Shown piece after piece: positions 1 through 64,000 of a stretch of DNA of 64,000 bases; position 1 is the first letter of the stretch, and each line of letters starts with the position of its first letter. Location: positions 1,116,001-1,180,000 of the forward strand of contig NZ_CP053661.1 of the NCBI RefSeq assembly GCF_013177315.1, in the 5' to 3' direction. The notes beneath the pieces are model-generated. The model did not search any database. It was not told the origin of the DNA and saw only the letters and a program-made list of their open reading frames with translations. The stretch comes from Thermoleptolyngbya sichuanensis A183. GTDB taxonomy: Bacteria > Cyanobacteriota > Cyanobacteriia > Elainellales > Elainellaceae. The translations under genes were made by a program, and so were the position numbers.

Positions 1-510
1 GTCACCGACGACAGGAATAGCACTGGGCACGCCGGACACGATCTTGACCGCCCAATAGCCGACCTGATCCCAAGGCAGCGAATAGCCCGTCACGCCGAAG
101 GAGACAGTAATGACTGCCAGAATTACGCCCGTTACCCAGGTCAGCTCACGGGGCTTCTTGAAGCCGCCCGTCAGATAAACCCGGAAGACGTGCAGGATCA
201 TCATCAGCACCATCATGCTGGCAGACCAGCGATGGATCGAGCGGATGAGCCAGCCAAAGTTCACCTCAGTCATCAGGTACTGAATCGAGGAGAACGCCTC
301 AGTCACAGTGGGTTTGTAATAAAAGGTCATTGCAAACCCGGTGGCGAACTGAATGATGAAACAGGTCAGGGTGATGCCACCGAGACAGTAGAAGATATTG
401 ACGTGGGGAGGAACGTACTTAGTGCTGATATCGTCGGCGATCGCCTGGATTTCCAGCCGCTCCTGAAACCACTGGTACGCTTTCGAGTCAGTTACCTGCT
501 TTGTAAACAT
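1..510 (-). CDS. petB: Cytochrome b6 of the cytochrome b6f complex (5' part only)
   Basis: This is the N-terminal 170 residues of cytochrome b6, the membrane haem protein of the photosynthetic and respiratory b6f complex in the thylakoid; the remainder lies beyond the window edge. It reads from the ATG at 510 to base 1 without a stop. The haem b ligand histidines are visible as H93 and H107 (SIHRWSASM and MILHVFRVY), and C42 in IFYCLGG is the expected covalent attachment site of haem c(n). Membrane helices around residues 39-60 and 97-112 and the [12 protein letters not shown] loop are typical of the family, whose usual length is about 222 residues. It diverges from ctpA, an arrangement expected in cyanobacteria, across 276 bp with no other gene. 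Identification is secure. Confidence 0.97.
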
Positions 511-786
511 GAAGCAAGAATTCCAAAAGAGAGATGTATTGCCATTTCTAAAGAATGTAACATAGCTGCTCATCAGATTTCACGCTGTAACCAAGATCCG
601 GCACAGGTTTCGTTCAACTTTTTGGGCGGCGCTGCAATTTTACAGAGAAGTGATAAAGACTGCGGCTTCTGCTACGATGGCTGGTTAACTCGAAGGGAGC
701 AGGCTTGGGGCGATCGCCGCCGATCCTTTCAGAATAGGTACGCCTGAGATAGCCGCCAGTCTGAGTAGAACGTTAAGATATGTTTT

Positions 787-2070
787 ATGAAGCAACATCG
801 ATTAAAGCGCCTGGGGTTAGAACGCCAGGGATTAAAGCGACTACTTGGGTTTGTGCTGGTTTGGCTCTTCACGGGGTTGATGGCGTTGCAGGTGAATACT
901 CCGCCCGCTTATGCCTTTACCGAGGAGCAAAAGCTGCTGAATGAAGTGTGGCGGATTGTCGATCGGGCCTACGTAGACAGCACCTTTAATAACCAGAACT
1001 GGTGGCTGGTGCGCCAGAAGGTGCTGAAGCAGGCTCCCACCAACCGAGAGGATACCTATGCCGCGATTCAGCAAATGCTGGCAGGGCTGGACGACCCCTA
1101 TACGCGCCTGCTGAAGCCGGATCAGTATCGCAGTCTGCAAACCAATACGTCTGGCGAACTGAGCGGTGTGGGGCTGCAAATTGCCCAAGACCCCGACACG
1201 GGTGATCTGCGCGTGATTACGCCGATTGAGGGTTCCCCCGCAGACCGGGCTGGCCTGCAACCGCGCGATCGCATCTTGAAGATCGATGGCGAGGTAACTG
1301 CGAACCTAACCTTGGACGAAGCCGCCGAGCGGATGCGTGGCCCAGCGGGAAGCCGTGTGGTGCTAACGATTGGGCGCGATGAAAGCCCGAAAAGCTGGGA
1401 GGTGGAACTGGTGCGCGATCGCATCACCATCAACCCGGTCTACGCCGAACTGCGGCCCCAGCCCGACGGAACCCAGGTGGGCTACATTCGCCTCACCCAG
1501 TTCAGTGCCAATGCCGCAGAAGAGGTGGCCCATGCGATCGCCCGTCTAGAAAAACAGGATGCCAACGCCTACATTTTGGACTTGCGGAATAATCCTGGCG
1601 GCTTGCTGCAAGCGGGGATCGACATTGCGCGGCTGTGGCTGCGGGACGGCACCATTGTCTACACGGTCAACCGCGACGGCATTCAGGATAGCTTTGAGGC
1701 CCTGTCGGAGCCGCTGACGGATGACCCGCTGATCGTGCTGGTGAACCAGGGCACGGCCAGCGCCAGCGAGATTCTGGCGGGCGCACTGCAAGACAACGGA
1801 CGCGCCCAATTGATTGGCGAAAAGACCTTTGGCAAAGGGCTGATTCAATCCCTGTTTGGGCTGTCGGACGGGTCGGGGCTGGCGGTGACCATCGCCCGCT
1901 ACGAAACGCCCAGCCACCGAGACATTAATCGCCTTGGCATCGAACCCGATCGCTCGGTTTCGCTCAACATTACTAGCCGCGAACAGGTCGCTACGGAAGC
2001 CGATGAGCAATATCAGGCGGCAATTGAGGCGCTGACGCAACAGATGGTCGTCGCTGGAGCAGCGGGGTAA
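787..2070 (+). CDS. ctpA: Carboxyl-terminal processing protease CtpA (S41 family)
   Basis: Serine protease of the S41 family. In cyanobacteria it removes the C-terminal extension of the photosystem II D1 precursor on the lumenal side. The 427-residue product has a signal peptide (hydrophobic core about residues 19-35, probable cleavage after AYA43), a PDZ domain around residues 115-200 (SGVGLQI, GSPADRAGLQ) and the protease core. The Ser-Lys dyad is intact: S325 in GTASASE and K350 in TFGKG, with the usual 25-residue spacing. The ATG at 787 gives a complete signal peptide, but no Shine-Dalgarno sequence precedes it. Its position next to petB supports the photosynthetic role. A CtpB/C paralogue cannot be excluded from sequence alone. 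Confidence 0.93.
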   Translation: MKQHRLKRLGLERQGLKRLLGFVLVWLFTGLMALQVNTPPAYAFTEEQKLLNEVWRIVDRAYVDSTFNNQNWWLVRQKVLKQAPTNREDTYAAIQQMLAGLDDPYTRLLKPDQYRSLQTNTSGELSGVGLQIAQDPDTGDLRVITPIEGSPADRAGLQPRDRILKIDGEVTANLTLDEAAERMRGPAGSRVVLTIGRDESPKSWEVELVRDRITINPVYAELRPQPDGTQVGYIRLTQFSANAAEEVAHAIARLEKQDANAYILDLRNNPGGLLQAGIDIARLWLRDGTIVYTVNRDGIQDSFEALSEPLTDDPLIVLVNQGTASASEILAGALQDNGRAQLIGEKTFGKGLIQSLFGLSDGSGLAVTIARYETPSHRDINRLGIEPDRSVSLNITSREQVATEADEQYQAAIEALTQQMVVAGAAG

Positions 2071-2154
2071 GTGGGGATGGCGTATCAGTCCGCCTGTTGG
2101 GAAGAATGAGGGTGAGTGATTCGACAGGGCATCTTGTGCTTGGGGCCTGAATGC

Positions 2155-2199
2155 TCAAGTCCTGACTGCTCAAGTCCTGACTGCTCAAGTCCTGACTGC
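2155..2199. repeat. 15-bp tandem repeat, three copies
   Basis: Three consecutive copies of TCAAGTCCTGACTGC lie in the 159-bp gap between ctpA and the HD-domain gene. The array is one of many short tandem arrays in this window. No coding function is seen. Confidence 0.9.
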
Positions 2200-2229
2200 T
2201 GCCCCGCCCCTTAACCCCCAACCCTATAA

Positions 2230-3468
2230 ATGCCCGGACGTACCTATCACGACCCGCTGCATGGGGCGATCGCCCTCGATCGCGCTGATCCGACGGAGGC
2301 ATTGCTGATTGATCTGATTGACACGCCCGCATTTCAGCGGCTGCGGCGGATTCGCCAGCTGGGCCCCGCCAGCCTGACGTTTCACGGAGCCGAGTCGTCG
2401 CGGTTTACCCATTCGCTGGGCGTGATGGCGATCGCCCGTCGCGCCTTTGACCGTCTGGCCACCCGTCATAGAGAACTCCAGCCCCACCGCGCAGCCGTTC
2501 TCTGTGCGGCGCTGCTGCATGACATCGGGCATGGCCCCTTTAGCCACACCTGCGAAGAGATTTTTGGCAGCCACCACGAACACTGGACGCGGCGGATCTT
2601 GGACGAGTCGGAACCCGTGCGATCGCGGCTGGATGAACACGACCCCGCATTATTGCCCCAACTCTCGCAGATCTATCACAAAACGCATCCACTCCCTGTG
2701 GTGTGGCAACTGGTGACGAGCCAGCTAGACTGCGATCGCCTGGATTACCTGATGCGCGACAGCTACTTCACCGGCGCATCCTACGGGCGGCTCGATCTGG
2801 ATCGAATTCTGATGGCGATGGGCTATGACCCAACCACGCAGCAGTTAGTCGTAGCGAAAAAAGGCATGGCGGCGATCGAGCATTATCTGATTGTCCGCTA
2901 CTTTATGTACGCCCAGATTTATAACCATCCCAAAAATATCGCGGCGACCTGGGGCTTGCAGCAGGCGTTTCGGCGGGCGCGGGAACTGCTGGCGCTGGGC
3001 AAGCTATCGGCCGACGACACCGTGACGGCGTGGCTGCAAGGCGACTGCAACACGTTGCCCCTGGCGCAATATCTCCAGGCAGACGACGGCGTGTTTATCT
3101 ACCATCTGCAACGCTGGCAGCAGCACGACGACCCGGTGCTGGCGGATCTCTGCCGCCGATTTGTGGATCGAGATTTATTCAAAGCAACTGATATTAGCCC
3201 GCTTTCCCCAGAGGCCCACCCAGAGGTTCTAGAGCAGGTGAGGCGATCGCTCTCCCATCGGGGCCTCATTGCTGACTATTACTGCGGCATTCGGGTGGCG
3301 CTGAGCCGGGGCTATACGCTCTATCAGCGGGGCATCAAGCTGCAAACCGAAAACGGACTGCAAGAGCTAAGCGAACTCTCCCCGCTGGTGAAAACGCTGA
3401 CCCAGCCACTCCAGCGGAGCTGGCTGATTCATCCACGAGAGATTGATCTATCCGCTTGGTGGCAATGA
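2230..3468 (+). CDS. HD-domain phosphohydrolase (SAMHD1/dGTPase-like)
   Basis: A 412-residue member of the HD phosphohydrolase superfamily, in the group that includes dNTP triphosphohydrolases and SAMHD1. The metal-binding elements are visible in order: FTHSLGV (first His), the HD pair in LLHDIGHGPFSH, and the downstream Asp in SQLDCDRLDYLMRDS. The N-terminal YHDPLHG and LRRIRQLG motifs are typical of the subfamily. The likely reaction is hydrolysis of a nucleotide phosphate in the cytoplasm, but the substrate cannot be read from sequence. It follows ctpA on the same strand after a gap holding a tandem repeat, so it probably has its own promoter. The ATG at 2230 fits the start of the conserved region. 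Confidence 0.85.
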   Translation: MPGRTYHDPLHGAIALDRADPTEALLIDLIDTPAFQRLRRIRQLGPASLTFHGAESSRFTHSLGVMAIARRAFDRLATRHRELQPHRAAVLCAALLHDIGHGPFSHTCEEIFGSHHEHWTRRILDESEPVRSRLDEHDPALLPQLSQIYHKTHPLPVVWQLVTSQLDCDRLDYLMRDSYFTGASYGRLDLDRILMAMGYDPTTQQLVVAKKGMAAIEHYLIVRYFMYAQIYNHPKNIAATWGLQQAFRRARELLALGKLSADDTVTAWLQGDCNTLPLAQYLQADDGVFIYHLQRWQQHDDPVLADLCRRFVDRDLFKATDISPLSPEAHPEVLEQVRRSLSHRGLIADYYCGIRVALSRGYTLYQRGIKLQTENGLQELSELSPLVKTLTQPLQRSWLIHPREIDLSAWWQ

Positions 3469-3610
3469 TTGTACCGGCTTAAATCACTTGTTGACTGTAA
3501 AAAGGCGATCGCGCATGGGCATTCCCTCGTGCCAGTTTTTTCCCTGCCACCTGAGTTTATGAACTCTTGTAACTTTAAGGGTATGATCGGCAGGATCACT
3601 GGCACGAAGG

Positions 3611-4435
3611 TTGCATCGGGAGGCAAGGACCCTGTTAGGAGTCAAGTTTGGCGCGAAGGTGCGCGGCTATGGGCGAGAAACGCTGGCAGTAGCGCAGCGA
3701 ATTTTGCGGGAACTGGTGCGTCGGGGGCGATCGCTCCTGTTTTGGACGCTGTTTCCAGTCACCATTTTGCTGCTCAACGGCTACCTGCTCACCGAATCTG
3801 GCAATCTCTCCGAAGCAGAAGCCTTCGAGCGCTGTGTGCCTGCGTCGCTGGTGGGCGCGGCCTTGTTCTTTAGCTGTTTGGGCGGCAGCGTGTCCACGGT
3901 GGTCGCAGAGCGCGAGCAGCAGACCCTCAAGCGGCTGTTTATCTCGCCCCTCAGCGGCACATCCTATTTTCTCGGCATTTTTCTGGCGCACACCTACATT
4001 GGGCTGGGGCAAGCGCTGCTAATCTATGCCACCGCCAGCATTATGGGCGCGACGTTTGAGGGTTCGCCGCCGCTGAAGCTGCTGGTGATTTTGCTCAGCA
4101 TTGCCAGCTACGTCGGCGTGGGCTTTATTCTGGGGACGCAGTTTGCCCGCCGCACGGAAGACGTGAATGCGCTGGTGGCGACCTTTGGCGTGCCGCTGCT
4201 AATTTTAGGTGGTGCGTTTGTGCCGACCCAGTTTTTTCCCGATGCGCTGCTAAATCTGGCAGAGTTCAACCCGGTGTTTCACATGATCGAGGCGCTGGAT
4301 GGTGTGTCCGTGGCAGACGGAACCCTGGCTGAAGTGGGGTTGCATCTGCGCTTTCTGGCTGGCTTTGCGATCGCGGTGGTTGCCGGGGGCTGGTTGGCCT
4401 ATCGCCGCATGGTGCGGGTAGAGAGGAGGCTGTAG
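3611..4435 (+). CDS. ABC-2 type transporter permease
   Basis: Integral membrane subunit of an ABC-2 (DrrB-like) exporter, about 274 residues with roughly six hydrophobic segments, among them FWTLFPVTILLLNGYLL, LVGAALFFSCL, LLVILLSIASYVGVGFIL and AGFAIAVVAGGWLAY. The EREQQTLKRLFISPLSG stretch between segments is the family's conserved amphipathic region. The start is uncertain: TTG at 3611 is the first possible one, and a GTG a few codons downstream would also work, since both precede the conserved region. The gene ends 4 bp before the ATPase gene, so the two form an operon and one transporter. The exported substrate is unknown. Confidence 0.85.
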   Translation: MHREARTLLGVKFGAKVRGYGRETLAVAQRILRELVRRGRSLLFWTLFPVTILLLNGYLLTESGNLSEAEAFERCVPASLVGAALFFSCLGGSVSTVVAEREQQTLKRLFISPLSGTSYFLGIFLAHTYIGLGQALLIYATASIMGATFEGSPPLKLLVILLSIASYVGVGFILGTQFARRTEDVNALVATFGVPLLILGGAFVPTQFFPDALLNLAEFNPVFHMIEALDGVSVADGTLAEVGLHLRFLAGFAIAVVAGGWLAYRRMVRVERRL

Positions 4436-4439
4436 CACA

Positions 4440-5411
4440 GTGCTGCATCTAGAAACGCTGACCAAAACCTACGGCGATCGCCCCGTTTTGCAAGATCTGA
4501 CGCTGGACGTTCGTCCCGGCGAGGTATACGGCCTGCTGGGGCCCAACGGTGCGGGCAAAACCACTACCATCAACCTGATTTGCAACCTGCTGCAACCCGA
4601 CAGCGGCCGCATTACGATCGACGGCATTCCTGTCTCGGATGCCACCAAGCGGCTGATTGGCATCGTACCTCAGGAAAACCTGCTGTATCGATCGCTCACC
4701 TGTGCCGAAAATCTAGACTTTTTTGCGCGAATTTATGCCGTCCCTCGGGAAAAGCGGGATCTCCGCATTGCCAACTGTCTAGCGGCCGTAAACCTGCTCG
4801 ACCGCGCCAACTCGCCCGTGGAAACCCTCAGCGGCGGGATGCAGCGGCGGCTGAGTCTGGCGATCGCCCTAGTGCATCAGCCCAGACTCGTGATTTTGGA
4901 TGAACCCACCACCGGCCTCGACATCGAAGCCCGCTATGAACTGTGGGAACTCATCCGTCGTCTGCGCGACCAGGGCATTACCACCCTGCTGACCACCCAC
5001 CTGCTGGAGGAAGCCGAACGCCTCTGCCACCGCATTGGCATTCTCAAAGGCGGCCGCCTGTTGGCAGAGGGAACCCTGGCAGAACTGCGGCACTACGTAC
5101 CAGCCCAGGAGGTGGTGCTGGTGCAAACGACAGAGGAAGAGAGGGCGATCGCCCGCGCCCAGCAACTCGGCTTTCCCTGCCGCCGCTACGGCAACGACCT
5201 CACCTTCTGGCTGCCCGCCTACCTAGACATGCAGGACATCATCGCCTGCTTTGAAGGCATTTCCCTCGATTCAGTCTGTCGGCAACCCGTGGGGCTATCG
5301 CACATCTATATGGAAGTCACCCAGCTCGGCACCGCGCCCGTGAGTTTAGCAGCAGGCGATTCCCCAAAGGATCGCTTCGCGAATCGCCTGCCAGTAGACT
5401 TGTCGCGCTGA
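4440..5411 (+). CDS. ABC transporter ATP-binding protein (DrrA-like)
   Basis: ATPase subunit partnering the permease immediately upstream. Walker A (GPNGAGKTT), the ABC signature (LSGGMQRRLSLA), Walker B with catalytic Glu (LVILDEPTTGLD) and the switch His (LTTHLLEEAE) are all present within about 323 residues. The C-terminal 90 residues after the nucleotide-binding fold are typical of drug- or polysaccharide-type ABC-2 exporters. The start is GTG at 4440, supported by a GAGGAGGC-like ribosome binding site inside the end of the permease gene and by direct continuation into the conserved LETLTKTYG. The substrate cannot be deduced. Confidence 0.92.
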   Translation: MLHLETLTKTYGDRPVLQDLTLDVRPGEVYGLLGPNGAGKTTTINLICNLLQPDSGRITIDGIPVSDATKRLIGIVPQENLLYRSLTCAENLDFFARIYAVPREKRDLRIANCLAAVNLLDRANSPVETLSGGMQRRLSLAIALVHQPRLVILDEPTTGLDIEARYELWELIRRLRDQGITTLLTTHLLEEAERLCHRIGILKGGRLLAEGTLAELRHYVPAQEVVLVQTTEEERAIARAQQLGFPCRRYGNDLTFWLPAYLDMQDIIACFEGISLDSVCRQPVGLSHIYMEVTQLGTAPVSLAAGDSPKDRFANRLPVDLSR

Positions 5412-5419
5412 GCCAGGGA

Positions 5420-5634
5420 AGAGGGAAGAGGGAAGAACGAAGAGAGAAGAACGAAGAAGTTTGTTTTTCGTTTTTGTTAGTGTCCTTAGTTTTTCGCCAC
5501 CTCGATCTGGCAACTGCTGAAACCCTTACAGCATGGTTGTTCTTGATTGGTCATTTTGAGGGTGGCGAATAAATCGGGACACTAACCGTTCTTCGTTTTT
5601 CGTTCTTCGTTTTTCGTTTTTCGTTTTTCCCTTT
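5420..5634. repeat. Complementary GAAGAACGAAG / CTTCGTTCTTC arms
   Basis: Left arm (about 5420-5460) is repeated GGGAAGAACGAAGAG-like DNA. Right arm (about 5587-5633) is repeated CGTTCTTCGTTTTT-like DNA and is largely its reverse complement. The arms enclose the 111-bp element. They lie between converging genes, so a transcript from either side could fold into a long stem and terminate at the T-rich right arm. That role is inferred. A similar purine tract (GAAGAGGGAAGAG) follows mnmG near 22719-22750. Confidence 0.55.
5476..5586. mobile_element. 111-bp inverted-repeat element (MITE-like)
   Basis: A 111-bp segment bounded by GTTAGTGTCC at its left end and the complementary GGACACTAAC at its right end. 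Further in, the repeat continues imperfectly, with TTCGCCACC on the left and GGTGGCGAA on the right. It is non-coding and sits between two convergent genes. No clear target-site duplication was found. It is embedded between purine-rich and pyrimidine-rich arms that are themselves complementary. Confidence 0.65.
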
Positions 5635-7497
5635 TCACCTTGCCGCCTGCTTCTGACTAGTGATCAGCGCGTGGGCGATCGCAAAGTCTTCCTGCGTAAT
5701 GTGTAGCGCACTCGGATCAGGGTTTCCGGCTGCTCGGTGGCGGCGAATGGCTTGTAGGGCGGCTTGGTTGCTCAGCAGCGCCAGGTCTGCGCCGTTCCAG
5801 CCGTCGGTTTGAGCAGCCCAGTGGGATAGCTCGACCTGGGCCAAGGGGCGATCGCCGTTATGTACGGTCAGGATTTCTAGGCGGCTGGCGGCATCTGGCA
5901 GGTCAATCTTGAGCTGAAGATCCAGCCGTCCAGACCGCATCAGCGCTGGGTCGAGGGCTTCGGGTCGATTCGTCGCTGCCACTAGCAGGACGTTGGTGCA
6001 GCCCTGCAAGCCGTCGAGTTCGGTCAACAGTTGACCCACGACGCGATCGCCCACGCCCGAATCGCCCTGAAAACTGCCCCGCACCGGAGCCAGCGTGTCG
6101 ATCTCGTCGATAAACACCACGCAGGGAGCCGCCTGCCGCGCCTTGGCAAACAGTTCCCGGACGGCTTGCTCGGCTGCGCCGACCCATTTGCTCAGGAGTT
6201 CGGGCCCGTTCACCGCAATGAAATTGGCCCGGGCCTGGGTGGCGATCGCCTTTGCCAGCAGGGTTTTCCCCGTCCCCGGCGGACCCCACAGCAGGATGCC
6301 CCTCGGAGCCGTCGCCCCCGTGCGCCGATACAGATCGGGATAGAGTAGTGCGCCCTCGACCGATTCTTGCAGGGTTTGCTTGACGCTCTCTAGCCCGCCG
6401 ATGTCGTCCCAGCGCACGTCTGGCGACTCCACCTCCACTGACCGCAGCACCGAGGGACGAATCTCCTGGGCCGCCTGCAAAAAGTCTGCCTGGGTAATGT
6501 GCAAATCGGCGGGAACCGGGGCGCTGAGGCTGGGCACTTGCCGCCGCAGAGCCAGATAGGCGGCCTTCTGGCACAGCGCCTTCAGATCTGCCCCCACCAA
6601 GCCCACCGAAAGATCGGCGATCGCCCCCAAGTCCACGTTTTGCAAGGGCATGGCGCGAGTCTGGATCTGCAAAATCTCCAGCCGTCCATCGCGGTCGGGC
6701 ACGCGAAACTGCACTTCTCGGTCAAACCGGCCGGGTCGCCGCAGGGCCGGGTCGAGGTGGTCGGGTCGATTCGTCGCCGCCAGCACGATGACTCCCTGCG
6801 ACTTGGCAAAGCCGTCCATCAGGCTCAACAACTGCGCCACCAGCCGCTTTTCCACCTCGCCTTCCACTTTGGCCCGGTCGGGCGCGAGGCTGTCGATTTC
6901 GTCGATAAACACAATGCAGGGCGCAGACTTTGCCGCTTTCTCAAATACGCCCCGCAGCCGCGCCTCCGCCTCACCGTAGTATTTCCCGATCACCTCCGGT
7001 CCAACTAGGGCGATATAGCTCACCCCCAGTTCCTCCGCCAGCGCCCGCGCCGTCAGGGTTTTGCCCGTGCCCGGTGGCCCCACCAGCAGCACGCCCCGCG
7101 TCGGTTCCAGTCCTAGCTTTTGCAGCAGATCAGGGCGCTTTAGCGGCAGTTCCACCTGCTCGCGCAGTTCTCGCAGCACCTCGCTCAGCCCGCCCAGGTC
7201 TTGCAGCGATGCGGTTGGCGCTTCTCCCGGTGCTTCCACGGGCGGCGTGTCGGGGGCAGCATCGGATGCGGCACTGGTTGCGGCATTGGGTGCGGCATTG
7301 GGGCGGACACGGCTGGTTCCAACTCCCGCTCCCCCGGTCGGACTGCCCGTGCGGGGAATGTTGCCCTGGCGCGGAATATTCCCCAGCGGACGGCTATGGA
7401 TCTGCACGTCGGTCTTGAGTTCGCCGCTGGCGGCTTTTTCTTCGAGGGCTTTGGCCAGTTCCAGCAGTTGCTCAAATCCCTTAAACAGGTCGCTCAT
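5635..7497 (-). CDS. Double-AAA ATPase (CDC48/VCP-like)
   Basis: A 620-residue ATPase with two AAA modules, each with its own GPPGTGKT Walker A and [I/V]VFIDEID Walker B, and ATNRP second-region-of-homology motifs. The N-terminal 40 residues are predicted helical, followed by a low-complexity linker rich in Pro, Ala, Gly and Ser (about residues 40-95). There is no recognisable CDC48 N-domain, so substrate or adaptor recognition must differ from that of p97. The family remodels or unfolds protein substrates using ATP. The ATG at 7497 precedes a plausible helix. It diverges from the ArsA-like gene across 476 bp that contain a tandem repeat block. The specific substrate is unknown. Confidence 0.88.
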   Translation of the reverse strand: MSDLFKGFEQLLELAKALEEKAASGELKTDVQIHSRPLGNIPRQGNIPRTGSPTGGAGVGTSRVRPNAAPNAATSAASDAAPDTPPVEAPGEAPTASLQDLGGLSEVLRELREQVELPLKRPDLLQKLGLEPTRGVLLVGPPGTGKTLTARALAEELGVSYIALVGPEVIGKYYGEAEARLRGVFEKAAKSAPCIVFIDEIDSLAPDRAKVEGEVEKRLVAQLLSLMDGFAKSQGVIVLAATNRPDHLDPALRRPGRFDREVQFRVPDRDGRLEILQIQTRAMPLQNVDLGAIADLSVGLVGADLKALCQKAAYLALRRQVPSLSAPVPADLHITQADFLQAAQEIRPSVLRSVEVESPDVRWDDIGGLESVKQTLQESVEGALLYPDLYRRTGATAPRGILLWGPPGTGKTLLAKAIATQARANFIAVNGPELLSKWVGAAEQAVRELFAKARQAAPCVVFIDEIDTLAPVRGSFQGDSGVGDRVVGQLLTELDGLQGCTNVLLVAATNRPEALDPALMRSGRLDLQLKIDLPDAASRLEILTVHNGDRPLAQVELSHWAAQTDGWNGADLALLSNQAALQAIRRHRAAGNPDPSALHITQEDFAIAHALITSQKQAAR

Positions 7498-7605
7498 GGT
7501 TGCGATCGCCCCAATTTGGCGAATGGGTCACGTTTCTTCATTTAGTCATCCCAGCGGATGGGGAACCCTAACGAGAGGGGCGCAAGTGTAATACAGCGTT
7601 ACCTT

Positions 7606-7933
7606 GATCCCCCCTTAGCCCCCCTTAACAAGGGGGGAATCGAGCCGCTCTGGAAGTCCCCCTTATTAAGGGGGATTGAGGGGGATCGGTTCCAATACGA
7701 GGCAGCCTGAGATCCCCCCTAGCCCCCCTTAACAAGGGGGGAATCGAGCCGCTCCGGAGGTTCCCCTTATTAAGGGGGATTGAGGGGATCGGTTCCGATA
7801 CGAGGCAGCTTGAGATCCCCCCTTAGCCCTCCAACAAGGGGGGAATCGAGCCGCTCTGGAGGTTCCCCTTAATAAGGGGGGAAACAAGCCCCTCTGGAAG
7901 TCCCCCTTATTAAAGGGGGATTGAGGGGGATCT
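7606..7933. repeat. Tandem triplicate of a CCCCTTAACAAGGGG-type palindromic repeat
   Basis: Three consecutive units start with GATCCCCCC at 7606, 7711 and 7814 (about 105, 103 and 120 bp). Each holds the palindromes CCCCTTAACAAGGGG and CCCCTTATTAAGGGGG and an ATCGAGCCGCTC core. The third unit is irregular, with an extra internal segment. Single copies of the family occur at 16408-16573, 16924-17072 and 50126-50280. The block fills most of the space between the divergent AAA and ArsA genes. Frames read through it are artefacts. Confidence 0.9.
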
Positions 7934-7973
7934 AGCCTTTCAAACCTAACCCCTGACCCCTCATCGCTGCTAT

Positions 7974-9890
7974 ATGTATCCATTTGATTCTGTACATCTA
8001 CTGATGGTCAGCGGCAAAGGTGGTGTCGGCAAAACGACCCTCTCCTGTGCGATCGCCCGTCGCTGGGGGCATGAATTTCCCCAGGATCGGGTGCTGCTGA
8101 TGTCTACTGACCCAGCCCATTCCCTGGGCGATGTGCTGCTGACAGAGGTGACAGACGAAGCGCGATCGCTCGCTGATTTGCCAAACGTGCAGACCCGCGC
8201 CCTGGATGCGGCGGCCCTGCTGACCGAGTTCAAAGCCCGCTATGGGTCGGTGCTGGAGCTATTGGTGGAACGCGGCAGCTTTGTCGAAGGCGCAGACCTC
8301 AGCCCCGTGTGGGATCTGGGCTTTCCGGGGCTGGACGAACTCATGAGCTTGTTGGAGATTCAGCGCATCCTGGAAGATGGCGAGAGTGACCGGATTGTTG
8401 TGGACATGGCCCCTAGCGGGCACACGCTGAATCTGTTTGGACTGATGGACTTTTTGGATCAGTTCCTGGCCGCCCTCAGTCTGTTTCAGGAAAAGCATCG
8501 GGTGATGCAGCAGACCTTCGCTGGGACGTACGCCGCCGACGCAGCCGATGAGTTTTTGGCAGAGATGCAAACGCGCCTGGGCCACGGTCGCGCCTTGCTG
8601 CAAGATGCCACCCGCACTGCCTGCCTTGCTGTCGCCATCCCGGAACCGATGAGCTACCAGGAAACCCGACGTTTTCTGGAGTCCCTCGACACGCTCCACA
8701 TTCCCATTGGCGGTATTGTGGTCAATCGCGTCTTGTCCGACAGCCAGCCCAGCGAGGGCGATTCGCGCAGCGATTCCTATGGGAGTCGCCTTTGCGAACA
8801 GGCCGACCTCCTGGAAAAGTTCGCTGCCCTCTGCCCCGACCCTCCGCTGCTCATCCTGCCCCAGCAGCCCACCGAACCCGTCGGCCTCGAAGCCCTCGAC
8901 AGGCTCCTGCCCCAACTCCTGCCCCACACCCTCGCGCCACTGCCCCCAATTCCTCTGCCCGTCGTGCCATCGACCCTTCACCCGATTCCGCCATCGCTTC
9001 CCGATTTTTTAGACCTCCACCGTCGTCTTCTGATCATCGGCGGCAAGGGTGGCGTTGGGAAGACGACCCTCTCAGGGGCAATCGCCCAAGGCATGGCCCA
9101 GCGCCATCCCCAGCAGCGAGTGCGGGTCATCTCTATCGACCCGGCCCATTCCTTGGGCGATGCCTTTGGAACCGTGCTGGGGCACGATCCCATACCCCTG
9201 TTGCCCAACCTCAGCGCCCAGGAAATCGACGCAGACACCCTGCTGCATCAGTTCCGCGAAGATTACCTGTGGGAATTGGCGGAGATGATGAGCGGCGACA
9301 CGGGCGACGACGCACTGCAAATCGCCTACGGGCCGCAGGCGTGGCGGCAGATTGTGTCCCAGGCGCTCCCCGGCATTGACGAAATGCTGGCGCTAATTGC
9401 CGTGATTGACCTGCTAGAGGACGGCAGCCAAGATTTAGTGATTTTAGATACAGCCCCCACCGGGCATCTGCTGCGCTTTTTGGAAATGCCGACGGCGCTG
9501 AATGACTGGCTTGGCTGGATTTTTAAGCTCTGGCTGAAATATCAGGACGTGGTGGGGCGGGTGGATTTGATGAGCCGCCTGCGGACGCTGCGGCAGCGCG
9601 TGGTGAAGGCGCAAAAACTGCTGAAAGATCCCAGCTTTACGGAATTTATCGGCGTGGCGCAAAATCAGTCGGCAATCCTGGCAGAAGCGGCCCGCCTGAC
9701 GGATTCGCTCAGGGCGCTGGGTATCCAGCAGACTTACTTGGTGCATAACCGCTACGTGCCCGGTCAGGAGATTCCCGCGGCGCAGTTTCCGGGGCAAACC
9801 ATTGTGCGGCTGGCCAGTTTACCCAGGGGAATTCCGCCGCAGGAGCTAATTCAGCTTGCCGCCACGCTCCTCTTCGAGCCGCTGCCATAA
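7974..9890 (+). CDS. Tandem ArsA/GET3-type ATPase
   Basis: A 638-residue P-loop ATPase made of two homologous halves. Deviant Walker A motifs GKGGVGKTTL occur at residues 14-23 and again near residue 357. Each half also has the DPAHSLGD switch motif and an A-loop-like DMAPSGH or DTAPTGH. The family includes arsenite-pump ATPase ArsA and the tail-anchored-protein chaperone GET3/TRC40. No cysteine is present in the second half and no CxxC occurs, so neither an ArsA-type three-cysteine arsenite site nor a GET3 zinc pair is evident, and no arsB or arsC lies nearby. A role in targeting or chaperoning is therefore at least as likely as arsenite export. The ATG at 7974 starts 13 residues before the P-loop. 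Confidence 0.85.
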   Translation: MYPFDSVHLLMVSGKGGVGKTTLSCAIARRWGHEFPQDRVLLMSTDPAHSLGDVLLTEVTDEARSLADLPNVQTRALDAAALLTEFKARYGSVLELLVERGSFVEGADLSPVWDLGFPGLDELMSLLEIQRILEDGESDRIVVDMAPSGHTLNLFGLMDFLDQFLAALSLFQEKHRVMQQTFAGTYAADAADEFLAEMQTRLGHGRALLQDATRTACLAVAIPEPMSYQETRRFLESLDTLHIPIGGIVVNRVLSDSQPSEGDSRSDSYGSRLCEQADLLEKFAALCPDPPLLILPQQPTEPVGLEALDRLLPQLLPHTLAPLPPIPLPVVPSTLHPIPPSLPDFLDLHRRLLIIGGKGGVGKTTLSGAIAQGMAQRHPQQRVRVISIDPAHSLGDAFGTVLGHDPIPLLPNLSAQEIDADTLLHQFREDYLWELAEMMSGDTGDDALQIAYGPQAWRQIVSQALPGIDEMLALIAVIDLLEDGSQDLVILDTAPTGHLLRFLEMPTALNDWLGWIFKLWLKYQDVVGRVDLMSRLRTLRQRVVKAQKLLKDPSFTEFIGVAQNQSAILAEAARLTDSLRALGIQQTYLVHNRYVPGQEIPAAQFPGQTIVRLASLPRGIPPQELIQLAATLLFEPLP

Positions 9891-9924
9891 GTTAATTTGG
9901 GTTTCATTAATTTGGATTAATTGG

Positions 9925-10088
9925 GGCACTAATATACTTCACGCAGCAATTTCAGCCCTCACCCTAAATCCCTCTCCCAGAGCGGGAGAGGGACTTCAAG
10001 CCTATGTCTGGCTCCCCTTCTCCCCGCTTGGGAGAAGGGGTTGGGGGATGAGGGCAGTAAGCTTGCTGTCTCAAGCTATGCCAGTGCC
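9925..10088. mobile_element. 164-bp GGCACT...AGTGCC repeat element
   Basis: Non-coding element bounded by GGCACT and AGTGCC. It contains the palindromes TCTCCCAGAGCGGGAGA and TTCTCCCCGCTTGGGAGAA and the outer pair CCCTCACC/GGGGATGAGGG. A second copy with the same ends lies at 26343-26515, and a copy of the core with different ends at 34424-34566. It fills the gap between the convergent ArsA-like and CPBP genes, where it could also fold as a terminator in RNA. Confidence 0.75.
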
Positions 10089-10115
10089 TTAACTTGGGTC
10101 ATTTGGGGACTGCGG

Positions 10116-10892
10116 CTAGCTACCCCCGACCCCCCGCAGCGCCAAGTCTGCACAAAAATGGGCCAGCATTGCCGCCTCCAGCCCAAGCTTCCAGTAAAGC
10201 GCCCCAAAGACGAGTCCCAGCAGCCCGTTTAGCAGCAGCGATCGCCCAATCACTACCCCCGTCAGCGGCCAGACTGCAGCGGCAGCGGGCAAATGCCCCA
10301 GCCCAAACAGCAGCGACGAGAGGGCGATCGCCATCCCAAATATCCAGGTTGGCGGCGACACGGGACGCGCTGCCAGTCGCCACAGCACCCAGGTAATCAG
10401 GGTCATCAGCCCCAGCCGCAGCCACAGTTCTTCGGTGATTCCGCCGTAAATGCTCGCCAGTAGCCCTTTCCACAGATCCACTTGGGGTCGGGTGGCGGCG
10501 GAACCCGTGAGCGGGGCTGGCATCCACGGCTGAAATAGGATATCCAGCCCCAGAATCGCCAGCCCGCCCAACCCGCCGAGCAGGGCAATGCTGAGCCAGC
10601 GACGACGGGGCATGAGGGGCAGAGGGGTGCCCGTCAGCCAGGCCCGCACCAGCGGCGAATCGAGGCCCAGCGATCGCCCCAGCCGCAGCCCCAGCCAGCC
10701 CAGCGGCCACAGCACCAGTCCGGTTTGGATGGCCTGCCCAAAGGCGACGGCCGACAGCGGCACCGCCAGATCCGCAGGCGGAGGGGCGATCGCCATTAGG
10801 TAGGGAAACACAGCCAGCGCCCCCAACGCACCCAGGATGGCCCAAAATAGGGCAATTTTTATGTTTGGCTTGGTCTTCCAGGTTCTTTGCAT
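10116..10892 (-). CDS. CPBP-family intramembrane metalloprotease/glutamic protease
   Basis: A 258-residue polytopic membrane protein with at least six hydrophobic segments. The CPBP (Abi) family motifs are visible in order: the di-glutamate motif ITEELWLRLGL, then the His-containing LFGLGHLP, then AHFCADL near the C-terminus. Members cleave substrates within the membrane or act in prenyl-protein or immunity-type processing; this member's substrate is not known. The ATG at 10892 lies 30 bp after the stop of the aluminium-resistance-type gene on the same strand, so the two are probably co-transcribed. The gap between them carries a GCGTAAGTCCTG string matching one end of the 24187/53189 repeat family. 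Confidence 0.85.
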   Translation of the reverse strand: MQRTWKTKPNIKIALFWAILGALGALAVFPYLMAIAPPPADLAVPLSAVAFGQAIQTGLVLWPLGWLGLRLGRSLGLDSPLVRAWLTGTPLPLMPRRRWLSIALLGGLGGLAILGLDILFQPWMPAPLTGSAATRPQVDLWKGLLASIYGGITEELWLRLGLMTLITWVLWRLAARPVSPPTWIFGMAIALSSLLFGLGHLPAAAAVWPLTGVVIGRSLLLNGLLGLVFGALYWKLGLEAAMLAHFCADLALRGVGGS

Positions 10893-10922
10893 ATAAACTG
10901 CGTAAGTCCTGTAGGTTTTGGG

Positions 10923-12155
10923 TCAGGTTTTTGGGCCAACGGCTACAATGGCGGCTTCGAGGGCGATCGCCACATGAGTCCAGTGGGTTCCCCCCTGGCA
11001 AAAGACCGTGTACGGCTCCCGCAGCGGCCCATCGGCAGAAAATTCCGACGTACTGCCGTCGATAAACGTGCCGCCTGCCATCACTAGCTCACTCTCATAA
11101 CCGGGCATTTCCGCAGGCACGGGACTGAGGTACGACCCAATGGGGGAATATTCCTGGATTGCCTTGCAAAAGGCAATGACCTTTTCGGGTGAGCCGAGGC
11201 GAATCGCCTGGATCACATCGCGGCGGGGCGCATTGGGCAGCGGATTCACCGGATAGCCCAACTGGTGAAACACATAGCTCGTCAGATGGTTGCCCTTCAT
11301 TGCCTCGCCTACCATCTGTGGTGCCAGGAATAGCCCCTGAAACAGTAGCCGATTTTGGTCAAAGGTGGCGCCGCCCTCGCTGCCGATGCCGGGGGACGTG
11401 AGCCGACAGCAGGCTTTTTCTACCAAATCTGCCCGCCCGGCCACGTAGCCGCCTGCGGTGACGATCGTGCCGCCCGGATTTTTGATCAGCGACCCGGCGA
11501 TCAGGTCTGCCCCAACGGTGGGCGGTTCGCAGTCTGCCACAAACTCGCCGTAGCAGTTGTCCACAAAGCAGACGGTATCAGGATTTTGCTGCTTTACCAG
11601 GTGGATAATTTTGGCAATGTCGTCAATCGACAGGCTTTGCCGCCAGGAATAGCCGCAGGAGCGCTGGATTAGCACCAGTTTGGTTTCCGGGCGAATTGCA
11701 GTGGCCAAATCTGGCCAGGCGATCGCCCCTTCTGGGGTTAATTCCAACTGTCGATAGGACACGCCAAAGTCCTTCAGCGACCCCAGCCCCTTGCCCCGCA
11801 ACCCGATGACCTCCTCCAGCGTGTCGTAGGGTGCGCCCGCCACCGCCAGCAGTTCGTCCCCCGGCCGCAGCACCCCAAACAGCGCAGAGGCGATCGCGTG
11901 CGTCCCTGATACAAACTGCACCCGCACCGCCGCCGCCTCTGCCCCCATCACCTGGGCAAACACCCGATCCAGCACCTGCCGTCCCAAATCGCCATGCCCA
12001 TAGCCGCTGACGCTGGCAAAGTGATGAACCCCTACGCCGTGATGTCGAAAGGCCTCCAGCACCCGCCGCAGGTTCGCTTTTACCTGGGCATCGATGCGGG
12101 CAAAGGTAGGCTGGAGGGCGTGTTCTGCTTGGACGATTAGACTGGCACTGAGCAT
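10923..12155 (-). CDS. PLP-dependent aluminium-resistance/methionine gamma-lyase-like protein
   Basis: A 410-residue fold-type I PLP protein of the group annotated as aluminium resistance proteins or cystathionine beta-lyase-like proteins. Recognised features include VSGYGHGD near the N-terminus, FVSGTHAIASALFG (cofactor phosphate region), CFVDNCYGEF (Asp contacting the pyridine nitrogen) and the lysine in LIKNPGGTIV, the expected Schiff-base residue. The C-terminal CQGGTHWTHVAIALE is characteristic. The reaction is probably lysis of a sulfur amino acid; aluminium tolerance is only the historical label. It starts at the ATG at 12155 and is divergent from dtd across a 221-bp gap that holds an 11-bp-period array. 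Confidence 0.85.
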   Translation of the reverse strand: MLSASLIVQAEHALQPTFARIDAQVKANLRRVLEAFRHHGVGVHHFASVSGYGHGDLGRQVLDRVFAQVMGAEAAAVRVQFVSGTHAIASALFGVLRPGDELLAVAGAPYDTLEEVIGLRGKGLGSLKDFGVSYRQLELTPEGAIAWPDLATAIRPETKLVLIQRSCGYSWRQSLSIDDIAKIIHLVKQQNPDTVCFVDNCYGEFVADCEPPTVGADLIAGSLIKNPGGTIVTAGGYVAGRADLVEKACCRLTSPGIGSEGGATFDQNRLLFQGLFLAPQMVGEAMKGNHLTSYVFHQLGYPVNPLPNAPRRDVIQAIRLGSPEKVIAFCKAIQEYSPIGSYLSPVPAEMPGYESELVMAGGTFIDGSTSEFSADGPLREPYTVFCQGGTHWTHVAIALEAAIVAVGPKT

Positions 12156-12257
12156 GATTGAGAGAGCGTTGTGCGAACAGAGGAAAAATTACACGAATCT
12201 CCTATGATGCCATGCAAAATCAGGGTTCTGCATAGAAGCAGCGGTCTTCAGGCAAGA

Positions 12258-12345
12258 TTCAAGCAAGATTTAAGCAAGGTTCAAACAGGGTTCGGACAGG
12301 GTTCAAACAGGATTCAAACAGGGTTCGGACAGGGTTCAAGCAGAG
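12258..12345. repeat. 11-bp tandem array, eight units
   Basis: Eight consecutive 11-bp units related to TTCAAACAGGG, with variants TTCGGACAGGG and TTCAAGCAAGA, between the divergent aluminium-resistance-type gene and dtd. The array ends 31 bp before the dtd start. The period is close to one helical turn and is not a multiple of three, so no protein can repeat in register with it. Confidence 0.9.
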
Positions 12346-12376
12346 AGCCGTTCTGGAACAGCAAGGAGTCGGGAAA

Positions 12377-12814
12377 ATGCGGGTCGTGTTGCAGCGGGTG
12401 TCGTCATCACAGGTTACGGTAGCGGGCGAAGTTGTAGGGCAGATTGGGCGCGGGCTGAATCTGCTGGTCGGCATCGCCAGTACAGACACCGAAGCGGAAC
12501 TGGATTGGATGACGCGCAAGTGTTTGGAATTGCGGGTATTTTCCAATGGTGACGGCAAATTTGACCAGTCGGTGCTGGATGTTGGTGGAGACCTGCTGGT
12601 GATTAGCCAGTTCACCTTGTATGGCGACTGTCGCAAGGGGCGACGACCGTCGTTTGATCAGGCCGCAGCTCCCCTGCTGGCAGAGGCACTGTATCACCAG
12701 TTTGTCGAAAAGCTGCGCCAGAGCGGGCTGCGCGTGGAGACGGGGCGCTTTGGCGCGATGATGCAGGTGTCGATTGAGAACGATGGCCCGGTTACGTTGA
12801 TTCTGGAAAAATAA
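12377..12814 (+). CDS. dtd: D-aminoacyl-tRNA deacylase
   Basis: A 145-residue enzyme that removes D-amino acids (and glycine mis-attached to tRNA-Ala) from tRNAs in the cytoplasm, protecting translation. The two family signatures are intact: SQFTLYGD around residues 77-84 and the cross-subunit Gly-cisPro motif NDGPVT near residue 137. Length is standard. The ATG at 12377 directly begins the conserved [27 protein letters not shown] stretch upstream can serve as a ribosome binding site. It appears monocistronic. Identification is secure. Confidence 0.96.
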
Positions 12815-13160
12815 AGGCTGAGCGAGCATTGGAAAACCCAGCCGCCATCTTTGATCGGGACGCAACCTGGGCACTATCTGGGCGCAGCTAGCCCCCTTCA
12901 CAGCCGACGCTCTGAATTCCGCATTTCGCCCCAAAAAACACCCTGTTAGGTGAGGGCTTTCCGAAATGCCGAACAGTATTATGAAGCCAACCGTAAAGCG
13001 CTCAGTCGTGAGTCTGTCCGGCGGATGCGCCTTCATCAGGGATTGAGCGATCGCCCCTAAAGGTATCCAACCTAAAGGCATCCAAAGTGCAATTAGTGCA
13101 ATCAGTGCAATTAGTGCGATTAAAGCAGTTCAAGCAGAAGCAAAATTTCTAACAACTGGC
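12815..13160. other. Intergenic region with a 9-bp tandem array
   Basis: A 346-bp gap between dtd and the histidine kinase without a supported gene. Bases 13087-13122 hold four 9-bp units of the type GTGCAATTA. Nothing else was recognised. Confidence 0.7.
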
Positions 13161-14357
13161 ATGAGTTGGAGCAAGCGTTTGACAATGGAACCTGGCATCG
13201 TCTTACTAATTCAGCATGACCCAGAAACGTCGGCCAAAGCGTCGGATGCATTGAATGGAACAGGGTTCAAATTGTCGGTCTGTGAAGCGGGCGAAGGGAC
13301 GACTCCCGAAGGGATTGCTTCGCGAATCGCCCAGGCTGCTCAAATCCAGCCCGCGCTGATTCTCTTGGATGCCGAATCTGAGGCGATCGCCCTGGAAACC
13401 TGCCGCCAGCTTCAGTCCAATCCAAACACGAGCAGCATTCCTGTTCTGCTGCTGCTGCCGCCGACCAGCAATCCCGGCCAGCTTTATCCTGGCGTGTCCG
13501 ATGTCCTGGTGAAGCCGCTGTTCACCCAGATGTTGCAGTCTAGAATTCGCATTCTGATGTCGCTCCAGACCTTGCAGCAGCAGGTGCAGAGACAAAACCA
13601 GCGCCTCCAGCAAGAAGCCCTCAGCCGCCAGTGCGCGGTTCAGACGTTGCGGGATGTGATGCATGCGCTCGCCCATGATCTGCGAAATCCTGTCCTGGGA
13701 ATGCAGATGGTGTTTGGAAATTTGCTCAAGGGCACGGCTCGTCCCCTGAATTCAGGTGTAGACCTGGTTTCGGTTTCTCGCTCGGAGCTAGAGCGCATGG
13801 CTCAGGGAGTCGATTGCTATCTCGGCCTGATCAACGCGATGCTGAGTGCCCACGCCGAACCGGATGCATACCTGACAATTCAGCCCCAGCCCTTTCGTCT
13901 CGATGAACTGGTGCAAGAGGTGATCAAGGATTTGGAGCCACTGCTCAAAAAGTCGCAGGCCACGGTCTTTTGCAATATTGATCCGGAGTTGCCCCCCGTC
14001 AAGGGCGATCCCAAGCGACTGTGGGACGTGTTAGAAAACCTTCTGGTCAACGCCTTGAAGCACAATCCGCCAGGGATTCAGTTGACGGTGGAACTGCGTC
14101 AGGAAAACAATTCGGTTTGCTTTAGCGTGCAGGACAACGGCATCGGGATTCCCCAGGAGCAATGCCAGCGGCTGTTTGGGCTACACCAGCGTGGTCCAAA
14201 TGCTCGGCAAGGCTTGGGGCTGGGTTTATACCTTTGCCAGCGAATCATCCAGGCCCACGGCAGCGAAATTTTAGTAGACAGTCGCCCCAAGGCAGGCGCA
14301 AAGTTTTGGTTCCTGCTGCCCTTAGCAAAAGAAGCGAAACTGGCGGCGATCGCCTGA
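13161..14357 (+). CDS. Hybrid-type sensor histidine kinase with N-terminal receiver-like domain
   Basis: A 398-residue soluble kinase. Residues about 10-130 resemble a response-regulator receiver domain (IVLLIQHDP, ALILLDAES with a candidate phospho-Asp, VSDVLVKPL). A coiled-coil linker is followed by HisKA with the phospho-accepting His in HALAHDLRNP, then HATPase_c with N box (ENLLVNALKHNPPG), G1 (DNGIGIP) and G2 (GLGLGLYL). No membrane segment is seen, so it senses a cytoplasmic signal or receives phosphate through the receiver domain. No response regulator lies next to it. Start may be the ATG at 13161 or an in-frame ATG at 13185; neither has a strong Shine-Dalgarno sequence. Confidence 0.88.
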   Translation: MSWSKRLTMEPGIVLLIQHDPETSAKASDALNGTGFKLSVCEAGEGTTPEGIASRIAQAAQIQPALILLDAESEAIALETCRQLQSNPNTSSIPVLLLLPPTSNPGQLYPGVSDVLVKPLFTQMLQSRIRILMSLQTLQQQVQRQNQRLQQEALSRQCAVQTLRDVMHALAHDLRNPVLGMQMVFGNLLKGTARPLNSGVDLVSVSRSELERMAQGVDCYLGLINAMLSAHAEPDAYLTIQPQPFRLDELVQEVIKDLEPLLKKSQATVFCNIDPELPPVKGDPKRLWDVLENLLVNALKHNPPGIQLTVELRQENNSVCFSVQDNGIGIPQEQCQRLFGLHQRGPNARQGLGLGLYLCQRIIQAHGSEILVDSRPKAGAKFWFLLPLAKEAKLAAIA

Positions 14358-14407
14358 TTAGCCCTTGTGACGGCTCCGATACTCCGGCAATCCGGCTCAC
14401 CTCTCAA

Positions 14408-14477
14408 TTAGGCAATTTGCATTAGGCAATTTGCATCAGGCAATCTGTATTAGGCAATCTGCATTAGGCAATGCTGC
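14408..14477. repeat. 14-bp tandem array overlapping the nurA stop codon
   Basis: Five 14-bp units of TTAGGCAATTTGCA type. The fifth unit starts at 14464, so its TTA is the complement of the nurA stop codon and its remainder encodes the last residues of NurA. The array fills the space between the convergent kinase and nurA genes. Confidence 0.9.
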
Positions 14478-15648
14478 CTCGCTTCCGAGCCTCCTTGTAA
14501 GAGGTTCCGATATTTTTCAGCCCAGCGCGGATCATTTCCCGCTCAAGCAGCGCAAAAAAACGAGCGCGATCGCCCCCGCGTACCACGGCCTGGTTGTGGG
14601 CTTCGGCCAGCGCCACCGGATAGCCATAGCCCTTTTGAACTTGAGCCAGCGTCAGGCTGAGGGCGCTGTTGAGCAATGCCTCGTCTTCTGCTACCCACTG
14701 CGGCAGGTCGATGCGGGCAATCTCTGCGCCCACGTTGACATAGCAAAAGTAAACATGGTGCGGGCCGTATAGCTCCAAAATGCGGGAGGAACTGCGCCAC
14801 AGGGGGCTGCGCTCTCCGGGTTGCAGCAGCAGATTCCACAGCGCCGTATCGCGTAGTGGCGCAAACACTTGGCAGGGCGCATCTTCGGTCTTTCCGGGAC
14901 AATGGGTGAGACAGTCGGGTTGGGGATGAGGACAAGCGTGGAGCCGCAGGAAATTCAGCGCTTCACCACTGCGGGCAGCGCTGAGGTAGCCCACCAGGGG
15001 AATGCGGGTGGCTCGCAGCCGATCCCAGGCTTTGAGGATGGGCGGCAGTAGGCGATCGCGGGCCTCCGTCGGCAGCGGCTCCAAAAACCAGTGAATCAGC
15101 GACCCATCTACCATTGCCAGCGTGGGCCTCTCTGGAGCCTCAGCCTTCTCTCCTTCGCCCAGTTCTGCCAGCACCATCGCCTCCGACACCGTGCGTCGCA
15201 GCCCCATCCATTCTTCGGTGCGGATGCCCCACTGGCGGGATACGTACAGGTCTTCGGGTCGGTAAAACACCTCCGGCTGGCTGTCCAACAAAGGATAGCG
15301 GTTTTGCCCGTAGTGCAGCACCACGCGCCCGACGTTAATCAAATAGCAATAGGCAATTTCATGGTGGCTGGGGGCAATTTGGGAGCCGTCGGTGGCCAGA
15401 ACGGTATGCAGCCGGGGGGCCGGGTCAATGGGGAGGCGCGTATTTAGCGGCTCTACCGGACGAGCCGCAGAAAACCCCAGGCGATCGCCCCATTCCTGCT
15501 GGCGGGCCACTAGGTCTGCCTGTTGTCCCTCCACCTCCCGCAGCAGCGCCTCTGCCCGCTCTAGTCTCTGTCGGGCGGCGATCGACTCCGCAGTGAGATG
15601 CTGGCTAATCCCCTGCATCTGGCGGGCAAGCTTGGTCAAGTCGAGCAT
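14464..15648 (-). CDS. NurA-domain DNA repair nuclease
   Basis: A 394-residue protein with the NurA domain, a nuclease fold best known from archaeal double-strand-break end resection, where it partners HerA. In the sequence, the conserved DGS motif around residue 86 (VLATDGSQIAPS) and a second acidic motif (LAMVDGSLIHWFLE) carry the metal-binding aspartates. The C-terminal LPQWVAEDE and GYPVALAEAHNQAVV regions match cyanobacterial members. A coiled coil covers about residues 15-50. No HerA-like helicase is in the window. The ATG at 15648 gives the standard N-terminus. Family assignment is good; the role in this organism is inferred. Confidence 0.8.
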   Translation of the reverse strand: MLDLTKLARQMQGISQHLTAESIAARQRLERAEALLREVEGQQADLVARQQEWGDRLGFSAARPVEPLNTRLPIDPAPRLHTVLATDGSQIAPSHHEIAYCYLINVGRVVLHYGQNRYPLLDSQPEVFYRPEDLYVSRQWGIRTEEWMGLRRTVSEAMVLAELGEGEKAEAPERPTLAMVDGSLIHWFLEPLPTEARDRLLPPILKAWDRLRATRIPLVGYLSAARSGEALNFLRLHACPHPQPDCLTHCPGKTEDAPCQVFAPLRDTALWNLLLQPGERSPLWRSSSRILELYGPHHVYFCYVNVGAEIARIDLPQWVAEDEALLNSALSLTLAQVQKGYGYPVALAEAHNQAVVRGGDRARFFALLEREMIRAGLKNIGTSYKEARKRGSIA

Positions 15649-15761
15649 ATAAGGCAGCAGTGAGATTCCCAGTCAGCCCTCAGTCTGCTCCAAATCCTAG
15701 CTCAGGTTCGCAAAACAATACAAGCGTTCTGATTGAAAATCTTTGAATCCAGTCTTCAACA

Positions 15762-16352
15762 TTACCCGGCTGCTTTTTGCAGTTCGTCCAGTCGTGCTAG
15801 CACCTCACGACTATGAACGGCAGGATTGACACCCAAAAACCGCTCCCGCAAAATGCCGTCTGGGTCAATCAGATAGGTATGCCGCAAGGACATCGTGCCC
15901 AACCATGAGCCGTAGGCTTTGCTGACTGCGCCCGTGGTATCAGCCAACAGGGGAAACTTCAGCCCTTCGGAGTCGCAAAACTCCCGGTGAGAATCCACGT
16001 CGTCTACGCTAATGCCCAAAATCTGGGTGTTGCGGGCCTGATATTGCGGCAAGTCCCGCTGAAATCGCTGTGCCTCTAGCGTGCAGCCGGAGGTAAAGTC
16101 CTTGGGGTAGAAATACACCACGACCCACTGGCCGCGATAGTCTGCCAAAGAAACCGTGCCGTCGCCAATGTTGGTGGGCAGAGAAAACTCTGGGGCGGGC
16201 TGGTCGAGTGGGGGCTGCGGGCCGCCCAGCGCCAGGGCAGTAGGGGAAGGCGGCACAACCCAGAGCCACAAGCCCAGCAGCAGGCAGGCAGCAAGCCGGA
16301 CGAGCGATCGCCCCTGGGGTAAAAGTTTCCAAAGCGCTCCAAAGACAGCCAT
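15762..16352 (-). CDS. Exported PrxQ/BCP-type peroxiredoxin
   Basis: Thiol peroxidase that reduces hydrogen peroxide or organic peroxides. The peroxidatic cysteine sits in FTSGCTLEAQRF. The second cysteine that most PrxQ proteins carry five residues later is absent, so resolution would use the cysteine in REFCDSEG or an external thiol. The ATG at 16352 gives a 196-residue product with an N-terminal hydrophobic segment (LAACLLLGLWLWVV) ending near ALALG, suggesting export to the lumen or periplasm or membrane anchoring. An upstream in-frame start at 16415 would add a poorly conserved proline-rich tail and is less likely. The gene is flanked by short repeats. Confidence 0.88.
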   Translation of the reverse strand: MAVFGALWKLLPQGRSLVRLAACLLLGLWLWVVPPSPTALALGGPQPPLDQPAPEFSLPTNIGDGTVSLADYRGQWVVVYFYPKDFTSGCTLEAQRFQRDLPQYQARNTQILGISVDDVDSHREFCDSEGLKFPLLADTTGAVSKAYGSWLGTMSLRHTYLIDPDGILRERFLGVNPAVHSREVLARLDELQKAAG

Positions 16353-16407
16353 GACGCTCACCTGAGTAACGGCAAAGGGGGGAGGGGGAGTAAACCTAGG
16401 CATTGAC

Positions 16408-16573
16408 CTAGGCATTGTTTTAAAACTTTCTAGGTCGTTGATTACCCTGATTCGATCCCCCTAAACCCCTAAATCCCCCTTAAAAAGGGGGACTTCCGGA
16501 GCGGTTTGTCCCAGTTCCCCCTTTGTTAAGGGGGGCTAGGGGGGGATCAATAAGGCTTTAAAACACGACCTAG
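16408..16573. mobile_element. CCCCTTGTTAAGGGG-family element, copy 1
   Basis: 166-bp non-coding copy of the family at 7606, with ends CTAGGCATTGTTTTAAAAC and TTTAAAACACGACCTAG, which are imperfect inverted repeats. Inside are CCCCCTTAAAAAGGGGGA and CCCCCTTTGTTAAGGGGGG. Confidence 0.75.
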
Positions 16574-16582
16574 CGACTGTGA

Positions 16583-16720
16583 GAGCTAATTTGTAAAGGA
16601 GCCTGAAAGCCTTGTTAATCAAGGATTTCCGAGAAACCGCTTTTCCTGGGCAAACATGACCTCAAAGCCACACATGCCAAGAGTTTCAGGCTTCTTAAGA
16701 TTTGCTTCATAAATTAGCTC
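16583..16720. mobile_element. 138-bp MITE, copy A, flanked by TGA duplications
   Basis: Non-coding element beginning GAGCTAATTTGTAAAGG and ending in the complement of GAGCTAATTTATGAAGC. It is flanked on both sides by TGA (16580-16582 and 16721-16723), a 3-bp target duplication. The copy at 24047-24184 is its exact reverse complement over the whole length. Terminal GAGC and a TNA target resemble IS5-group (IS1031-like) insertions, but no such transposase is in the window, so mobilisation in trans is inferred. Confidence 0.88.
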
Positions 16721-16923
16721 TGAGTTTCGTAGCTCACTTTTCTTAGCATACCGTTACATTTCCCTGTCAGCAGAAGATCGGGCAAGAAACCGCAAAACGC
16801 CCGACCCGCGAAATTTTAGATAAGCTTGCTGCTTTGCTTATCGTGCCGCCGAGGTTGCACAGGCTGTAGCGAGAATTTGCAAATCGTCTGTTCTCAATCT
16901 AAGTCAATCTAGCTGAGCCATTC
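16721..16923. other. Intergenic DNA between two repeat elements
   Basis: 203 bp without a supported gene. It includes AAGCTTGCTGCTTTGCTTA-type inverted DNA. Nothing else was recognised. Confidence 0.6.
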
Positions 16924-17072
16924 CAGGCACTGTTTTAAAACTTTCTAAGTCATTGATTGCCCTGAGTCGATCCTCCTCCTTAAAAAGGGGGACTTCCGGA
17001 GTGGCCCGGCTCGGTTCCCCCTTTGTTAAGGGGGGCTAGGGGGGATCAAAGGGTTTTAAAACACGCCCTAGT
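16924..17072. mobile_element. CCCCTTGTTAAGGGG-family element, copy 2
   Basis: 149-bp copy of the same family, in the same orientation as 16408-16573. The two copies share CACTGTTTTAAAACTTTCTA-like left ends and TTTTAAAACACGCCCTAG right ends. They bracket the 138-bp MITE. Confidence 0.75.
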
Positions 17073-17083
17073 CTCAAAATCAC

Positions 17084-17117
17084 AAAGCCCCTCTGAAGTG
17101 AACCTCAGAGGAGCTTT
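17084..17117 (-). terminator. Probable terminator of tRNA-Glu
   Basis: On the minus strand the sequence AAAGCTCCTCTGA is followed by a short loop and TCAGAGGGGCTTT, forming a 12-13 bp stem, and then by TGTGATTTT. It lies 27 bp downstream of the tRNA-Glu 3' end. Confidence 0.7.
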
Positions 17118-17143
17118 AACTCGTTTACGAACTGTTATCGGGA

Positions 17144-17216
17144 TACCCCCAGGGGAATTCGAATCCCCGTCGCCTCCGTGAAAGGGAGGTGTCCTAGGCC
17201 TCTAGACGATGGGGGC
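17144..17216 (-). tRNA. trnE: tRNA-Glu (UUC)
   Basis: A 73-nt tRNA read on the minus strand. It has an acceptor stem GCCCCCA/TGGGGGT, a D-loop containing TCTAGAGG, an anticodon stem CCTCC/GGAGG around CTTTCAC (anticodon TTC), a T-arm GGGGATTCGAATTCCCC and discriminator A. CCA is not encoded. Besides translation, tRNA-Glu feeds tetrapyrrole synthesis through glutamyl-tRNA reductase in cyanobacteria. Confidence 0.97.
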
Positions 17217-17540
17217 TTGTCCCAGACTTAAACTAGACTAGCGAATAGAAGTTGCAAATGTCAACACCTTTTTCATAGATCCGGCATTGATCTGGCATTG
17301 ACGTGCCATCCGGATAAGCTGGAAGCTCACTGGCAGCCAGTGATGTAGCTGGGCAGGCCCAACTGGACGAGAGCAAATCGGCAACAGGCGGGAACCTAGG
17401 CGATGGGAGACTGGAGGGCGATCGCCACACTCTCGAACACCGCAGTTCCCAGAGGCTCATCTAGAGGCTCCTCTGGAAGCTCACAGTCGCTGAAGCGTCA
17501 AAATCTCAGAGTTCTGTCCGCACTAGCCCGTTCTGCTTGG

Positions 17541-17819
17541 CTAGCTTGCGTCGCTGGAGTTTCTCAGCCGAATCAACTGGCGGCGCATTTGCGGCGAAGC
17601 GTTTACTTCGGGAACCTCTTGAGCCGACACTTCTACCTCGATGGGTTCTAGGTATTCATCCGCACCACAGGCAAAGGCATCCAGCAAGGTGTCGAGCAAG
17701 TGCTCTCGGTTGCCCAAGGCTCCTTTCTCCTCGATCAGGCGAAACTTGAGGTGAACCTCGCAGTCATAAACACCCACATCGGGATTAACGGGCTGGTATC
17801 GAACAGAATTGGGTTCCAT
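17541..17819 (-). CDS. Conserved hypothetical cyanobacterial protein (92 aa)
   Basis: A small acidic protein beginning at the ATG at 17819, preceded by an AGGAG about 13 bases upstream. A TTG ten codons upstream is a less likely start. The sequence looks like a real folded protein: the internal run VYDCEVHLKFRLIEEKG, then LLDTLLDAFACGADEYLEPIEVEVSAQEV, and a positively charged tail RRQLIRLRN. It resembles small conserved proteins found in cyanobacteria, but no domain or function was recognised. It lies upstream of tRNA-Glu on the same strand, about 325 bp away. Confidence 0.6.
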   Translation of the reverse strand: MEPNSVRYQPVNPDVGVYDCEVHLKFRLIEEKGALGNREHLLDTLLDAFACGADEYLEPIEVEVSAQEVPEVNASPQMRRQLIRLRNSSDAS

Positions 17820-19022
17820 GTTTGAAAATCGCACTCCTGCGCCGAACAAAGGACCAGTAGAAACTTAGTAAACGCCAACGAAGACCCGGAGCGTAAACAG
17901 ACCAAATTAAGTACGTCAAAAAGTACGTCAAACACTTTGGTAAAGTCGTCAGCCATTGATTAGAGGGAGTTGCTGACTCGATGCGGATTTCAGTAGCGAC
18001 TCAATCACTTCAGTCCAACTGCCTATCTCCAGGATTCCCAAATTGTGCATTGAACTTGCGAACAAACAACTCAAGGTGAGTCAACAAAGTTGGTTGCTAG
18101 ATGAGTTAAAGTTGCCAACTGAGTCGAAATCTGAGAGTCCCCTGGCATTGCCCTGCGATCTGCTACTTGCCACTATCAAACGCTATCAAAGCCCCGGATT
18201 CCTTGAAATCAAGTGCCTAGATGGCTCTTAATTTGAACATAGCATTCTTCTTTAGGAGGCTGGAGTTAGTTTCTATGAAGTGTATGTGAGGACTTATTCT
18301 CGTCTTTATATGTCCTTCAAACGAACTTTTTTGACTTTCAATACGCAGTTGTGAAAGACACTTTTAAATCTGAAACGATACGGAATCTCCCGATTCAAGA
18401 GCGTGCTGTTTTTCTGTAGAGTTGCCCCAGGAATTTACGGAGTGAACAACTCACAAACTACACGGAGATTAGCAGACAATATCCTTCGATCGTCAGGTAA
18501 AAAAAATATGCTGAGGGCGATCGCCCGCCTTTGTCATAAAGGATTTCGGCGCTTCAAGCAGTTTGAATTGACCGTAAATTATGGATCATGGCTTTCCGTA
18601 CTCCCGCATCATTAAAGACATACATGCCTATATCCATGCTTGTACGGAGTATCGATCCAAACTTCGGATTTTTCGCTGTCAACGCTCTGAGCGGTAATTC
18701 ATGACTGTACAAATAACGCACCAATCTTGTTCTACGCACTTACGTATAGAAGTTGGTGTCTCTGAATGAACTTGAAACGGGGCATCTGATTTTGTCCTCA
18801 TTACAACCGCGCAATTCTCTACGCAAAACGTCTGATTTCGTTCGGGGTTTCTACCGTTGGATTTTTCAGCACGCCGGAATTGCCACATGATTGCCCAGAA
18901 AAGGAAGGAATTAGCGAGTTTTCAGCAGAATTGAAAGCGAAATTGGAATGTATGAATTGTTCAACTTATTGCATTAAGAAATCCACTCAGTACAGGTTCT
19001 TGCTGGGTTTGTACGGGCATTT
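17820..19022. other. Gene-poor, lower-GC stretch left of the IS
   Basis: About 1.2 kb whose base composition is visibly more AT-rich than the surroundings. Only short frames (60-75 codons) exist and none has a recognisable motif or a ribosome binding site. GCGATCGC is scarce here. It may be decayed coding sequence or acquired DNA. One frame from about 18880 runs to the insertion sequence; removing the IS and one TTTA copy would extend it by about 15 codons (…GHFLIAGDIYHKSKWAIV), but no family was recognised. Confidence 0.5.
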
Positions 19023-19026
19023 TTTA

Positions 19027-20545
19027 ACTTTAGTTTGGACTAACTGGCATCACAATAATGCTCAACAGGATGCCATAAAGAATCTGCTCAACCGTTCATA
19101 ACAGTTGAACTTAAGGAATTGGATACAATCCTGCTCGCAGTTAAGCTGCTGTTGCAACCGGACTGTTCAGGGATTGTTCGGATGTCTTGCGTTTCGAGGC
19201 TCGTTTTTTGACCATCGGATAGCAGGGACGAGGAGTTGGCTTGTGCCCCTTGCCTCGTCCTGGCGATTTACCACGAGGTTTAGGCGCAGGAGCAGGGGTG
19301 CCAATCGCTGCCAAAATGCCTGCAAACGCTTGTGCGACCCGACCCGGAGTCAACGTTTCTTGCGGTGCCTGCCAGGGCAAGGGGTGGTCAGTACAGTCCT
19401 TTCGCGCTAACCACAACTGCCAACTGAGCAACGGCATCAGGCTGCTCCACTGTTCGGTTGCCGATACAGAACTGAACTGGGGATGTGTCCAATATAGCCT
19501 CTGCTTGGCAAAGCGATACCAGTGTTCAATGGCAAAGCGACGGAGGTAGTGCAACCACAGGGTTTCTAACGGAGGCATCTGCTCACCCAGCCAAACTAAC
19601 CACAAAGGAGCCAAGCGTCGCGTGCTGCTCTGTGTCTCCAGCACCTCCACGCGCAACACTTCCATTGCCCGTTTGGGGGATTTGCGGAAATGGTATGCAC
19701 TCCAACGACTGACCCGCACTCGTCCCCAGTTGGGATCATCGACTTCAACGGTTTCGACCGGGACACTCCAAGTGTCAGGGTCATTGAGTTTCATCTTATG
19801 TCCATGCTTGGCAGGTGCGCCTCGCCCTCGATACGCTGGGGGCGCGCCATAGACACATCGATTGGATGTAACCCGCAGCAGCAAGTCTGCCTCAATCCCT
19901 GCCGTTTGGTTGACAAAACTGGCATTGCCGTACCCTCGGTCGTAGATCGCCAACGGACGCACCGCTAACTGCCGAGTCACTTGTTTGAGTTGGAATGCCG
20001 CTTTACTGGCGGGTGTTTCAAAGCTGGTGATGCGCTCATGCCGCAATGGTAATGCCCAACTGCCCCTGTCTTCAGCAATCCAGGCTAAGGTACTGTAGTT
20101 TTGTCCGGCTATCGGGGCATGTCCTGTTCTGCCTGATAAGGTGCGGTCTTTCAAACGCCTGGCAGCAGGACGGTTCCACCGACTCGCATCACCTGCCAAC
20201 AACGGTTGCTGCTGAGTCGGTATCTGCTGCACCAACAGCTTCAGCACCTTTGATCGGGGTAGGCGGCTATCGCGCAACGCTTCATAGGTGCTCGACCACT
20301 GGCGACGAAAGACAGGACTCTGCGATAGCCTCACAAACGACACGATGCACGCACTCACTAACACGGCATCCATCAGATCAAACAGGGCATCTCTGGCGTT
20401 TCCCAAGCTGGCATACAACGTTTGGCGAAATTGCTGAAGTTCGTTGAAAATCATGGGGTCAATGTTGGTTGTACTTCATTGACCTTACGGCAGTCGGTGC
20501 TTCTCATTGACTGCCTTCCTCTTCACCATTAGTCCAAACTAAAGT
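19027..20545 (-). mobile_element. Complete insertion sequence, 1519 bp (IS4/IS701-like)
   Basis: The element carries 17-bp perfect terminal inverted repeats ACTTTAGTTTGGACTAA (19027-19043) and its complement (20529-20545), and is flanked by TTTA on both sides (19023-19026, 20546-20549), a 4-bp target duplication. One intact transposase gene fills it. The perfect ends and duplication point to a fairly recent insertion. It sits about 263 bp upstream of mnmG. Confidence 0.92.
19141..20454 (-). CDS. DDE transposase of the insertion sequence
   Basis: A 437-residue transposase of the DDE superfamily, IS4/IS701-like. Candidate catalytic residues are the Asp in LLAGDASRWNRP, the Asp in YDRGYGNASF and the Glu in FAIEHWYRFAKQRLYW (the YREK-like region). 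The C-terminal 60 residues are very basic (KPRGKSPGRGKGHKPTPRP, VKKRASKRKTSE). The frame is intact from the ATG at 20454 to 19141, so the enzyme is probably functional. The gene occupies nearly all of the space between the inverted repeats. Confidence 0.9.
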   Translation of the reverse strand: MIFNELQQFRQTLYASLGNARDALFDLMDAVLVSACIVSFVRLSQSPVFRRQWSSTYEALRDSRLPRSKVLKLLVQQIPTQQQPLLAGDASRWNRPAARRLKDRTLSGRTGHAPIAGQNYSTLAWIAEDRGSWALPLRHERITSFETPASKAAFQLKQVTRQLAVRPLAIYDRGYGNASFVNQTAGIEADLLLRVTSNRCVYGAPPAYRGRGAPAKHGHKMKLNDPDTWSVPVETVEVDDPNWGRVRVSRWSAYHFRKSPKRAMEVLRVEVLETQSSTRRLAPLWLVWLGEQMPPLETLWLHYLRRFAIEHWYRFAKQRLYWTHPQFSSVSATEQWSSLMPLLSWQLWLARKDCTDHPLPWQAPQETLTPGRVAQAFAGILAAIGTPAPAPKPRGKSPGRGKGHKPTPRPCYPMVKKRASKRKTSEQSLNSPVATAA

Positions 20546-20808
20546 TTTAATTGCTGGTGATATTTATCACAAATCGAAGTGGGCGATTGTCTGAACGCAG
20601 GAGAGTGGGCAGGGCGATCGCCCAACTCATGCCCGACCGCGTTAAGTCCCTGCACACGCTGGAAAATCGCTGTAGGATCAAGAATGGAGCAACGCTCGGC
20701 TTGGAACTTTGCGTCTGAAGCTTTCTACTGCCCGTTCGCCATTCCATCCTCTGTGCTGCAAGTTCTTGTCGTGCAACCTCCACTTGACGTAATCTGTTCA
20801 ATCTTGCC

Positions 20809-22719
20809 GTGGATCTTCAGAGCTTGGTCGATTTTCAAGATGCGTTTGATGTCGTGGTCGTGGGTGCGGGCCACGCTGGCTGCGAGGCGGCGCTGGCGGC
20901 GGCCCGGCTTGGTTGTCGAACCCTGCTGCTAACGCTGAACCTGGACAAAATTGGCTGGCAACCCTGCAACCCAGCCGTGGGCGGCCCGGCCAAGTCGCAA
21001 CTGACCCATGAAGTCGATGCTCTTGGCGGCGAGATTGGCAAAATGGCCGACCGCACCTATCTGCAAAAGCGCGTGCTAAACGTATCGCGGGGGCCGGCAG
21101 TGTGGGCGCTGCGAGCGCAGACCGATAAACGGGAATATGCGTCCGTTATGCGCGGCATTGTGGAAAATCAGGAAAACCTGACCCTGCGCGAGGGCATGGC
21201 GACTGACCTAATCCTGGGCAAAAACGAGGAAGTCGTCGGCGTGCAGACCTACTTTGGCGTGGCGTTTGCCTGCAAAGCGGTGGTGCTGACGACGGGCACG
21301 TTTCTGGGCGGCATCATTTGGGTGGGCAACAAGTCCATGCCGGCTGGACGGGCAGGCGAGTTTGCCGCCACAGGGCTGACCGACACGCTGAATCGCCTTG
21401 GCTTTGAAACCGGGCGGCTGAAAACCGGGACTCCGGCGCGGGTGGATCGGCGCTCGGTGGATTATTCTCGACTGGAGCCGCAGCCCGGTGATGACGATGT
21501 GCGCTGGTTCAGCTTCGACCCGGAGGTGTGGGTTGAGCGGGAGCAACTGTGCTGCTACCTGACGCGCACCACCGCAGAAACCCATCGGCTGATCCGAGAA
21601 AATCTGCACCTGTCTCCGGTGTACGGCGGCTGGGTAGATGCCAAGGGACCGCGCTATTGCCCCAGCATTGAAGACAAAATTGTGCGCTTTGCCGACAAAG
21701 AGTCGCACCAGATTTTCATTGAACCTGAAGGGCGAGATATTCCTGAACTCTATATCCAGGGTTTTTCTACCGGGCTGCCAGAGGCGCTGCAAATCCAAAT
21801 GTTGCGATCGCTCCCCGGTTTGGAAAACTGCGCTATGCTGCGTCCTGCCTATGCGGTGGAATACGACTATCTGCCTGCGACCCAGTGCTATCCCACGCTG
21901 ATGACCAAAAAAGTCGAGGGGCTGTTTTGTGCGGGACAGGTGAACGGCACGACCGGGTATGAGGAAGCCGCGGCCCAGGGGCTTGTGGCAGGCATTAACG
22001 CGGCTCGCTTTTGTCGCAGCGAAGCCATGCTGATCTTCCCGCGTGAGCAAAGCTACCTTGGCACGCTGATTGACGATTTGTGTACCAAAGATCTGCGGGA
22101 GCCGTATCGAATGCTGACCTCGCGCTCGGAGTATCGGCTGTTGCTGCGATCGGACAATGCCGATCAGCGCCTCACCCCTCTGGGCCGAGAAATTGGGCTG
22201 ATCGACGATCGCCGCTGGGACTTGTTCACCCGCAAGCAGGCGCAAATCACTGCCGAAAAAGAGCGGCTGCACACTACCCGCATCAAGGAACACGATGATC
22301 TGGGCCAGCAAATCTATGCCGATACGCAGCAAGCCATTAAAGGCTCCATCACGCTGGCGGATCTATTGCGCCGACCCGGTTTTCACTATGGGGATTTGGA
22401 GCGCTACGGCTTGGACAATCCCGACCTCAGTCGTGCTGAAAGGGAAGGCGCGGAGATTGACATTAAATATTCTGGCTATTTGCAGCGGCAGCAAAACCAG
22501 ATCGACCAGATTGTTCGGCAGGCAAACCGCCCCCTGCCGCCCGATTTGGACTATTACAGCATCGACACGCTTTCCAAAGAATCTCGCGAAAAGCTGTCGC
22601 AGGTGCGCCCGCTGACGATTGGGCAGGCAGCGCGGATTGGCGGCGTGAATCCGGCTGATGTGAACGCGCTGCTGCTGTATCTGGAACTGCGATCGCGCCG
22701 AGTGGAGGCGGTGGGATGA
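20809..22719 (+). CDS. mnmG: tRNA uridine-5-carboxymethylaminomethyl modification enzyme MnmG (GidA)
   Basis: FAD-dependent enzyme that, with MnmE, installs cmnm5 or nm5 groups at wobble U34 of certain tRNAs in the cytoplasm. The 636-residue product has the FAD-binding [20 protein letters not shown] near residue 20, the GidA signatures [16 protein letters not shown] and [12 protein letters not shown], the catalytic-site region [11 protein letters not shown], and the C-terminal helical domain [15 protein letters not shown]. The start is GTG at 20809, which gives the standard N-terminus; no in-frame ATG fits. It is followed by miaE, another tRNA modification gene, on the same strand. Confidence 0.96.
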
Positions 22720-22835
22720 GGAAAGAGGGAAGAGGGAAGAGCGAAGAGGGCTTGACCTTGGCTTGCTGCCTTCTCCTCGTCGGGTCATTCCAACACCCTG
22801 TCACGCAGCGTTCTTGTTAATGTGTCACGGAATCT

Positions 22836-23429
22836 ATGCAGGCTGTTAAGACCATCAAGTTTCTCAAGGAGCCGACTTCGACGGCGTGGGTTGAGCAGGC
22901 GATCGCCCATCTCGACACCATCCTGCTCGATCATTCCCACTGCGAGCGCAAGGCGGCGGGTGTGGCGTTGAACCTGATGTTTCGCTATCCCTCCAGCGCC
23001 AAACTGGTGCGGAGCCTGACGGCGATCGCCCAGGAAGAGTTGGAGCATTTCGAGCAGGTGAACCAGTGGCTCGATCGGCGCGGCGTGGCCCTGGCCCCGC
23101 TGTCGGCTCCCCCCTACGGCGCGGGACTGTCCAGCCAGATTCGCCGCCAAGAGCCACACCGAATGCTGGATTCGCTGCTGGTGTCTGCGCTGATCGAGGC
23201 TCGCAGCCACGAGCGGCTGGGGCTATTGGCACAACACTGCCCCGATGCAGAACTGGCGCAGTTTTATCGCGGGCTGATGGCTTCGGAGGCGCGGCACTAT
23301 GGCGCGTATTGGACGCTGGCGGCGACCTACTTTGACCCAGACACCGTGAACCGGCGGCTGGCAGAACTGGCAGAAGTCGAAAGTGCGCTGTTGGCAACGC
23401 TGCACCCAGAGCCGCGAATCCACAGCTAG
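22836..23429 (+). CDS. miaE: tRNA 2-methylthio-N6-isopentenyladenosine(37) hydroxylase MiaE
   Basis: Non-haem di-iron monooxygenase that hydroxylates the isopentenyl group of ms2i6A37 in tRNA. The 197-residue four-helix protein shows the expected iron ligands: LDHSHCERKAAG (first helix region), AQEELEHFEQV (ExxH), LIEARSHERLG (E and ExxH-type pair) and MASEARHYGAYW (E, H). It follows mnmG after 116 bp that begin with a GAAGAGGGAAGAG purine tract. With mnmG it makes a small tRNA-modification group, although the gap leaves co-transcription uncertain. ATG at 22836 is the natural start. Confidence 0.93.
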   Translation: MQAVKTIKFLKEPTSTAWVEQAIAHLDTILLDHSHCERKAAGVALNLMFRYPSSAKLVRSLTAIAQEELEHFEQVNQWLDRRGVALAPLSAPPYGAGLSSQIRRQEPHRMLDSLLVSALIEARSHERLGLLAQHCPDAELAQFYRGLMASEARHYGAYWTLAATYFDPDTVNRRLAELAEVESALLATLHPEPRIHS

Positions 23430-23444
23430 GGGATTGCTGGGGAA

Positions 23445-23972
23445 ATGGAGTGGTGGAGTAGCGGGGAGCAACTGGAGACGGCGCGGCTGTGGCTAGAACC
23501 TGTGTTGCCGGATGACCGTTTGGCGGTGTTTCAGGAATTTACTGCGGCGATCGCCACCTTTATGTATCCCAAGCCGCCCCAGGAGATCCGCGAAACCGAC
23601 GAATTCCTTAGCCATGCCCTGCGGCAAAACGCCAGCGGTACAGATCTGCACCTGACCATTCGGCGGCGCGAAACGGCGGAATTTTTGGGGCTGTGCGGCA
23701 TCACCCAAATCCAAACCCCCACGCCAGAGTTGGGCATCTGGCTGAAGGAGGCGGCCCACGGACAGGGCTATGGGAAAGAGGCGATCGCCCGCCTCAAAGC
23801 CTGGGCAGATGAGCATCTGGACTACGAATGCCTGCGCTATCCCGTCGATCGGCGCAACCTCGCCAGCCGCAAGCTTGCCGAACACCTGGGCGGCCGCATC
23901 GTGGGCGAGTATACGCAGATGAATCTGAGCGGGCGAATGCTGGAAGTGTTGGAATATCGGATCTATCCCTAA
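23445..23972 (+). CDS. GNAT-family N-acetyltransferase
   Basis: A 175-residue acetyl-CoA-dependent acetyltransferase of the RimJ/RimL-like type. The N-terminal LETARLWLEPVLPDDRLAV is typical, and the acetyl-CoA binding motif is visible as GIWLKEAAHGQGYGKEA (Q/RxxGxG/A region), followed by YPVDRRNLASRKLAEHLGG. Members acetylate protein N-termini, antibiotics or small molecules; the substrate here is unknown. It starts 15 bp after miaE, so the two are probably co-transcribed. A strong palindrome follows its stop codon. Confidence 0.88.
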   Translation: MEWWSSGEQLETARLWLEPVLPDDRLAVFQEFTAAIATFMYPKPPQEIRETDEFLSHALRQNASGTDLHLTIRRRETAEFLGLCGITQIQTPTPELGIWLKEAAHGQGYGKEAIARLKAWADEHLDYECLRYPVDRRNLASRKLAEHLGGRIVGEYTQMNLSGRMLEVLEYRIYP

Positions 23973-23979
23973 GTAGGAC

Positions 23980-24015
23980 GTGGTATTGCAGGGCAGCGCT
24001 GCCCTGCAATACCAC
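23980..24015. repeat. 36-bp perfect palindrome
   Basis: An uninterrupted palindrome, half-site GTGGTATTGCAGGGCAGC, with AGGAC and GTGTCCT outside it. It begins 8 bp after the acetyltransferase stop codon. There is no T-run on either strand, so classical intrinsic termination is not supported. It may be a REP-like element or transcript-end stem. Confidence 0.85.
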
Positions 24016-24046
24016 CTGTGTCCTAATACCTAATAAAAGTGACTTA

Positions 24047-24184
24047 GAGCTAATTTATGAAGCAAATCTTAAGAAGCCTGAAACTCTTGGCATGTGTGGC
24101 TTTGAGGTCATGTTTGCCCAGGAAAAGCGGTTTCTCGGAAATCCTTGATTAACAAGGCTTTCAGGCTCCTTTACAAATTAGCTC
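24047..24184. mobile_element. 138-bp MITE, copy B, flanked by TTA duplications
   Basis: Exact reverse complement of the element at 16583-16720. It is flanked by TTA at 24044-24046 and 24185-24187, again a 3-bp TNA duplication. The insertion lies directly against the next repeat element. Confidence 0.9.
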
Positions 24185-24186
24185 TT

Positions 24187-24275
24187 AGGACCTACACCGT
24201 TGAATGATTTCGCACGGGCGCAGCCCGCGAGAAATCATTCAAACCCCAGAAAACCTATCGCAAGTGCGTAAGTCT
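24187..24275. mobile_element. 89-bp AGGACTTACGCA-family element, copy 1
   Basis: Ends AGGACCTACAC and GTGCGTAAGTCTT, with an internal stem GAATGATTTC…GAAATCATTC around GGGCGCAGCCC. The element at 53189-53278 is the same family in the opposite orientation. Confidence 0.8.
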
Positions 24276-24387
24276 TGTGACTATGGCCATAAGAGGTGGG
24301 GCTATAAGAGGTGGGATATGTATGCCAAAATTGCAGTGATTCATTCAGGAATCTGATCTCTGCCCCCAGCCCCAGAAGCCCCTAAAA

Positions 24388-25617
24388 ATGCGCGTTCTCT
24401 TCCTGCACAACAACTTTCCGGCGCAATACTTGCACCTGTCGCAACTGCTGGCCGCCGACCCTAATAATACGGTCGTCTTTGGCACCAAGCACACCGAAAA
24501 CGTGCAGCTTGCCGGAGTACACAAGGTCAACTTTGCACCCTCGCGAGAACCAACGCCCAATATCCATCACTACGTCCGCAATTACGAAAGCGCCGTTTTG
24601 CACGGGCAGGCAGTGTATCGATTGGCAGAGCAGCTAAAAGCCTCAGGCTTCGTGCCGGATGTGGTCAGCGCCCATTCGGGCTGGGGCGTGGGCATGTTTA
24701 TCAAAGATGCGTTTCCCGAGGCAGGCTATCTGGCCTATTGTGAATGGTTTGGGCGAGCGCATGGCAGCGATGCCGACTTTGACCCTGCCTTTCCCATGAC
24801 CCCAGATGATGTGCTGCGGATTCGCGCGGGCAATGCGCCGATGCTGGTGGATCTCTATAGCTGCGATCGCGGCTTGGCTCCAACGCTCTGGCAGCGCGAC
24901 CAGTTTCCGCCAGAGTTTCACTCCAAAATTTCTGTCCTCCACGATGGCGTAGATACAGACTACTTCTTCCCCGACCCAGCGCAGAAAATGCTGCTCGTTA
25001 ATGAACGAGGCGAGACGGTTCTAGATCTGTCCGAAGAGGAAGAAATTATCACCTACGTCTCTCGCGGCATGGATGCTTACCGGGGGTTTCCGCAGTTTAT
25101 CCAGGCCCTGGGGCTGGTGCTGGAACGTCGTCCAAAGGCCCATGTGGTGATCGTCGCCGCCGATCGCATTGCCTACGGCCCTGCCGCCCCCGAAGGCAAC
25201 AGTTTTAAGGACTACATGCTAAAACAGGTGCCCCTGGATCTGTCGCGGGTGCATTTTGTCGGTAACTTACCTTATGGGCTGTATAAACTCGTGCTGCGAG
25301 CATCATCGGTGCATGTTTATCTGACTCGACCCTTTGTGCTGTCGTGGTCCTTTATGGAAGCAATGGCATCGGGCTGTTTGATCGTTGCGTCCGACACGCC
25401 ACCCGTTCGCGAAATGATGCAAGACGGGGTGAATGGTCTACTGGTCGATTTCTTTGTGATAGAACAAATTGGCGATCGCATTTGTGATGCACTCGAACAC
25501 GGAAAAGACATGCAGCACATCCGAGACGCTGCACGTCAAACGATCGTCGAACGCTATTCTCAAAGAATTCTGTTACCCAAACATGTGGAATTATTGCAAG
25601 AACTGGCCGCAACCTGA
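24388..25617 (+). CDS. Glycosyltransferase (GT4-like, GT-B fold)
   Basis: A 409-residue glycosyltransferase of the group 1 type. The N-terminal MRVLFLHNNFPAQY and VVSAHSGWGVGMFIKDAFP belong to the acceptor-binding half. The donor-binding half shows VSRGMDAYRGFPQFIQAL, VHFVGNLPYGLYKLVLRASSVHVYLT and the conserved acidic stretch SWSFMEAMASGCLIVASDTPPVREM, equivalent to the ExxxxxE motif of the family. The product is soluble or peripheral to the membrane, and it probably builds a cell-surface glycan; the sugars are unknown. It starts at an ATG after a region of repeats, with no adjacent partner gene. Downstream DNA is rich in AAAAAGTGCC-type repeats. Confidence 0.87.
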   Translation: MRVLFLHNNFPAQYLHLSQLLAADPNNTVVFGTKHTENVQLAGVHKVNFAPSREPTPNIHHYVRNYESAVLHGQAVYRLAEQLKASGFVPDVVSAHSGWGVGMFIKDAFPEAGYLAYCEWFGRAHGSDADFDPAFPMTPDDVLRIRAGNAPMLVDLYSCDRGLAPTLWQRDQFPPEFHSKISVLHDGVDTDYFFPDPAQKMLLVNERGETVLDLSEEEEIITYVSRGMDAYRGFPQFIQALGLVLERRPKAHVVIVAADRIAYGPAAPEGNSFKDYMLKQVPLDLSRVHFVGNLPYGLYKLVLRASSVHVYLTRPFVLSWSFMEAMASGCLIVASDTPPVREMMQDGVNGLLVDFFVIEQIGDRICDALEHGKDMQHIRDAARQTIVERYSQRILLPKHVELLQELAAT

Positions 25618-25735
25618 AACAGGCAAAGGGATGAGGGCAAGCACAGGTCTGAAGTATAACAAGAAGTACAACAACAACAACAAGCACAACAAACAGTGTC
25701 ACAAAAAGTGCCATAAAAAGTGCTATAAAAGTGCC

Positions 25736-25760
25736 AAAAAAAAGCACCCCGGAGGGTGCC
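25736..25760 (-). terminator. Intrinsic terminator of the DUF4278 gene
   Basis: On the minus strand, GCACCC-tccg-GGGTGC is followed directly by TTTTTTTT. It lies 54 bp beyond the stop of the 58-aa gene. Confidence 0.85.
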
Positions 25761-25813
25761 TCGGTTTCGCCACAGTTGCTAATCCAAACTTGCCAAACAG
25801 AAAAAGTCTAGCG

Positions 25814-25990
25814 CTACTTGACCCAAGCGCCGCGATACTTCAGACGCAGATCGATGGGCTGGTTGGGAACATTCCGAAACTGGTGCTGACGGACAGGGAC
25901 ACCCCGATACTTGCCAATGACCTCGCCTTCCCACCCTTCAACGGCGTTGTTGGCGGGTTCATAGGTCGCACCACGATAATGAAGTTGCAT
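25814..25990 (-). CDS. DUF4278 small protein (58 aa)
   Basis: A short cyanobacterial protein starting at the ATG at 25990 with a GAGAGG ribosome binding site seven bases upstream. It begins MQLHYRGATYE and contains EGWEGEVIGKYRGVSL and LRLKYRGAWVK, the Y-R-G repeats typical of DUF4278 proteins, which are widespread in cyanobacteria and have no known function. An intrinsic terminator follows, so it forms a complete single-gene unit. Length is normal for the family. Confidence 0.85.
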   Translation of the reverse strand: MQLHYRGATYEPANNAVEGWEGEVIGKYRGVPVRQHQFRNVPNQPIDLRLKYRGAWVK

Positions 25991-26342
25991 AGTGACCTCT
26001 CAAGACACTCAAAAAGAATTGCTGGTAATCGAATGACCCGATTTGACTAATTCGGTCACCGGAGGGTTGCAGGTTAAACGTCGTAGCGCACTCTCCAACA
26101 CACGGCTAGCGCTGTTCCAGAGCAGCAAATTAGTGCTGCAAATCAGGTGTTGAATTAATTCTGTATTCATTGTTACCGTTTTTCGAGGTTCTGTCAATGC
26201 CGACCCACAGGATAGTCGTAAACCTTAACAATTCAAGCCATTTCTGTCTTGCGGACCCTGCGAACAACCTGATATAGCGAAATGGCGCGAATCGTTTTTG
26301 CTCCGTGGAGCAACGATCCGCGTCTCTTTAGAGCCTCTTTAA
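25991..26342. other. Intergenic region upstream of the DUF4278 gene
   Basis: About 350 bp with no supported gene. It presumably contains the DUF4278 promoter on the minus strand. Nothing more specific was recognised. Confidence 0.5.
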
Positions 26343-26515
26343 GGCACGAATATACTTCACGCAGCAATTTCAGCCCTCACCCTAAATCCCTCTCTCACAG
26401 CGGGAGAGGGACTTCAACCCCGTATCTAGCTCCCCTTCTCCCAAGTGGGGAGAAAGGGTTGGGGGATGAGGCCAGCAAGTTTGCTGTCTCAAGTCTGTCA
26501 GTGCCCTCTTTAAAG
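26343..26515. mobile_element. 173-bp GGCACT...AGTGCC repeat element, second copy
   Basis: Same family, ends and orientation as 9925-10088. Shared landmarks are TATACTTCACGCAGCAATTT near the left end, CCCTCTCTCACAGCGGGAGAGGG and TTGCTGTCTCAAG near the right end. It lies 60 bp beyond the end of the cyanoexosortase gene. Confidence 0.78.
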
Positions 26516-26574
26516 GGTAGGCTGCTAGAAGGGTAGGCTGCTAGAAAGGGAGGCTGCTTGAACCGGGTAGTGGC

Positions 26575-27537
26575 TCAAGCCGGCCGACGACGGTTTGCCA
26601 GGGCCCTCGCTGCGTAGTAGTAGAACGTGAACAGCACGCTAGAAAAGAGCTGTCCGCCCCAGTGCCCATGCCAAAACTTGAAGGCGGCATCGCCCCAATA
26701 GACCGAGGCGATGGTCAGCAGCATGATGCGCGGTACGTTGAAGATGAGCGCCAGCACAGCACCGATCGCCATCATGCCCAGCACCTTGGGCCAGGTCTGC
26801 TTCAGGAATAGCCCCATGATCAGCCCAGCAGCGGCCATGGTGAACGCCATGTTGAATCCATTGCAGCCCCAGTCTACATCCACCGCGCCTTGGGGGAGGG
26901 CTACCACCGTGCCATCGGCGATCGCCGGATGCCCAATGACTCGCAGCGCCGTGGCCCCTGCCTGCGCCATAATGCGTTCCAAAAACTCCGGCGGCGTGAG
27001 CGCTGTCCAGACCAGTCGCGCCATGACACCGGGTTTTGGGTAGGCTGTGAGGGCCAGCATTCCTACAGCCACCGGATAGCGCCAGAAGAAACTGACCCCC
27101 CAGGTGCTACAGGCTATGCCTGCCAGGGCCAGCAGCCAGAGGATAGACTGTGGCCAAATGGCGAATCGACAAAAGGGAAACAGCAGGACGCTGCAACCAA
27201 TCAGCAGGTGTCCGAGAAACTGATCTTCTTCAGAAGCGTGCATTTGGGCAAGCTGATCGCGCCGCTTCCAAAGCTGCTGCAAGCCCAAAAACACCATCAC
27301 CGATAGCAGCGGCAAGCCGGCTGATCCCTGGGCTGCCCGGGTGATTAGGCCGGGGAGCCAGGCTGGAAGATAGCACAGACCCACAGTGAGTCCTGCCAGC
27401 ACCAGCCGCCCGTGCCAGGTTTTGACCGACGCTTTGAGCCAGGGCAGGATGGCATTGTGAACGCTCTGACGAATGCTAGTCCGAAGGCTCTGGAGAATAC
27501 TAGGGCGCTTCTTTTTACGACTTTTGGTTTGACTCAT
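26575..27537 (-). CDS. Cyanoexosortase (exosortase-family transpeptidase)
   Basis: A 320-residue polytopic membrane protein of the exosortase family, which cleaves PEP-CTERM-type sorting signals and transfers the protein to a surface polymer. The catalytic triad elements are visible: the Cys motif VDVDWGCNGFNMAF (Asn where most exosortases have Ser), the Arg in IFNVPRIMLL and a His-containing FWHGHWGGQLF. About eight hydrophobic segments follow a very basic N-terminus. The downstream end lies near a repeat element. The next gene upstream in the operon is an HpsJ-like protein, a pairing known for cyanoexosortases and suggestive of the C subtype. The sorted target protein is not in the window. 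Confidence 0.85.
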   Translation of the reverse strand: MSQTKSRKKKRPSILQSLRTSIRQSVHNAILPWLKASVKTWHGRLVLAGLTVGLCYLPAWLPGLITRAAQGSAGLPLLSVMVFLGLQQLWKRRDQLAQMHASEEDQFLGHLLIGCSVLLFPFCRFAIWPQSILWLLALAGIACSTWGVSFFWRYPVAVGMLALTAYPKPGVMARLVWTALTPPEFLERIMAQAGATALRVIGHPAIADGTVVALPQGAVDVDWGCNGFNMAFTMAAAGLIMGLFLKQTWPKVLGMMAIGAVLALIFNVPRIMLLTIASVYWGDAAFKFWHGHWGGQLFSSVLFTFYYYAARALANRRRPA

Positions 27538-27557
27538 GGAGTTTTATTCAGCAGCAT

Positions 27558-28151
27558 TTAGCTTCTGCGCGATCGCATTCCGACTCGTCCTAGCCCGATT
27601 AGCCCCAGTCCCACAATCACCAAATTACCCACGCTGGCAATGCTGGATTTGGTAATGCCTGTGCGGGCGTTTTGCTTGAGGGAGTCTGCTTGGGCCTGGA
27701 CTTGGCGGGCGGCCTGCTCAAGCTGCTCTGGGGTGACATTGGGCGGCAACTCCTGATTGCGGCTTTGCTCAATCTGGGTTTGAATTTCGGCGGCGCGAGT
27801 GCTGATGTTTTCCACGGTTGCCTGCTGCAAGACCAGCCCATCGCGGATTACCACCAGGCAGCAAATCTGAAAGAATACGCCAACAGCCAGGGCGATGTAG
27901 GCCAGCGGCTTGCGCTGCGATCGCTCTTCCCAAAAGCCGTATAGCAGCAGGGCAATGCCAAACAAAAAGACAATGCTGCGATCGCCCAGTTGTTGCAATA
28001 CGCTAATCCGCCACGCCTCGCCTGCGCCAAACGGCAGAGCGATCGCGCTCATATCCAGCAAAAAGCCCGCTATGCAGGTAAACCCGACGATTCGGCAAAG
28101 TCCTTTTGCCACCTGCGGATTGACCATCGACTGACCCGGCACGCTAACCAT
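27558..28151 (-). CDS. HpsJ-like, cyanoexosortase-associated membrane protein
   Basis: A 197-residue membrane protein with four hydrophobic segments (about residues 17-38, 53-71, 82-102 and near the C-terminus) and a periplasm- or lumen-facing helical loop rich in Glu and Gln (residues about 110-165: RAAEIQTQIEQSRNQ, PEQLEQAARQVQAQ). This architecture matches HpsJ-like proteins, named from the hormogonium polysaccharide locus and often paired with cyanoexosortases. It begins at the ATG at 28151 and ends 20 bp before the cyanoexosortase ATG, so the pair is an operon. Its exact job in sorting or polysaccharide export is not established here. Confidence 0.78.
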   Translation of the reverse strand: MVSVPGQSMVNPQVAKGLCRIVGFTCIAGFLLDMSAIALPFGAGEAWRISVLQQLGDRSIVFLFGIALLLYGFWEERSQRKPLAYIALAVGVFFQICCLVVIRDGLVLQQATVENISTRAAEIQTQIEQSRNQELPPNVTPEQLEQAARQVQAQADSLKQNARTGITKSSIASVGNLVIVGLGLIGLGRVGMRSRRS

Positions 28152-28511
28152 ATGCAGACCACCTAATGTGAAATTGTGAGATTTTGAAACTGTGGAATGA
28201 ATAATGTAAAACTGCGGAACTGTGAAATCTTGCAGCTTGGAGCGCTACAAGGGTGAATTCACAGATGAATTACGGCCGAATTCACACATGAATTCACGGC
28301 TGAATTCACGGCATGGCGATCGAAACGGAAGCGTTTCGACCGGGCGATCGCATTCCACTCCTTCTTTCACTGACAGAAAACAGCCATCCGGGTGATGCCA
28401 GCACAACTTCTTCCGTGCTTTGCACAGGCTTTGTAAAGGCTATATATCCAAAAGCGAGCTAAAAGCGAGAAACTGCGTAGATCCTACGACAGGTCGCACG
28501 AAAGGCTTCGC
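28152..28511. other. Intergenic region with TGAATTCAC repeats
   Basis: 360 bp between the glyS 3' end and the HpsJ-like gene start. Bases about 28253-28314 hold five imperfect 11-13 bp units around TGAATTCACGGC. It must contain the promoter of the HpsJ-like/cyanoexosortase operon, reading leftwards. No gene was recognised. Confidence 0.6.
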
Positions 28512-30656
28512 TTACTTGACGATCGCCCCAAAGTCGGCCAGCACTCGCGCATGGTTTCGCAATAGCCCCAGCAGGTTGAGCCGATTGCGGCGTACGGCCG
28601 GGTCATCCGCCATCACCAGCACACTGTCTTCGCCATCAAAAAAGCGTCTGACCACGGGCGCAGCGTTTGCCAGGGCATCCACCAGCTTTTGGTAATTGCG
28701 CTCGGCCTTGGCGGCCTGCGTTTTGGGCACCAGCTGAATCAGCGCGTCGTAAAATGCCTGCTCCGAAGACTTCTCGAACTGCTTCGGGTCGATCAGCGGC
28801 TTGGGATCAAGCGCAGCAGTGTCCAGATCGCCCTGCTTAGCCAGCCGCGCCGAGCGATTCACCGTTTCATAAATTGCGTCCAGGGTTTTGTTGTTGCGAA
28901 TGGACTGGAGGAACAGGGCGCGATCGCGCACATCTAGCACATCCTGCAACGCGCGATCGCCATACTCAGCGTCATTTTCGCCCACCACGGCATTCACCAG
29001 GTCGTAGTCAATGCCTTGGTCTTCCTGAAGCAGCGTGCGAATCCGCGTCAGGAAAAAGTCGCGGAGTTGATGATGCAGCGCGGTGGCATCCTTGACCGTG
29101 CCCGTAGGATAGTCGGCAATTACGTTCTGGAGCACCTGATCCAGATTCAGCGGCAGGTTTGCGCCCCAGGCAATGTTGACAATGGCGTTGGCGGCGCGGC
29201 GCAGGGCAAAGGGGTCTGAAGAGCCGCTGGGAATCATGCCCAGGCTGAAAATCCCCACCAGCGTATCGATCCGATCGGCCAAGCCCACCACTTGCCCCGT
29301 CTGGGTTTGGGGTAGCGAGTCCGATGCGCCTTTGGGCAGGTAATGTTCGGCGATCGCCAGCGCGACGGCCTCCGGTTCCCCACTGGCGCGGGCATACTTT
29401 TCGCCCATCACGCCCTGGAGCTCTGGAAACTCGCCTACCATCTGCGTCACCAAGTCTGCCTTGCACAGCAGCGCCGCCCGCAGGACGTGGGTTTTCGCCG
29501 TACCCGTGATCCGAAGCTGGTCGCACAGTTGCTCGGCAATGCTAACGAGGCGATCGCTCTTGGCCCGCATTGACCCCAAGGCTTCCTGAAAGGTGACGGT
29601 TTCTAGCTTGGGCAAATAGCTCTCTAGCGGCTGCTTGCGATCGCTCTCAAAAAAGTAGCGCCCGTCCGACAGCCGCGCCCGAATCACGCGCCCATTGCCC
29701 TCGGCGATGATGTCTGACTTGGCCGGGTCGCCGTTGGAAATGGTGATGAAATAGGGCAGCAGATCTGGAGAATTTTCCGACTTTCGCACCGGAAAATAGC
29801 GCTGGTGGCTCTCCATCTCCATCACCAGTACCTCGGCGGGCACCTCCAGAAACTCTGGGTCAAACTGCCCGACGACGGCGGTGGGATACTCCACCAAATC
29901 CACCACTTCATCCAGCAGGCTGGGGTTAACGGCAGCAACCCCGCCGACCCGCTTGGCTGCCGCCACGGTTTGCTCTTGAATCACCTGACGACGCTCGGCC
30001 GGGTCTACTTCGATGAATGCCTTCCGCAGCGTGGTGACGTAGAGCGAGGCGCTTGGAATCTTGACGGGTTCGGGGTGCAAGATGCGGTGTCCTTTGGAGA
30101 GGCGATCGCTCGTCACCGTTTCTCCCCCATTCACCAGCGTCAGCGGCAGCACGACCTCATCCCACAGCGCCACCAGCCAGCGAATCGGCCGCGAAAACCG
30201 CTGGTCGCCATCTCCCCAGCGCATAAACCGCTTGCCCTCTAGTTTGAAAATCCAGTCGGGAATGAGTTCTGTCAGCACGTCAGTCGTGGGGCGACCGGGA
30301 ATCGTCTGCTGCACGAAGATAAACTCGCCCTTGTCGGTTTTGCGAATCTCGAAATCTGCGACCGACACGCCGCGCGATCGCGCAAAGCCTTCGGCGGCCT
30401 TGGTCGGCTGCCCGTCCTTAAACGCCGCCTGCACCGACGGGCCCTTGGCCTCTTCCACACGGTCGGGCTGGCGCTCTGGCAAGCCCTCGATCACCACTGC
30501 CAGGCGACGCGGCGTGCCGTAGACGTTCACCGCTGAGGGCTTGAGAAAATGCTCACTGAGGCTGGCGGGAATTTTCGTCTGCCACTGGGCGATCGCGCTT
30601 GCCACAAACCCTGCGGGCAGTTCTTCTGTCCCCACTTCCAATAAAAACGTCGCCAT
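28512..30656 (-). CDS. glyS: Glycyl-tRNA synthetase beta subunit
   Basis: The 714-residue beta chain of the bacterial alpha2beta2 glycyl-tRNA synthetase, which charges tRNA-Gly in the cytoplasm. It begins with the signature [18 protein letters not shown] and contains [21 protein letters not shown] and [13 protein letters not shown]-like motifs, then an HD-like region ([15 protein letters not shown]) and a C-terminal anticodon-binding region ([25 protein letters not shown]). Length is standard. The alpha subunit gene is not in the window. The ATG at 30656 is the natural start. Confidence 0.96.
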
Positions 30657-30962
30657 AGATGCGATTCTCCAAACCCGGCGGCTCCGTGCGCCTTGCTAGT
30701 CCTAACGGTTCTCAACTTCAACAGTGTATCGCAGGGACGGGGACGGAACGTATCGATGTCTCCTTGAGCGCTACAGGCGCAGGGGCAAAAACGTCTTAAC
30801 ATTTTCAACATTTTGCCAGCGCGGTAGGCCATACCCACGCTTCTGAGTCGTGCTGAGAATTAAAACTGCTGGAAGCCCTGTAGACAAACGACTGGCAATC
30901 CAAAATCCAAAATCCAAAATCCAAAATCAACATACCGAGCGTCGGCGGTTTATAATAGCCGC
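30657..30962. other. Divergent promoter region with CCAAAAT heptamers
   Basis: 306 bp between glyS and the sulfotransferase gene. Bases 30900-30927 are four exact copies of the heptamer CCAAAAT. Two tandem copies of its complement, ATTTTGG, occur at about 32435-32448, just after the sulfotransferase gene. Heptameric tandem repeats are a known class in cyanobacteria. No gene was recognised. Confidence 0.65.
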
Positions 30963-32411
30963 ATGGACGACTCGACTTTCCCGACGCTGTATTGCCCCTT
31001 GGCGGCGACCGACCAGCTTTGCTATATTCACATTCCCAAAACGGCGGGTTCCACCCTAACGGCGATCGCCGATGCCCAGTTCGACGTGCGCCAGATCGCG
31101 CCGGGGCCGTATCAGCTACCCGCGCTCGATCCGGCGGCTGAGGGGCGATCGCCCACCGAATTGCGGCAGTTGCTAACGCGCTATCGCTTCATCCGGGGAC
31201 ACTTCAGCCACAACTTGATTCGGCAATTTCTGACGCGCCCGGTCTACATCACCGTGCTACGCGACCCGGTGGATCGGGTGATTTCGCTGTATGAATTTTT
31301 TCGGCGGGCGGCCCAGCGCGGCACTGCGGAAACGCCGGAATACGAAGTGCTGATGCGGGCGGCGGCGGAACATGACCTGTTGGGCTTTGTGCTGCATCCC
31401 GACCCCATTGTGCAGCAGCGGACGAGCAATTTTCAGACGCGGCAGTTGGCGATTTGGGAGGGGGATGAGGCGGCGCTGTCGGCGGACGATTCCCAAAAGG
31501 ATTACTTGGCGAATCGCCTCCAGTCGGCCTGCGCCAGTGTCGATCGCTTTGCCTGGGTGGGGCTGATGGAGCAGTTTCACGCCTCGGTGCAGCTTTTGAA
31601 CTACCGATTTGGCTGGTATCCAGCGGCGGAATATCAAAACCTGCGCGTGGTAACGCATCGGTCGCGGCGGGAAGGTCTGTCGCCAGCGGTGATCGAGGCG
31701 ATCGCCCAGCACAACGCCCTCGACCAAGCGCTATACGACCACGCCAAGGCCCGCTTTGCTGTCCAATATCAGCAGATGCTTGAGGCGCTACACCAGCACG
31801 AGAACTTGCAAGATGCCAGCAACCCCCCTGCGGTGCAGGTCGCGCTCCAGCAGCACTACGCCCGCCACTATGCGGCGACGCACCCGCCGGAGCAGTTTCC
31901 CGAAGTCTCCCGCAAGCGGTTCGTTTACGACTTTCGACAGCCGCTCTCTGGCGAGGGCTGGCATCGGCGCAACGGTCGCTTTAACGGCATTTCGCCGCAG
32001 GATGCCACCCGCTGGTCGGGCCCGGGGCCAGTGTCGGTGCTGGATTTGCCGCTGGTGGGGCCGCTGGCGGGCAATGCTGATGTGCGGCTGACGCTGGAAA
32101 TCGAGCAGGCAATCGCCCCCGATATTCTCGACAGCCTAGAGCTGACGGTGAACCAGCACCCGGTTTCGCTGCATGTTCAATCGCGCCAGGGCGGCGGCGT
32201 GCTGACGGGCACTATTCCGGCGATTCGCGAAGCGATCCCTGCGGGAATCGCCCTCCGCAGCCCCCAGCCCTTCGCCCGCTTCACCTTTCGCCTCAGCCAC
32301 ACGCTGCCGCTGAATGCAAACAATCCCGCATCAGAAGATGATCGGCTCGTTGGCTTTGCCCTGCGACGGTTAACGCTAGAAGCTGTTCGCCGCTGGTGGA
32401 TTTGGGCATGA
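30963..32411 (+). CDS. Sulfotransferase-domain protein
   Basis: A 482-residue protein. Residues about 15-250 form a sulfotransferase family 2-like domain that would use PAPS as sulfuryl donor. The 5'-phosphosulfate loop is YIHIPKTAGSTL and the 3'-phosphate motif is ITVLRDPVDRVISLYEFF, with the intervening RFIRGHFSHNLI. The remaining C-terminal 160 residues (from about SRKRFVYDFRQPLSGEGW) form a beta-rich region of unknown function resembling an accessory binding domain. It starts at the ATG at 30963 without a clear Shine-Dalgarno. The acceptor is probably a glycan, which fits the polysaccharide-related genes to the left, but this is inference. Confidence 0.85.
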   Translation: MDDSTFPTLYCPLAATDQLCYIHIPKTAGSTLTAIADAQFDVRQIAPGPYQLPALDPAAEGRSPTELRQLLTRYRFIRGHFSHNLIRQFLTRPVYITVLRDPVDRVISLYEFFRRAAQRGTAETPEYEVLMRAAAEHDLLGFVLHPDPIVQQRTSNFQTRQLAIWEGDEAALSADDSQKDYLANRLQSACASVDRFAWVGLMEQFHASVQLLNYRFGWYPAAEYQNLRVVTHRSRREGLSPAVIEAIAQHNALDQALYDHAKARFAVQYQQMLEALHQHENLQDASNPPAVQVALQQHYARHYAATHPPEQFPEVSRKRFVYDFRQPLSGEGWHRRNGRFNGISPQDATRWSGPGPVSVLDLPLVGPLAGNADVRLTLEIEQAIAPDILDSLELTVNQHPVSLHVQSRQGGGVLTGTIPAIREAIPAGIALRSPQPFARFTFRLSHTLPLNANNPASEDDRLVGFALRRLTLEAVRRWWIWA

Positions 32412-32547
32412 AGCCTCAAGATTAATTTTGGAAATTTTGGATTTTGGATTGCCTATTCAGCGTCTGTGGGTCTTCCAGCCATCTTAAATATGTAGCTATG
32501 CGTAGCTCTGCTTGAGGGACAGGGTTTTGGGTGATGCAAAAAGCCTC

Positions 32548-33612
32548 CTACTCCCAGTCTCCAGCGGGATCGCCCTCCTCTTCCGCCATGACCTTGAGGC
32601 GAATGCGGCGGGAAGTGCCGCTGTCCGGGTCGCCCAGTTGCAGTTCCAAAATTTCGCCGGAGAGCGGAGTTAGATACGCCAGGAGCGATCGCAAGTTTGG
32701 GGTGCTGCTGCCGCTGTCGAGGTAGACCCGCTCTGACAGGCTGACGATGCGCCGCCAGGTGGTGTAAAGTTTGGCGATCGCCTGTTCGAGTTGGGCTGCC
32801 TGGTTTACGAGGTCGGCGGTGCTGTTCAGGCAGCCGATTCGCATCGCTTCTTCTAGGGCGCTTTCCAGATCCAGCCCGTCGCGGTTGAGCGTCTGCACCT
32901 GGGTTGCGGCGTTGAGGTATTTTGCCAAAAAGCGGGCCTCGGCGGTGACCTGCTTCACGGTGTCGATGTCGGGATTTTCCGCCACTTCGTCTCGCAGGTG
33001 AACCTGGTGCGCTTCGGGCAGTTTTTCCATTTCGCGCACCAGCGGAGCCAGATAGCGTGTGGGCAGGGTGTGGTCGGCGGCTTTTTCCTTCACCTCGATG
33101 GGCAGCAGGTCGGAGGTGACGGCAGTCCACTCGTCCGCCAGTTGCCGCACCTCTCGCCGCGTGATGCGATCGCCCCGATGGGCGGCCTCGCTCACCATCT
33201 GCTGCACTTCCGGCGCGGCCTGGGCCGTTTCGATGAAGGCGCGTTTGCTAAACTGGCTCACGTCTTGCGGCTCCAGCAGGCCCTCTTGCAGCAGCAGGTC
33301 AGCACTGTCGGCCAGCTCCATCAGGTTATAGGCATGGCTTTTGCTGATTTCTCGATCTGCCAGCCAGCGCAAGAAGCCAGCGCCGCCTGCGTTGCCAACG
33401 CGCTTTTCGCGATCGCGCACAGTTTTCAAGATGCGCCCGCGCCAGATGTCGGTCTGCAAATCGAAGCGATCGCACACCTGCCACGCCGCCTCGATCTGCT
33501 GCTGAAACTCGTAGTCGGAAATCTGCTCATCCTCTGGGTCGGGAAGCTGAAAGGTCAGATCAACCTCAGGGGTGGTGGATGTGAGATCAGAAATATAGGG
33601 TGCGGCAACCAT
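32548..33612 (-). CDS. Conserved hypothetical protein with DNA-binding-like helical segment
   Basis: A 354-residue, highly charged, mostly helical soluble protein. The ATG at 33612 is preferred to a TTG twenty codons upstream, whose extra residues look non-conserved. The stretch FLRWLADREISKSHAYNLMELA resembles the helix-turn-helix of ParB-like or DUF3102-type proteins, followed by SQFSKRAFIETAQ and RRGEVRQL-like helices. The C-terminus is acidic. No enzyme motif was recognised. It could be a nucleoid or regulatory protein; this is a guess. It precedes the sulfotransferase convergently and is followed upstream by the DUF4112 gene on the same strand. Confidence 0.7.
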   Translation of the reverse strand: MVAAPYISDLTSTTPEVDLTFQLPDPEDEQISDYEFQQQIEAAWQVCDRFDLQTDIWRGRILKTVRDREKRVGNAGGAGFLRWLADREISKSHAYNLMELADSADLLLQEGLLEPQDVSQFSKRAFIETAQAAPEVQQMVSEAAHRGDRITRREVRQLADEWTAVTSDLLPIEVKEKAADHTLPTRYLAPLVREMEKLPEAHQVHLRDEVAENPDIDTVKQVTAEARFLAKYLNAATQVQTLNRDGLDLESALEEAMRIGCLNSTADLVNQAAQLEQAIAKLYTTWRRIVSLSERVYLDSGSSTPNLRSLLAYLTPLSGEILELQLGDPDSGTSRRIRLKVMAEEEGDPAGDWE

Positions 33613-33701
33613 ATCTAGCGTTTGGCAGGAGCAGTTTGGAGGGGCTGGATTATTATGGCAGGTTTCCCGCAACTTTTCAGAAGACTCGCCAAAAGCTTTG
33701 T

Positions 33702-34199
33702 CTAGCCCACGGCCGTCAGTGCGGCCAGCAGCGCTCTCAGCAGCGAGGCCATCAGCAGCAAAATACCGCCTACGATAGCGACCACGGCGATCGCAATCAG
33801 GGCCACCGTTTGGCGATCGGCAGCCTCACTCTGGGCGGGGTTGGCCAGGTGTGCCTCCAGCAGGGCCAGGTTGCGGGCGTTGCTTTTCCACACCGCATCA
33901 AAAAAATCGCCCATCCCCGGCAGCAGCCCCAAAATACTGTCTAGGGCGAGGTTTCCCACCATACGGAATAGCGTTTCCGTCGGCAGGCGAAACCGCAGAC
34001 ACTCCAGCACTAGATAGGCCGACAAAAATAGCCCCACCACGTCGCCGCCCCCCGGAATCAGTCCCATGATCGGGTCTAGCCCGATGCGATAAGGCGTACC
34101 CGGAATCGGGATGGCATCGTCCAGCAGGTAGGCCAGCGTGCGAATGCGCTGGAGGGCGCTGGCATCGGCAAGGGCGCGAGAGTCTCGCTGGCGTGACAT
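33702..34199 (-). CDS. DUF4112 membrane protein
   Basis: A 165-residue protein with the DUF4112 signature: LAYLLDDAIPIPGTPYRIGLDPIMGLIPGGGD, then LSAYLVLE and a second GLLPGMGDFFDAVWKSN. A C-terminal hydrophobic helix (VALIAIAVVAIVGGILLLMASLL) anchors it. The family is widespread in bacteria with no known function. ATG at 34199. It lies 89 bp upstream of the preceding hypothetical gene on the same strand. Confidence 0.88.
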   Translation of the reverse strand: MSRQRDSRALADASALQRIRTLAYLLDDAIPIPGTPYRIGLDPIMGLIPGGGDVVGLFLSAYLVLECLRFRLPTETLFRMVGNLALDSILGLLPGMGDFFDAVWKSNARNLALLEAHLANPAQSEAADRQTVALIAIAVVAIVGGILLLMASLLRALLAALTAVG

Positions 34200-34651
34200 A
34201 GGGAACTCGGGTTAAAAGGCGCGATCGCCCCGGAAGGGACTATCTCAAACAAGTTGGGCGGGCATGGGCACTAGGGGCGATCGCTGGGGAGGACTAGCGT
34301 GGGGACTATTATGGCAAGACCTCTGGTGACGATGATATAGCCGGGAAATGAGTCGTCTGGGGTGTAGAAGTTACTATGCAGCAGTCAATGCAGCAGTCAC
34401 TATGCCAAAGTCACTGTGAAATAAGGAGTGCATCCCACTTTTGTAACCCTCATCCTAAATCTCTCTCCCAGAACGGGAGAGGGACTTTGAATCCGGCTCC
34501 CCTTCTCCCGTTTTGGGAGAAGGGGTTGGGGGATGAGGGCGAATTTGCATAACTGAGATGCGCCCTGCAAAAGTCACTATACAGAAGTCACTTTGTAAAA
34601 GTCGCCCTACTGTTCTTGAAGTCTATCTCTAATGCACTGCGGTTGAGGCCC
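34200..34651. other. Intergenic region with AAGTCACT direct repeats
   Basis: About 450 bp between divergent genes. A repeat element occupies 34424-34566. On both sides of it lie variants of AAGTCACTATGC (about 34367-34416 and 34567-34610), giving a symmetrical look. No gene was recognised; promoters for both flanking genes are expected. Confidence 0.55.
34424..34566. mobile_element. Repeat element sharing the core of the GGCACT family
   Basis: Contains the same CCCTCATCC…TCTCCC…GGGAGAGGGACTT…GGGGTTGGGGGATGAGGG core as 9925-10088 and 26343-26515. Its ends differ: AGGAGTGCATCCCA on the left and TGAGATGCGCCCT on the right, which are imperfect inverted repeats. Confidence 0.65.
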
Positions 34652-35335
34652 ATGATCATGCGTCCTATTCAAGCAATTTTCGGCAGTTTGGCGATCGCCA
34701 CGATGCTCTCGGTGGGCTGCTCCTCTGTGCAGCCACAAGCCTCGGTTAGCCCAACGTCTGGGGTTGCCCCGTCGGCCCCGGTTCCCCAGACTGAACCTCA
34801 GACCGATGCAGGGGATGGATCAAGGGTCACGTCTCCCAGTCCTGCACCAAAGCCGCCTACCCCTGTTGCCCAGTCCCTTGGCACCCCCCTGCCCATTGAG
34901 CAAATGGCGATCGCAGGCATTCCGCTCCAGGCTCCAGAGTCAGCCGTCCGACAGCGGTTTGGGGAACCCCTGAGCCAGGTGGATGAAGACTGGGCCTGCT
35001 GCGGCATGGTGCGAACCCTGGGCTATGCTCCGGATACCACGATCAAGCTGCTAGAAAGCCTGGACGGCAGCACGTTTGAGGTTTTTTCTTTTAGAACACG
35101 CAATCCCGACTTGGCAACGCGGGCCGGCATTCGCGTCGGCGACTCGCACCAAACCCTGCTTCAGACCTATGGCCCGCCAGCCGGCATCCGCGAAGAAGAG
35201 GGCTACACCCTGCTGTTCTACGGTGTACCCGATGAGTATGCAGCAGCGCTGTGGTTCAAGCTAGAGGGCGATTTGCAGAGCGATCCTTCCAGGAATCGCA
35301 TTGTCGAAATCGGCTACGACGCTCAATTGACTTAG
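34652..35335 (+). CDS. Putative lipoprotein of unknown function
   Basis: A 227-residue secreted protein if started at the ATG at 34652, preceded by TTGAGG. A signal segment (IFGSLAIATMLSVGCSS) ends in a cysteine with an imperfect lipobox, suggesting lipoprotein processing. Residues about 25-75 are a Pro/Ser/Thr-rich linker. The C-terminal domain (MAIAGIPLQAPESAVRQRFGEPLSQVDE… RAGIRVGDSHQTLLQTYGPPAG) has a repeated layout of hydrophobic-then-RxxxGxP motifs, like secreted SmpA/PepSY-type small domains, but no family was identified with confidence. It precedes dnaE on the same strand by 290 bp. Confidence 0.65.
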   Translation: MIMRPIQAIFGSLAIATMLSVGCSSVQPQASVSPTSGVAPSAPVPQTEPQTDAGDGSRVTSPSPAPKPPTPVAQSLGTPLPIEQMAIAGIPLQAPESAVRQRFGEPLSQVDEDWACCGMVRTLGYAPDTTIKLLESLDGSTFEVFSFRTRNPDLATRAGIRVGDSHQTLLQTYGPPAGIREEEGYTLLFYGVPDEYAAALWFKLEGDLQSDPSRNRIVEIGYDAQLT

Positions 35336-35625
35336 ACGTAGTAGGCAGCGCGAAGACAGTGCGAAAGGAGCGTCAGTCGCATCCTAATCCCAAATCCCCG
35401 GCGGCGGAAAGGGGGAAAATCGAGAGAAGGCTTACGCGAAAACCCCGTCGAAATTTGATACCTTAGTACTATAGAGTTTCTCGTAATTGCCATGCAGAAA
35501 CGGGTTTGACGCTGCCCACTTCTTGATCGACAGGCTCCACATCTAGAGTTTCCGTTACAAGAATTGCGCTTCAAAATCCAGGGATGGTGTTAATCTGATG
35601 CTCAGCCCTGTTTGCGGTTTGAGTT

Positions 35626-38247
35626 ATGTCCTTTGTCGGTCTGCATATTCACAGCGACTATAGCCTGCTAGACGGCGCGAGTCAGCTTGACCAGCTCATC
35701 GACCGGGCGATCGAGCTTGGAATGCCAGCGATCGCCATTACGGATCACGGCGTGATGTACGGCGCGATCGAGATCCTCAAGGTGTGCAAAAAGCGCGACA
35801 ACGCCGTCAAGCCCATCATCGGCAACGAGATGTATGTGATCAACGGCGACATCACCAAGCAGGAGCGTCGCCCCCGCTATCACCAGGTTGTTCTTGCCAA
35901 AAACACGCAGGGCTACAAGAATCTCGTCAAGCTGACCACCATTTCTCACCTCCAGGGTGTGCAGGGGAAGGGCATTTTTTCGCGCCCCTGTGTCAACAAA
36001 GAACTGCTGGAGCAGTATAAAGACGGGCTGATTGTCACCAGCGCCTGTCTCGGCGGCGAAGTGCCCCAGGCGATTATGCAGGACCGCCCGGATGTGGCGC
36101 GGCGCGTTGCCCAGTGGTACAAGGACGTGTTCGGTGACGATTACTATCTGGAAATTCAAGACCACGGGCTGCAAGAAGAGCGCATCGTTAACCCCGAAAT
36201 CGTCCGCATTGCCCGCGAGCTAGACATCAAGCTGGTCTGCACCAACGATTCGCACTATATCTCCTGCTACGACGTGGAAGCCCACGACGCGCTGCTCTGC
36301 ATCCAAACGGGCAAATCCATCGTGGAAGAGAAGCGGCTGCGCTACACGGGCACGGAGTATTTGAAATCCGCCGATGAGATGCGGCTTTTGTTCCGCGATC
36401 ACCTACCGCCGGATGTGGTGGAAGAGGCGATCGCCCATACGCTAGAAGTCGCCGAAAAGGTCGAAGGCTACAAAATTCTGGGTGAACCGCGCATTCCTAA
36501 CTACCCTGTGCCCGACGGCTACACGCCTGCCACTTACCTCGAAGAAACCTCCCGATCTGGGCTAGCCAAGCGCCTTAAAGTCGCCACCTACCGTGAAGTT
36601 CCCCCAGACTATCAGGAGCGGCTGGAATACGAGCTGCAAATGATGCACCAGATGGGCTTCGACGGCTACTTTCTGGTGGTGTGGGACTACATCAAGTTTG
36701 CGCGAGATCATGGCATTCCCGTGGGCCCAGGGCGCGGGTCGGCGGCGGGGTCGCTGGTGGCCTACTCGCTGGGCATCACTAATATCAATCCGGTGCATCA
36801 CGGCTTGCTGTTCGAGCGGTTCCTGAACCCTGAGCGCAAGTCCATGCCCGATATCGACACAGACTTCTGCATCGAACGTCGGGGCGAGGTGATTCAGTAC
36901 GTCACCGAAAAGTATGGCACCGATCGCGTCGCGCAGATCATCACCTACAACCGCATGACCTCCAAAGCCGTCCTAAAGGATGTGGCGCGGGTGCTGGATA
37001 TTCCCTATGGGGAATCCGACAAGATGGCGAAGATGATTCCCGTCGTGCGCGGCAAGCCCACCAAGCTCAAGGTCATGATTTCCGACGAAACGCCCACGCC
37101 GGAATTCAAGGAAAAATACGATAGCGATGCCGTTGTGCCTGGCAGCGATCCGCCCGTCACCTACCGCCGCTGGATTGACATGGCCATGCGGATCGAGGGC
37201 ACCAACAAATCAACCGGCGTTCATGCGGCGGGCGTGGTGATTTCGGCAGAACCGCTGGACGAAGTGGTGCCGCTGGAACGCAGCAAGGAAGGCGGCGTGA
37301 CGACGCAATACCCAATGGAAGACATCGAACTGCTGGGTCTGCTGAAGATGGACTTCCTGGGCCTAAAGAACCTGACGATGATTCAGAAAGCGGTGGATCT
37401 CATCAGCAAGACCCACGGCATTCAGGTTGATTTGGACAATTTGCCGATGGAAGATCCGGCCACCTATCAACTGCTGGCGCGGGGCGAACTGGAGGGCATC
37501 TTCCAGCTAGAATCCTCCGGGATGCGGCAGATTGTGCGCGATCTGAAGCCGTCGGGACTGGAGGATATTTCCTCGGTGCTGGCGCTGTATCGTCCCGGGC
37601 CGCTGGATGCGGGGCTAATTCCCAAGTTCATCAACCGCAAGCACGGTCGCGAACGGATCGAATATGAACACGAGCTGCTCACCACCATTCTGAATGAGAC
37701 TTACGGCATCATGGTCTACCAGGAGCAGATCATGAAAATTGCCCAGGACATGGGGGGCTATTCGCTGGGGCAAGCCGACCTGCTGCGGCGGGCGATGGGC
37801 AAAAAGAAAAAAGAGGAGATGGAGAAGCATCAGAGCATCTTCACCGAAGGTGCAGAAAAGAACGGCGTGCCCAAGAAGGTGGCGGCGGATCTGTTTGACC
37901 AGATGGTGAAGTTTGCGGAGTATTGTCTGAGCTATGACACGAAGATTTTGACTGTGGAATATGGGGCGATCGCCATTGGCGAAGTTGTAGAACGCCAGCT
38001 TCCCTGCACTGTGTTCAGCGTCGATGCCAACGGGTTTGTTTACACGCAGGCGATCGCCCAGTGGCACCAGCGCGGGCTGCAAGAGGTCTTTGAATACACC
38101 CTGGAAGACGGTTCCACCCTCCGCGCTACCCCCGATCACAAGTTCATGACGGAAGATGGCGAAATGCGCCCCATTGACGAGATCTTCGAGAAAAACCTGG
38201 CGCTAAAACGAGTTGCCGTCCCTGTGCCTGCTGGTTCGAGAGTTTGA
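35626..38247 (+). CDS. dnaE: DNA polymerase III alpha subunit, N-terminal half, fused to the N-part of a split intein
   Basis: Residues 1-766 are the N-terminal two thirds of the replicative polymerase. The PHP domain starts at [14 protein letters not shown], followed by the polymerase palm with [14 protein letters not shown] and the catalytic aspartates D409 and D411 in PDIDTDFC. Residues 767-873 are the N-terminal part of the DnaE split intein: C767 directly after KFAEY, block B as RATPDHKFM, and an end rich in Val and Pro. The protein must be joined to the product of the gene at 39082 by trans-splicing to yield a complete 1175-residue DnaE. In well-studied cyanobacteria the two halves lie far apart. 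Here the second half follows 834 bp downstream on the same strand. Confidence 0.97.
37924..38244 (+). other. N-intein coding segment (107 codons)
   Basis: Begins with the splice-junction cysteine codon TGT at 37924 ([14 protein letters not shown]) and runs to the stop. It closely resembles the known cyanobacterial DnaE N-inteins, with a somewhat longer tail ([11 protein letters not shown]). Confidence 0.95.
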
Positions 38248-38287
38248 GCAATGATCTCCCCAAGCCTTTACCCTGGTGAGTCCTGAA

Positions 38288-38950
38288 ATGGTTAGCACTG
38301 CTCCCCAATTTTCAATTCCTCGGTCTGCCCTGGCCGGAGAGCGGCGGGTCACGATTCATCAGCTTAGCTGGCAGGGCTATCAGCAGATTCAGCAGACGTT
38401 GGGAGAACGGCGATCGCCCCGCCTCGCCTACGACCAAGGCACGCTAGAGCTAACCATGCCCCTGGAAGAACACGAAAGTTTTGCAGAATGGATTGGGCTA
38501 TTGATTCGGATTTTGGTGGAAGAGTTTGGGTTAAAAATGAAGTCCATCGGTTCTACAACGCTGGAGTATCCGAATCGGGAGCGCAGCGTTGAACCGGATA
38601 ACGCTTACTATATTCAAAATCAGGCGAAGGTGAGCGGGCGACGCATTAATTTTGAGCAAGATCCCCCGCCTGATTTAGTCGTGGAAATCGACATTACGCA
38701 CACGGATATTGATAAAAACCGCCTCTATGCCAGCATCGGGGTTCCGGAGTTTTGGCGCTTTAACGGCACCGCCCTAAGCATCTACCAACTGCAATCTCAA
38801 GCCTATGTTGAAGTAGAACATAGCCCGACGTTTCCTAAAGTACCCAAAGACAAGTTCTATGAGTTTTTGCAGCAGGCCAGCCGCGATGAAGTAGAGGCAA
38901 GTCGCGCACTGCGGGCGTGGGTTCGTCAGTTGCAGTCAGGCGATGTTTAG
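38288..38950 (+). CDS. Uma2-family (PD-(D/E)XK nuclease fold) protein between the dnaE halves
   Basis: A 220-residue protein from the ATG at 38288, with GGTGAG about ten bases upstream; GTG at 38276 is an alternative. It shows the Uma2/DUF820 pattern common in cyanobacteria: TIHQLSWQGYQQI, the acidic EPDNAYYIQN, the core PPDLVVEIDIT with putative metal ligands D and E, and the downstream NRLYASIGVPEFWRF. The putative active site looks intact. The family has the restriction-endonuclease fold, but its biological role is not established. It is read in the same direction as both dnaE halves, in another frame, starting 40 bp after the first stop codon and ending 131 bp before the second half. Confidence 0.88.
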   Translation: MVSTAPQFSIPRSALAGERRVTIHQLSWQGYQQIQQTLGERRSPRLAYDQGTLELTMPLEEHESFAEWIGLLIRILVEEFGLKMKSIGSTTLEYPNRERSVEPDNAYYIQNQAKVSGRRINFEQDPPPDLVVEIDITHTDIDKNRLYASIGVPEFWRFNGTALSIYQLQSQAYVEVEHSPTFPKVPKDKFYEFLQQASRDEVEASRALRAWVRQLQSGDV

Positions 38951-39008
38951 GGAGTAATCGAGATTGGGATAGGCATGAATCGGTAGTAAAGATTGGATTT
39001 TTAAGTTG

Positions 39009-39056
39009 GGTTTCACGGTAGGTTTCACCGCAGGTTTTACGGTAGGTTTCACAGAC
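39009..39056. repeat. 12-bp tandem array upstream of the dnaE C-half
   Basis: Four 12-bp units: GGTTTCACGGTA, GGTTTCACCGCA, GGTTTTACGGTA and GGTTTCACAGAC. It ends 25 bp before the ATG at 39082, so it lies in the leader of the C-half mRNA. Confidence 0.9.
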
Positions 39057-39081
39057 GGAAGGGGAAGGGGCGATCGCCAAA

Positions 39082-39189
39082 ATGGTTAAAATTATCAGCC
39101 GCAAGTCATTAGGCACCCAATGGGTTTACGATATCGGTGTTGAGCGCGATCACAATTTTGTGCTGGAAAACAGTCTGATTGCCTCCAAT
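39082..39189 (+). other. C-intein coding segment (36 codons)
   Basis: Encodes the C-terminal intein fragment that associates with the N-intein from 37924-38244. It ends with the AAT (Asn) codon at 39187-39189, directly before TGT (Cys+1). Confidence 0.95.
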
Positions 39190-40419
39190 TGTTTTAATAA
39201 ATCCCACTCTACAGCCTACGGCTACGTCACGTTTCAAACGGCGTACCTAAAAGCCAATTACCCCGTGGAATATATGGCGGCGCTGCTGACGGCCAACAGC
39301 GACGACCAGGACAAAGTGCAGAAATATATTTCCTCCTGCACGATGATGGGCATCACCGTGGAGCCGCCAGACATCAACCGATCGGGCGTGGATTTTACGC
39401 CGCTGGAGCGCAGCATTTTGTTCGGGCTGTCGGCGGTGCGAAACGTGGGTGCAGGCGCGATCGAGAATATTTTGCAGGCGCGAGAGGCCGATGGCCCCTT
39501 CAAGTCTCTGGGCGATCTGTGTAGCCGCATCGACCCGCGCACGGTGAACCGGCGAGCGCTGGAGGCACTGATCCAGTGTGGAGCAATGGACTGCATCGAG
39601 ACGAATCGGCGGCAGTTGATGAATGATCTGGATTTGGTGCTGGAGTGGGCGCAGTCGCGGGCGAAGGATCGGGCAATTGGGCAGGGGAACCTGTTTGATA
39701 TGCTGGGCAGCATCAGCGAAGCGCCGGGGAGCTTCGAGTCTGCGCCTAAGGCTCCCGCCGTAGAGGACTTTCCGCAGCAGGAGCGGCTAAAGCTGGAAAA
39801 GGAACTGCTGGGCTTCTATGTGTCGGATCATCCCCTGAAAAATATTCGAGAAGCCGCCAGAATCCTAGCGCCGATTAACCTGAGTAGCCTGGAAGAGCAG
39901 CCGGAGGGCAGCAGCATTAGCGCGATCGCCATGCTGACGGGGGTCAAGCCCGTGGTAACCAAGAAGGGCGATCGCATGGCCATCATCCAGCTTGAAGACC
40001 TGACGGGGCACTCCGAAGCCGTCGTCTTTCCGCGCACCTATGAGCGCATCGGCAGTCTCATCGTGCAGGAGGCGCGGCTGATGATCTGGGGCAAGGTGGA
40101 CAAGCGCGACGAGCGCAGCCAACTGATTGTCGAGGATGCCGAACCCGTGGAGGACGTGCAGTTGGTGATGGTAGAGCTAGACGCACAGATTGCAGGCGAC
40201 ATTGTGCAGCAAAACACCCTGCGCGAGGTCATTCTCAAAAACCGGGGCGACGAAGACCAGTGCAAAACGCCCGTCGTGGCGATCGTCGCTGGGGCGCATC
40301 GTCGGGAGCTGGTGCGTCTGGGCAATCAGTTCCGCGTGCAGGATTATCAGGCCGCTGTAACCGCGCTGAACCGAGCCGGATTCCGCGCCCGATCGACCGC
40401 GTTGACCAGTGCTTCTTGA
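39082..40419 (+). CDS. dnaE: C-part of split intein fused to the C-terminal half of DNA polymerase III alpha
   Basis: Residues 1-36 are the C-intein (YDIGVERDHNFVLEN, ending IASN), with the catalytic Asn at 36 and the C-extein nucleophile Cys at 37 (CFNKSHSTAYGYVTFQ). Residues 37-445 are the rest of DnaE: the end of the fingers and helix-hairpin-helix region (FGLSAVRNVGAGAIENIL), then the OB-fold domain (ISAIAMLTGVKPVVTKKGDRMAIIQLED) and the tau-interacting C-terminus. The ATG at 39082 is preceded by a GGAAGGGG stretch. The frame is in the same register as the N-half (start-to-start distance 3456, a multiple of three). It converges with the dihydroorotase-like gene, 17 bp away. Confidence 0.97.
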   Translation: MVKIISRKSLGTQWVYDIGVERDHNFVLENSLIASNCFNKSHSTAYGYVTFQTAYLKANYPVEYMAALLTANSDDQDKVQKYISSCTMMGITVEPPDINRSGVDFTPLERSILFGLSAVRNVGAGAIENILQAREADGPFKSLGDLCSRIDPRTVNRRALEALIQCGAMDCIETNRRQLMNDLDLVLEWAQSRAKDRAIGQGNLFDMLGSISEAPGSFESAPKAPAVEDFPQQERLKLEKELLGFYVSDHPLKNIREAARILAPINLSSLEEQPEGSSISAIAMLTGVKPVVTKKGDRMAIIQLEDLTGHSEAVVFPRTYERIGSLIVQEARLMIWGKVDKRDERSQLIVEDAEPVEDVQLVMVELDAQIAGDIVQQNTLREVILKNRGDEDQCKTPVVAIVAGAHRRELVRLGNQFRVQDYQAAVTALNRAGFRARSTALTSAS

Positions 40420-40436
40420 GAAACGAACGCACTTGG

Positions 40437-41738
40437 TCAGAAGAAAACCTTTACCACTTGTCCCTGAATCTCTTGGCCCAGCCAGGGCGTATTGGCAGAG
40501 CAGGAATGAAGCGTTTGGTGGGTGACTTTCCACAGCGGGCGCGGGTCGAAGAGCGTCAGGGGGGTAGGCGTGTCAGGGGCGCTTTGCGAATCGATCCCGA
40601 TGGGAATTGCCCTCAACTCCTCTCCCAGACACCGCAGCGGATTTGTACTCAGTGCCTGCCACAGCGTCAGTGCGGGCAACTGTCCTGGCTCCACCAACTG
40701 CTGCCAGAGCAAGGGCAGCGCCAGTTCCAGCCCAATCGCCCCCGGCGGCGCTTCGGCAAAGGGGACGGTTTTTTCTTCGTAAGTATAGGGGCTGTGGTCA
40801 ATGGCGATCGCCTCGATGATCCCATCGCGCACTGCCTGGATCAGCGCCGCCTGATCTGCGGGTGTGCCCAGGGGGGGTTCCAGCCGCAGATGGGGGTCGT
40901 AGCCGCCCACGGACTGGGTATTCAGCAGCAGGTGATGCCAGGTGGTGCTGGCGGTAATCGGTAAACCACTGGCCTTGGCCTGGGCAATTAGCTCCACGCT
41001 GCGAGCCGTGGAGACGCGCATCAGGTGAACAGGTGTGCCGATCTGGGCGACGCATTCTAGCAGGGCCGCGAGGGGAGCAGTTTCGGCGATCGCAGGCGCA
41101 CCGGGTAGCCCAAACCGAATCGCGTCTGGGCCGTCGCGCATCACGCCGTTGCCCCGCAAGGTTTCGTCGCAGCACCAGAGGGCAATCGGCCGGTGCAGCG
41201 CCTGGGCATATTCGAGCGATCGCCGCAAAAGTCCCCACTGGCGGATGGGTCGCCCGTCGGCAAAGCCCGCAATGTCCGTTTGCGCCAGTTCGCCCAGTTC
41301 TGCCATCTGCTCACCTTTGGCATCCAGCGTCAGAGCAGCCCAGGGTTGCAGGCGAGGCAGTCCGGCTGGCGTGTGCTGCCCTATCCACTCTACGTCAGCA
41401 GGCGTGGCAATCGCCGGATCGGTGTCGGGCAGCAGCAGCACCCGCCCAAAGCCGCCCGCCCGCGCCGCCCGGTGCAGCGAGGCCAGCGTTTCCCGCGATT
41501 CGTAACCCGGTTCCCCAGAATGGCTGTAGAGATCCACCAGCGCCGGCCCCAGCACCAGCCCCGAAGCATCCGTCTCTGTCACGTCAGCGCTGGGCGGCTC
41601 CACATCGTCGGCAATTCCCCGAGGGATTGCTTCGCGAATCACCCGCACGCTGTCCGACTCGATCCACACATCCACCACCCGATCCGTTTCTGCCACGGGA
41701 TCGAGCAGCCTGACCTGGCGGAACAGTTCACTCGCCAT
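40437..41738 (-). CDS. Dihydroorotase-like protein with degenerate metal site
   Basis: A 433-residue amidohydrolase of the dihydroorotase family, the third enzyme of pyrimidine synthesis. The fold is clear, but most zinc-site positions are altered. The HxH motif is YSH (VDLYSHSGEPGYE), the usual HAED region reads WCCDE, and the usual HxxHVS reads HLMRVST. The DDG-type aspartate (FADGRPI) and the aspartate of AIDHSP remain. This is the pattern of non-catalytic dihydroorotase homologues that act as structural partners of aspartate carbamoyltransferase. An active dihydroorotase is probably encoded elsewhere. The ATG at 41738 follows the histidine phosphatase stop by 7 bp, so the two are an operon. 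Confidence 0.85.
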   Translation of the reverse strand: MASELFRQVRLLDPVAETDRVVDVWIESDSVRVIREAIPRGIADDVEPPSADVTETDASGLVLGPALVDLYSHSGEPGYESRETLASLHRAARAGGFGRVLLLPDTDPAIATPADVEWIGQHTPAGLPRLQPWAALTLDAKGEQMAELGELAQTDIAGFADGRPIRQWGLLRRSLEYAQALHRPIALWCCDETLRGNGVMRDGPDAIRFGLPGAPAIAETAPLAALLECVAQIGTPVHLMRVSTARSVELIAQAKASGLPITASTTWHHLLLNTQSVGGYDPHLRLEPPLGTPADQAALIQAVRDGIIEAIAIDHSPYTYEEKTVPFAEAPPGAIGLELALPLLWQQLVEPGQLPALTLWQALSTNPLRCLGEELRAIPIGIDSQSAPDTPTPLTLFDPRPLWKVTHQTLHSCSANTPWLGQEIQGQVVKVFF

Positions 41739-41745
41739 AGCCCCT

Positions 41746-43113
41746 CTACAGCGCTCCAGCGGCCGTCTTGTCTAGCACGCCGCTGCCCAAGTGGGTGGTA
41801 ATGTTGAGCGATTGCAGCATGGGGCGGTTTTCCGGGCCGCGGGGATAGTCGATCACCGTGACTGCGCCGTTGCCCTGCTTAAACACCCAGAACTTTTCCG
41901 GGCCCCAGCCCATCAGGCCACTGAGGATGGCTTTGTTGACCGCATCGTGGGCAACCACGAGGACTGTCAGGGGGCGATTCTCATAGGGATCGCTTTGCGA
42001 ATCGCCCGTTGAACTGGCCACGATCTCGTTCCAGGCGGCGATCGCCCGCTCCCACACCTGCTGCAAGTTCTCTCCGGCGGGCATCTGCACCGTTTCCGGG
42101 GTCACCTTCCAGGCGGCCAGTTCATCGGCATAGACCTCTTGAATTTCCTCCTCCAGCTTGCCTTCCCACAGTCCGTGGCTGATTTCCTTGAGGCGATCGT
42201 CTGTCTCCAAGGAAACATCGGGATGAAATTGCAGAATCAGTTCCGCTGTTTCCTTGGGGCGCAGCATGGGGCTAGTGATGGCGCGATCGATGGGGATATC
42301 TTTCAAAAAGAAAGCAGCTTTTTCGCCCTGGATGCGCCCATTTTCATTCAGCGGCACGTCAATTTGACCCTGAAAGCGCTTTTCGCGGTTCCAATCTGTC
42401 TCGCCGTGGCGCACCAGCAGCATTCGCGGGCCGCGATGGTTGCCGCGCACGTCCGGCAGGGGCTTGCCCAGGTGATCCACTAGATTCACCGATTCCAACT
42501 GCACGGGTTTGCCAAAACCGCCTGCAAAGTTCAGCACGCTGATGGCGCAGTTGGCTTGATTCAGCGCGTGATAGTCCGCCGGCCCCAGCCCGACAGCCGT
42601 GCCAATTAGCGCCCGGTTGATGCCGCTATGGGCGACCAGCAAAATTGTCTCCCCCGCGTGCTGCGGCAGCGTGTCGCGCCAAAACTGCTCTGCCTGACGG
42701 TACAAATCCACCACCGGGAAAAATTCCTGCTCCCCTTCTGGGGTCGTCAGTCGCATCTTCAGCTTTTCTGGTTCCTGTTGCCAGTGGCAATAGGACTCTG
42801 GAAACCGCTCCTTCACCTCGTCAAAGGGCAGCCCTTCCCACTCCACCATGTTGATTTCCTTGAGGTCGTCCCGCAGTTGCAGGGCTGGTGGGTTCTCAAG
42901 CTGGGCAGTGAGAATTTCGGCTGTTTCCCGCGCCCGCTGGAGCGGACTGGCGTAGATCGCGGCAAAGGGCAGCCCGCGCAATGCCAGCCCCGTCAGCCGG
43001 GCCGCCTCCCGCCCTTCGTCCGTCAGCGTAGACTCGTCAAAATGCCCCTGGATGCGGCGCAGGGTGTTGTAGGTGCTGATGCCGTGGCGCACCAGGATGA
43101 CGCGAGTAGCCAG
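41746..43113 (-). CDS. Tandem-domain histidine phosphatase (phosphoglycerate mutase superfamily), probable CTG start
   Basis: About 455 residues with two complete histidine phosphatase domains. Each has its catalytic RHG (VRHGISTYN; LLVRHGETDWN), the acidic loop (LKEINMVEWEG; LKEISHGLWEG) and the second His (VAHSGINRA; VAHDAVNKA). The family dephosphorylates small phosphometabolites; related cyanobacterial enzymes include phosphoserine phosphatases. Homologues begin ATRVILVRHG. Here the codon before ATRV is CTG at 43113, preceded at 8 bp by GGAGG, and no ATG, GTG or TTG occurs between it and the upstream in-frame stop. The GTG at 43092 would cut the protein one residue before RHG. CTG is therefore the best start. 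Confidence 0.87.
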   Translation of the reverse strand: MATRVILVRHGISTYNTLRRIQGHFDESTLTDEGREAARLTGLALRGLPFAAIYASPLQRARETAEILTAQLENPPALQLRDDLKEINMVEWEGLPFDEVKERFPESYCHWQQEPEKLKMRLTTPEGEQEFFPVVDLYRQAEQFWRDTLPQHAGETILLVAHSGINRALIGTAVGLGPADYHALNQANCAISVLNFAGGFGKPVQLESVNLVDHLGKPLPDVRGNHRGPRMLLVRHGETDWNREKRFQGQIDVPLNENGRIQGEKAAFFLKDIPIDRAITSPMLRPKETAELILQFHPDVSLETDDRLKEISHGLWEGKLEEEIQEVYADELAAWKVTPETVQMPAGENLQQVWERAIAAWNEIVASSTGDSQSDPYENRPLTVLVVAHDAVNKAILSGLMGWGPEKFWVFKQGNGAVTVIDYPRGPENRPMLQSLNITTHLGSGVLDKTAAGAL

Positions 43114-43197
43114 GGCCGTGTCCTCCGTGTATGAAAGGGGTGTACAGGGTGCAGAGGGTTGCTTTCAAATAGAAGCATTCTACCCCGTTCGTTCTCC

Positions 43198-43296
43198 GAA
43201 TCTGGGGGGAATCTGGGACGAATTTGGGGAGAATCTGGGGGCTATCTGGGGAAAATCTGGGGGCTATCTAGGGAGAATCTGGGGGCTATCTGGGGG
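43198..43296. repeat. 11-bp tandem array, nine units
   Basis: Nine consecutive 11-bp units, GAATCTGGGGG alternating partly with CTATCTGGGGA. It lies 84 bp upstream of the histidine phosphatase start, in its promoter region. The array ends against a GCGATCGC octamer. Confidence 0.92.
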
Positions 43297-43663
43297 CGAT
43301 CGCCCTGCATCACACCCCATCCTGCCACACTTGCCGCTGTCACTCGATAATCTGATGCTCTATCGAGCGGTGGAATTCACCCGGTCATCACTGCTGCAAC
43401 GGGGGAACAGTGAGATAATGCCGGGGTAACCCTGTGCTATGGCTGAACGTTCGTCACTCAAAACGTTCGTCACTCAATCTGTCACTCAAAGCAGCAGGGT
43501 TTAGTCCCGTTGCCCGTGTTCTATTCCCAACCTCAAATCCCGCAGTAAATCCTCCCGTAAATTCCCCAGTAAATTTCCCAAGGTTCATCGTCTGTTAACC
43601 CGGCGCATAGCCCCAATCCCCCTTATTTCTTCTCTGAATCTCTAACCCCTCTCCCCAAAAGGC
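43297..43663. other. Intergenic region between histidine phosphatase and CPBP genes
   Basis: 367 bp without a recognised gene. It contains three CGTTCGTCACTCAAA-like repeats (about 43447-43494) and several CAGTAAATTCCCC-like repeats (about 43544-43580). Promoters for both divergent genes are expected here. Confidence 0.55.
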
Positions 43664-45241
43664 ATGACCCTCAAACGACTGATTCTCAGCGTGTTGACGC
43701 TGTTTGTGGCAATTTTGGTCGGCGGTTCGCTCTGGAGTAGTTTTCAAGAGCCGCAAATTACGAACCGTTTGCAGCTTTATCAGACCAACTTGCTGCTGCA
43801 CGCCACGGCAGCGACCGAGATCACGGGAGAGGTAGACGGGGCGGCCTTGCAAAAGGCGCTGCTGGGAGAGTCTCCGCTGAAAACAGCGCTGGAGCAGTAT
43901 CAAGCTGTCCGGAAGGCGGCAGAGGCCGATCTGGCGAAGCTGGAAAAGCGTCTGGCGACGGTTGATCCGGCGGCGCTAGGAGACTCTGGCCCGCCGCCCG
44001 CTGCGTCCTCGCGCCCGATTCCGTCGCGCACGGTCGATTCGCAAGCGACCCGCCTGACCACCGCGCTCCAGCAGCAGCGATCGCTCCTTGATCAGTTGAA
44101 CTTGAGCATTGGCATTTTGCAGGCTGAGCAGGGCGATCTGACCGCTGCCCAGCAAACCTGGGGGAAACTGGCCGAGAGCGCCGCAGCAGGCAGCCCCGCA
44201 GCGGACACCGCCAGAACCTTGACGGGTCTCTGGAACGAGCCGCCCCGAATTGTGCCCGATGCTGAAATGCAGCTTCAGAAAGGGCTAGAAGGCTGGTTTC
44301 GCTATACAGCGCTGGATCGACTCTATAGCTTGCAGCAGCGCACTGAGGCGCTGAACGCGCTGCGGGCAGACGAGGCCGCGATCGCCCAGGGAACCCTCCT
44401 GAAGCTGGCGCTGGTGGGGACGGTGCCCGTGCTGGGGGCGATCGCCGGAGCGGGGCTACTGGTTTTTCTGGTGGCGCAACGGCTGACGCAGGGCAAACAG
44501 TCGATCCTGGCGCTGAATGGCGAGGTTCCCTGGGACGTACCCTGGGATTGGGAAATCATCTGGCAAGTGCTGATTGTCGGCTTTTTTATGGCAGGGCAGG
44601 TGGTTGCGCCGCTGATTGTCGGCGTGCTGAGTCCAGTCCTGGCTGCTTTTGGGCCACGGGCAAAGGCGGTCTATGCCTTCACCTATTACCTGCTGATGGC
44701 GGGGTCGGGGCTGGCGGTGCTGTACTGGTCGATCCGCAAGTGGATTCCCCTGCCCAAGGACTGGTTTCAATATCGCGGAGCCGATCGCTGGCCCCTGTGG
44801 GGGTTGGGCGGCTATCTGGTGGCGCTGCCGCTGATGATTGGCGTGTCGCTGGTGAACCAGCACATCTGGCAGGGGCAGGGCGGCAGCAATCCGCTTTTGC
44901 AAATTGTCCTGGAAGAGGGCGATGCGGTGTCGCTGGGGCTATTTTTGTTTACCGCTGCGGTCGCTGCGCCCATTTTTGAGGAGACGCTGTTTCGCGGGTT
45001 TCTGCTGCCGTCGCTGACGCGCTACGTGCCTGTGTGGGGGGCGATCGCCCTCAGCAGTCTGCTGTTTGCCGTGGCCCACCTCAGCCTGTCGGAAGTGATT
45101 CCGCTGACGACACTGGGAATGGTGCTGGGCGTGGTCTACACGCGATCGCGCAACCTGCTAGCTCCCATTCTGCTGCACAGCCTGTGGAACGCCATTACCA
45201 TGATTGGGCTATTCGTGCTAGGGAGCGGAGCGCGGCTATAA
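43664..45241 (+). CDS. CPBP-family intramembrane protease with long N-terminal extension
   Basis: A 525-residue membrane protein. An N-terminal hydrophobic helix (LILSVLTLFVAILVGGSLW) is followed by about 230 residues of helical, Gln/Ala/Leu-rich extracytoplasmic sequence (EQYQAVRKAAEADLAKLEKRL; QQQRSLLDQLNLSIGIL). The polytopic CPBP domain comes next, with its motifs FEETLFRGFLLPS (EExxxR), LFAVAHLS and HSLWNA intact. This longer architecture is common among cyanobacterial CPBP proteins. The active site suggests intramembrane proteolysis; the substrate is unknown. It starts at the ATG at 43664 and converges with the penicillin-binding protein gene. Confidence 0.88.
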   Translation: MTLKRLILSVLTLFVAILVGGSLWSSFQEPQITNRLQLYQTNLLLHATAATEITGEVDGAALQKALLGESPLKTALEQYQAVRKAAEADLAKLEKRLATVDPAALGDSGPPPAASSRPIPSRTVDSQATRLTTALQQQRSLLDQLNLSIGILQAEQGDLTAAQQTWGKLAESAAAGSPAADTARTLTGLWNEPPRIVPDAEMQLQKGLEGWFRYTALDRLYSLQQRTEALNALRADEAAIAQGTLLKLALVGTVPVLGAIAGAGLLVFLVAQRLTQGKQSILALNGEVPWDVPWDWEIIWQVLIVGFFMAGQVVAPLIVGVLSPVLAAFGPRAKAVYAFTYYLLMAGSGLAVLYWSIRKWIPLPKDWFQYRGADRWPLWGLGGYLVALPLMIGVSLVNQHIWQGQGGSNPLLQIVLEEGDAVSLGLFLFTAAVAAPIFEETLFRGFLLPSLTRYVPVWGAIALSSLLFAVAHLSLSEVIPLTTLGMVLGVVYTRSRNLLAPILLHSLWNAITMIGLFVLGSGARL

Positions 45242-45318
45242 AGTCAGCTAATCCTTTAGACTTTGCAGCACGACATCCCTCACACACAAGACCTCGCAGC
45301 ACTACAAACCTCGAAACG

Positions 45319-47304
45319 CTATGGCCGAATAAACGCTGACGGTGGCTGGAAATTCTCCACAGGCACATCCTTCAGCGCCCGCAGCATAAAGTTTCGCCAA
45401 ATCGGAGCGACATACCTCCCCCCCGTTGCGCCCTGTCCGACGGGGCTGTAGTTGTCGTTGCCCACCCACACAGCCACCGAAAGCTGAGGCACATAGCCCA
45501 CAAACCAGATATCTCGTTCCGCAGAGGTCGTGCCCGTCTTGCCTGCCGCCGGGCGGCCAATATCTGCCCCCTGCGCCGTCCCGCGAGTAATCACGCCCTG
45601 CATGATGTCGTTCAGGGAGGCGACTGCCCAGGGATCTAGCACCAGTTGCGGGCGGGGAGTGTTGTCCAGCAGCACGCGCCCGGTGCTGTCCGTCACGCGA
45701 ACGATAAAGGTCGTGTCCGACTGCCAGCCGCCGCTAGCAAAGGTGGCATAGGAACCCGCCATTTCCAGTGGGGTCAAATCCACCGACCCCAAGGGCAGCG
45801 ACACAACCGGCTCGATGGGACTCTTGATGCCCAGGGTGCGGCAGACTTCGATGACGCGGTTAATCCCCACTTCTTGCCCCAGCTTCACAGCGGGGATATT
45901 GCGCGATTGCTCCAGCGCTGCCCGGAAGCTCATGGCTCCATAAAAGCCGCCGCCATAGTTCTGCGGGCGATAGGTGTCGTAGCCGTCAGGATAGCTGACG
46001 GGCGTATCCATGACGGTGGATTCTGGCGTGTATTTACCCGAAGCCAGCGCCGCGTAATAGACAAACGGCTTGAAGGCAGACCCCGGCTGGCGCAGCGCCT
46101 GAATAGCACGGTTAAACTGGCTGGTCTGATAATCCACGCCGCCGACCATTGCCTTCACGAAATGGGTGCGTGGATCTACCGCCACCAGCGCCATCTGGTC
46201 TGCCCGAACGCCCTGGCGACGCAGGCTGCGGTGTCCTTCCCGAACCACCTGTTCGGCCATATTTTGCATATTCAGGTCAATGGTGGTCTGCACTCGCATT
46301 CCACCCTTAAGTACGGCATCTCGACCAAACCGCGTCTGGAGTTCTTGCTCCACGGCTTCAGTGATGTAGGGCGATCGGCTAGTGGTGAAAGAGGTAATGT
46401 CGCCTAGGATAATTGGCTGCTGCTTGGCGGCGGCAGCTTCCTGGGGCGTAATCCACTTTAGCTCTAGCATCCGGTTCAGCACGATTGCCTGACGACGCTT
46501 GGCCAATTGGTAATCCACAAAGGGGCTATATTCTTCTGGAGCCTGGATTAGCCCAGCCATCATGGCAGCCTCTGCCAGGTTAAGCTGCGAAGCGGGCTTG
46601 CGGAAATAGCTCTGGGCGGCGGTCTGTGCGCCGTAGTTGTTGTGGCCCCAGTAGACCTGGTTCAGGTACATTTCCAGGATCTGGGGCTTGGTGAAGATTT
46701 GCTCTAGACGCAGGGCCAAGACGGCTTCGGCAATTTTGCGACTGAGCGATCGCTCTGGGGTAAGAAACAGGTTCTTAATCAACTGCATCGTCACCGTCGA
46801 GCCGCCTTCCACCGTGCGCCCTTCCTCTAGGTTGCTAAGCAGCGCCCGCCCCACGCTGGTGGGGTTAATACCGTGGTGCTGATAGAAATAGCTGTCTTCA
46901 ATCGCCAGCACGGCCCGCTTCAGGTGCGGCGACACCTCATCCAAGTCCACCACTTCCCGATTGAACTCGTCGTGGATGCTGTCGAGCAGCACCCCCTTCA
47001 CGTCATACACATAGCTCGTCTCAGCAGGGATATAGTTCCGCAGCACTCGAACATCGGGCAGGTTGCGGAAGCTAATCGCCAGCCCTACCAGCCCCCCCGC
47101 GATGACGGAACTGGTCAGCATTGTGGTGCCCAGCAGCGTTCCAGCCGTGACCTTGCCGACCGCCTGCACAAACTTGTAGATGGGGGCAAGATTACTGGTC
47201 TGAACATAGCTCTCAACCCGAGGCGCATCGGCAGCATTGGCAGCACGCACCTTGGCAGATGCTTTCTTCTGGGGCTTCTTTTGACGGGCGGTGTTTGACG
47301 ACAC
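45319..47304 (-). CDS. Class A penicillin-binding protein (PBP1A type)
   Basis: Bifunctional peptidoglycan synthase of 661 residues. A basic cytoplasmic tail (RQKKPQKKASAKVR) and one transmembrane helix (LLGTTMLTSSVIAGGLVGLAI region) anchor it. The glycosyltransferase 51 domain follows, with the catalytic glutamate in AIEDSYFYQHHGI and the motif EGGSTVTMQLIKNLFL. The transpeptidase domain has SAFK (active Ser), SRN and KTGTTS. It polymerises and cross-links peptidoglycan in the periplasm. The C-terminus ends soon after the KTGT box without extra domains. The ATG at 47304 is the start. Confidence 0.94.
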   Translation of the reverse strand: MSSNTARQKKPQKKASAKVRAANAADAPRVESYVQTSNLAPIYKFVQAVGKVTAGTLLGTTMLTSSVIAGGLVGLAISFRNLPDVRVLRNYIPAETSYVYDVKGVLLDSIHDEFNREVVDLDEVSPHLKRAVLAIEDSYFYQHHGINPTSVGRALLSNLEEGRTVEGGSTVTMQLIKNLFLTPERSLSRKIAEAVLALRLEQIFTKPQILEMYLNQVYWGHNNYGAQTAAQSYFRKPASQLNLAEAAMMAGLIQAPEEYSPFVDYQLAKRRQAIVLNRMLELKWITPQEAAAAKQQPIILGDITSFTTSRSPYITEAVEQELQTRFGRDAVLKGGMRVQTTIDLNMQNMAEQVVREGHRSLRRQGVRADQMALVAVDPRTHFVKAMVGGVDYQTSQFNRAIQALRQPGSAFKPFVYYAALASGKYTPESTVMDTPVSYPDGYDTYRPQNYGGGFYGAMSFRAALEQSRNIPAVKLGQEVGINRVIEVCRTLGIKSPIEPVVSLPLGSVDLTPLEMAGSYATFASGGWQSDTTFIVRVTDSTGRVLLDNTPRPQLVLDPWAVASLNDIMQGVITRGTAQGADIGRPAAGKTGTTSAERDIWFVGYVPQLSVAVWVGNDNYSPVGQGATGGRYVAPIWRNFMLRALKDVPVENFQPPSAFIRP

Positions 47305-47908
47305 GGCAGGAAAGGGTTGGGGATTCAGACAGAAAGGGTTACAGGACGGAGGGAAAGGGTGAAGTGGGGGTGCGTCACCGCAGGAAATAGACTCGACCTC
47401 ACTGGCAAAACCAAAGGAATTTGTGAACTTTCAAGCTGAGCAGCAAAAATAGCGATGTGCAGGTGGTAAAGCGAGACGAGTCGTGAAAAAATGAGACTTT
47501 GGCTTTTGGAACAATTTGTGCTGAGGGATTCCCCACACACTACATCGAGATGGATCTGGATTCAGAGCATGAGCTAAATGAGCTAGAGAAAAGAAGTCGA
47601 GTAACTAACTAAGATAGCGGAGGATCTGCCGATTCGTCATGGCTTCTGTCATAGGTATTGTGACTCAGGTATTGTGACTCGCTAAAGCTGAGCTATATCG
47701 AACCGCCACTCTTTCTTATAACTTGAAGTACAGCCTTCAGTAAGTATGGCTGATGATTACATAATTTTCGAGTCTTGCGCGGTTTTCTAAAGATAGGGAG
47801 CAGATTTGCTCTACAGGGGGCATCAAAGGCTGCCCGATTGCGCCTATCGCGGTTTTTATAACTGTCAAATTGTTACTGTCAACTCATTCCTCCAGTACCG
47901 CTTATCCT
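47305..47908. other. Divergent intergenic region, PBP1A / tyrS
   Basis: About 600 bp with no recognised gene. It includes a direct repeat AGGTATTGTGACTC (two copies near 47657-47685) and presumably the promoters of both genes. No regulatory RNA was identified. Confidence 0.5.
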
Positions 47909-49132
47909 ATGACTGACTTATCGACTGATTCCTCTTTTCAATGGCTGTATCGGGGCATCAGCGAAATTTTTCCCGATCAGCGGGAGTCTCAGAATGCTGA
48001 TGAGAACCTGGCGCGGCGGCTAGCGGAGAGCGATCGCCCCTTACGCATTAAGTTTGGCATCGACCCCACGGGCACGGACATTCACCTAGGGCACAGCACA
48101 GTCTATCGCAAGCTGCGGGCCTTTCAAGACGCAGGCCACACGGCGATTCTGCTAATCGGCGACTTTACTGCCCGCATCGGCGACCCCACCGGCAAGTCGG
48201 ACGTTCGCAAGCAGTTGACGGAGGCAGAAGTGGCTCAAAACGCCCAGACCTACCTCGACCAACTCCGGCCGATTCTGGACTTTGACACGCCGGGGCGACT
48301 GGAGATCCGCTACAACTCCGAGTGGCTATCGAAGCTAGACCTGGCAAAGATTCTAGAACTGCTGGGCACGATGACCGTGGGGCAAATGCTGGCGAAGGAG
48401 GGCTTTGCCGAGCGCTATGAAAAAGAGACTCCGATTTATCTGCATGAGTTTCTCTATCCGCTGATGCAGGGCTACGACTCGGTGGCGCTGGAGGCGGATG
48501 TGGAACTGGGCGGCACGGATCAAAAATTTAACCTGGCGGTGGGGCGCGATTTGCAGCGGCACTTTGGGCAGCGGCCACAGTTTGGGCTGCTGATGCCGAT
48601 CTTGCCGGGGACGGACGGTGTGCAGAAAATGTCCAAATCGCTCAATAACTACGTGGCGCTGCGGGAAGACCCGCTCTCGATGTATTCCAAGCTGGAGAAA
48701 ATTCCCGACAGCGCCATCCTGCAATATTTTGAGCTACTCACCAGCCTACCGCTGGACTCGCTGCCAGAAAACCCGCGCGATCGCCAAAAGCTCCTGGCCC
48801 TCGAAGTGGTCAGCCAGTATCACGGCAAAGAGGCGGCTCTCGAAGCCCAGAAAGCTGCGCTGAATCTGGTGCAGGGCGATGCAACCAAGGCCGAAGCCGT
48901 GCCGGAGTTTTCCCTCGCAGAGATTCAGTTTCCTGCCAAGCTGGCCTATATCCTGGGAGCCAGCGGCCTGTGCAAGAGCAGCAGCGACGGACGGCGACAG
49001 ATTCAAGGCGGCGCAGTGCGGCTAGATGGCGATCGCCTCGACAATCCTGACACCAGCTTCGACACGCCCGACGCGCTGACGGGCAAAGTCCTACAAGTAG
49101 GCAAAAACCGCTTTGCCCGACTCGTGCCCTAG
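47909..49132 (+). CDS. tyrS: Tyrosyl-tRNA synthetase
   Basis: Class I aminoacyl-tRNA synthetase charging tRNA-Tyr. The 407-residue product, from the ATG at 47909, has the HIGH-type motif ([11 protein letters not shown]), [12 protein letters not shown] before it, the KMSKS loop ([12 protein letters not shown]) and a C-terminal S4 RNA-binding domain ([21 protein letters not shown]). A TTG 13 codons upstream could extend the frame, but those residues are not conserved. The last bases of the gene, including part of its stop codon, belong to a short inverted-repeat element. Confidence 0.95.
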
Positions 49133-49236
49133 TGCTGTGTCACAGCTAGAACTTAGGTTGGTAGTAAACGCTTTAGCGCTGAAGCGCGTACTACGAGCCA
49201 AGGCATCACCCCAAAACTAAACTATGACACTGCACT
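49131..49236. mobile_element. 106-bp MITE overlapping the tyrS stop codon
   Basis: Ends AGTGCTGTGTCA and TGACACTGCACT are inverted repeats with one mismatch. CTAG occurs at both outer edges, compatible with a TA target duplication of IS630/Tc1 type. Inside is a hairpin GTAGTA…CGCTTTAGCGCTGAAGCG…TACTAC. The left end supplies the A and G of the tyrS TAG codon. Confidence 0.75.
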
Positions 49237-49288
49237 AGTTAGTAGCCTGATTGAGGCGAGTGAGTCACGCAAAACGGCTGATTCCTCT

Positions 49289-49912
49289 CTAGCGGCTACT
49301 GTTGGGCAGCAGCGGCCGCACCACCATAAACCCAGCCCCAAAGGCCGTGATGATAATTGCCAGCACGGTGAACCAGAGCCAGAGTCCGCTGAGGTCGCGG
49401 GGGCTGCTTTCCGACGGGTCGCCAAGGGGCAGGCTACCGGGCTGCTCTGTAAACCGGAGGCTGTCTGCGAGGGCGTGGGCCTCGGAGATGGCAGGCTGAG
49501 ACGGCGGGGCTTTGGGTTTGGAGGAGGTAGGCGATTTCTTGGAAGGCGGTTGAGAGACAGGCGGGGCAACGGGGCGGATCTGCTGGGCGATCGCCGCTGC
49601 GTCTTCCTGGTCGGCGCGAGTGGGCGCAACCCATGCTGGTTGAGACAAGCCCGCAATCTGCTGAAGATTTAGCACCGACGCACTTAGGCGCTCAATTTCC
49701 TGGCGAAACTGCTGATTTTGACGAGCAAGCTGCTGGTTCTGCTGATGCAGCGAGTCCAGCATGGCTTTGCTAGCCTGAAGCTCTGCCGACAGCTCGCGAT
49801 AGACCGACATGGGCACCGTCGGCGCGTAGCCCGCAGCGGGCGCGGCAGGGGAATTGGGCAGGGCGGACCCAGGGTTCCGCAGCGAAGGATCTGGGTTGGA
49901 TTGGGGTTTCAT
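49289..49912 (-). CDS. Hypothetical coiled-coil membrane protein
   Basis: A 207-residue protein. Residues 1-35 are Pro/Ala-rich. A coiled coil of about 50 residues follows (SVYRELSAELQASKAMLDSL, QNQQLARQNQQFRQEIERL), then a Pro/Ser/Lys-rich linker (about 112-145). A single C-terminal transmembrane helix (LWLWFTVLAIIITAFGAGFM) ends in a short basic tail. This is a tail-anchored layout, and proteins of similar organisation occur in cyanobacteria. No function was recognised. ATG at 49912. Confidence 0.7.
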   Translation of the reverse strand: MKPQSNPDPSLRNPGSALPNSPAAPAAGYAPTVPMSVYRELSAELQASKAMLDSLHQQNQQLARQNQQFRQEIERLSASVLNLQQIAGLSQPAWVAPTRADQEDAAAIAQQIRPVAPPVSQPPSKKSPTSSKPKAPPSQPAISEAHALADSLRFTEQPGSLPLGDPSESSPRDLSGLWLWFTVLAIIITAFGAGFMVVRPLLPNSSR

Positions 49913-50539
49913 GCGTCGGATCTTGCGTAAAGGGATTGGGGTTATTTAGGGGTTGTCTAGAGTTTGTCTAAACGATTTTGTCTAAACGATCAGGACTGGA
50001 CAGCAGTCGATCACGAGTCTTACTAAGGGTATGGGCAATTTTCAAAAAAGGCTCATTCAGTCCACTAAATTTTTTGTCGCAGGTCTGTTGCAGGTTTGTT
50101 GCTGGTTTGCTGCGGGTGCAAATGCGAGGGCGTGTTTTAGAACCCCTTGATCCCCCCTGGCCCCCTTGAAAAGGGGGGAACCGAGCCGAACCACTCCGGA
50201 AGTCCCCCTTAATAAGGGGGATTCAAGGGGGATCGACTCAAGGCAATCAACGACCTAGAAGGTTTTAAGACCCTGCCTAGCGTTCTTCCCAGCGTTTTGA
50301 GGACATCTTTGGGCGATCGCCCTTACTATACAACTAAAACATCCGCACTATCCACAGTCAATCAAAGGATCGAATAAATAATCGACTATCGAAACCATGC
50401 AGTTTTTTGTGAATAATCGACTATCGAAGCCACGCCGTTCCCTAGCCAGTGGCTTCAGTCCCTCCTCAGGTCACCCTGTCAGACCAGACCCTCCAGTTCG
50501 CTATGGTATGACTATTGCAGGCCGCTCCCGTATTCTTCC
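49913..50539. other. Intergenic region with repeats
   Basis: 627 bp between divergent genes. Besides the repeat element at 50126-50280 it holds a double TTTTGTCTAAACGAT-like motif (about 49958-49990) and two GAATAATCGACTATCGAA-like copies (about 50372-50428). No gene was recognised. Confidence 0.55.
50126..50280. mobile_element. CCCCTTAATAAGGGG-family element, inverted copy
   Basis: 155-bp copy of the family at 16408 and 16924, in the opposite orientation. It starts GAGGGCGTGTTTTAGAACC and ends in GGTTTTAAGACCCTGCCTAG, with GGCAATCAACGACCTAGAA inside the right end. Confidence 0.75.
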
Positions 50540-52417
50540 ATGCGAATCATGATTTTCAGGCTTTTCTCACGACTCACAGTTCGGCGGCGCGGATGGCGCT
50601 CTGGGCGCACAGGCTTTCACCAGAGTCCTGTCTGGACGGTGGGCCCCAAGCTGCGCTGGGCAGTGCCGTCTCTGGGCGTGCTGCTGGTCATGGCGATCGC
50701 CCTCACAGGCTGCAACCCAAGCCGGTTCACCACTCAGGCGGCTCAGGTGCCGCGCATCGTGCTGGCAGAACTGAGCGACCCCAAAACGTTTAACCCCCCT
50801 ATGAGCAATGAGGTCAACCCGTCGCTGGGGCTGATGTTTAGCGGGCTACTGTCGCAAAACGGGCAAACAGGTGAGCTAGAGCCGGAGCTAGCCGAGTCTT
50901 GGGAAATTTCTGACGATCAGCAGCGCATTACATTTACCCTGCGCGACGGATTGAAATGGTCTGATGGCGAACCGCTGACGGTGGATGATGTGCTGTTCAG
51001 CTTCAACGACATCTATTTCAATCCGAATATCCCCAGCAGCGAGAGCGACATTCTGCGCGTTGGGGTGGAAGGCAAGTTTCCGACGGTGACGAAAGTGGGC
51101 GATCGCCAAGTGGAATTTGCCTCACCGGAACCCTTCGCTCCGCTGCTCCGCTTTGCTGGAGGGGTGCCGATTCTGCCCAAACATGCCCTAGCGGATTACG
51201 TGTTCTCCACCGGATCTGACGGCAAGCCCCGGTTTCTCTCCGTTTGGGGCACCGACACCCCCCCTTCAGAAATCGTCTGCAATGGCCCCTATCGCCTTAG
51301 AAGCTATCAGCCCGCCGAGCGGATTACGCTGGAACGCAACCCCCACTACTGGCGCAAAGACGCGCAGGGCAACCCCCAGCCCTACATCGAGCAATACATC
51401 ATGCAGATTGCAGGTTCGACCGACACGGCGCTAATCCAGTTTCGTTCTGGCGGGCTGGATGTGCTGGGGGTCACGCCGGACTATTTCGCTCTGCTGAAGC
51501 GCGAGGAAGAACGCGGCAACTTCACCATCTATAACGGCGGCCCGGCGTTGACGACGACGTTCCTGGCCTTCAACCTCAACCAGGGCAGCCGCAATGGCAG
51601 ACCCCTGGTAGACCCCATCAAATCCCGCTGGTTCAACAGCGTGGAGTTTCGCCAGGCCGTCGCCTACGCGCTCGATCGCCAGCGCATGATCAACAACATT
51701 TACCAAGGTGTTGGCGTGCCCCAAGACTCGCCTATTAACAAGCAAAGCCCCTATCACTTATCGCCAGAGGAAGGCTTGCCCGTTTATGACTACAACCTCG
51801 ACAAAGCAAAGGAACTGCTCCAGCAGGCGGGCTTTCGCACCAATGCCCAGGGGCGACTGACCGATGCCGACGGCAACCTGGTTCGGTTCACGCTGATTAC
51901 CAATGCAGGCAACAAAATCCGCGAAAGCATGGGGGCCCAAATCAAGCAAGACTTGGACAAACTGGGCATGACGGTGGATTTTCAGCCGATTGCCTTCAAC
52001 ACGCTGGTCGGCAAGCTTTCCGACACGCTGGATTGGGAAGCGCATATTCTGGGCTTTTCGGGCGCGGGCGTGGAGCCAGACGGCAGCCGCAATGTGTGGT
52101 CAGTTGACGGGACGCTACACGCTTTTAATCAAGGGGCACTGCGTGGACAAGACCCCATCGAAGGGCGCGTCATCGCCGATTGGGAGCAGCGGATCAGTGA
52201 CCTCTATATCGAAGGTAGCCAGCAGTTGGACGACGAAAAACGCAAAGCCATCTATGCCGAAACGCAGCGCCTTGCCCAGGAATACCTGCCGTTTATTCAC
52301 TTGGTGAATGCGCTGTCGCTGTCGGCGGTGAGAAACACCGTAGACGGGGTAAAATTTTCTGCGCTGGGTGGTGCGCTCTGGAACATTTACGAGCTGCGAA
52401 AAATCAGCCCGGAGTAA
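50540..52417 (+). CDS. ABC transporter solute-binding protein, family 5 (peptide/nickel type)
   Basis: A 625-residue exported binding protein for an oligopeptide-type ABC importer. A basic N-terminus precedes a hydrophobic segment ending in a lipobox (AIALTGC), so it is probably a lipoprotein. Family 5 features follow: LSDPKTFNPPMSNEVNPS, the signature LAESWEISDDQQRITFTLRDGLKWSDGEPLTVDDV, YFNPNIPSS, and the late VAYALDRQRMINNIYQGVGVP. No permease or ATPase gene is adjacent, so it is an orphan component here. The ATG at 50540 gives a long N-terminus; an ATG three codons later (50549) is equally possible. Confidence 0.9.
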   Translation: MRIMIFRLFSRLTVRRRGWRSGRTGFHQSPVWTVGPKLRWAVPSLGVLLVMAIALTGCNPSRFTTQAAQVPRIVLAELSDPKTFNPPMSNEVNPSLGLMFSGLLSQNGQTGELEPELAESWEISDDQQRITFTLRDGLKWSDGEPLTVDDVLFSFNDIYFNPNIPSSESDILRVGVEGKFPTVTKVGDRQVEFASPEPFAPLLRFAGGVPILPKHALADYVFSTGSDGKPRFLSVWGTDTPPSEIVCNGPYRLRSYQPAERITLERNPHYWRKDAQGNPQPYIEQYIMQIAGSTDTALIQFRSGGLDVLGVTPDYFALLKREEERGNFTIYNGGPALTTTFLAFNLNQGSRNGRPLVDPIKSRWFNSVEFRQAVAYALDRQRMINNIYQGVGVPQDSPINKQSPYHLSPEEGLPVYDYNLDKAKELLQQAGFRTNAQGRLTDADGNLVRFTLITNAGNKIRESMGAQIKQDLDKLGMTVDFQPIAFNTLVGKLSDTLDWEAHILGFSGAGVEPDGSRNVWSVDGTLHAFNQGALRGQDPIEGRVIADWEQRISDLYIEGSQQLDDEKRKAIYAETQRLAQEYLPFIHLVNALSLSAVRNTVDGVKFSALGGALWNIYELRKISPE

Positions 52418-52491
52418 GTGGAAGATTGAAAATTGAAGATCGAAGATTGAAGCTCGAAAACTGATATAGCTTATAGCTCTCAACTGCAAAA

Positions 52492-52761
52492 ATGCCGAAA
52501 TACGTCATGTGGGGCAGCTACTGCGAAAACGTCGTCGAAAAACGCGCCCCCTATCGCCAGTCCCACCTCGATCGTCTGGCTCAGCTCAAAGCCGCAGGCT
52601 CCGTCGTCACCCTTGGCCCCACCCAAGACCTGACGATGGTGTTTGGTGTGTACGACGCGCCCGACGAAGCCGCTGCCCGCACGCTGGTCGAAGAAGACCC
52701 CTACTGGAGCGCGGGTATCTGGACGGAATATCACCTGAAGGAATGGATTCAGGCGTTTTAA
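52492..52761 (+). CDS. YciI-family protein
   Basis: An 89-residue protein of the YciI family, small ferredoxin-like alpha/beta dimers with a conserved His-Asp pair of unclear catalytic role. Recognised features are the RAPYRQSHLDRLAQLKAAG segment with the conserved His, GPTQDLTMVFGVYDAPDEAAA, and DPYWSAGIWTEYHLKEW. Length is normal. It starts at the ATG at 52492, 74 bp after the binding-protein gene, on the same strand. A GAAGATTGAA-rich repeat occupies that gap. Confidence 0.9.
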   Translation: MPKYVMWGSYCENVVEKRAPYRQSHLDRLAQLKAAGSVVTLGPTQDLTMVFGVYDAPDEAAARTLVEEDPYWSAGIWTEYHLKEWIQAF

Positions 52762-52804
52762 TCGGCCGGATCGTTTGCTTGAGCCATGCACTGCTCAACC
52801 TCTG

Positions 52805-53158
52805 CTAGGTGATCTCAAAAATTACCGCAGGCACTTCGCCCTCTTCCCAAATTTTGTCGCTGTCGCGTCCGCCTGGCTCTACGTTTTGGATCACTATCAC
52901 GTCTGAAGCCACCCGTAGGCGGGGAAACCCCTGGGCATAATACAAAAACTGATCTGCCAGTACCGTTGCCCGCTGCCCTTTGAGGTACTGTTTCAGCACT
53001 TCCAGGGTCACGATCATGGCGTAGAGGTGAATGTAGGTTTCGGCCAAGGGTTTACCGTCGGAACAGGGATAGACCAACGGGGGTGGCGATGGAGCGATTT
53101 CCGGTGGCAGAGCAGGCTGGGTTTGGAGCGGCTGAGTCACCGTTGGCGCTGACCCCAA
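52805..53158 (-). pseudogene. Truncated Uma2-family gene
   Basis: The frame encodes 117 residues, of which the last 90 match the N-terminal part of Uma2-type proteins: YPCSDGKPLAETYIHLYAMIV, VLADQFLYYAQGFPRLRVASDVIV and the core start AVIFEIT. It stops exactly where the nuclease core should continue with a Ser/Thr-rich turn and the Lys-containing helix. The DNA beyond the stop has no continuation before the YciI gene in the opposite direction. The missing half would include the conserved lysine and C-terminal strands, so the product is probably inactive. The proline-rich 27 residues at the N-terminus are not typical. Confidence 0.7.
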
Positions 53159-53188
53159 AGTCTAGAGTAGAGAGCGATAAGACCAGAG

Positions 53189-53278
53189 AGGACTTACGCA
53201 CTTGCGATCAGCTCTTTGGGTTTTGGACAATTTCTCGCGGGCGCAGCTCGCAAGAGATTGTTCGACTGCGTAAGTCCT
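53189..53278. mobile_element. 90-bp AGGACTTACGCA-family element, copy 2
   Basis: Near-perfect terminal inverted repeats AGGACTTACGCA and TGCGTAAGTCCT, with an internal stem TTTCTCGCGGGCGCAGCTCG. It matches the reverse complement of 24187-24275 through most of its length. Confidence 0.82.
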
Positions 53279-53420
53279 GATCAGAGAGGGATGAAACTAG
53301 ACTAGCAGGCGGGGGCGATCGCCCTGAAAGCAGGCTAAAACCAGCCAGAACCCCCATCGACCGGTTTCCCCAATTCACCCCAAGCTCTAGAATGCTGGGA
53401 GGACTTCACGACACAGCGGC

Positions 53421-54398
53421 ATGGATATTAAGAGCGGATTTATCGGCACGATTGGGAATACGCCCCTGATTCGCCTGCACAGCTTTTGCGAAGAAACGGG
53501 CTGCGAAATTTTGGGCAAGGCAGAATTTCTCAACCCCGGCGGCTCTGTGAAGGATCGGGCGGCGCTATATATCATCCAGGATGCCGAACAGCAGGGGCGT
53601 TTGAAACCGGGTGGGACGGTGGTAGAAGGAACAGCAGGCAACACAGGCATTGGGCTGGCCCACATCTGCAATGCCAAAGGCTACAAGTGCCTGATCATCA
53701 TTCCCGAAACCCAGTCGCAAGAAAAAATGGATCTGCTGCGGACCTTGGGCGCAGAGGTGCGTCCGGTGCCCGCTGTGCCCTACCGCGATCCCAACAACTA
53801 CGTGAAGCTGTCGGGGCGGATTGCCGAGGAAACAGAGAACGCCATCTGGGCGAACCAGTTCGACAACCTAGCCAACCGGCGGGCGCATTACGAAACCACC
53901 GGGCCCGAAATCTGGATGCAGACAGACGGCAAGATCGATGCTTGGGTGGCGGCGACGGGCACAGGTGGCACCTACGCCGGAGCCGCGATGTTCTTCAAAG
54001 AAAAGAACCCAAATATCCGCTGCGTGTTGGCTGACCCGATGGGCAGCGCGTTGTACAACTATTTCAAAACGGGAGAGCTCAAGATCGAAGGCAGCTCGAT
54101 TACCGAAGGGATTGGCACGAGCCGCGTAACGGCCAACCTGGAGGGTGCGCCAGTGGATGATGCGATCCGCATTGACGACCATGAAGTGCTGCGCGTGGTC
54201 TATCAGCTTTTGCACAAAGACGGGCTGTTTATGGGCGGTTCAGTCGGCATTAACGTGGGGGCGGCGGTAGCCCTAGCCAAGCAGATGGGGCCGGGGCATA
54301 CGATTGTGACGGTGCTGTGTGACGGTGGGGCCCGATATCAGTCGCGCCTGTATAACCGCGAATGGCTGGCAAGTAAGGGCTTGCTGATTGCCAGCTAG
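53421..54398 (+). CDS. cysK: Cysteine synthase A (O-acetylserine sulfhydrylase)
   Basis: PLP enzyme joining sulfide to O-acetylserine to make cysteine. The 325-residue product shows the Schiff-base lysine in NPGGSVKDRAA, the substrate loop EGTAGNTGIGLAH, the phosphate-binding glycine loop ATGTGGTYAGAA and the late LCDGGARYQSRLYN. Some cyanobacterial homologues of this type are longer than CysK proper, but residue patterns are those of CysK rather than CysM. The ATG at 53421 is the natural start. The stop overlaps by 4 bp the end of the converging gene. Confidence 0.92.
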   Translation: MDIKSGFIGTIGNTPLIRLHSFCEETGCEILGKAEFLNPGGSVKDRAALYIIQDAEQQGRLKPGGTVVEGTAGNTGIGLAHICNAKGYKCLIIIPETQSQEKMDLLRTLGAEVRPVPAVPYRDPNNYVKLSGRIAEETENAIWANQFDNLANRRAHYETTGPEIWMQTDGKIDAWVAATGTGGTYAGAAMFFKEKNPNIRCVLADPMGSALYNYFKTGELKIEGSSITEGIGTSRVTANLEGAPVDDAIRIDDHEVLRVVYQLLHKDGLFMGGSVGINVGAAVALAKQMGPGHTIVTVLCDGGARYQSRLYNREWLASKGLLIAS

Positions 54399-55000
54399 GG
54401 TAGCAGGCGGGTGCGCTGGAGCCAAAGGCGCATGTCGTCGTATTCCAGTTCACAGTCGCAGCTTTCGGCTAGCACGATCACGGTTTGCGAGTCTGGAGAC
54501 TTGAACCAGCCTCGAACTGTGTAGCCCGGTTCGGGGCGAGTAATCAGAACCGGCATTGCGTCCAAATTTCCCGATTGGGCGCTAGGATCTGCTTCGCCCT
54601 GCTGTCGGAGAAAGTCCGGAAGTGCGAGGTTCGCTGGATTGGGCAGGCTGCGGATGCGGAAGGAATACATGCCGCGAGGGGCGATCGCCCGTCCCCCCTG
54701 TTCTATACAACGCAGCACCTCAAAGGTTCCAGGGTCGAGGATTTCTACCGTGCCGTCGGGCAGTGTGCGGGTTCTGAAGTTCTCTGGAATGGCGATCGCC
54801 ACGCCAAACTGTGGCAGTTCCAGCGTCCGCAGGCTGTCTGAGGCGGGCACTTCGGCGATGTCAGGGCAAGGCGTAGCCCCCAGTTCTGATGCCAGATTGG
54901 TTTCTGATGCCAGATTGGTTGGCCCAGAGCGTGGCAGCGCCAGGGACATCCCTGCACCCAGCAGCGCGCCTGTGAACAAAACCAAAAGCTGAATTTTCAT
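54395..55000 (-). CDS. Secreted hypothetical protein
   Basis: A 201-residue protein with an N-terminal hydrophobic segment (LLVLFTGALLGAGMSLALP), probably a signal peptide or anchor, followed by a short direct amino-acid repeat (NLASETNLASE). The rest is beta-rich, with several cysteines (PCPDIAEV, VLRCIEQ, SCDCELEYDDM), consistent with a disulfide-stabilised extracytoplasmic domain. No family was recognised. ATG at 55000. It converges on cysK with overlapping ends. Confidence 0.65.
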   Translation of the reverse strand: MKIQLLVLFTGALLGAGMSLALPRSGPTNLASETNLASELGATPCPDIAEVPASDSLRTLELPQFGVAIAIPENFRTRTLPDGTVEILDPGTFEVLRCIEQGGRAIAPRGMYSFRIRSLPNPANLALPDFLRQQGEADPSAQSGNLDAMPVLITRPEPGYTVRGWFKSPDSQTVIVLAESCDCELEYDDMRLWLQRTRLLP

Positions 55001-55098
55001 CCCCTGAACCTGCTTCTAGACATGCAGCAGCCAGCGCCATCGCCAGCGTCTTGATCTAGAACTACAGCAGAACAGGTCGGACTTCCAGGCAGCTTGAC

Positions 55099-55272
55099 CT
55101 ACCAGCGGCGAGTTTTTTGCACAATATCCACCACGCCTGCGCCAACCGTGCCCAGCAGCAAGATCCACAGCAGCCCGCCGGGAATAAACGTGAGAACGCC
55201 CAACCCGCGCATCACCCAGACCGTGACCGTAATGCCCAAGAGAATTAGAAACGCCGCAGTCGTTGGCTTCAT
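55099..55272 (-). CDS. Small two-helix membrane protein (57 aa)
   Basis: Starts at the ATG at 55272. It is almost entirely two hydrophobic segments (AAFLILLGITVTVWVMRGLG and GGLLWILLLGTVGAGVVDIV) separated by a Phe-Ile-Pro-Gly-Gly turn, with a basic tail KTRRW. Coding is plausible from its uniform hydrophobic pattern and good codon use. No function was recognised. It lies downstream of the next small membrane gene on the same strand. Confidence 0.6.
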   Translation of the reverse strand: MKPTTAAFLILLGITVTVWVMRGLGVLTFIPGGLLWILLLGTVGAGVVDIVQKTRRW

Positions 55273-55368
55273 CGCAGTTTGCCCCAGCAGTTTGCCCCAG
55301 GGTTCGCCCCAGGTTTTCTCTATTCTTGCCCCCTGTTCGCTACAGGCGAACGACAGGATAGCGACAGG

Positions 55369-55560
55369 TTAGCCGCGCCTGCGAACGCCCGCCAAGATGC
55401 CCGACCCGATCGCCAGCAGCACCAGCGCGTAGACCGCTTCTCTGGGGATTTCCGTCAGCAGACCGAAGGATTGCAGCAACAGCAAGATTGCCATCATGAC
55501 CAGCAAAATGCCAGCGACGTAGAGAAAGATAGTGATGGCTAAGTTGGGAGAACGACCCAC
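55369..55560 (-). CDS. Small two-helix membrane protein (63 aa)
   Basis: The GTG at 55560, with GGAG eight to nine bases upstream, gives a 63-residue protein beginning VGRSPNLAIT. Two hydrophobic helices (IFLYVAGILLVMMAILLLL and AVYALVLLAIGSGILAGV) flank a short loop FGLLTEIPRE, and the protein ends RRRG. A longer frame from 55608 has an implausible N-terminus. It is about 100 bp upstream of the 57-aa gene in the same orientation, and the similar layout hints at a pair. Function unknown. Confidence 0.6.
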   Translation of the reverse strand: MGRSPNLAITIFLYVAGILLVMMAILLLLQSFGLLTEIPREAVYALVLLAIGSGILAGVRRRG

Positions 55561-55740
55561 GGGTGAAACTCCATTCAGGGCAGGGCGGCGTGTCGAGCAG
55601 CAGGGCACGAAGAACTGGGTACGATGGTCTATTTTGACACGGGATTGACCCTGCTGGGGGAGAAGTTGGCATCTCTTGGTTTTACGGAAGCCGCAGAGCA
55701 GGCAGGAGGGGAAAGGAGTGGGGCGATCGCCCGCACTGGA

Positions 55741-56871
55741 TTAGACCAAGACCTGCCGATCTAGCACCTCTTCTGCCAGCCCAAAGGAAAGCGTCATGCC
55801 CGCGCCACTCAGCGCATTCACCACCGTCACACCCGGTTCGGGATGTTGAATCCAATGCACCTGCCCTGGCAGTTTGGCGTAGATCCCGTGCCAGGTTTCG
55901 GCGATCGAAAAACTGGGAGCGCGGGCAAAGCCTCGCAGATATTCCAGCACGGCCTGATTCACCTCGGCACGGTCAAACGGATCGGGCGACAGACCGTATT
56001 CGTGGGAATCGCCCAGCACCAGTTCGCCTGCACGATTTTGCGACATCATGACGTGAATGCCCCACTTGGGGAAAAAGGGCGTTTCTGTGGCGATGCGCTG
56101 TTTTAGGGCGGGCAGCGATGGACAGTCGGCAAAGGCGGCATAGTGGGTCAGCGTCAGTCCGGCGCAGAGGGATGGTCCAATTCGCCAGCCGTTGGGCTGT
56201 GGCCCGGTTCGCATCATTTGCAGCTTGACCTTGGTCAGTCCACTGGCAGCATACAGGTCAGGATAGAGCGTTTCAAAATCAGCGCCGCTACAGACGAAAA
56301 TTTCCTCCGCGCTCCAGGGTTTGCCGCCTGCTAGCACCTGGGGATGGGCGATCGCCGTCACCGCTTCCCCAAACCGAAACGCCACCCCATACTTGGCTGC
56401 CAAGTAATCCGGAAGTTGGGCGATCGCCTCTCGCGGGTCAACCGTCATCTCTGTCGCGCTCCACAGCGCCCTCAACAGCCCCTCCGTCACTGCCGCCGCA
56501 CTTTTTTGAGCCACTTCGTCTGCCGTGAGCAGTTGGATGGAATCGGCGGCACGGTTTGCCGCGACAAATTCCTCCAGCACCGCCAGCTCATCGGCCCGAT
56601 AGGCCAGGTGTAGCGACCCGCATTCCTCAATGCCAAATCCAGCGCCCTCCGCTGCTTCCAGCCAAATCTGACGTGACTTTAGCGCCCGCGCATATAGCGC
56701 TCCCTGGGGTTGCCCAATCGGCCACACCATGCCAAAGTTGCGAATCGACGCGCCGATCGCCCGCGTATTTCGTTCAAACACCACCACCTGCCGACCGCGC
56801 TTTGCGGCTGCCAGCGCGTGGGCCAGCCCCACTATTCCCGCCCCGACAACAATGACCTCTACTTTACTCAT
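55741..56871 (-). CDS. FAD-dependent oxidoreductase of the TIGR03364 (phosphonate-linked) type
   Basis: A 376-residue flavin oxidase of the DAO/glycine oxidase fold. The dinucleotide-binding motif is VVGAGIVGLAHALAAAKRG at the N-terminus. ERNTRAIGASIRNFGMVWPIGQP and the late ETWHGIYAKLPGQVHWIQHPEPGV and ALSGAGMTLSFGLAEE are typical of the TIGR03364 group. Members sit in phosphonate clusters, and characterised relatives oxidise aminoethylphosphonate or its N-methyl derivative to phosphonoacetaldehyde. The downstream neighbour in metabolism, a phosphonatase-like hydrolase, is encoded 32 bp upstream on the same strand, so the two form an operon. No PhnW transaminase is present. Confidence 0.85.
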   Translation of the reverse strand: MSKVEVIVVGAGIVGLAHALAAAKRGRQVVVFERNTRAIGASIRNFGMVWPIGQPQGALYARALKSRQIWLEAAEGAGFGIEECGSLHLAYRADELAVLEEFVAANRAADSIQLLTADEVAQKSAAAVTEGLLRALWSATEMTVDPREAIAQLPDYLAAKYGVAFRFGEAVTAIAHPQVLAGGKPWSAEEIFVCSGADFETLYPDLYAASGLTKVKLQMMRTGPQPNGWRIGPSLCAGLTLTHYAAFADCPSLPALKQRIATETPFFPKWGIHVMMSQNRAGELVLGDSHEYGLSPDPFDRAEVNQAVLEYLRGFARAPSFSIAETWHGIYAKLPGQVHWIQHPEPGVTVVNALSGAGMTLSFGLAEEVLDRQVLV

Positions 56872-56903
56872 TTTTATTCATCAATTTTGTCTTTGGGGGA
56901 CGT

Positions 56904-57641
56904 TCACGACGACGCTTCCAAACTCACTAAGACTCCCTTTAGCTCCATCAGCGAATCTAGCAGTCCGTCATTGGGATAAGCCGCCAGTTGCGATCGCTCG
57001 TGGGTTCCGTTGGTGACCCCCAGAGACAGGCACGCATGAGCATTGATTCCAGCGGCCAAATCAGACGGCGTATCCCCAATAACCACCACCGCCTGGGGGT
57101 CTTTAACGCCTAATTTATACATCGCTTTCTGAATCATGTAGGGCGCAGGCCTGCCCTCCTGGTTGTAAATTTCTGATGGCGTAACGGAGGCTTGAATGAT
57201 GGAGTTGGGGCCACCCACATAGTCCGAATTTAGCCCCACATCCCAACCCAAACGATTTAGGATGATGTCCGTTACTTTTCGATAAAAACCTGTGTTGAGG
57301 GCGATCGCAATTCCCTGGTTCTGCAAATAGGAAAACATCGCCAAACAACCCTCTGTAGGCGAAACAGAATGGGTTTGATAATGCTCCTCTAGCACCGAGC
57401 AAAATGCAGCGTAGGACACATCAATCTGTTCGGATAAATCTGGATGACCTGCACCAAGTTGGGCTTCCCAAAGGGTTTGAAAAACTCGTTTTTTTGCCCA
57501 TCCCATCATGGACACAATCTGGTCAGTCGTTGCTTCCAGTCCGGTTCGTTCGGCTGCCAGAAAGAAGCACTTCTCAACTTCTTGCTCATCCTTAACCGTT
57601 GTGCCCGCCATGTCGAACACAACAAGCTGAATACTAGACAC
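56904..57641 (-). CDS. Phosphonatase-like HAD hydrolase
   Basis: A 245-residue HAD-superfamily enzyme of the phosphonoacetaldehyde hydrolase-like group (TIGR03351 type). The nucleophile motif is FDMAGTTV (D10, with A12 as in PhnX), and the acidic motif is VIGDTPSDLAAG. K50 in MMGWAKKRV occupies the place of the Schiff-base lysine that PhnX uses to cleave the C-P bond. That supports true phosphonatase activity, giving acetaldehyde and phosphate. The start is GTG at 57641 with AGGA ten bases upstream. It heads the two-gene operon with the FAD enzyme and diverges from the phosphonate-type importer genes. Confidence 0.85.
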   Translation of the reverse strand: MSSIQLVVFDMAGTTVKDEQEVEKCFFLAAERTGLEATTDQIVSMMGWAKKRVFQTLWEAQLGAGHPDLSEQIDVSYAAFCSVLEEHYQTHSVSPTEGCLAMFSYLQNQGIAIALNTGFYRKVTDIILNRLGWDVGLNSDYVGGPNSIIQASVTPSEIYNQEGRPAPYMIQKAMYKLGVKDPQAVVVIGDTPSDLAAGINAHACLSLGVTNGTHERSQLAAYPNDGLLDSLMELKGVLVSLEASS

Positions 57642-57928
57642 AGCAATTTTCCTGCGTAGGTTGAATGATAGCTTGGAACAAACCAGACAGCGCGAACTGA
57701 CTCAAGCTTGAACTATGACGAGTCCCCCAAGCCGTAGCTACTATATCGAAATTTCTTACAGGGTAGCAGCGCTTAAATCTTGAGAATTATGAAATAATCC
57801 AGCCTTAATCTTTCCTTGAACTCTTCTTAGGTTGCTGATAGTACCGTCAGAGCATATGTATCTGCATTCAGAAGTGTTGAACGCAATGTTAGCAGGGCAA
57901 GTTCATAGCTGAATCCAGTACAAAAGAT

Positions 57929-58165
57929 CTATAATTCTGCCTGTAATGACCTACTTATTGCTTCCATTCTCAATAATCCGCCTCTTGAGAGTGCTTTTTG
58001 TAAAGTTTTACCATCAAGATTCAACACTTCTGATCTGCATTCTACTATTTCAGCTTTTGCTAAGCAGCCGACAGGCTTGTTCTGAATACCTGCTAAATAC
58101 CCAAAAGAGATAGGTGTATAAAGTTTTTTATGTGTCCGGTCTTCACGTTCTTTAAATTTTCTCAC
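57929..58165 (-). CDS. Doubtful small open frame (78 aa)
   Basis: This frame, from GTG at 58165, lies in the 607-bp AT-rich gap between the phosphonatase-like gene and the importer genes. The N-terminus is very basic (RKFKEREDRTHKKLYT). The rest has mixed composition (KALSRGGLLRMEAISRS) with no recognised motif. No ribosome binding site is evident. It may be a remnant of a PRC-barrel-like or regulatory gene or simply noise. The remainder of the gap (57642-57928 and 58166-58248) holds no other candidate and should contain both divergent promoters. Confidence 0.3.
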   Translation of the reverse strand: MRKFKEREDRTHKKLYTPISFGYLAGIQNKPVGCLAKAEIVECRSEVLNLDGKTLQKALSRGGLLRMEAISRSLQAEL

Positions 58166-58248
58166 TGCTCTGGTTTTCGGTTCTAGTTCGGCTGTCCTGA
58201 CGCTTTTAAGCTTGGTTCGGCAATTACATTCAACGATGGATTATTACA

Positions 58249-59358
58249 ATGCTTGAGAAATGGATTGGGAAGCGTAGGTCACGCTTTTTGACTGGATTTA
58301 TGGCAGCGTTTGGGTTGGTCATCGTGGTGGCTGCCTGCACCTCTGGCCCTGTAACCACAAACCCTGGAACGGGCACTGCGACGGGTTCAGCGACTGCAAC
58401 TGGGGGTTCGGAAACGATTACGGTGTATACCGCACTGGAAGATGACCAGCTTGCGGAATATATTCCTATGTTTGAAAAGTCTCATCCCAATATCAAAGTG
58501 AATAAAGTACGCGACTCTACGGGAATCATCACCGCTAAACTGCTGGCCGAAAAAGACAATCCCCAGGCCGATGTCGTGTGGGGAACGGCGGTGTCGAGTC
58601 TGCTAGTAGCTGATCAGCAGGGAATGCTGGAACCCTATGCTCCGGCAGGCTTAGAAGCTGTACAGCCCCAGTTTCGCGATGACCGGAACCCGCCGACCTG
58701 GGTCGGGATTGATGCCTGGATGAGCGCCTTCTGTGCCAACACGGTAGAACTGGAGCAAAAGGGCGTGCCCGTGCCGACCTCTTGGGCAGATCTCACCAAG
58801 CCTGAATACAAAGGCATGATTGTGATGTCGAACCCGGCCTCTTCGGGCACGGGATTCCTGTCGATATCGGCTATTTTGCAAATGATGGGGGAAGAGCAGG
58901 GCTGGAAGTATCTCGATGCGCTGCATCAGAACGTAGTTCAATACGTCCACTCTGGCTCCAAGCCTTGCAAGATGGCGGGCGCAGGCGAGTATCCCATCGG
59001 CATTTCCTTTGACTATCGGGCTGTGAAGCAGAAAAACGACGGGGAGCTGATTGCTGCGGTATTTCCAACTGAAGGATCGGGGTGGGATATCGAGGCGAAT
59101 GCGTTGGTAAAGAAGGCGAATATCAAGCCCGGAGCGAAGACGTTCCTAGATTGGGCGATTTCTCCGGAGATTATGGGCGAGTATGCCAAGAACTTTCCGG
59201 TGACTGCGGTAAAGACGGATGTACCGATTCCTGAAGGATACCCGGCTGATCCCACCAAGCAACTGATCAAGAATGACTTTAACTGGGCAGCCAAGAACCG
59301 GGATGCGATTTTAGCTGAGTGGACAAAGCGCTACGACAGCAAATCGGAGCCTAAGTAG
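58249..59358 (+). CDS. Solute-binding protein of a 2-aminoethylphosphonate-type ABC importer
   Basis: A 369-residue exported binding protein of the iron/phosphonate (family 1) class. The signal segment [15 protein letters not shown] ends in a lipobox-like VAAC, followed by a Gly/Thr-rich tether (about residues 30-60). The mature part starts [20 protein letters not shown] and contains [37 protein letters not shown] and [12 protein letters not shown]-like motifs seen in putative aminoethylphosphonate-binding proteins. Fe3+-binding relatives have two tyrosines late in the sequence that are not evident here. The neighbouring ATPase and fused permease, and the two phosphonate enzymes across the divergent gap, support a phosphonate role. 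Confidence 0.85.
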
Positions 59359-59376
59359 GAACGTGAGTGTGAATGG

Positions 59377-59431
59377 AGATTGGAACGAAACTGGAGTAAA
59401 ACTGGAGCAAAACTGGAGCAAAACTGAAACG
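59377..59431. repeat. 11-bp tandem array, five units
   Basis: Units AGATTGGAACG, AAACTGGAGTA, AAACTGGAGCA (twice) and AAACTGAAACG, just downstream of the binding-protein gene. Same period as the arrays at 12258 and 43198. Confidence 0.85.
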
Positions 59432-59546
59432 AAGCTGAGACATGGGCTGGAGTGGGGGCGATCGCCCTTGTTGCTCGGTCAGTAACGCAGTGAAGTAACT
59501 CCAGGAATTCGCTCACTGATTCCTACGGAATGTCCAGAGATCACTC

Positions 59547-59595
59547 AGAGGATGAATCGGTTTCTTTGGCTTGCAGATCGGTTCATCCTCTTTTC
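59547..59595 (+). terminator. Stem-loop after the phosphonate binding-protein gene
   Basis: AGAGGATGAATCGG pairs with CGGTTCATCCTCT (one mismatch) around an 18-22 nt loop and is followed by TTTCC. It lies between the binding-protein and ATPase genes. It may terminate most transcripts or protect the 3' end, giving more binding protein than transporter, a common arrangement. Inferred. Confidence 0.65.
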
Positions 59596-59639
59596 CTATT
59601 CTGAGCATTTTTCGAGCTTCATTGTGAGCCTTATCTTAA

Positions 59640-59666
59640 TTTTTTAGATTTTTTAGATTTTTTAGA
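59640..59666. repeat. Three TTTTTTAGA units before the ATPase gene
   Basis: Three 9-bp TTTTTTAGA repeats end 3 bp before the ATG at 59670, leaving no room for a Shine-Dalgarno sequence. The leader of the ATPase gene is thus unusually U-rich. Confidence 0.85.
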
Positions 59667-59669
59667 ATC

Positions 59670-60872
59670 ATGACTTACTCGCCTGATCCGCCAGCAACGG
59701 CTCGTCCAGTTTCTTCAGCCAGTTCATCTGCGTCGGTGAGGATGCCCGTTGCCCACACCGAGGGCGATCGCGCTCTGGAAACGCCTTACCTGCAAATCGA
59801 GAATGTTCACAAGCGCTTCGGCAGCTTTGTGGCGCTGCGAGACATTTACCTGGATGTGTATCCGGGGGAGTTTGTCTGCTTGCTGGGGCCGAGCGGCTGC
59901 GGCAAGACCACGCTGCTGCGGATTATTGCGGGGCTAGAGCAACAGACCAGCGGGCGTGTGATTCAAGCAGGGCGAGACGTTTCAAGCTTGCCGCCTGCCA
60001 AGCGAGACTTTGGCATCGTGTTCCAATCCTACGCGCTGTTTCCCAACCTGACAGCGGCGCAGAACATCGCCTACGGACTGCAAAATGCCAAGATGCCCAA
60101 GGCGCAAATTGATGCTCGCGTTGCAGAACTGCTGGAAACCGTTGGCTTAGCGGGATTTGGAGCCAAGTATCCAGCCCAGCTTTCGGGCGGGCAACAGCAG
60201 CGGGTGGCGCTGGCGCGGGCGCTGGCCCTGTCTCCCGGACTGCTGCTGCTGGATGAGCCACTGTCGGCGCTGGATGCCCAAGTGCGGGTGCGATTGCGGA
60301 CAGAGATCGCGCAATTGCAAAAGCGGTTGGGAATTACCACCATTATGGTGACGCACGACCAGGCGGAGGCGCTGGCCATGGCCGATCGCGCCGTGGTGAT
60401 GGACAAGGGCTACATTGCTCAGGTCGGTACACCCCACAGCATTTATCAGCGCCCCACAACCCCGTTCGTAGCCAACTTCATCGGGGTGATGAACTTTTTG
60501 CGGGGCGTGGTAGCTTCTTCTGGACAAGTCCGCTGCGGCAATCTCTTGCTCGATGCACCCCGCAATGAGTTTGACATGAATACGCCAGTGCAGATTGCAA
60601 TTCGTCCAGAGAATGTAAAAATCCTGCCGCAACAGGATGCCTTTGACAGCAGCCTGCCGAATGTAATTGCGGCGGAGCTAGAGGAAGTAGAGTTTCTGGG
60701 GTCTGGCTATCGAATTGGGATGCGACTGGAGGGCGATGCCAAGGATCTGATCACCAGCGAACTGCCCGCTGATGCGGCGGAACTGCTGGATTTGCAGGTG
60801 GGGGCAGCACTGGTGGCGCAATTGCCGCCCGACTGTATTCAAGTCTTTGCCCAGGAACCCGTGAGAGCCTGA
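59670..60872 (+). CDS. ATP-binding protein of the aminoethylphosphonate-type ABC importer
   Basis: A 400-residue importer ATPase with a C-terminal regulatory TOBE domain. Walker [13 protein letters not shown] loop [10 protein letters not shown], signature [15 protein letters not shown], Walker [13 protein letters not shown] and switch VTHDQAEAL are intact. The C-terminal part ([31 protein letters not shown]) is typical of the spermidine/iron/phosphonate family. The first 40 residues are a Ser/Ala/Pro-rich extension with little structure. An ATP-binding protein of this type can serve Fe3+ or putrescine transport, but the neighbours favour phosphonate. It ends 3 bp before the permease ATG, so the two are translationally coupled. 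Confidence 0.9.
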
Positions 60873-60875
60873 ACC

Positions 60876-62648
60876 ATGACGACATCTCCTGCTTCCTCCT
60901 CTCTGCGCGATCGCCTCTTTCCCCCACAGGTGCGCCACGTCATCACCCGCGAAGACTGGATCATGCGGCTGATGCTGGCGATCGCCACGTTATTTCTGCT
61001 GGCGGGCGTGGTGCTGCCCTTGGTGCCGATGATCCAGCGGAGCTTTCAGGACACAGAGGGCAACTGGGTGGGCTGGGCCAACTACGTTCGCTACCTGACC
61101 ACGCCCTCGCTGCTGGTGTCATTCACGAATACTCTCTCAGTGGCGATCGCCAGTACGCTCCTATCCGTCATTTTGGGATTCCTCTATGCCTACGCGCTGA
61201 CGCGCACCGCCATGCGCGGCAAAGGGATCTTTCGCATTCTCGGTACTTTGCCGCTGTTCATTCCGCCGCTAGCCCATGCGATTGGGCTAATTTACCTGTT
61301 TGGCAATAAGGGCCTGTTTACGACTGGATTCTTTGGGCTGTTGCCGCCGTTTGATATCGGCCTCTACGGCCCCGTTGGCATTACCCTGGGCGAAGCGCTC
61401 TATTGCTTCCCGCAGGCAGTCGTGATTCTGGCGACCGCCCTCAGCCTCACCGATGCTCGCCTTTATGAAGCCGCCGACGTGATGAGAACGCCGCCGCTGC
61501 GGACGTTTTTGACGGTAACGCTGCCCAGCGTCAAGTATGGGCTGATGAGCGCCATTTTTGTCTGTTTTACCCTGGCCTTTACCGACTTTGGCGTACCCAA
61601 GGTGGTGGGCGGCAACTTCAATGTGCTAGCGACCGACATCTACAAGCAGGTGATTGGGCAGCAAAACTTTTCGATGGGCGCAACCATCAGCGTTTTTCTT
61701 TTGCTGCCAACAGTTTTAGCATTTATCCTCGATCGCATCGTGCAGCGCCACCAGACGGCAATGGTCAGCGCCAAGTCGGTGCCCTATCAGCCCAAGCCCA
61801 AGCCCGCCCTCGATTGGCTGATGTTTGCGATTTGTGGGGCGATCGCCTGCTTTGTGCTGTTGGTGTTTGCGGCAATCGTCCTGGCTTCGATTGTCAAGGT
61901 CTGGCCCTACAACTTTGAGCCAACGCTGCGGCACTATAACTTCAATGCAGTCGGGGGTGGGGGCTACGCAGCCTACTGGAACAGCATTCGCATGTCGCTC
62001 TATACGGCAATTTTTGGGACTGCCGCTGTCTTTGCGATCGCCTACCTTGTCGAGAAGGGCAAAGGACTCAGGGGCCTGCGCCTGGTTAACTATTTCCTGG
62101 CGACGATTCCCCTGGCGCTGCCCGGATTGGTGCTGGGGTTGGCCTACGTGTTTTTCTTCAACAATCCCACCTGGAATATTGGCGGGCTGGCAATCAGAAA
62201 CCCGCTGAACTGGCTCTACGGCACGATGGCAATTCTGGTGTTGTGCAATGTGATCCACTTTTTCACCGTTTGCTTTCTAACGGCCACCACTGCCCTGAAG
62301 CAAATTGATCCAGAGTTTGAATCGGTGTCTGCGTCTATGCGGGTGCCATTTTACAAAACCTTTTGGCGCGTCACGCTGCCGCTCTGCGTTCCAGCCATTT
62401 TAGACATCGGCATTTACTTTTTTGTAAATGCGATGGTGACGATTTCTGCCATCGTTTTTCTCTATCCGCCCACGTTGCCGCTGGCGGCCGTGGCCATTGT
62501 CAACATGGATGATGCTGGAGACATTGCACCCGCTGCGGCCATGTCTACCCTCATCGTGGCCACCAGTATCGGCGTGCGCCTGCTGTACTGGTTTTTGACA
62601 CGCGGCCTGCAAACCCGAACCCAGGCCTGGCGATCGCAGGCAAGATAA
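60876..62648 (+). CDS. Fused-domain permease of the aminoethylphosphonate-type ABC importer
   Basis: A 590-residue permease containing two binding-protein-dependent transport domains in one chain, about twelve transmembrane helices. The coupling (EAA) loops are visible as [24 protein letters not shown] in the first half and [24 protein letters not shown] in the second. Helices include [20 protein letters not shown] and [18 protein letters not shown]. The double-permease layout matches both Fe3+ (FbpB-like) and putative aminoethylphosphonate permeases; gene context decides for the latter. The last codons and TAA stop lie within the first unit of a 15-bp tandem array. Confidence 0.9.
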
Positions 62649-62733
62649 CTCCAGGCAAGATAACTCCAGGCAAGATGACTCCAGGCAAGATGACTCCAGG
62701 CAAGATAACCCCAGGCAAGGTAACCCCAGGCGA
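62638..62733. repeat. 15-bp tandem array starting inside the permease stop region
   Basis: Six complete units and a partial seventh of AGGCAAGATAACTCC (variants GATGACTCC, GATAACCCC, GGTAACCCC). The first unit spans the last Gln-Ala-Arg codons and the TAA of the permease gene. The array ends 8 bp before the ChrB-like stop codon. Confidence 0.92.
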
Positions 62734-62740
62734 GAGCAGG

Positions 62741-63277
62741 CTACAAATCTTGAGCCTCGTAAACTTGCTGGCTGAATCGCTGAAAGTCTTCCTCACAGAG
62801 CTTTAGCGCCTCCACCGCAGTCGCATATCCAGCCGCATCAAACAAGTCTCGCTCGCGGATCTTTGGCAGCCATGAGCGCAGCTTAATTAGCTCTGTTTCG
62901 TTTTCGTCGAGTTCGGCAAAGGTAAGATTCTGCTCTTGCCGCTCGTGCTCTAGCTCTTTGTGAAAGTCCTGACAGCGCCCCAGAAATTCCTCGTACTCGG
63001 CCTCCGCCTGCTGCTGAAATCGCTCAATTAGTCTTGAGTTTTGCTTCTCCTCTTCAATCGTGACGGTCAGCAGATCCGCCTCCCCGCCACCGTCGATAAT
63101 TTCCATCGTCAATGTCTCTAGCTGTAGCTGCAAACTCTGGCGTTGGGGCAGCACGCACACCGATTGCTGGAGATACAATCCCCCCCACCCTTTTAACTTT
63201 CGCCAGACGTAGACCCTCTGCGTGGACGGCTGAGAGGGGACACGGTAGATCAGCAGATTCCAGGACTGACCAGACAT
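62741..63277 (-). CDS. ChrB N-terminal-domain protein
   Basis: A 178-residue soluble protein that starts WNLLIYRVPSQPSTQRVYVWRKLKGWGGLYLQQ, the signature of the ChrB N-terminal domain, which in chromate-resistance loci acts as a regulator or accessory of chromate efflux. The remaining residues form long charged helices (QNSRLIERFQQQAEAEYEEF, CQDFHKELEHERQEQNL). The C-terminal ChrB half seen in chromate-resistance proteins is missing. The ATG at 63277 is preferred; the frame remains open far upstream, but that part overlaps the divergent transporter's coding strand and lacks protein-like composition. It is divergent from an MFS gene, and ChrB-N proteins are known beside MFS transporters. Chromate as substrate is inference. 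Confidence 0.8.
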   Translation of the reverse strand: MSGQSWNLLIYRVPSQPSTQRVYVWRKLKGWGGLYLQQSVCVLPQRQSLQLQLETLTMEIIDGGGEADLLTVTIEEEKQNSRLIERFQQQAEAEYEEFLGRCQDFHKELEHERQEQNLTFAELDENETELIKLRSWLPKIRERDLFDAAGYATAVEALKLCEEDFQRFSQQVYEAQDL

Positions 63278-63286
63278 GGGTTTATT

Positions 63287-63344
63287 GTAACAGGTGTTGC
63301 ATTTATCCTGAAGACGTGTCAAACTCTGATGCAACAAGTGTTGC
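63287..63344. promoter_or_regulatory. Paired 14-bp palindromes, candidate operators
   Basis: GTAACAGGTGTTGC (63287-63300, one mismatch) and GCAACAAGTGTTGC (63331-63344, perfect) share the form GYAACA-NN-TGTTGC. Their centres are 44 bp apart, about four helical turns. A half-site TTGTTGC follows at about 63354-63360. They lie between the divergent ChrB-like and MFS genes, where a repressor would control both. The regulator is not identified. Confidence 0.55.
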
Positions 63345-63414
63345 TTAATCTGCTTGTTGCCTGATGATGCCCTAGAAGCAGTTGCCTCCCTGGAAACTCT
63401 TGGAAGAGTGTTTA

Positions 63415-63459
63415 CTACAAATCCTCCTGCTACAAGTCCTCTTGCTACAAATCCTCTGG
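63415..63459. repeat. 15-bp triplet repeat before the MFS start
   Basis: CTACAAATCCTCCTG, CTACAAGTCCTCTTG and CTACAAATCCTCTGG end 2 bp before the ATG at 63462. They occupy the position where a ribosome binding site would be, and none is visible. Confidence 0.85.
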
Positions 63460-63461
63460 CA

Positions 63462-64000
63462 TGAAAAACTCTGCACTTTGGTTCGTAATTTGTTTGGGGG
63501 TAGTGAGTCTGTGCGCGGATGCGACCTACGAAGGGGCACGGAGCATCACGGGCGCGTATCTGGGCAGCCTGGGTGCAAGCGGCGCAGTGGTGGGCTGGGT
63601 GGCGGGGCTGGGCGAACTGATTGGCTACGGGTTTCGGCTGGTCATTGGCTATTTGAGCGATCGCACTCGGCAATATTGGCGCATCACCACGCTGGGCTAC
63701 TGCATCAACACGGCCGTCGTACCGCTGCTGTCGCTGACCACCACCTGGCCCGCCGCCGCCGGATTGATGATCGCCGAACGCACAGGCAAGGCGGTTCGCA
63801 CGCCGCCGCGAGATGTGCTGCTGTCCCACGGCGCGATGCAGATCGGGCGGGGATTTGGCTTTGGGCTGCACGAGGCGATGGATCAAATTGGGGCTGTGGG
63901 CGGGCCGCTGATGGTGGCGGCGATGCTGACTTGGCAGTATGGCTATCGCGGCGGCTTTGCGATTCTGGTGATTCCGGCGGTGCTGGGGCTGCTGGTGCTG
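63462..64000 (+). CDS. MFS transporter (5' part only)
   Basis: The first 179 residues of a major facilitator superfamily transporter; the gene continues beyond the window. It begins MKNSALWFVICLGVVSLCAD and shows the MFS loop motif YGFRLVIGYLSDRTRQYWR between helices 2 and 3, then VRTPPRDVLLSHGA and RGFGFGLHEAMDQIGAVGGP, typical of the group found beside ChrB-N proteins and annotated as putative resistance efflux proteins. About five helices are seen. The ATG at 63462 has no Shine-Dalgarno. The substrate is unknown; metal oxyanion efflux is possible from context. Confidence 0.85.

What the first reader, a model, noticed from the sequence alone, without database searches (positions are those of the whole stretch)
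38248..39081. A nuclease-fold (Uma2) gene occupies the intein's break point
Contiguous inteins often carry a homing endonuclease between the N and C splicing blocks. Here that exact spot holds a free-standing gene of the Uma2 family, which has the PD-(D/E)XK restriction-endonuclease fold, in the same orientation with its putative metal ligands intact. It may be chance, since Uma2 genes are abundant in cyanobacteria. Alternatively, insertion of this gene into the endonuclease region could be how the intein was split, or it could still protect or mobilise the locus.
Basis: inference. Interest (0 to 1): 0.8.

Follow-up and report, generated by a model that had tools for sequence, protein, structure and literature searches.

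The report
Nuclease gene inside split DnaE intein
Between the two halves of a cyanobacterial DNA-polymerase gene, exactly where a mobile protein element once carried its DNA-cutting enzyme, sits a different nuclease gene, and related cyanobacteria keep either a true homing endonuclease or one of several replacement nucleases in the same slot, which suggests how the widely used split DnaE inteins were broken in two.

Summary
A Uma2 gene (best start ATG 38288) lies alone, co-oriented, between dnaE-n/IntN and IntC/dnaE-c. It is not a chance neighbour. In 32 relatives with linked dnaE halves the same slot holds a nuclease gene or its relic in 21: Uma2 of two subfamilies (9 loci, 10 genes, plus 2 relics), a free-standing LAGLIDADG endonuclease (4 plus 1 relic), or another PD-(D/E)XK-fold protein (5). 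About 0.1-0.3 Uma2 genes are expected by chance. The LAGLIDADG family occurs almost only at this locus and abuts IntN and IntC; it is the credible original homing endonuclease. The split site is the same without Uma2, so Uma2 did not cause the split; it is a later occupant. The gap copies related to the window's form one lineage across three families, under purifying selection, with catalytic residues kept. Whether Uma2 homes into intein-less dnaE is unproven: no co-conversion tract was found, and the slot also takes toxin-antitoxin, methylase and JukB-like genes, so 'resident cargo' is at least as likely. The arrangement matches the known 'fractured gene' type, here with replaced nucleases at the DnaE locus.

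The parts
35626..37923 (+). dnaE N-extein (PHP, polymerase and finger domains of DNA polymerase III alpha)
   Evidence: Pfam PF02811, PF07733, PF17657; NCBIfam PRK09532
37924..38247 (+). IntN, 107 aa from Cys1 (CLSYDTKIL...) to the stop TGA
   Evidence: TIGR01445 intein_Nterm E 1.8e-14; sequence
38288..38950 (+). Uma2-family PD-(D/E)XK nuclease gene, 220 aa (tool ORF starts at GTG 38276); probable catalytic residues D (38597-38599), D, E and K invariant
   Evidence: PF05685; alignment A2; fold match to 6okh, 9y1l, 3ot2; PADLOC candidate PDC-S17 E 5e-41
38951..39081 (.). non-coding spacer with about four imperfect 12-bp direct repeats (GGTTTCACGGTA-like, roughly 39008-39053)
   Evidence: read from the sequence
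39082..39189 (+). IntC, 36 aa (MVKIISRK...LIASN)
   Evidence: TIGR01443 intein_Cterm; alignment with other IntC
39190..40419 (+). dnaE C-extein, begins with Cys+1 (CFNKSHS...)
   Evidence: PF14579, PF01336; PRK07373

Best explanation
The locus is a fractured DnaE intein: three co-directional cistrons, dnaE-n/IntN, a nuclease gene, IntC/dnaE-c. The middle slot was the seat of a free-standing LAGLIDADG homing endonuclease (shown in relatives), which decayed or was displaced. Other genes then took the slot, where they do not disrupt dnaE because the two halves are joined by protein trans-splicing. In the window the occupant is a Uma2 nuclease belonging to one lineage that stays with this locus in three families. 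How it works: IntN and IntC trans-splice to give DnaE (residues shown intact, activity inferred). Uma2 is made as a separate metal-dependent nuclease (fold and residues shown, activity inferred). It persists because its seat beside an essential gene is safe and it is a useful or selfish nuclease, most likely acting on foreign DNA (inferred), with dnaE homing a real but minority possibility.
For: Linked halves in 32 loci with 21 nuclease genes or relics. LAGLIDADG ORFs start at the IntN stop and mostly overlap the IntC start; relics of its ends remain in short gaps. In 214 genomes the LAGLIDADG family was found only at this gap, apart from one 26% identical homolog. The best non-self hits of Uma2-A, Uma2-B, the VEAK protein and the 421-aa family are themselves gap copies. 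Gap Uma2-A copies plus G304's displaced cassette fit one clade, AU p 0.50. dN/dS 0.10-0.20. The slot also hosts PIN/AbrB, PemK, D12 methylase and JukB-like genes, and Uma2-A matches a defence candidate, which favours cargo. Controls: unlinked loci nearly free of these genes.
Against: No activity data for Uma2. The defence link rests on profile similarity only. Independent acquisitions may number only two or three, for which chance is P about 4e-4 to 0.03 rather than 1e-12. Three or four members of the Uma2-A clade lie outside the gap. Divergent Uma2 subfamilies could be under-counted in controls (L181).
Confidence: 0.55

Rival explanations
1. Uma2 is the replacement homing endonuclease: it cuts intein-less dnaE near the FAEY/CFNKSH junction, and repair from the intein-bearing allele copies IntN-Uma2-IntC as a unit (collaborative homing after turnover of the LAGLIDADG gene).
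For: Same slot as a real LAGLIDADG endonuclease. Patchy intein presence within genera: G224 has it and six congeners lack it, G000 has it and G001 lacks it; 15 changes, or 17 losses without regain, on the extein tree. Intein and Uma2 trees both place G000 next to G224 of another family (91/82 and 94/93) while the extein joins G000 to G001 (100/100).
Against: No dip of identity beside the site between G000 and G001 or in three other pairs. Vertical inheritance of the G000 intein is not rejected (AU 0.32; Uma2 0.175). The Uma2-A clade is not confined to dnaE, unlike LAGLIDADG. Uma2 is a large general family (15 matches in this genome).
Confidence: 0.28
2. Chance: Uma2 genes are common in cyanobacteria and one happened to land here.
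For: Uma2 is abundant. The slot also takes unrelated genes.
Against: 10 Uma2 genes against 0.14-0.29 expected; gap copies cluster together in the tree (0 of 500 shuffles); all lie on the dnaE strand; unlinked loci nearly lack them.
Confidence: 0.08
3. Insertion of Uma2 into a contiguous intein caused the split.
For: Position at the break point.
Against: Same break with LAGLIDADG, other genes or no gene, and in lineages with distant halves; LAGLIDADG junctions are tight while Uma2 ones are loose.
Confidence: 0.03
4. Uma2 is part of a mobile defence cassette (Uma2, JukB-like protein, PD-(D/E)XK protein) that uses the dnaE gap as one of several landing sites.
For: G304 carries the three genes together away from dnaE; JukB and PDC-S17 profile matches; Uma2 plus the JukB-like gene in G133 and G309.
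Against: The window has Uma2 alone. Gap copies are each other's closest relatives, which fits residence better than repeated landing.
Confidence: 0.06

Closest known systems
Fractured genes: split inteins flanking a free-standing endonuclease gene (Dassa et al. 2009, NAR 37:2560; title and reference seen, content from my own knowledge)
   Same: A gene broken at an intein, halves joined by trans-splicing, free-standing nuclease gene in the break
   Different: Those were metagenomic/phage genes with a different (Vsr-like, EDxHD) endonuclease family. Here it is the chromosomal DnaE intein of cyanobacteria, with LAGLIDADG in some species and Uma2 or another PD-(D/E)XK protein in others
Cyanobacterial DnaE split inteins (Ssp, Npu; Caspi et al. 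2003)
   Same: Same insertion site (EY/CFN), same split point, IntC of 36 aa
   Different: The textbook cases have distant halves (own knowledge); here the halves are 834 bp apart with a nuclease gene between them
Uma2 / DUF820 family (PF05685; structures 3ot2, 1wdj, 6okh, 9y1l)
   Same: Profile, fold and conserved acidic and Lys residues
   Different: No member is known to me as a homing endonuclease; this lineage is tied to the dnaE intein
I-Ssp6803I, PD-(D/E)XK homing endonuclease of a cyanobacterial tRNA intron (Zhao et al. 2007, cited in PMC10448857)
   Same: A restriction-type fold serving as a homing enzyme in cyanobacteria: a precedent
   Different: Intron-encoded; not Uma2 as far as I know; not compared here

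Membership tests
Uma2 (PF05685) | Profile match above curated cut-off | tested here: met
   81.6 bits against 27
Uma2 (PF05685) | Restriction-endonuclease-like fold as in solved members | tested here: met
   AF2 pLDDT 82.7; Foldseek best 6okh, 9y1l, 1wdj, 3ot2
Uma2 (PF05685) | Nuclease activity | not testable with these tools
   residues invariant, no assay
DnaE split intein | IntN with Cys1 and IntC ending in Asn followed by Cys+1, on separate ORFs | tested here: met
Fractured gene with split intein and free-standing endonuclease | Nuclease-fold gene between the two half genes | tested here: met
   LAGLIDADG in relatives
Fractured gene with split intein and free-standing endonuclease | Endonuclease specific for the intact allele | not testable with these tools
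   needs cleavage assay
Homing endonuclease (for Uma2) | Restricted to the homing locus | tested here: not met
   Uma2-A clade has non-gap members G304, G124, G027, G099; the LAGLIDADG family does meet it
Homing endonuclease (for Uma2) | Co-conversion of flanking exons on transfer | tested here: inconclusive
   no dip in four genus-level pairs, but pairs differ by 10-15% so old or short tracts are invisible
Anti-phage defence candidate PDC-S17 | PADLOC profile match | tested here: met
   E 5e-41; function untested

The most novel reading that the evidence does not exclude
Uma2 is a true replacement homing endonuclease: the DnaE split intein lost its LAGLIDADG enzyme and recruited, at least twice, PD-(D/E)XK nucleases of the Uma2 family (and once another fold-mate), which now drive collaborative homing of a three-cistron split intein into intein-less dnaE alleles.
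Probability: 0.25. Interest if true: 0.9.

Novelty: new variant of a known kind. Interest (0 to 1): 0.7.

Why it matters
DnaE split inteins are a workhorse of protein engineering, yet how they came to be split is unsettled. Loci in living cyanobacteria that still carry a free-standing LAGLIDADG gene flush between IntN and IntC look like the intermediate, and the succession of relics and replacement nucleases shows what happens afterwards. It also provides a natural test of whether restriction-type nucleases are recruited as homing enzymes.

Tried and rejected
Co-conversion profile of dnaE against intein-less congeners showed no tract. AU tests could not decide between vertical and horizontal descent of the G000 intein (0.32) or of its Uma2 (0.175); the f1 inteins as one clade were only marginally rejected (0.036). 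Monophyly of the eight gap Uma2-A copies alone is rejected (p 0.0009) but accepted once G304's displaced copy is added. G252 first looked like a contiguous intein with an insert; it is a split locus with a short gap. G313's Uma2 is frameshifted. My BLAST/HMM controls miss divergent Uma2 (L181), so a Pfam scan of 135 neighbours was added. Dassa 2009 and Caspi 2003 are not held, and I did not look up Liu and Yang 2003 on Trichodesmium, so what they say about genes between dnaE halves was not checked. Four literature searches returned nothing in titles or shown abstracts on this arrangement.

Full report
What is there. The window (G000, contig position 1116001-1180000) holds dnaE-n/IntN at 35626-38247 and IntC/dnaE-c at 39082-40419, both on +, 834 bp apart, with one real gene between them. 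Profiles confirm the polymerase halves, IntN and IntC. The gene between is Uma2 (PF05685, E 6e-23). Its likely start is ATG 38288, because other gap copies begin MVST(A/T)P; the tool's GTG at 38276 is upstream of that. E105, D107, D132, E136, D138 and K146 of alignment A2 are invariant over 19 relatives, and the predicted structure matches the solved DUF820 proteins.

Is it chance? I searched 390 genomes of the class with IntN and IntC and fetched the loci where both lie close together on one strand. There are 32 such linked loci. Gap contents: Uma2 related to the window's ('type A') in G000, G133, G224, G264 and G052 (two tandem copies); a second Uma2 subfamily ('type B') in G012, G025, G020 and G028, with C-terminal relics of it in G003 and G322; a free-standing LAGLIDADG gene (PF14528, E 2e-11) in G040, G152, G182 and G149, with a 3' relic in G078; and a 226-aa protein with a D...ExK signature ('VEAK') in G066, G112, G288, G336 and G384. 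That is 21 of 32. The rest hold other genes (D12 methylase, SLFN-AlbA, DUF4139-like protein, a large kinase on the other strand, PemK) or little. In 53 kb of gap DNA, 0.14-0.29 Uma2 genes are expected and 10 are seen; counting only two or three independent arrivals, P is about 4e-4 to 0.03. As a control, 71 dnaE-c loci without nearby IntN have at most 2 Uma2 among 135 upstream neighbours. Among 17 unlinked pairs, one (G313) keeps a Uma2-A, frameshifted, right behind IntN and one (G104) the 421-aa family.

The slot belongs to a homing endonuclease. The LAGLIDADG ORFs begin at or just after the IntN stop, and most end a few bases inside the IntC ORF. Short gaps keep recognisable ends: both ends in Limnofasciculus baicalensis (L123), the last codons in Lyngbya aestuarii (L170), the 3' end in G078. 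Among 214 genomes the family was found only at this gap: G149, G152, G182, G040, G078 and G093 (there beside IntN at a contig end, with a further fragment at another contig end), apart from one distant homolog at 26% identity. Its nearest solved relative is a putative homing endonuclease (2dch, E 1.5e-6).

Uma2 is a later, resident occupant. The split point is the same with LAGLIDADG, Uma2, other genes or none, so Uma2 did not make the split. The best non-self hits of the window Uma2 in 380 genomes are gap copies from other families (G052, G224, G264, G309). In the tree all gap type-A copies fall in one group with four non-gap members; adding G304, whose copy sits in a displaced Uma2-JukB-like-VEAK cassette, one clade is fully compatible (AU 0.50). 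The same 'gap copies are nearest relatives' pattern holds for Uma2-B, VEAK and the 421-aa family. Gap genes are under purifying selection, dN/dS 0.10-0.20. The VEAK protein has a PD-(D/E)XK fold by prediction (BpuSI and DrdV nuclease domains Z about 10, behind mitoribosomal chains at Z about 16), so three of the four nuclease types have that fold.

Transfer or descent? The extein tree joins G000 to its congener G001 (100/100), which is intein-less, while the intein tree joins G000 to G314 (Spirulina sp. CS-785/01, identified by matching contig length 29885) and G224, and the Uma2 tree joins G000 to G224. Intein presence is patchy, with 15 changes or 17 pure losses on the extein tree. This fits mobility, but AU tests do not reject vertical descent for G000, and no co-conversion tract shows in four pairs of congeners. 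Mobility of this copy is therefore suggested, not shown.

Function. Two readings compete. Replacement homing endonuclease: right place, right fold, patchy distribution. Resident cargo: the slot also receives PIN/AbrB, PemK, D12 methylase and JukB-like genes, Uma2-A matches the defence candidate PDC-S17, and the clade is not confined to dnaE. I put cargo first (0.55 for the whole model) and homing second (0.28). A cleavage assay on intein-less dnaE would decide.

Literature. Fractured genes with split inteins and a free-standing endonuclease are known from Dassa et al. 2009 (reference seen; paper not held), and turnover of homing genes at collaborative loci is discussed in PMC10448857. Expansion of Uma2 in Thermosynechococcus is reported in PMC9403480. 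The four searches of the held papers on this topic returned nothing in titles or shown abstracts on nucleases between dnaE halves; older papers on Trichodesmium were not read.

Noticed in passing
L281 268-2808 (G304:C1:1126500-1131500): Displaced cassette on the - strand: Uma2-A, a JukB-like protein and the VEAK PD-(D/E)XK protein together, away from dnaE, in a genome whose dnaE halves are far apart.
   Followed up: partly
L085, L086, L098, L102 (gap genes of G133, G011, G028, G020): A 420-474 aa family recurs in the gap; the G011 copy weakly matches the JukB defence profile (E 5e-9).
   Followed up: partly
L130, L172, L113 (G370): Contiguous DnaE inteins without any endonuclease; the junction of L172 and G370 reads like a re-fusion of a LAGLIDADG-type split locus.
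   Followed up: partly
L181 197-958 (Nodosilinea sp. LEGE 07088): A third, divergent Uma2 subfamily (Pfam E 4e-14) lies 50-60 bp upstream of IntC at a contig end; possibly another linked gap.
   Followed up: partly
window 39008-39053: About four imperfect 12-bp direct repeats (GGTTTCACGGTA-like) in the spacer before IntC.
   Followed up: no
G317:C167:9284-9493, G345:C89:820-1035: Extra IntN fragments downstream of the complete dnaE-n/IntN, as if by partial duplication.
   Followed up: no
window genome G000: 15 Uma2-like matches in this genome; the best paralog (C1:4337956-4338588) is 59% identical to the gap copy.
   Followed up: partly
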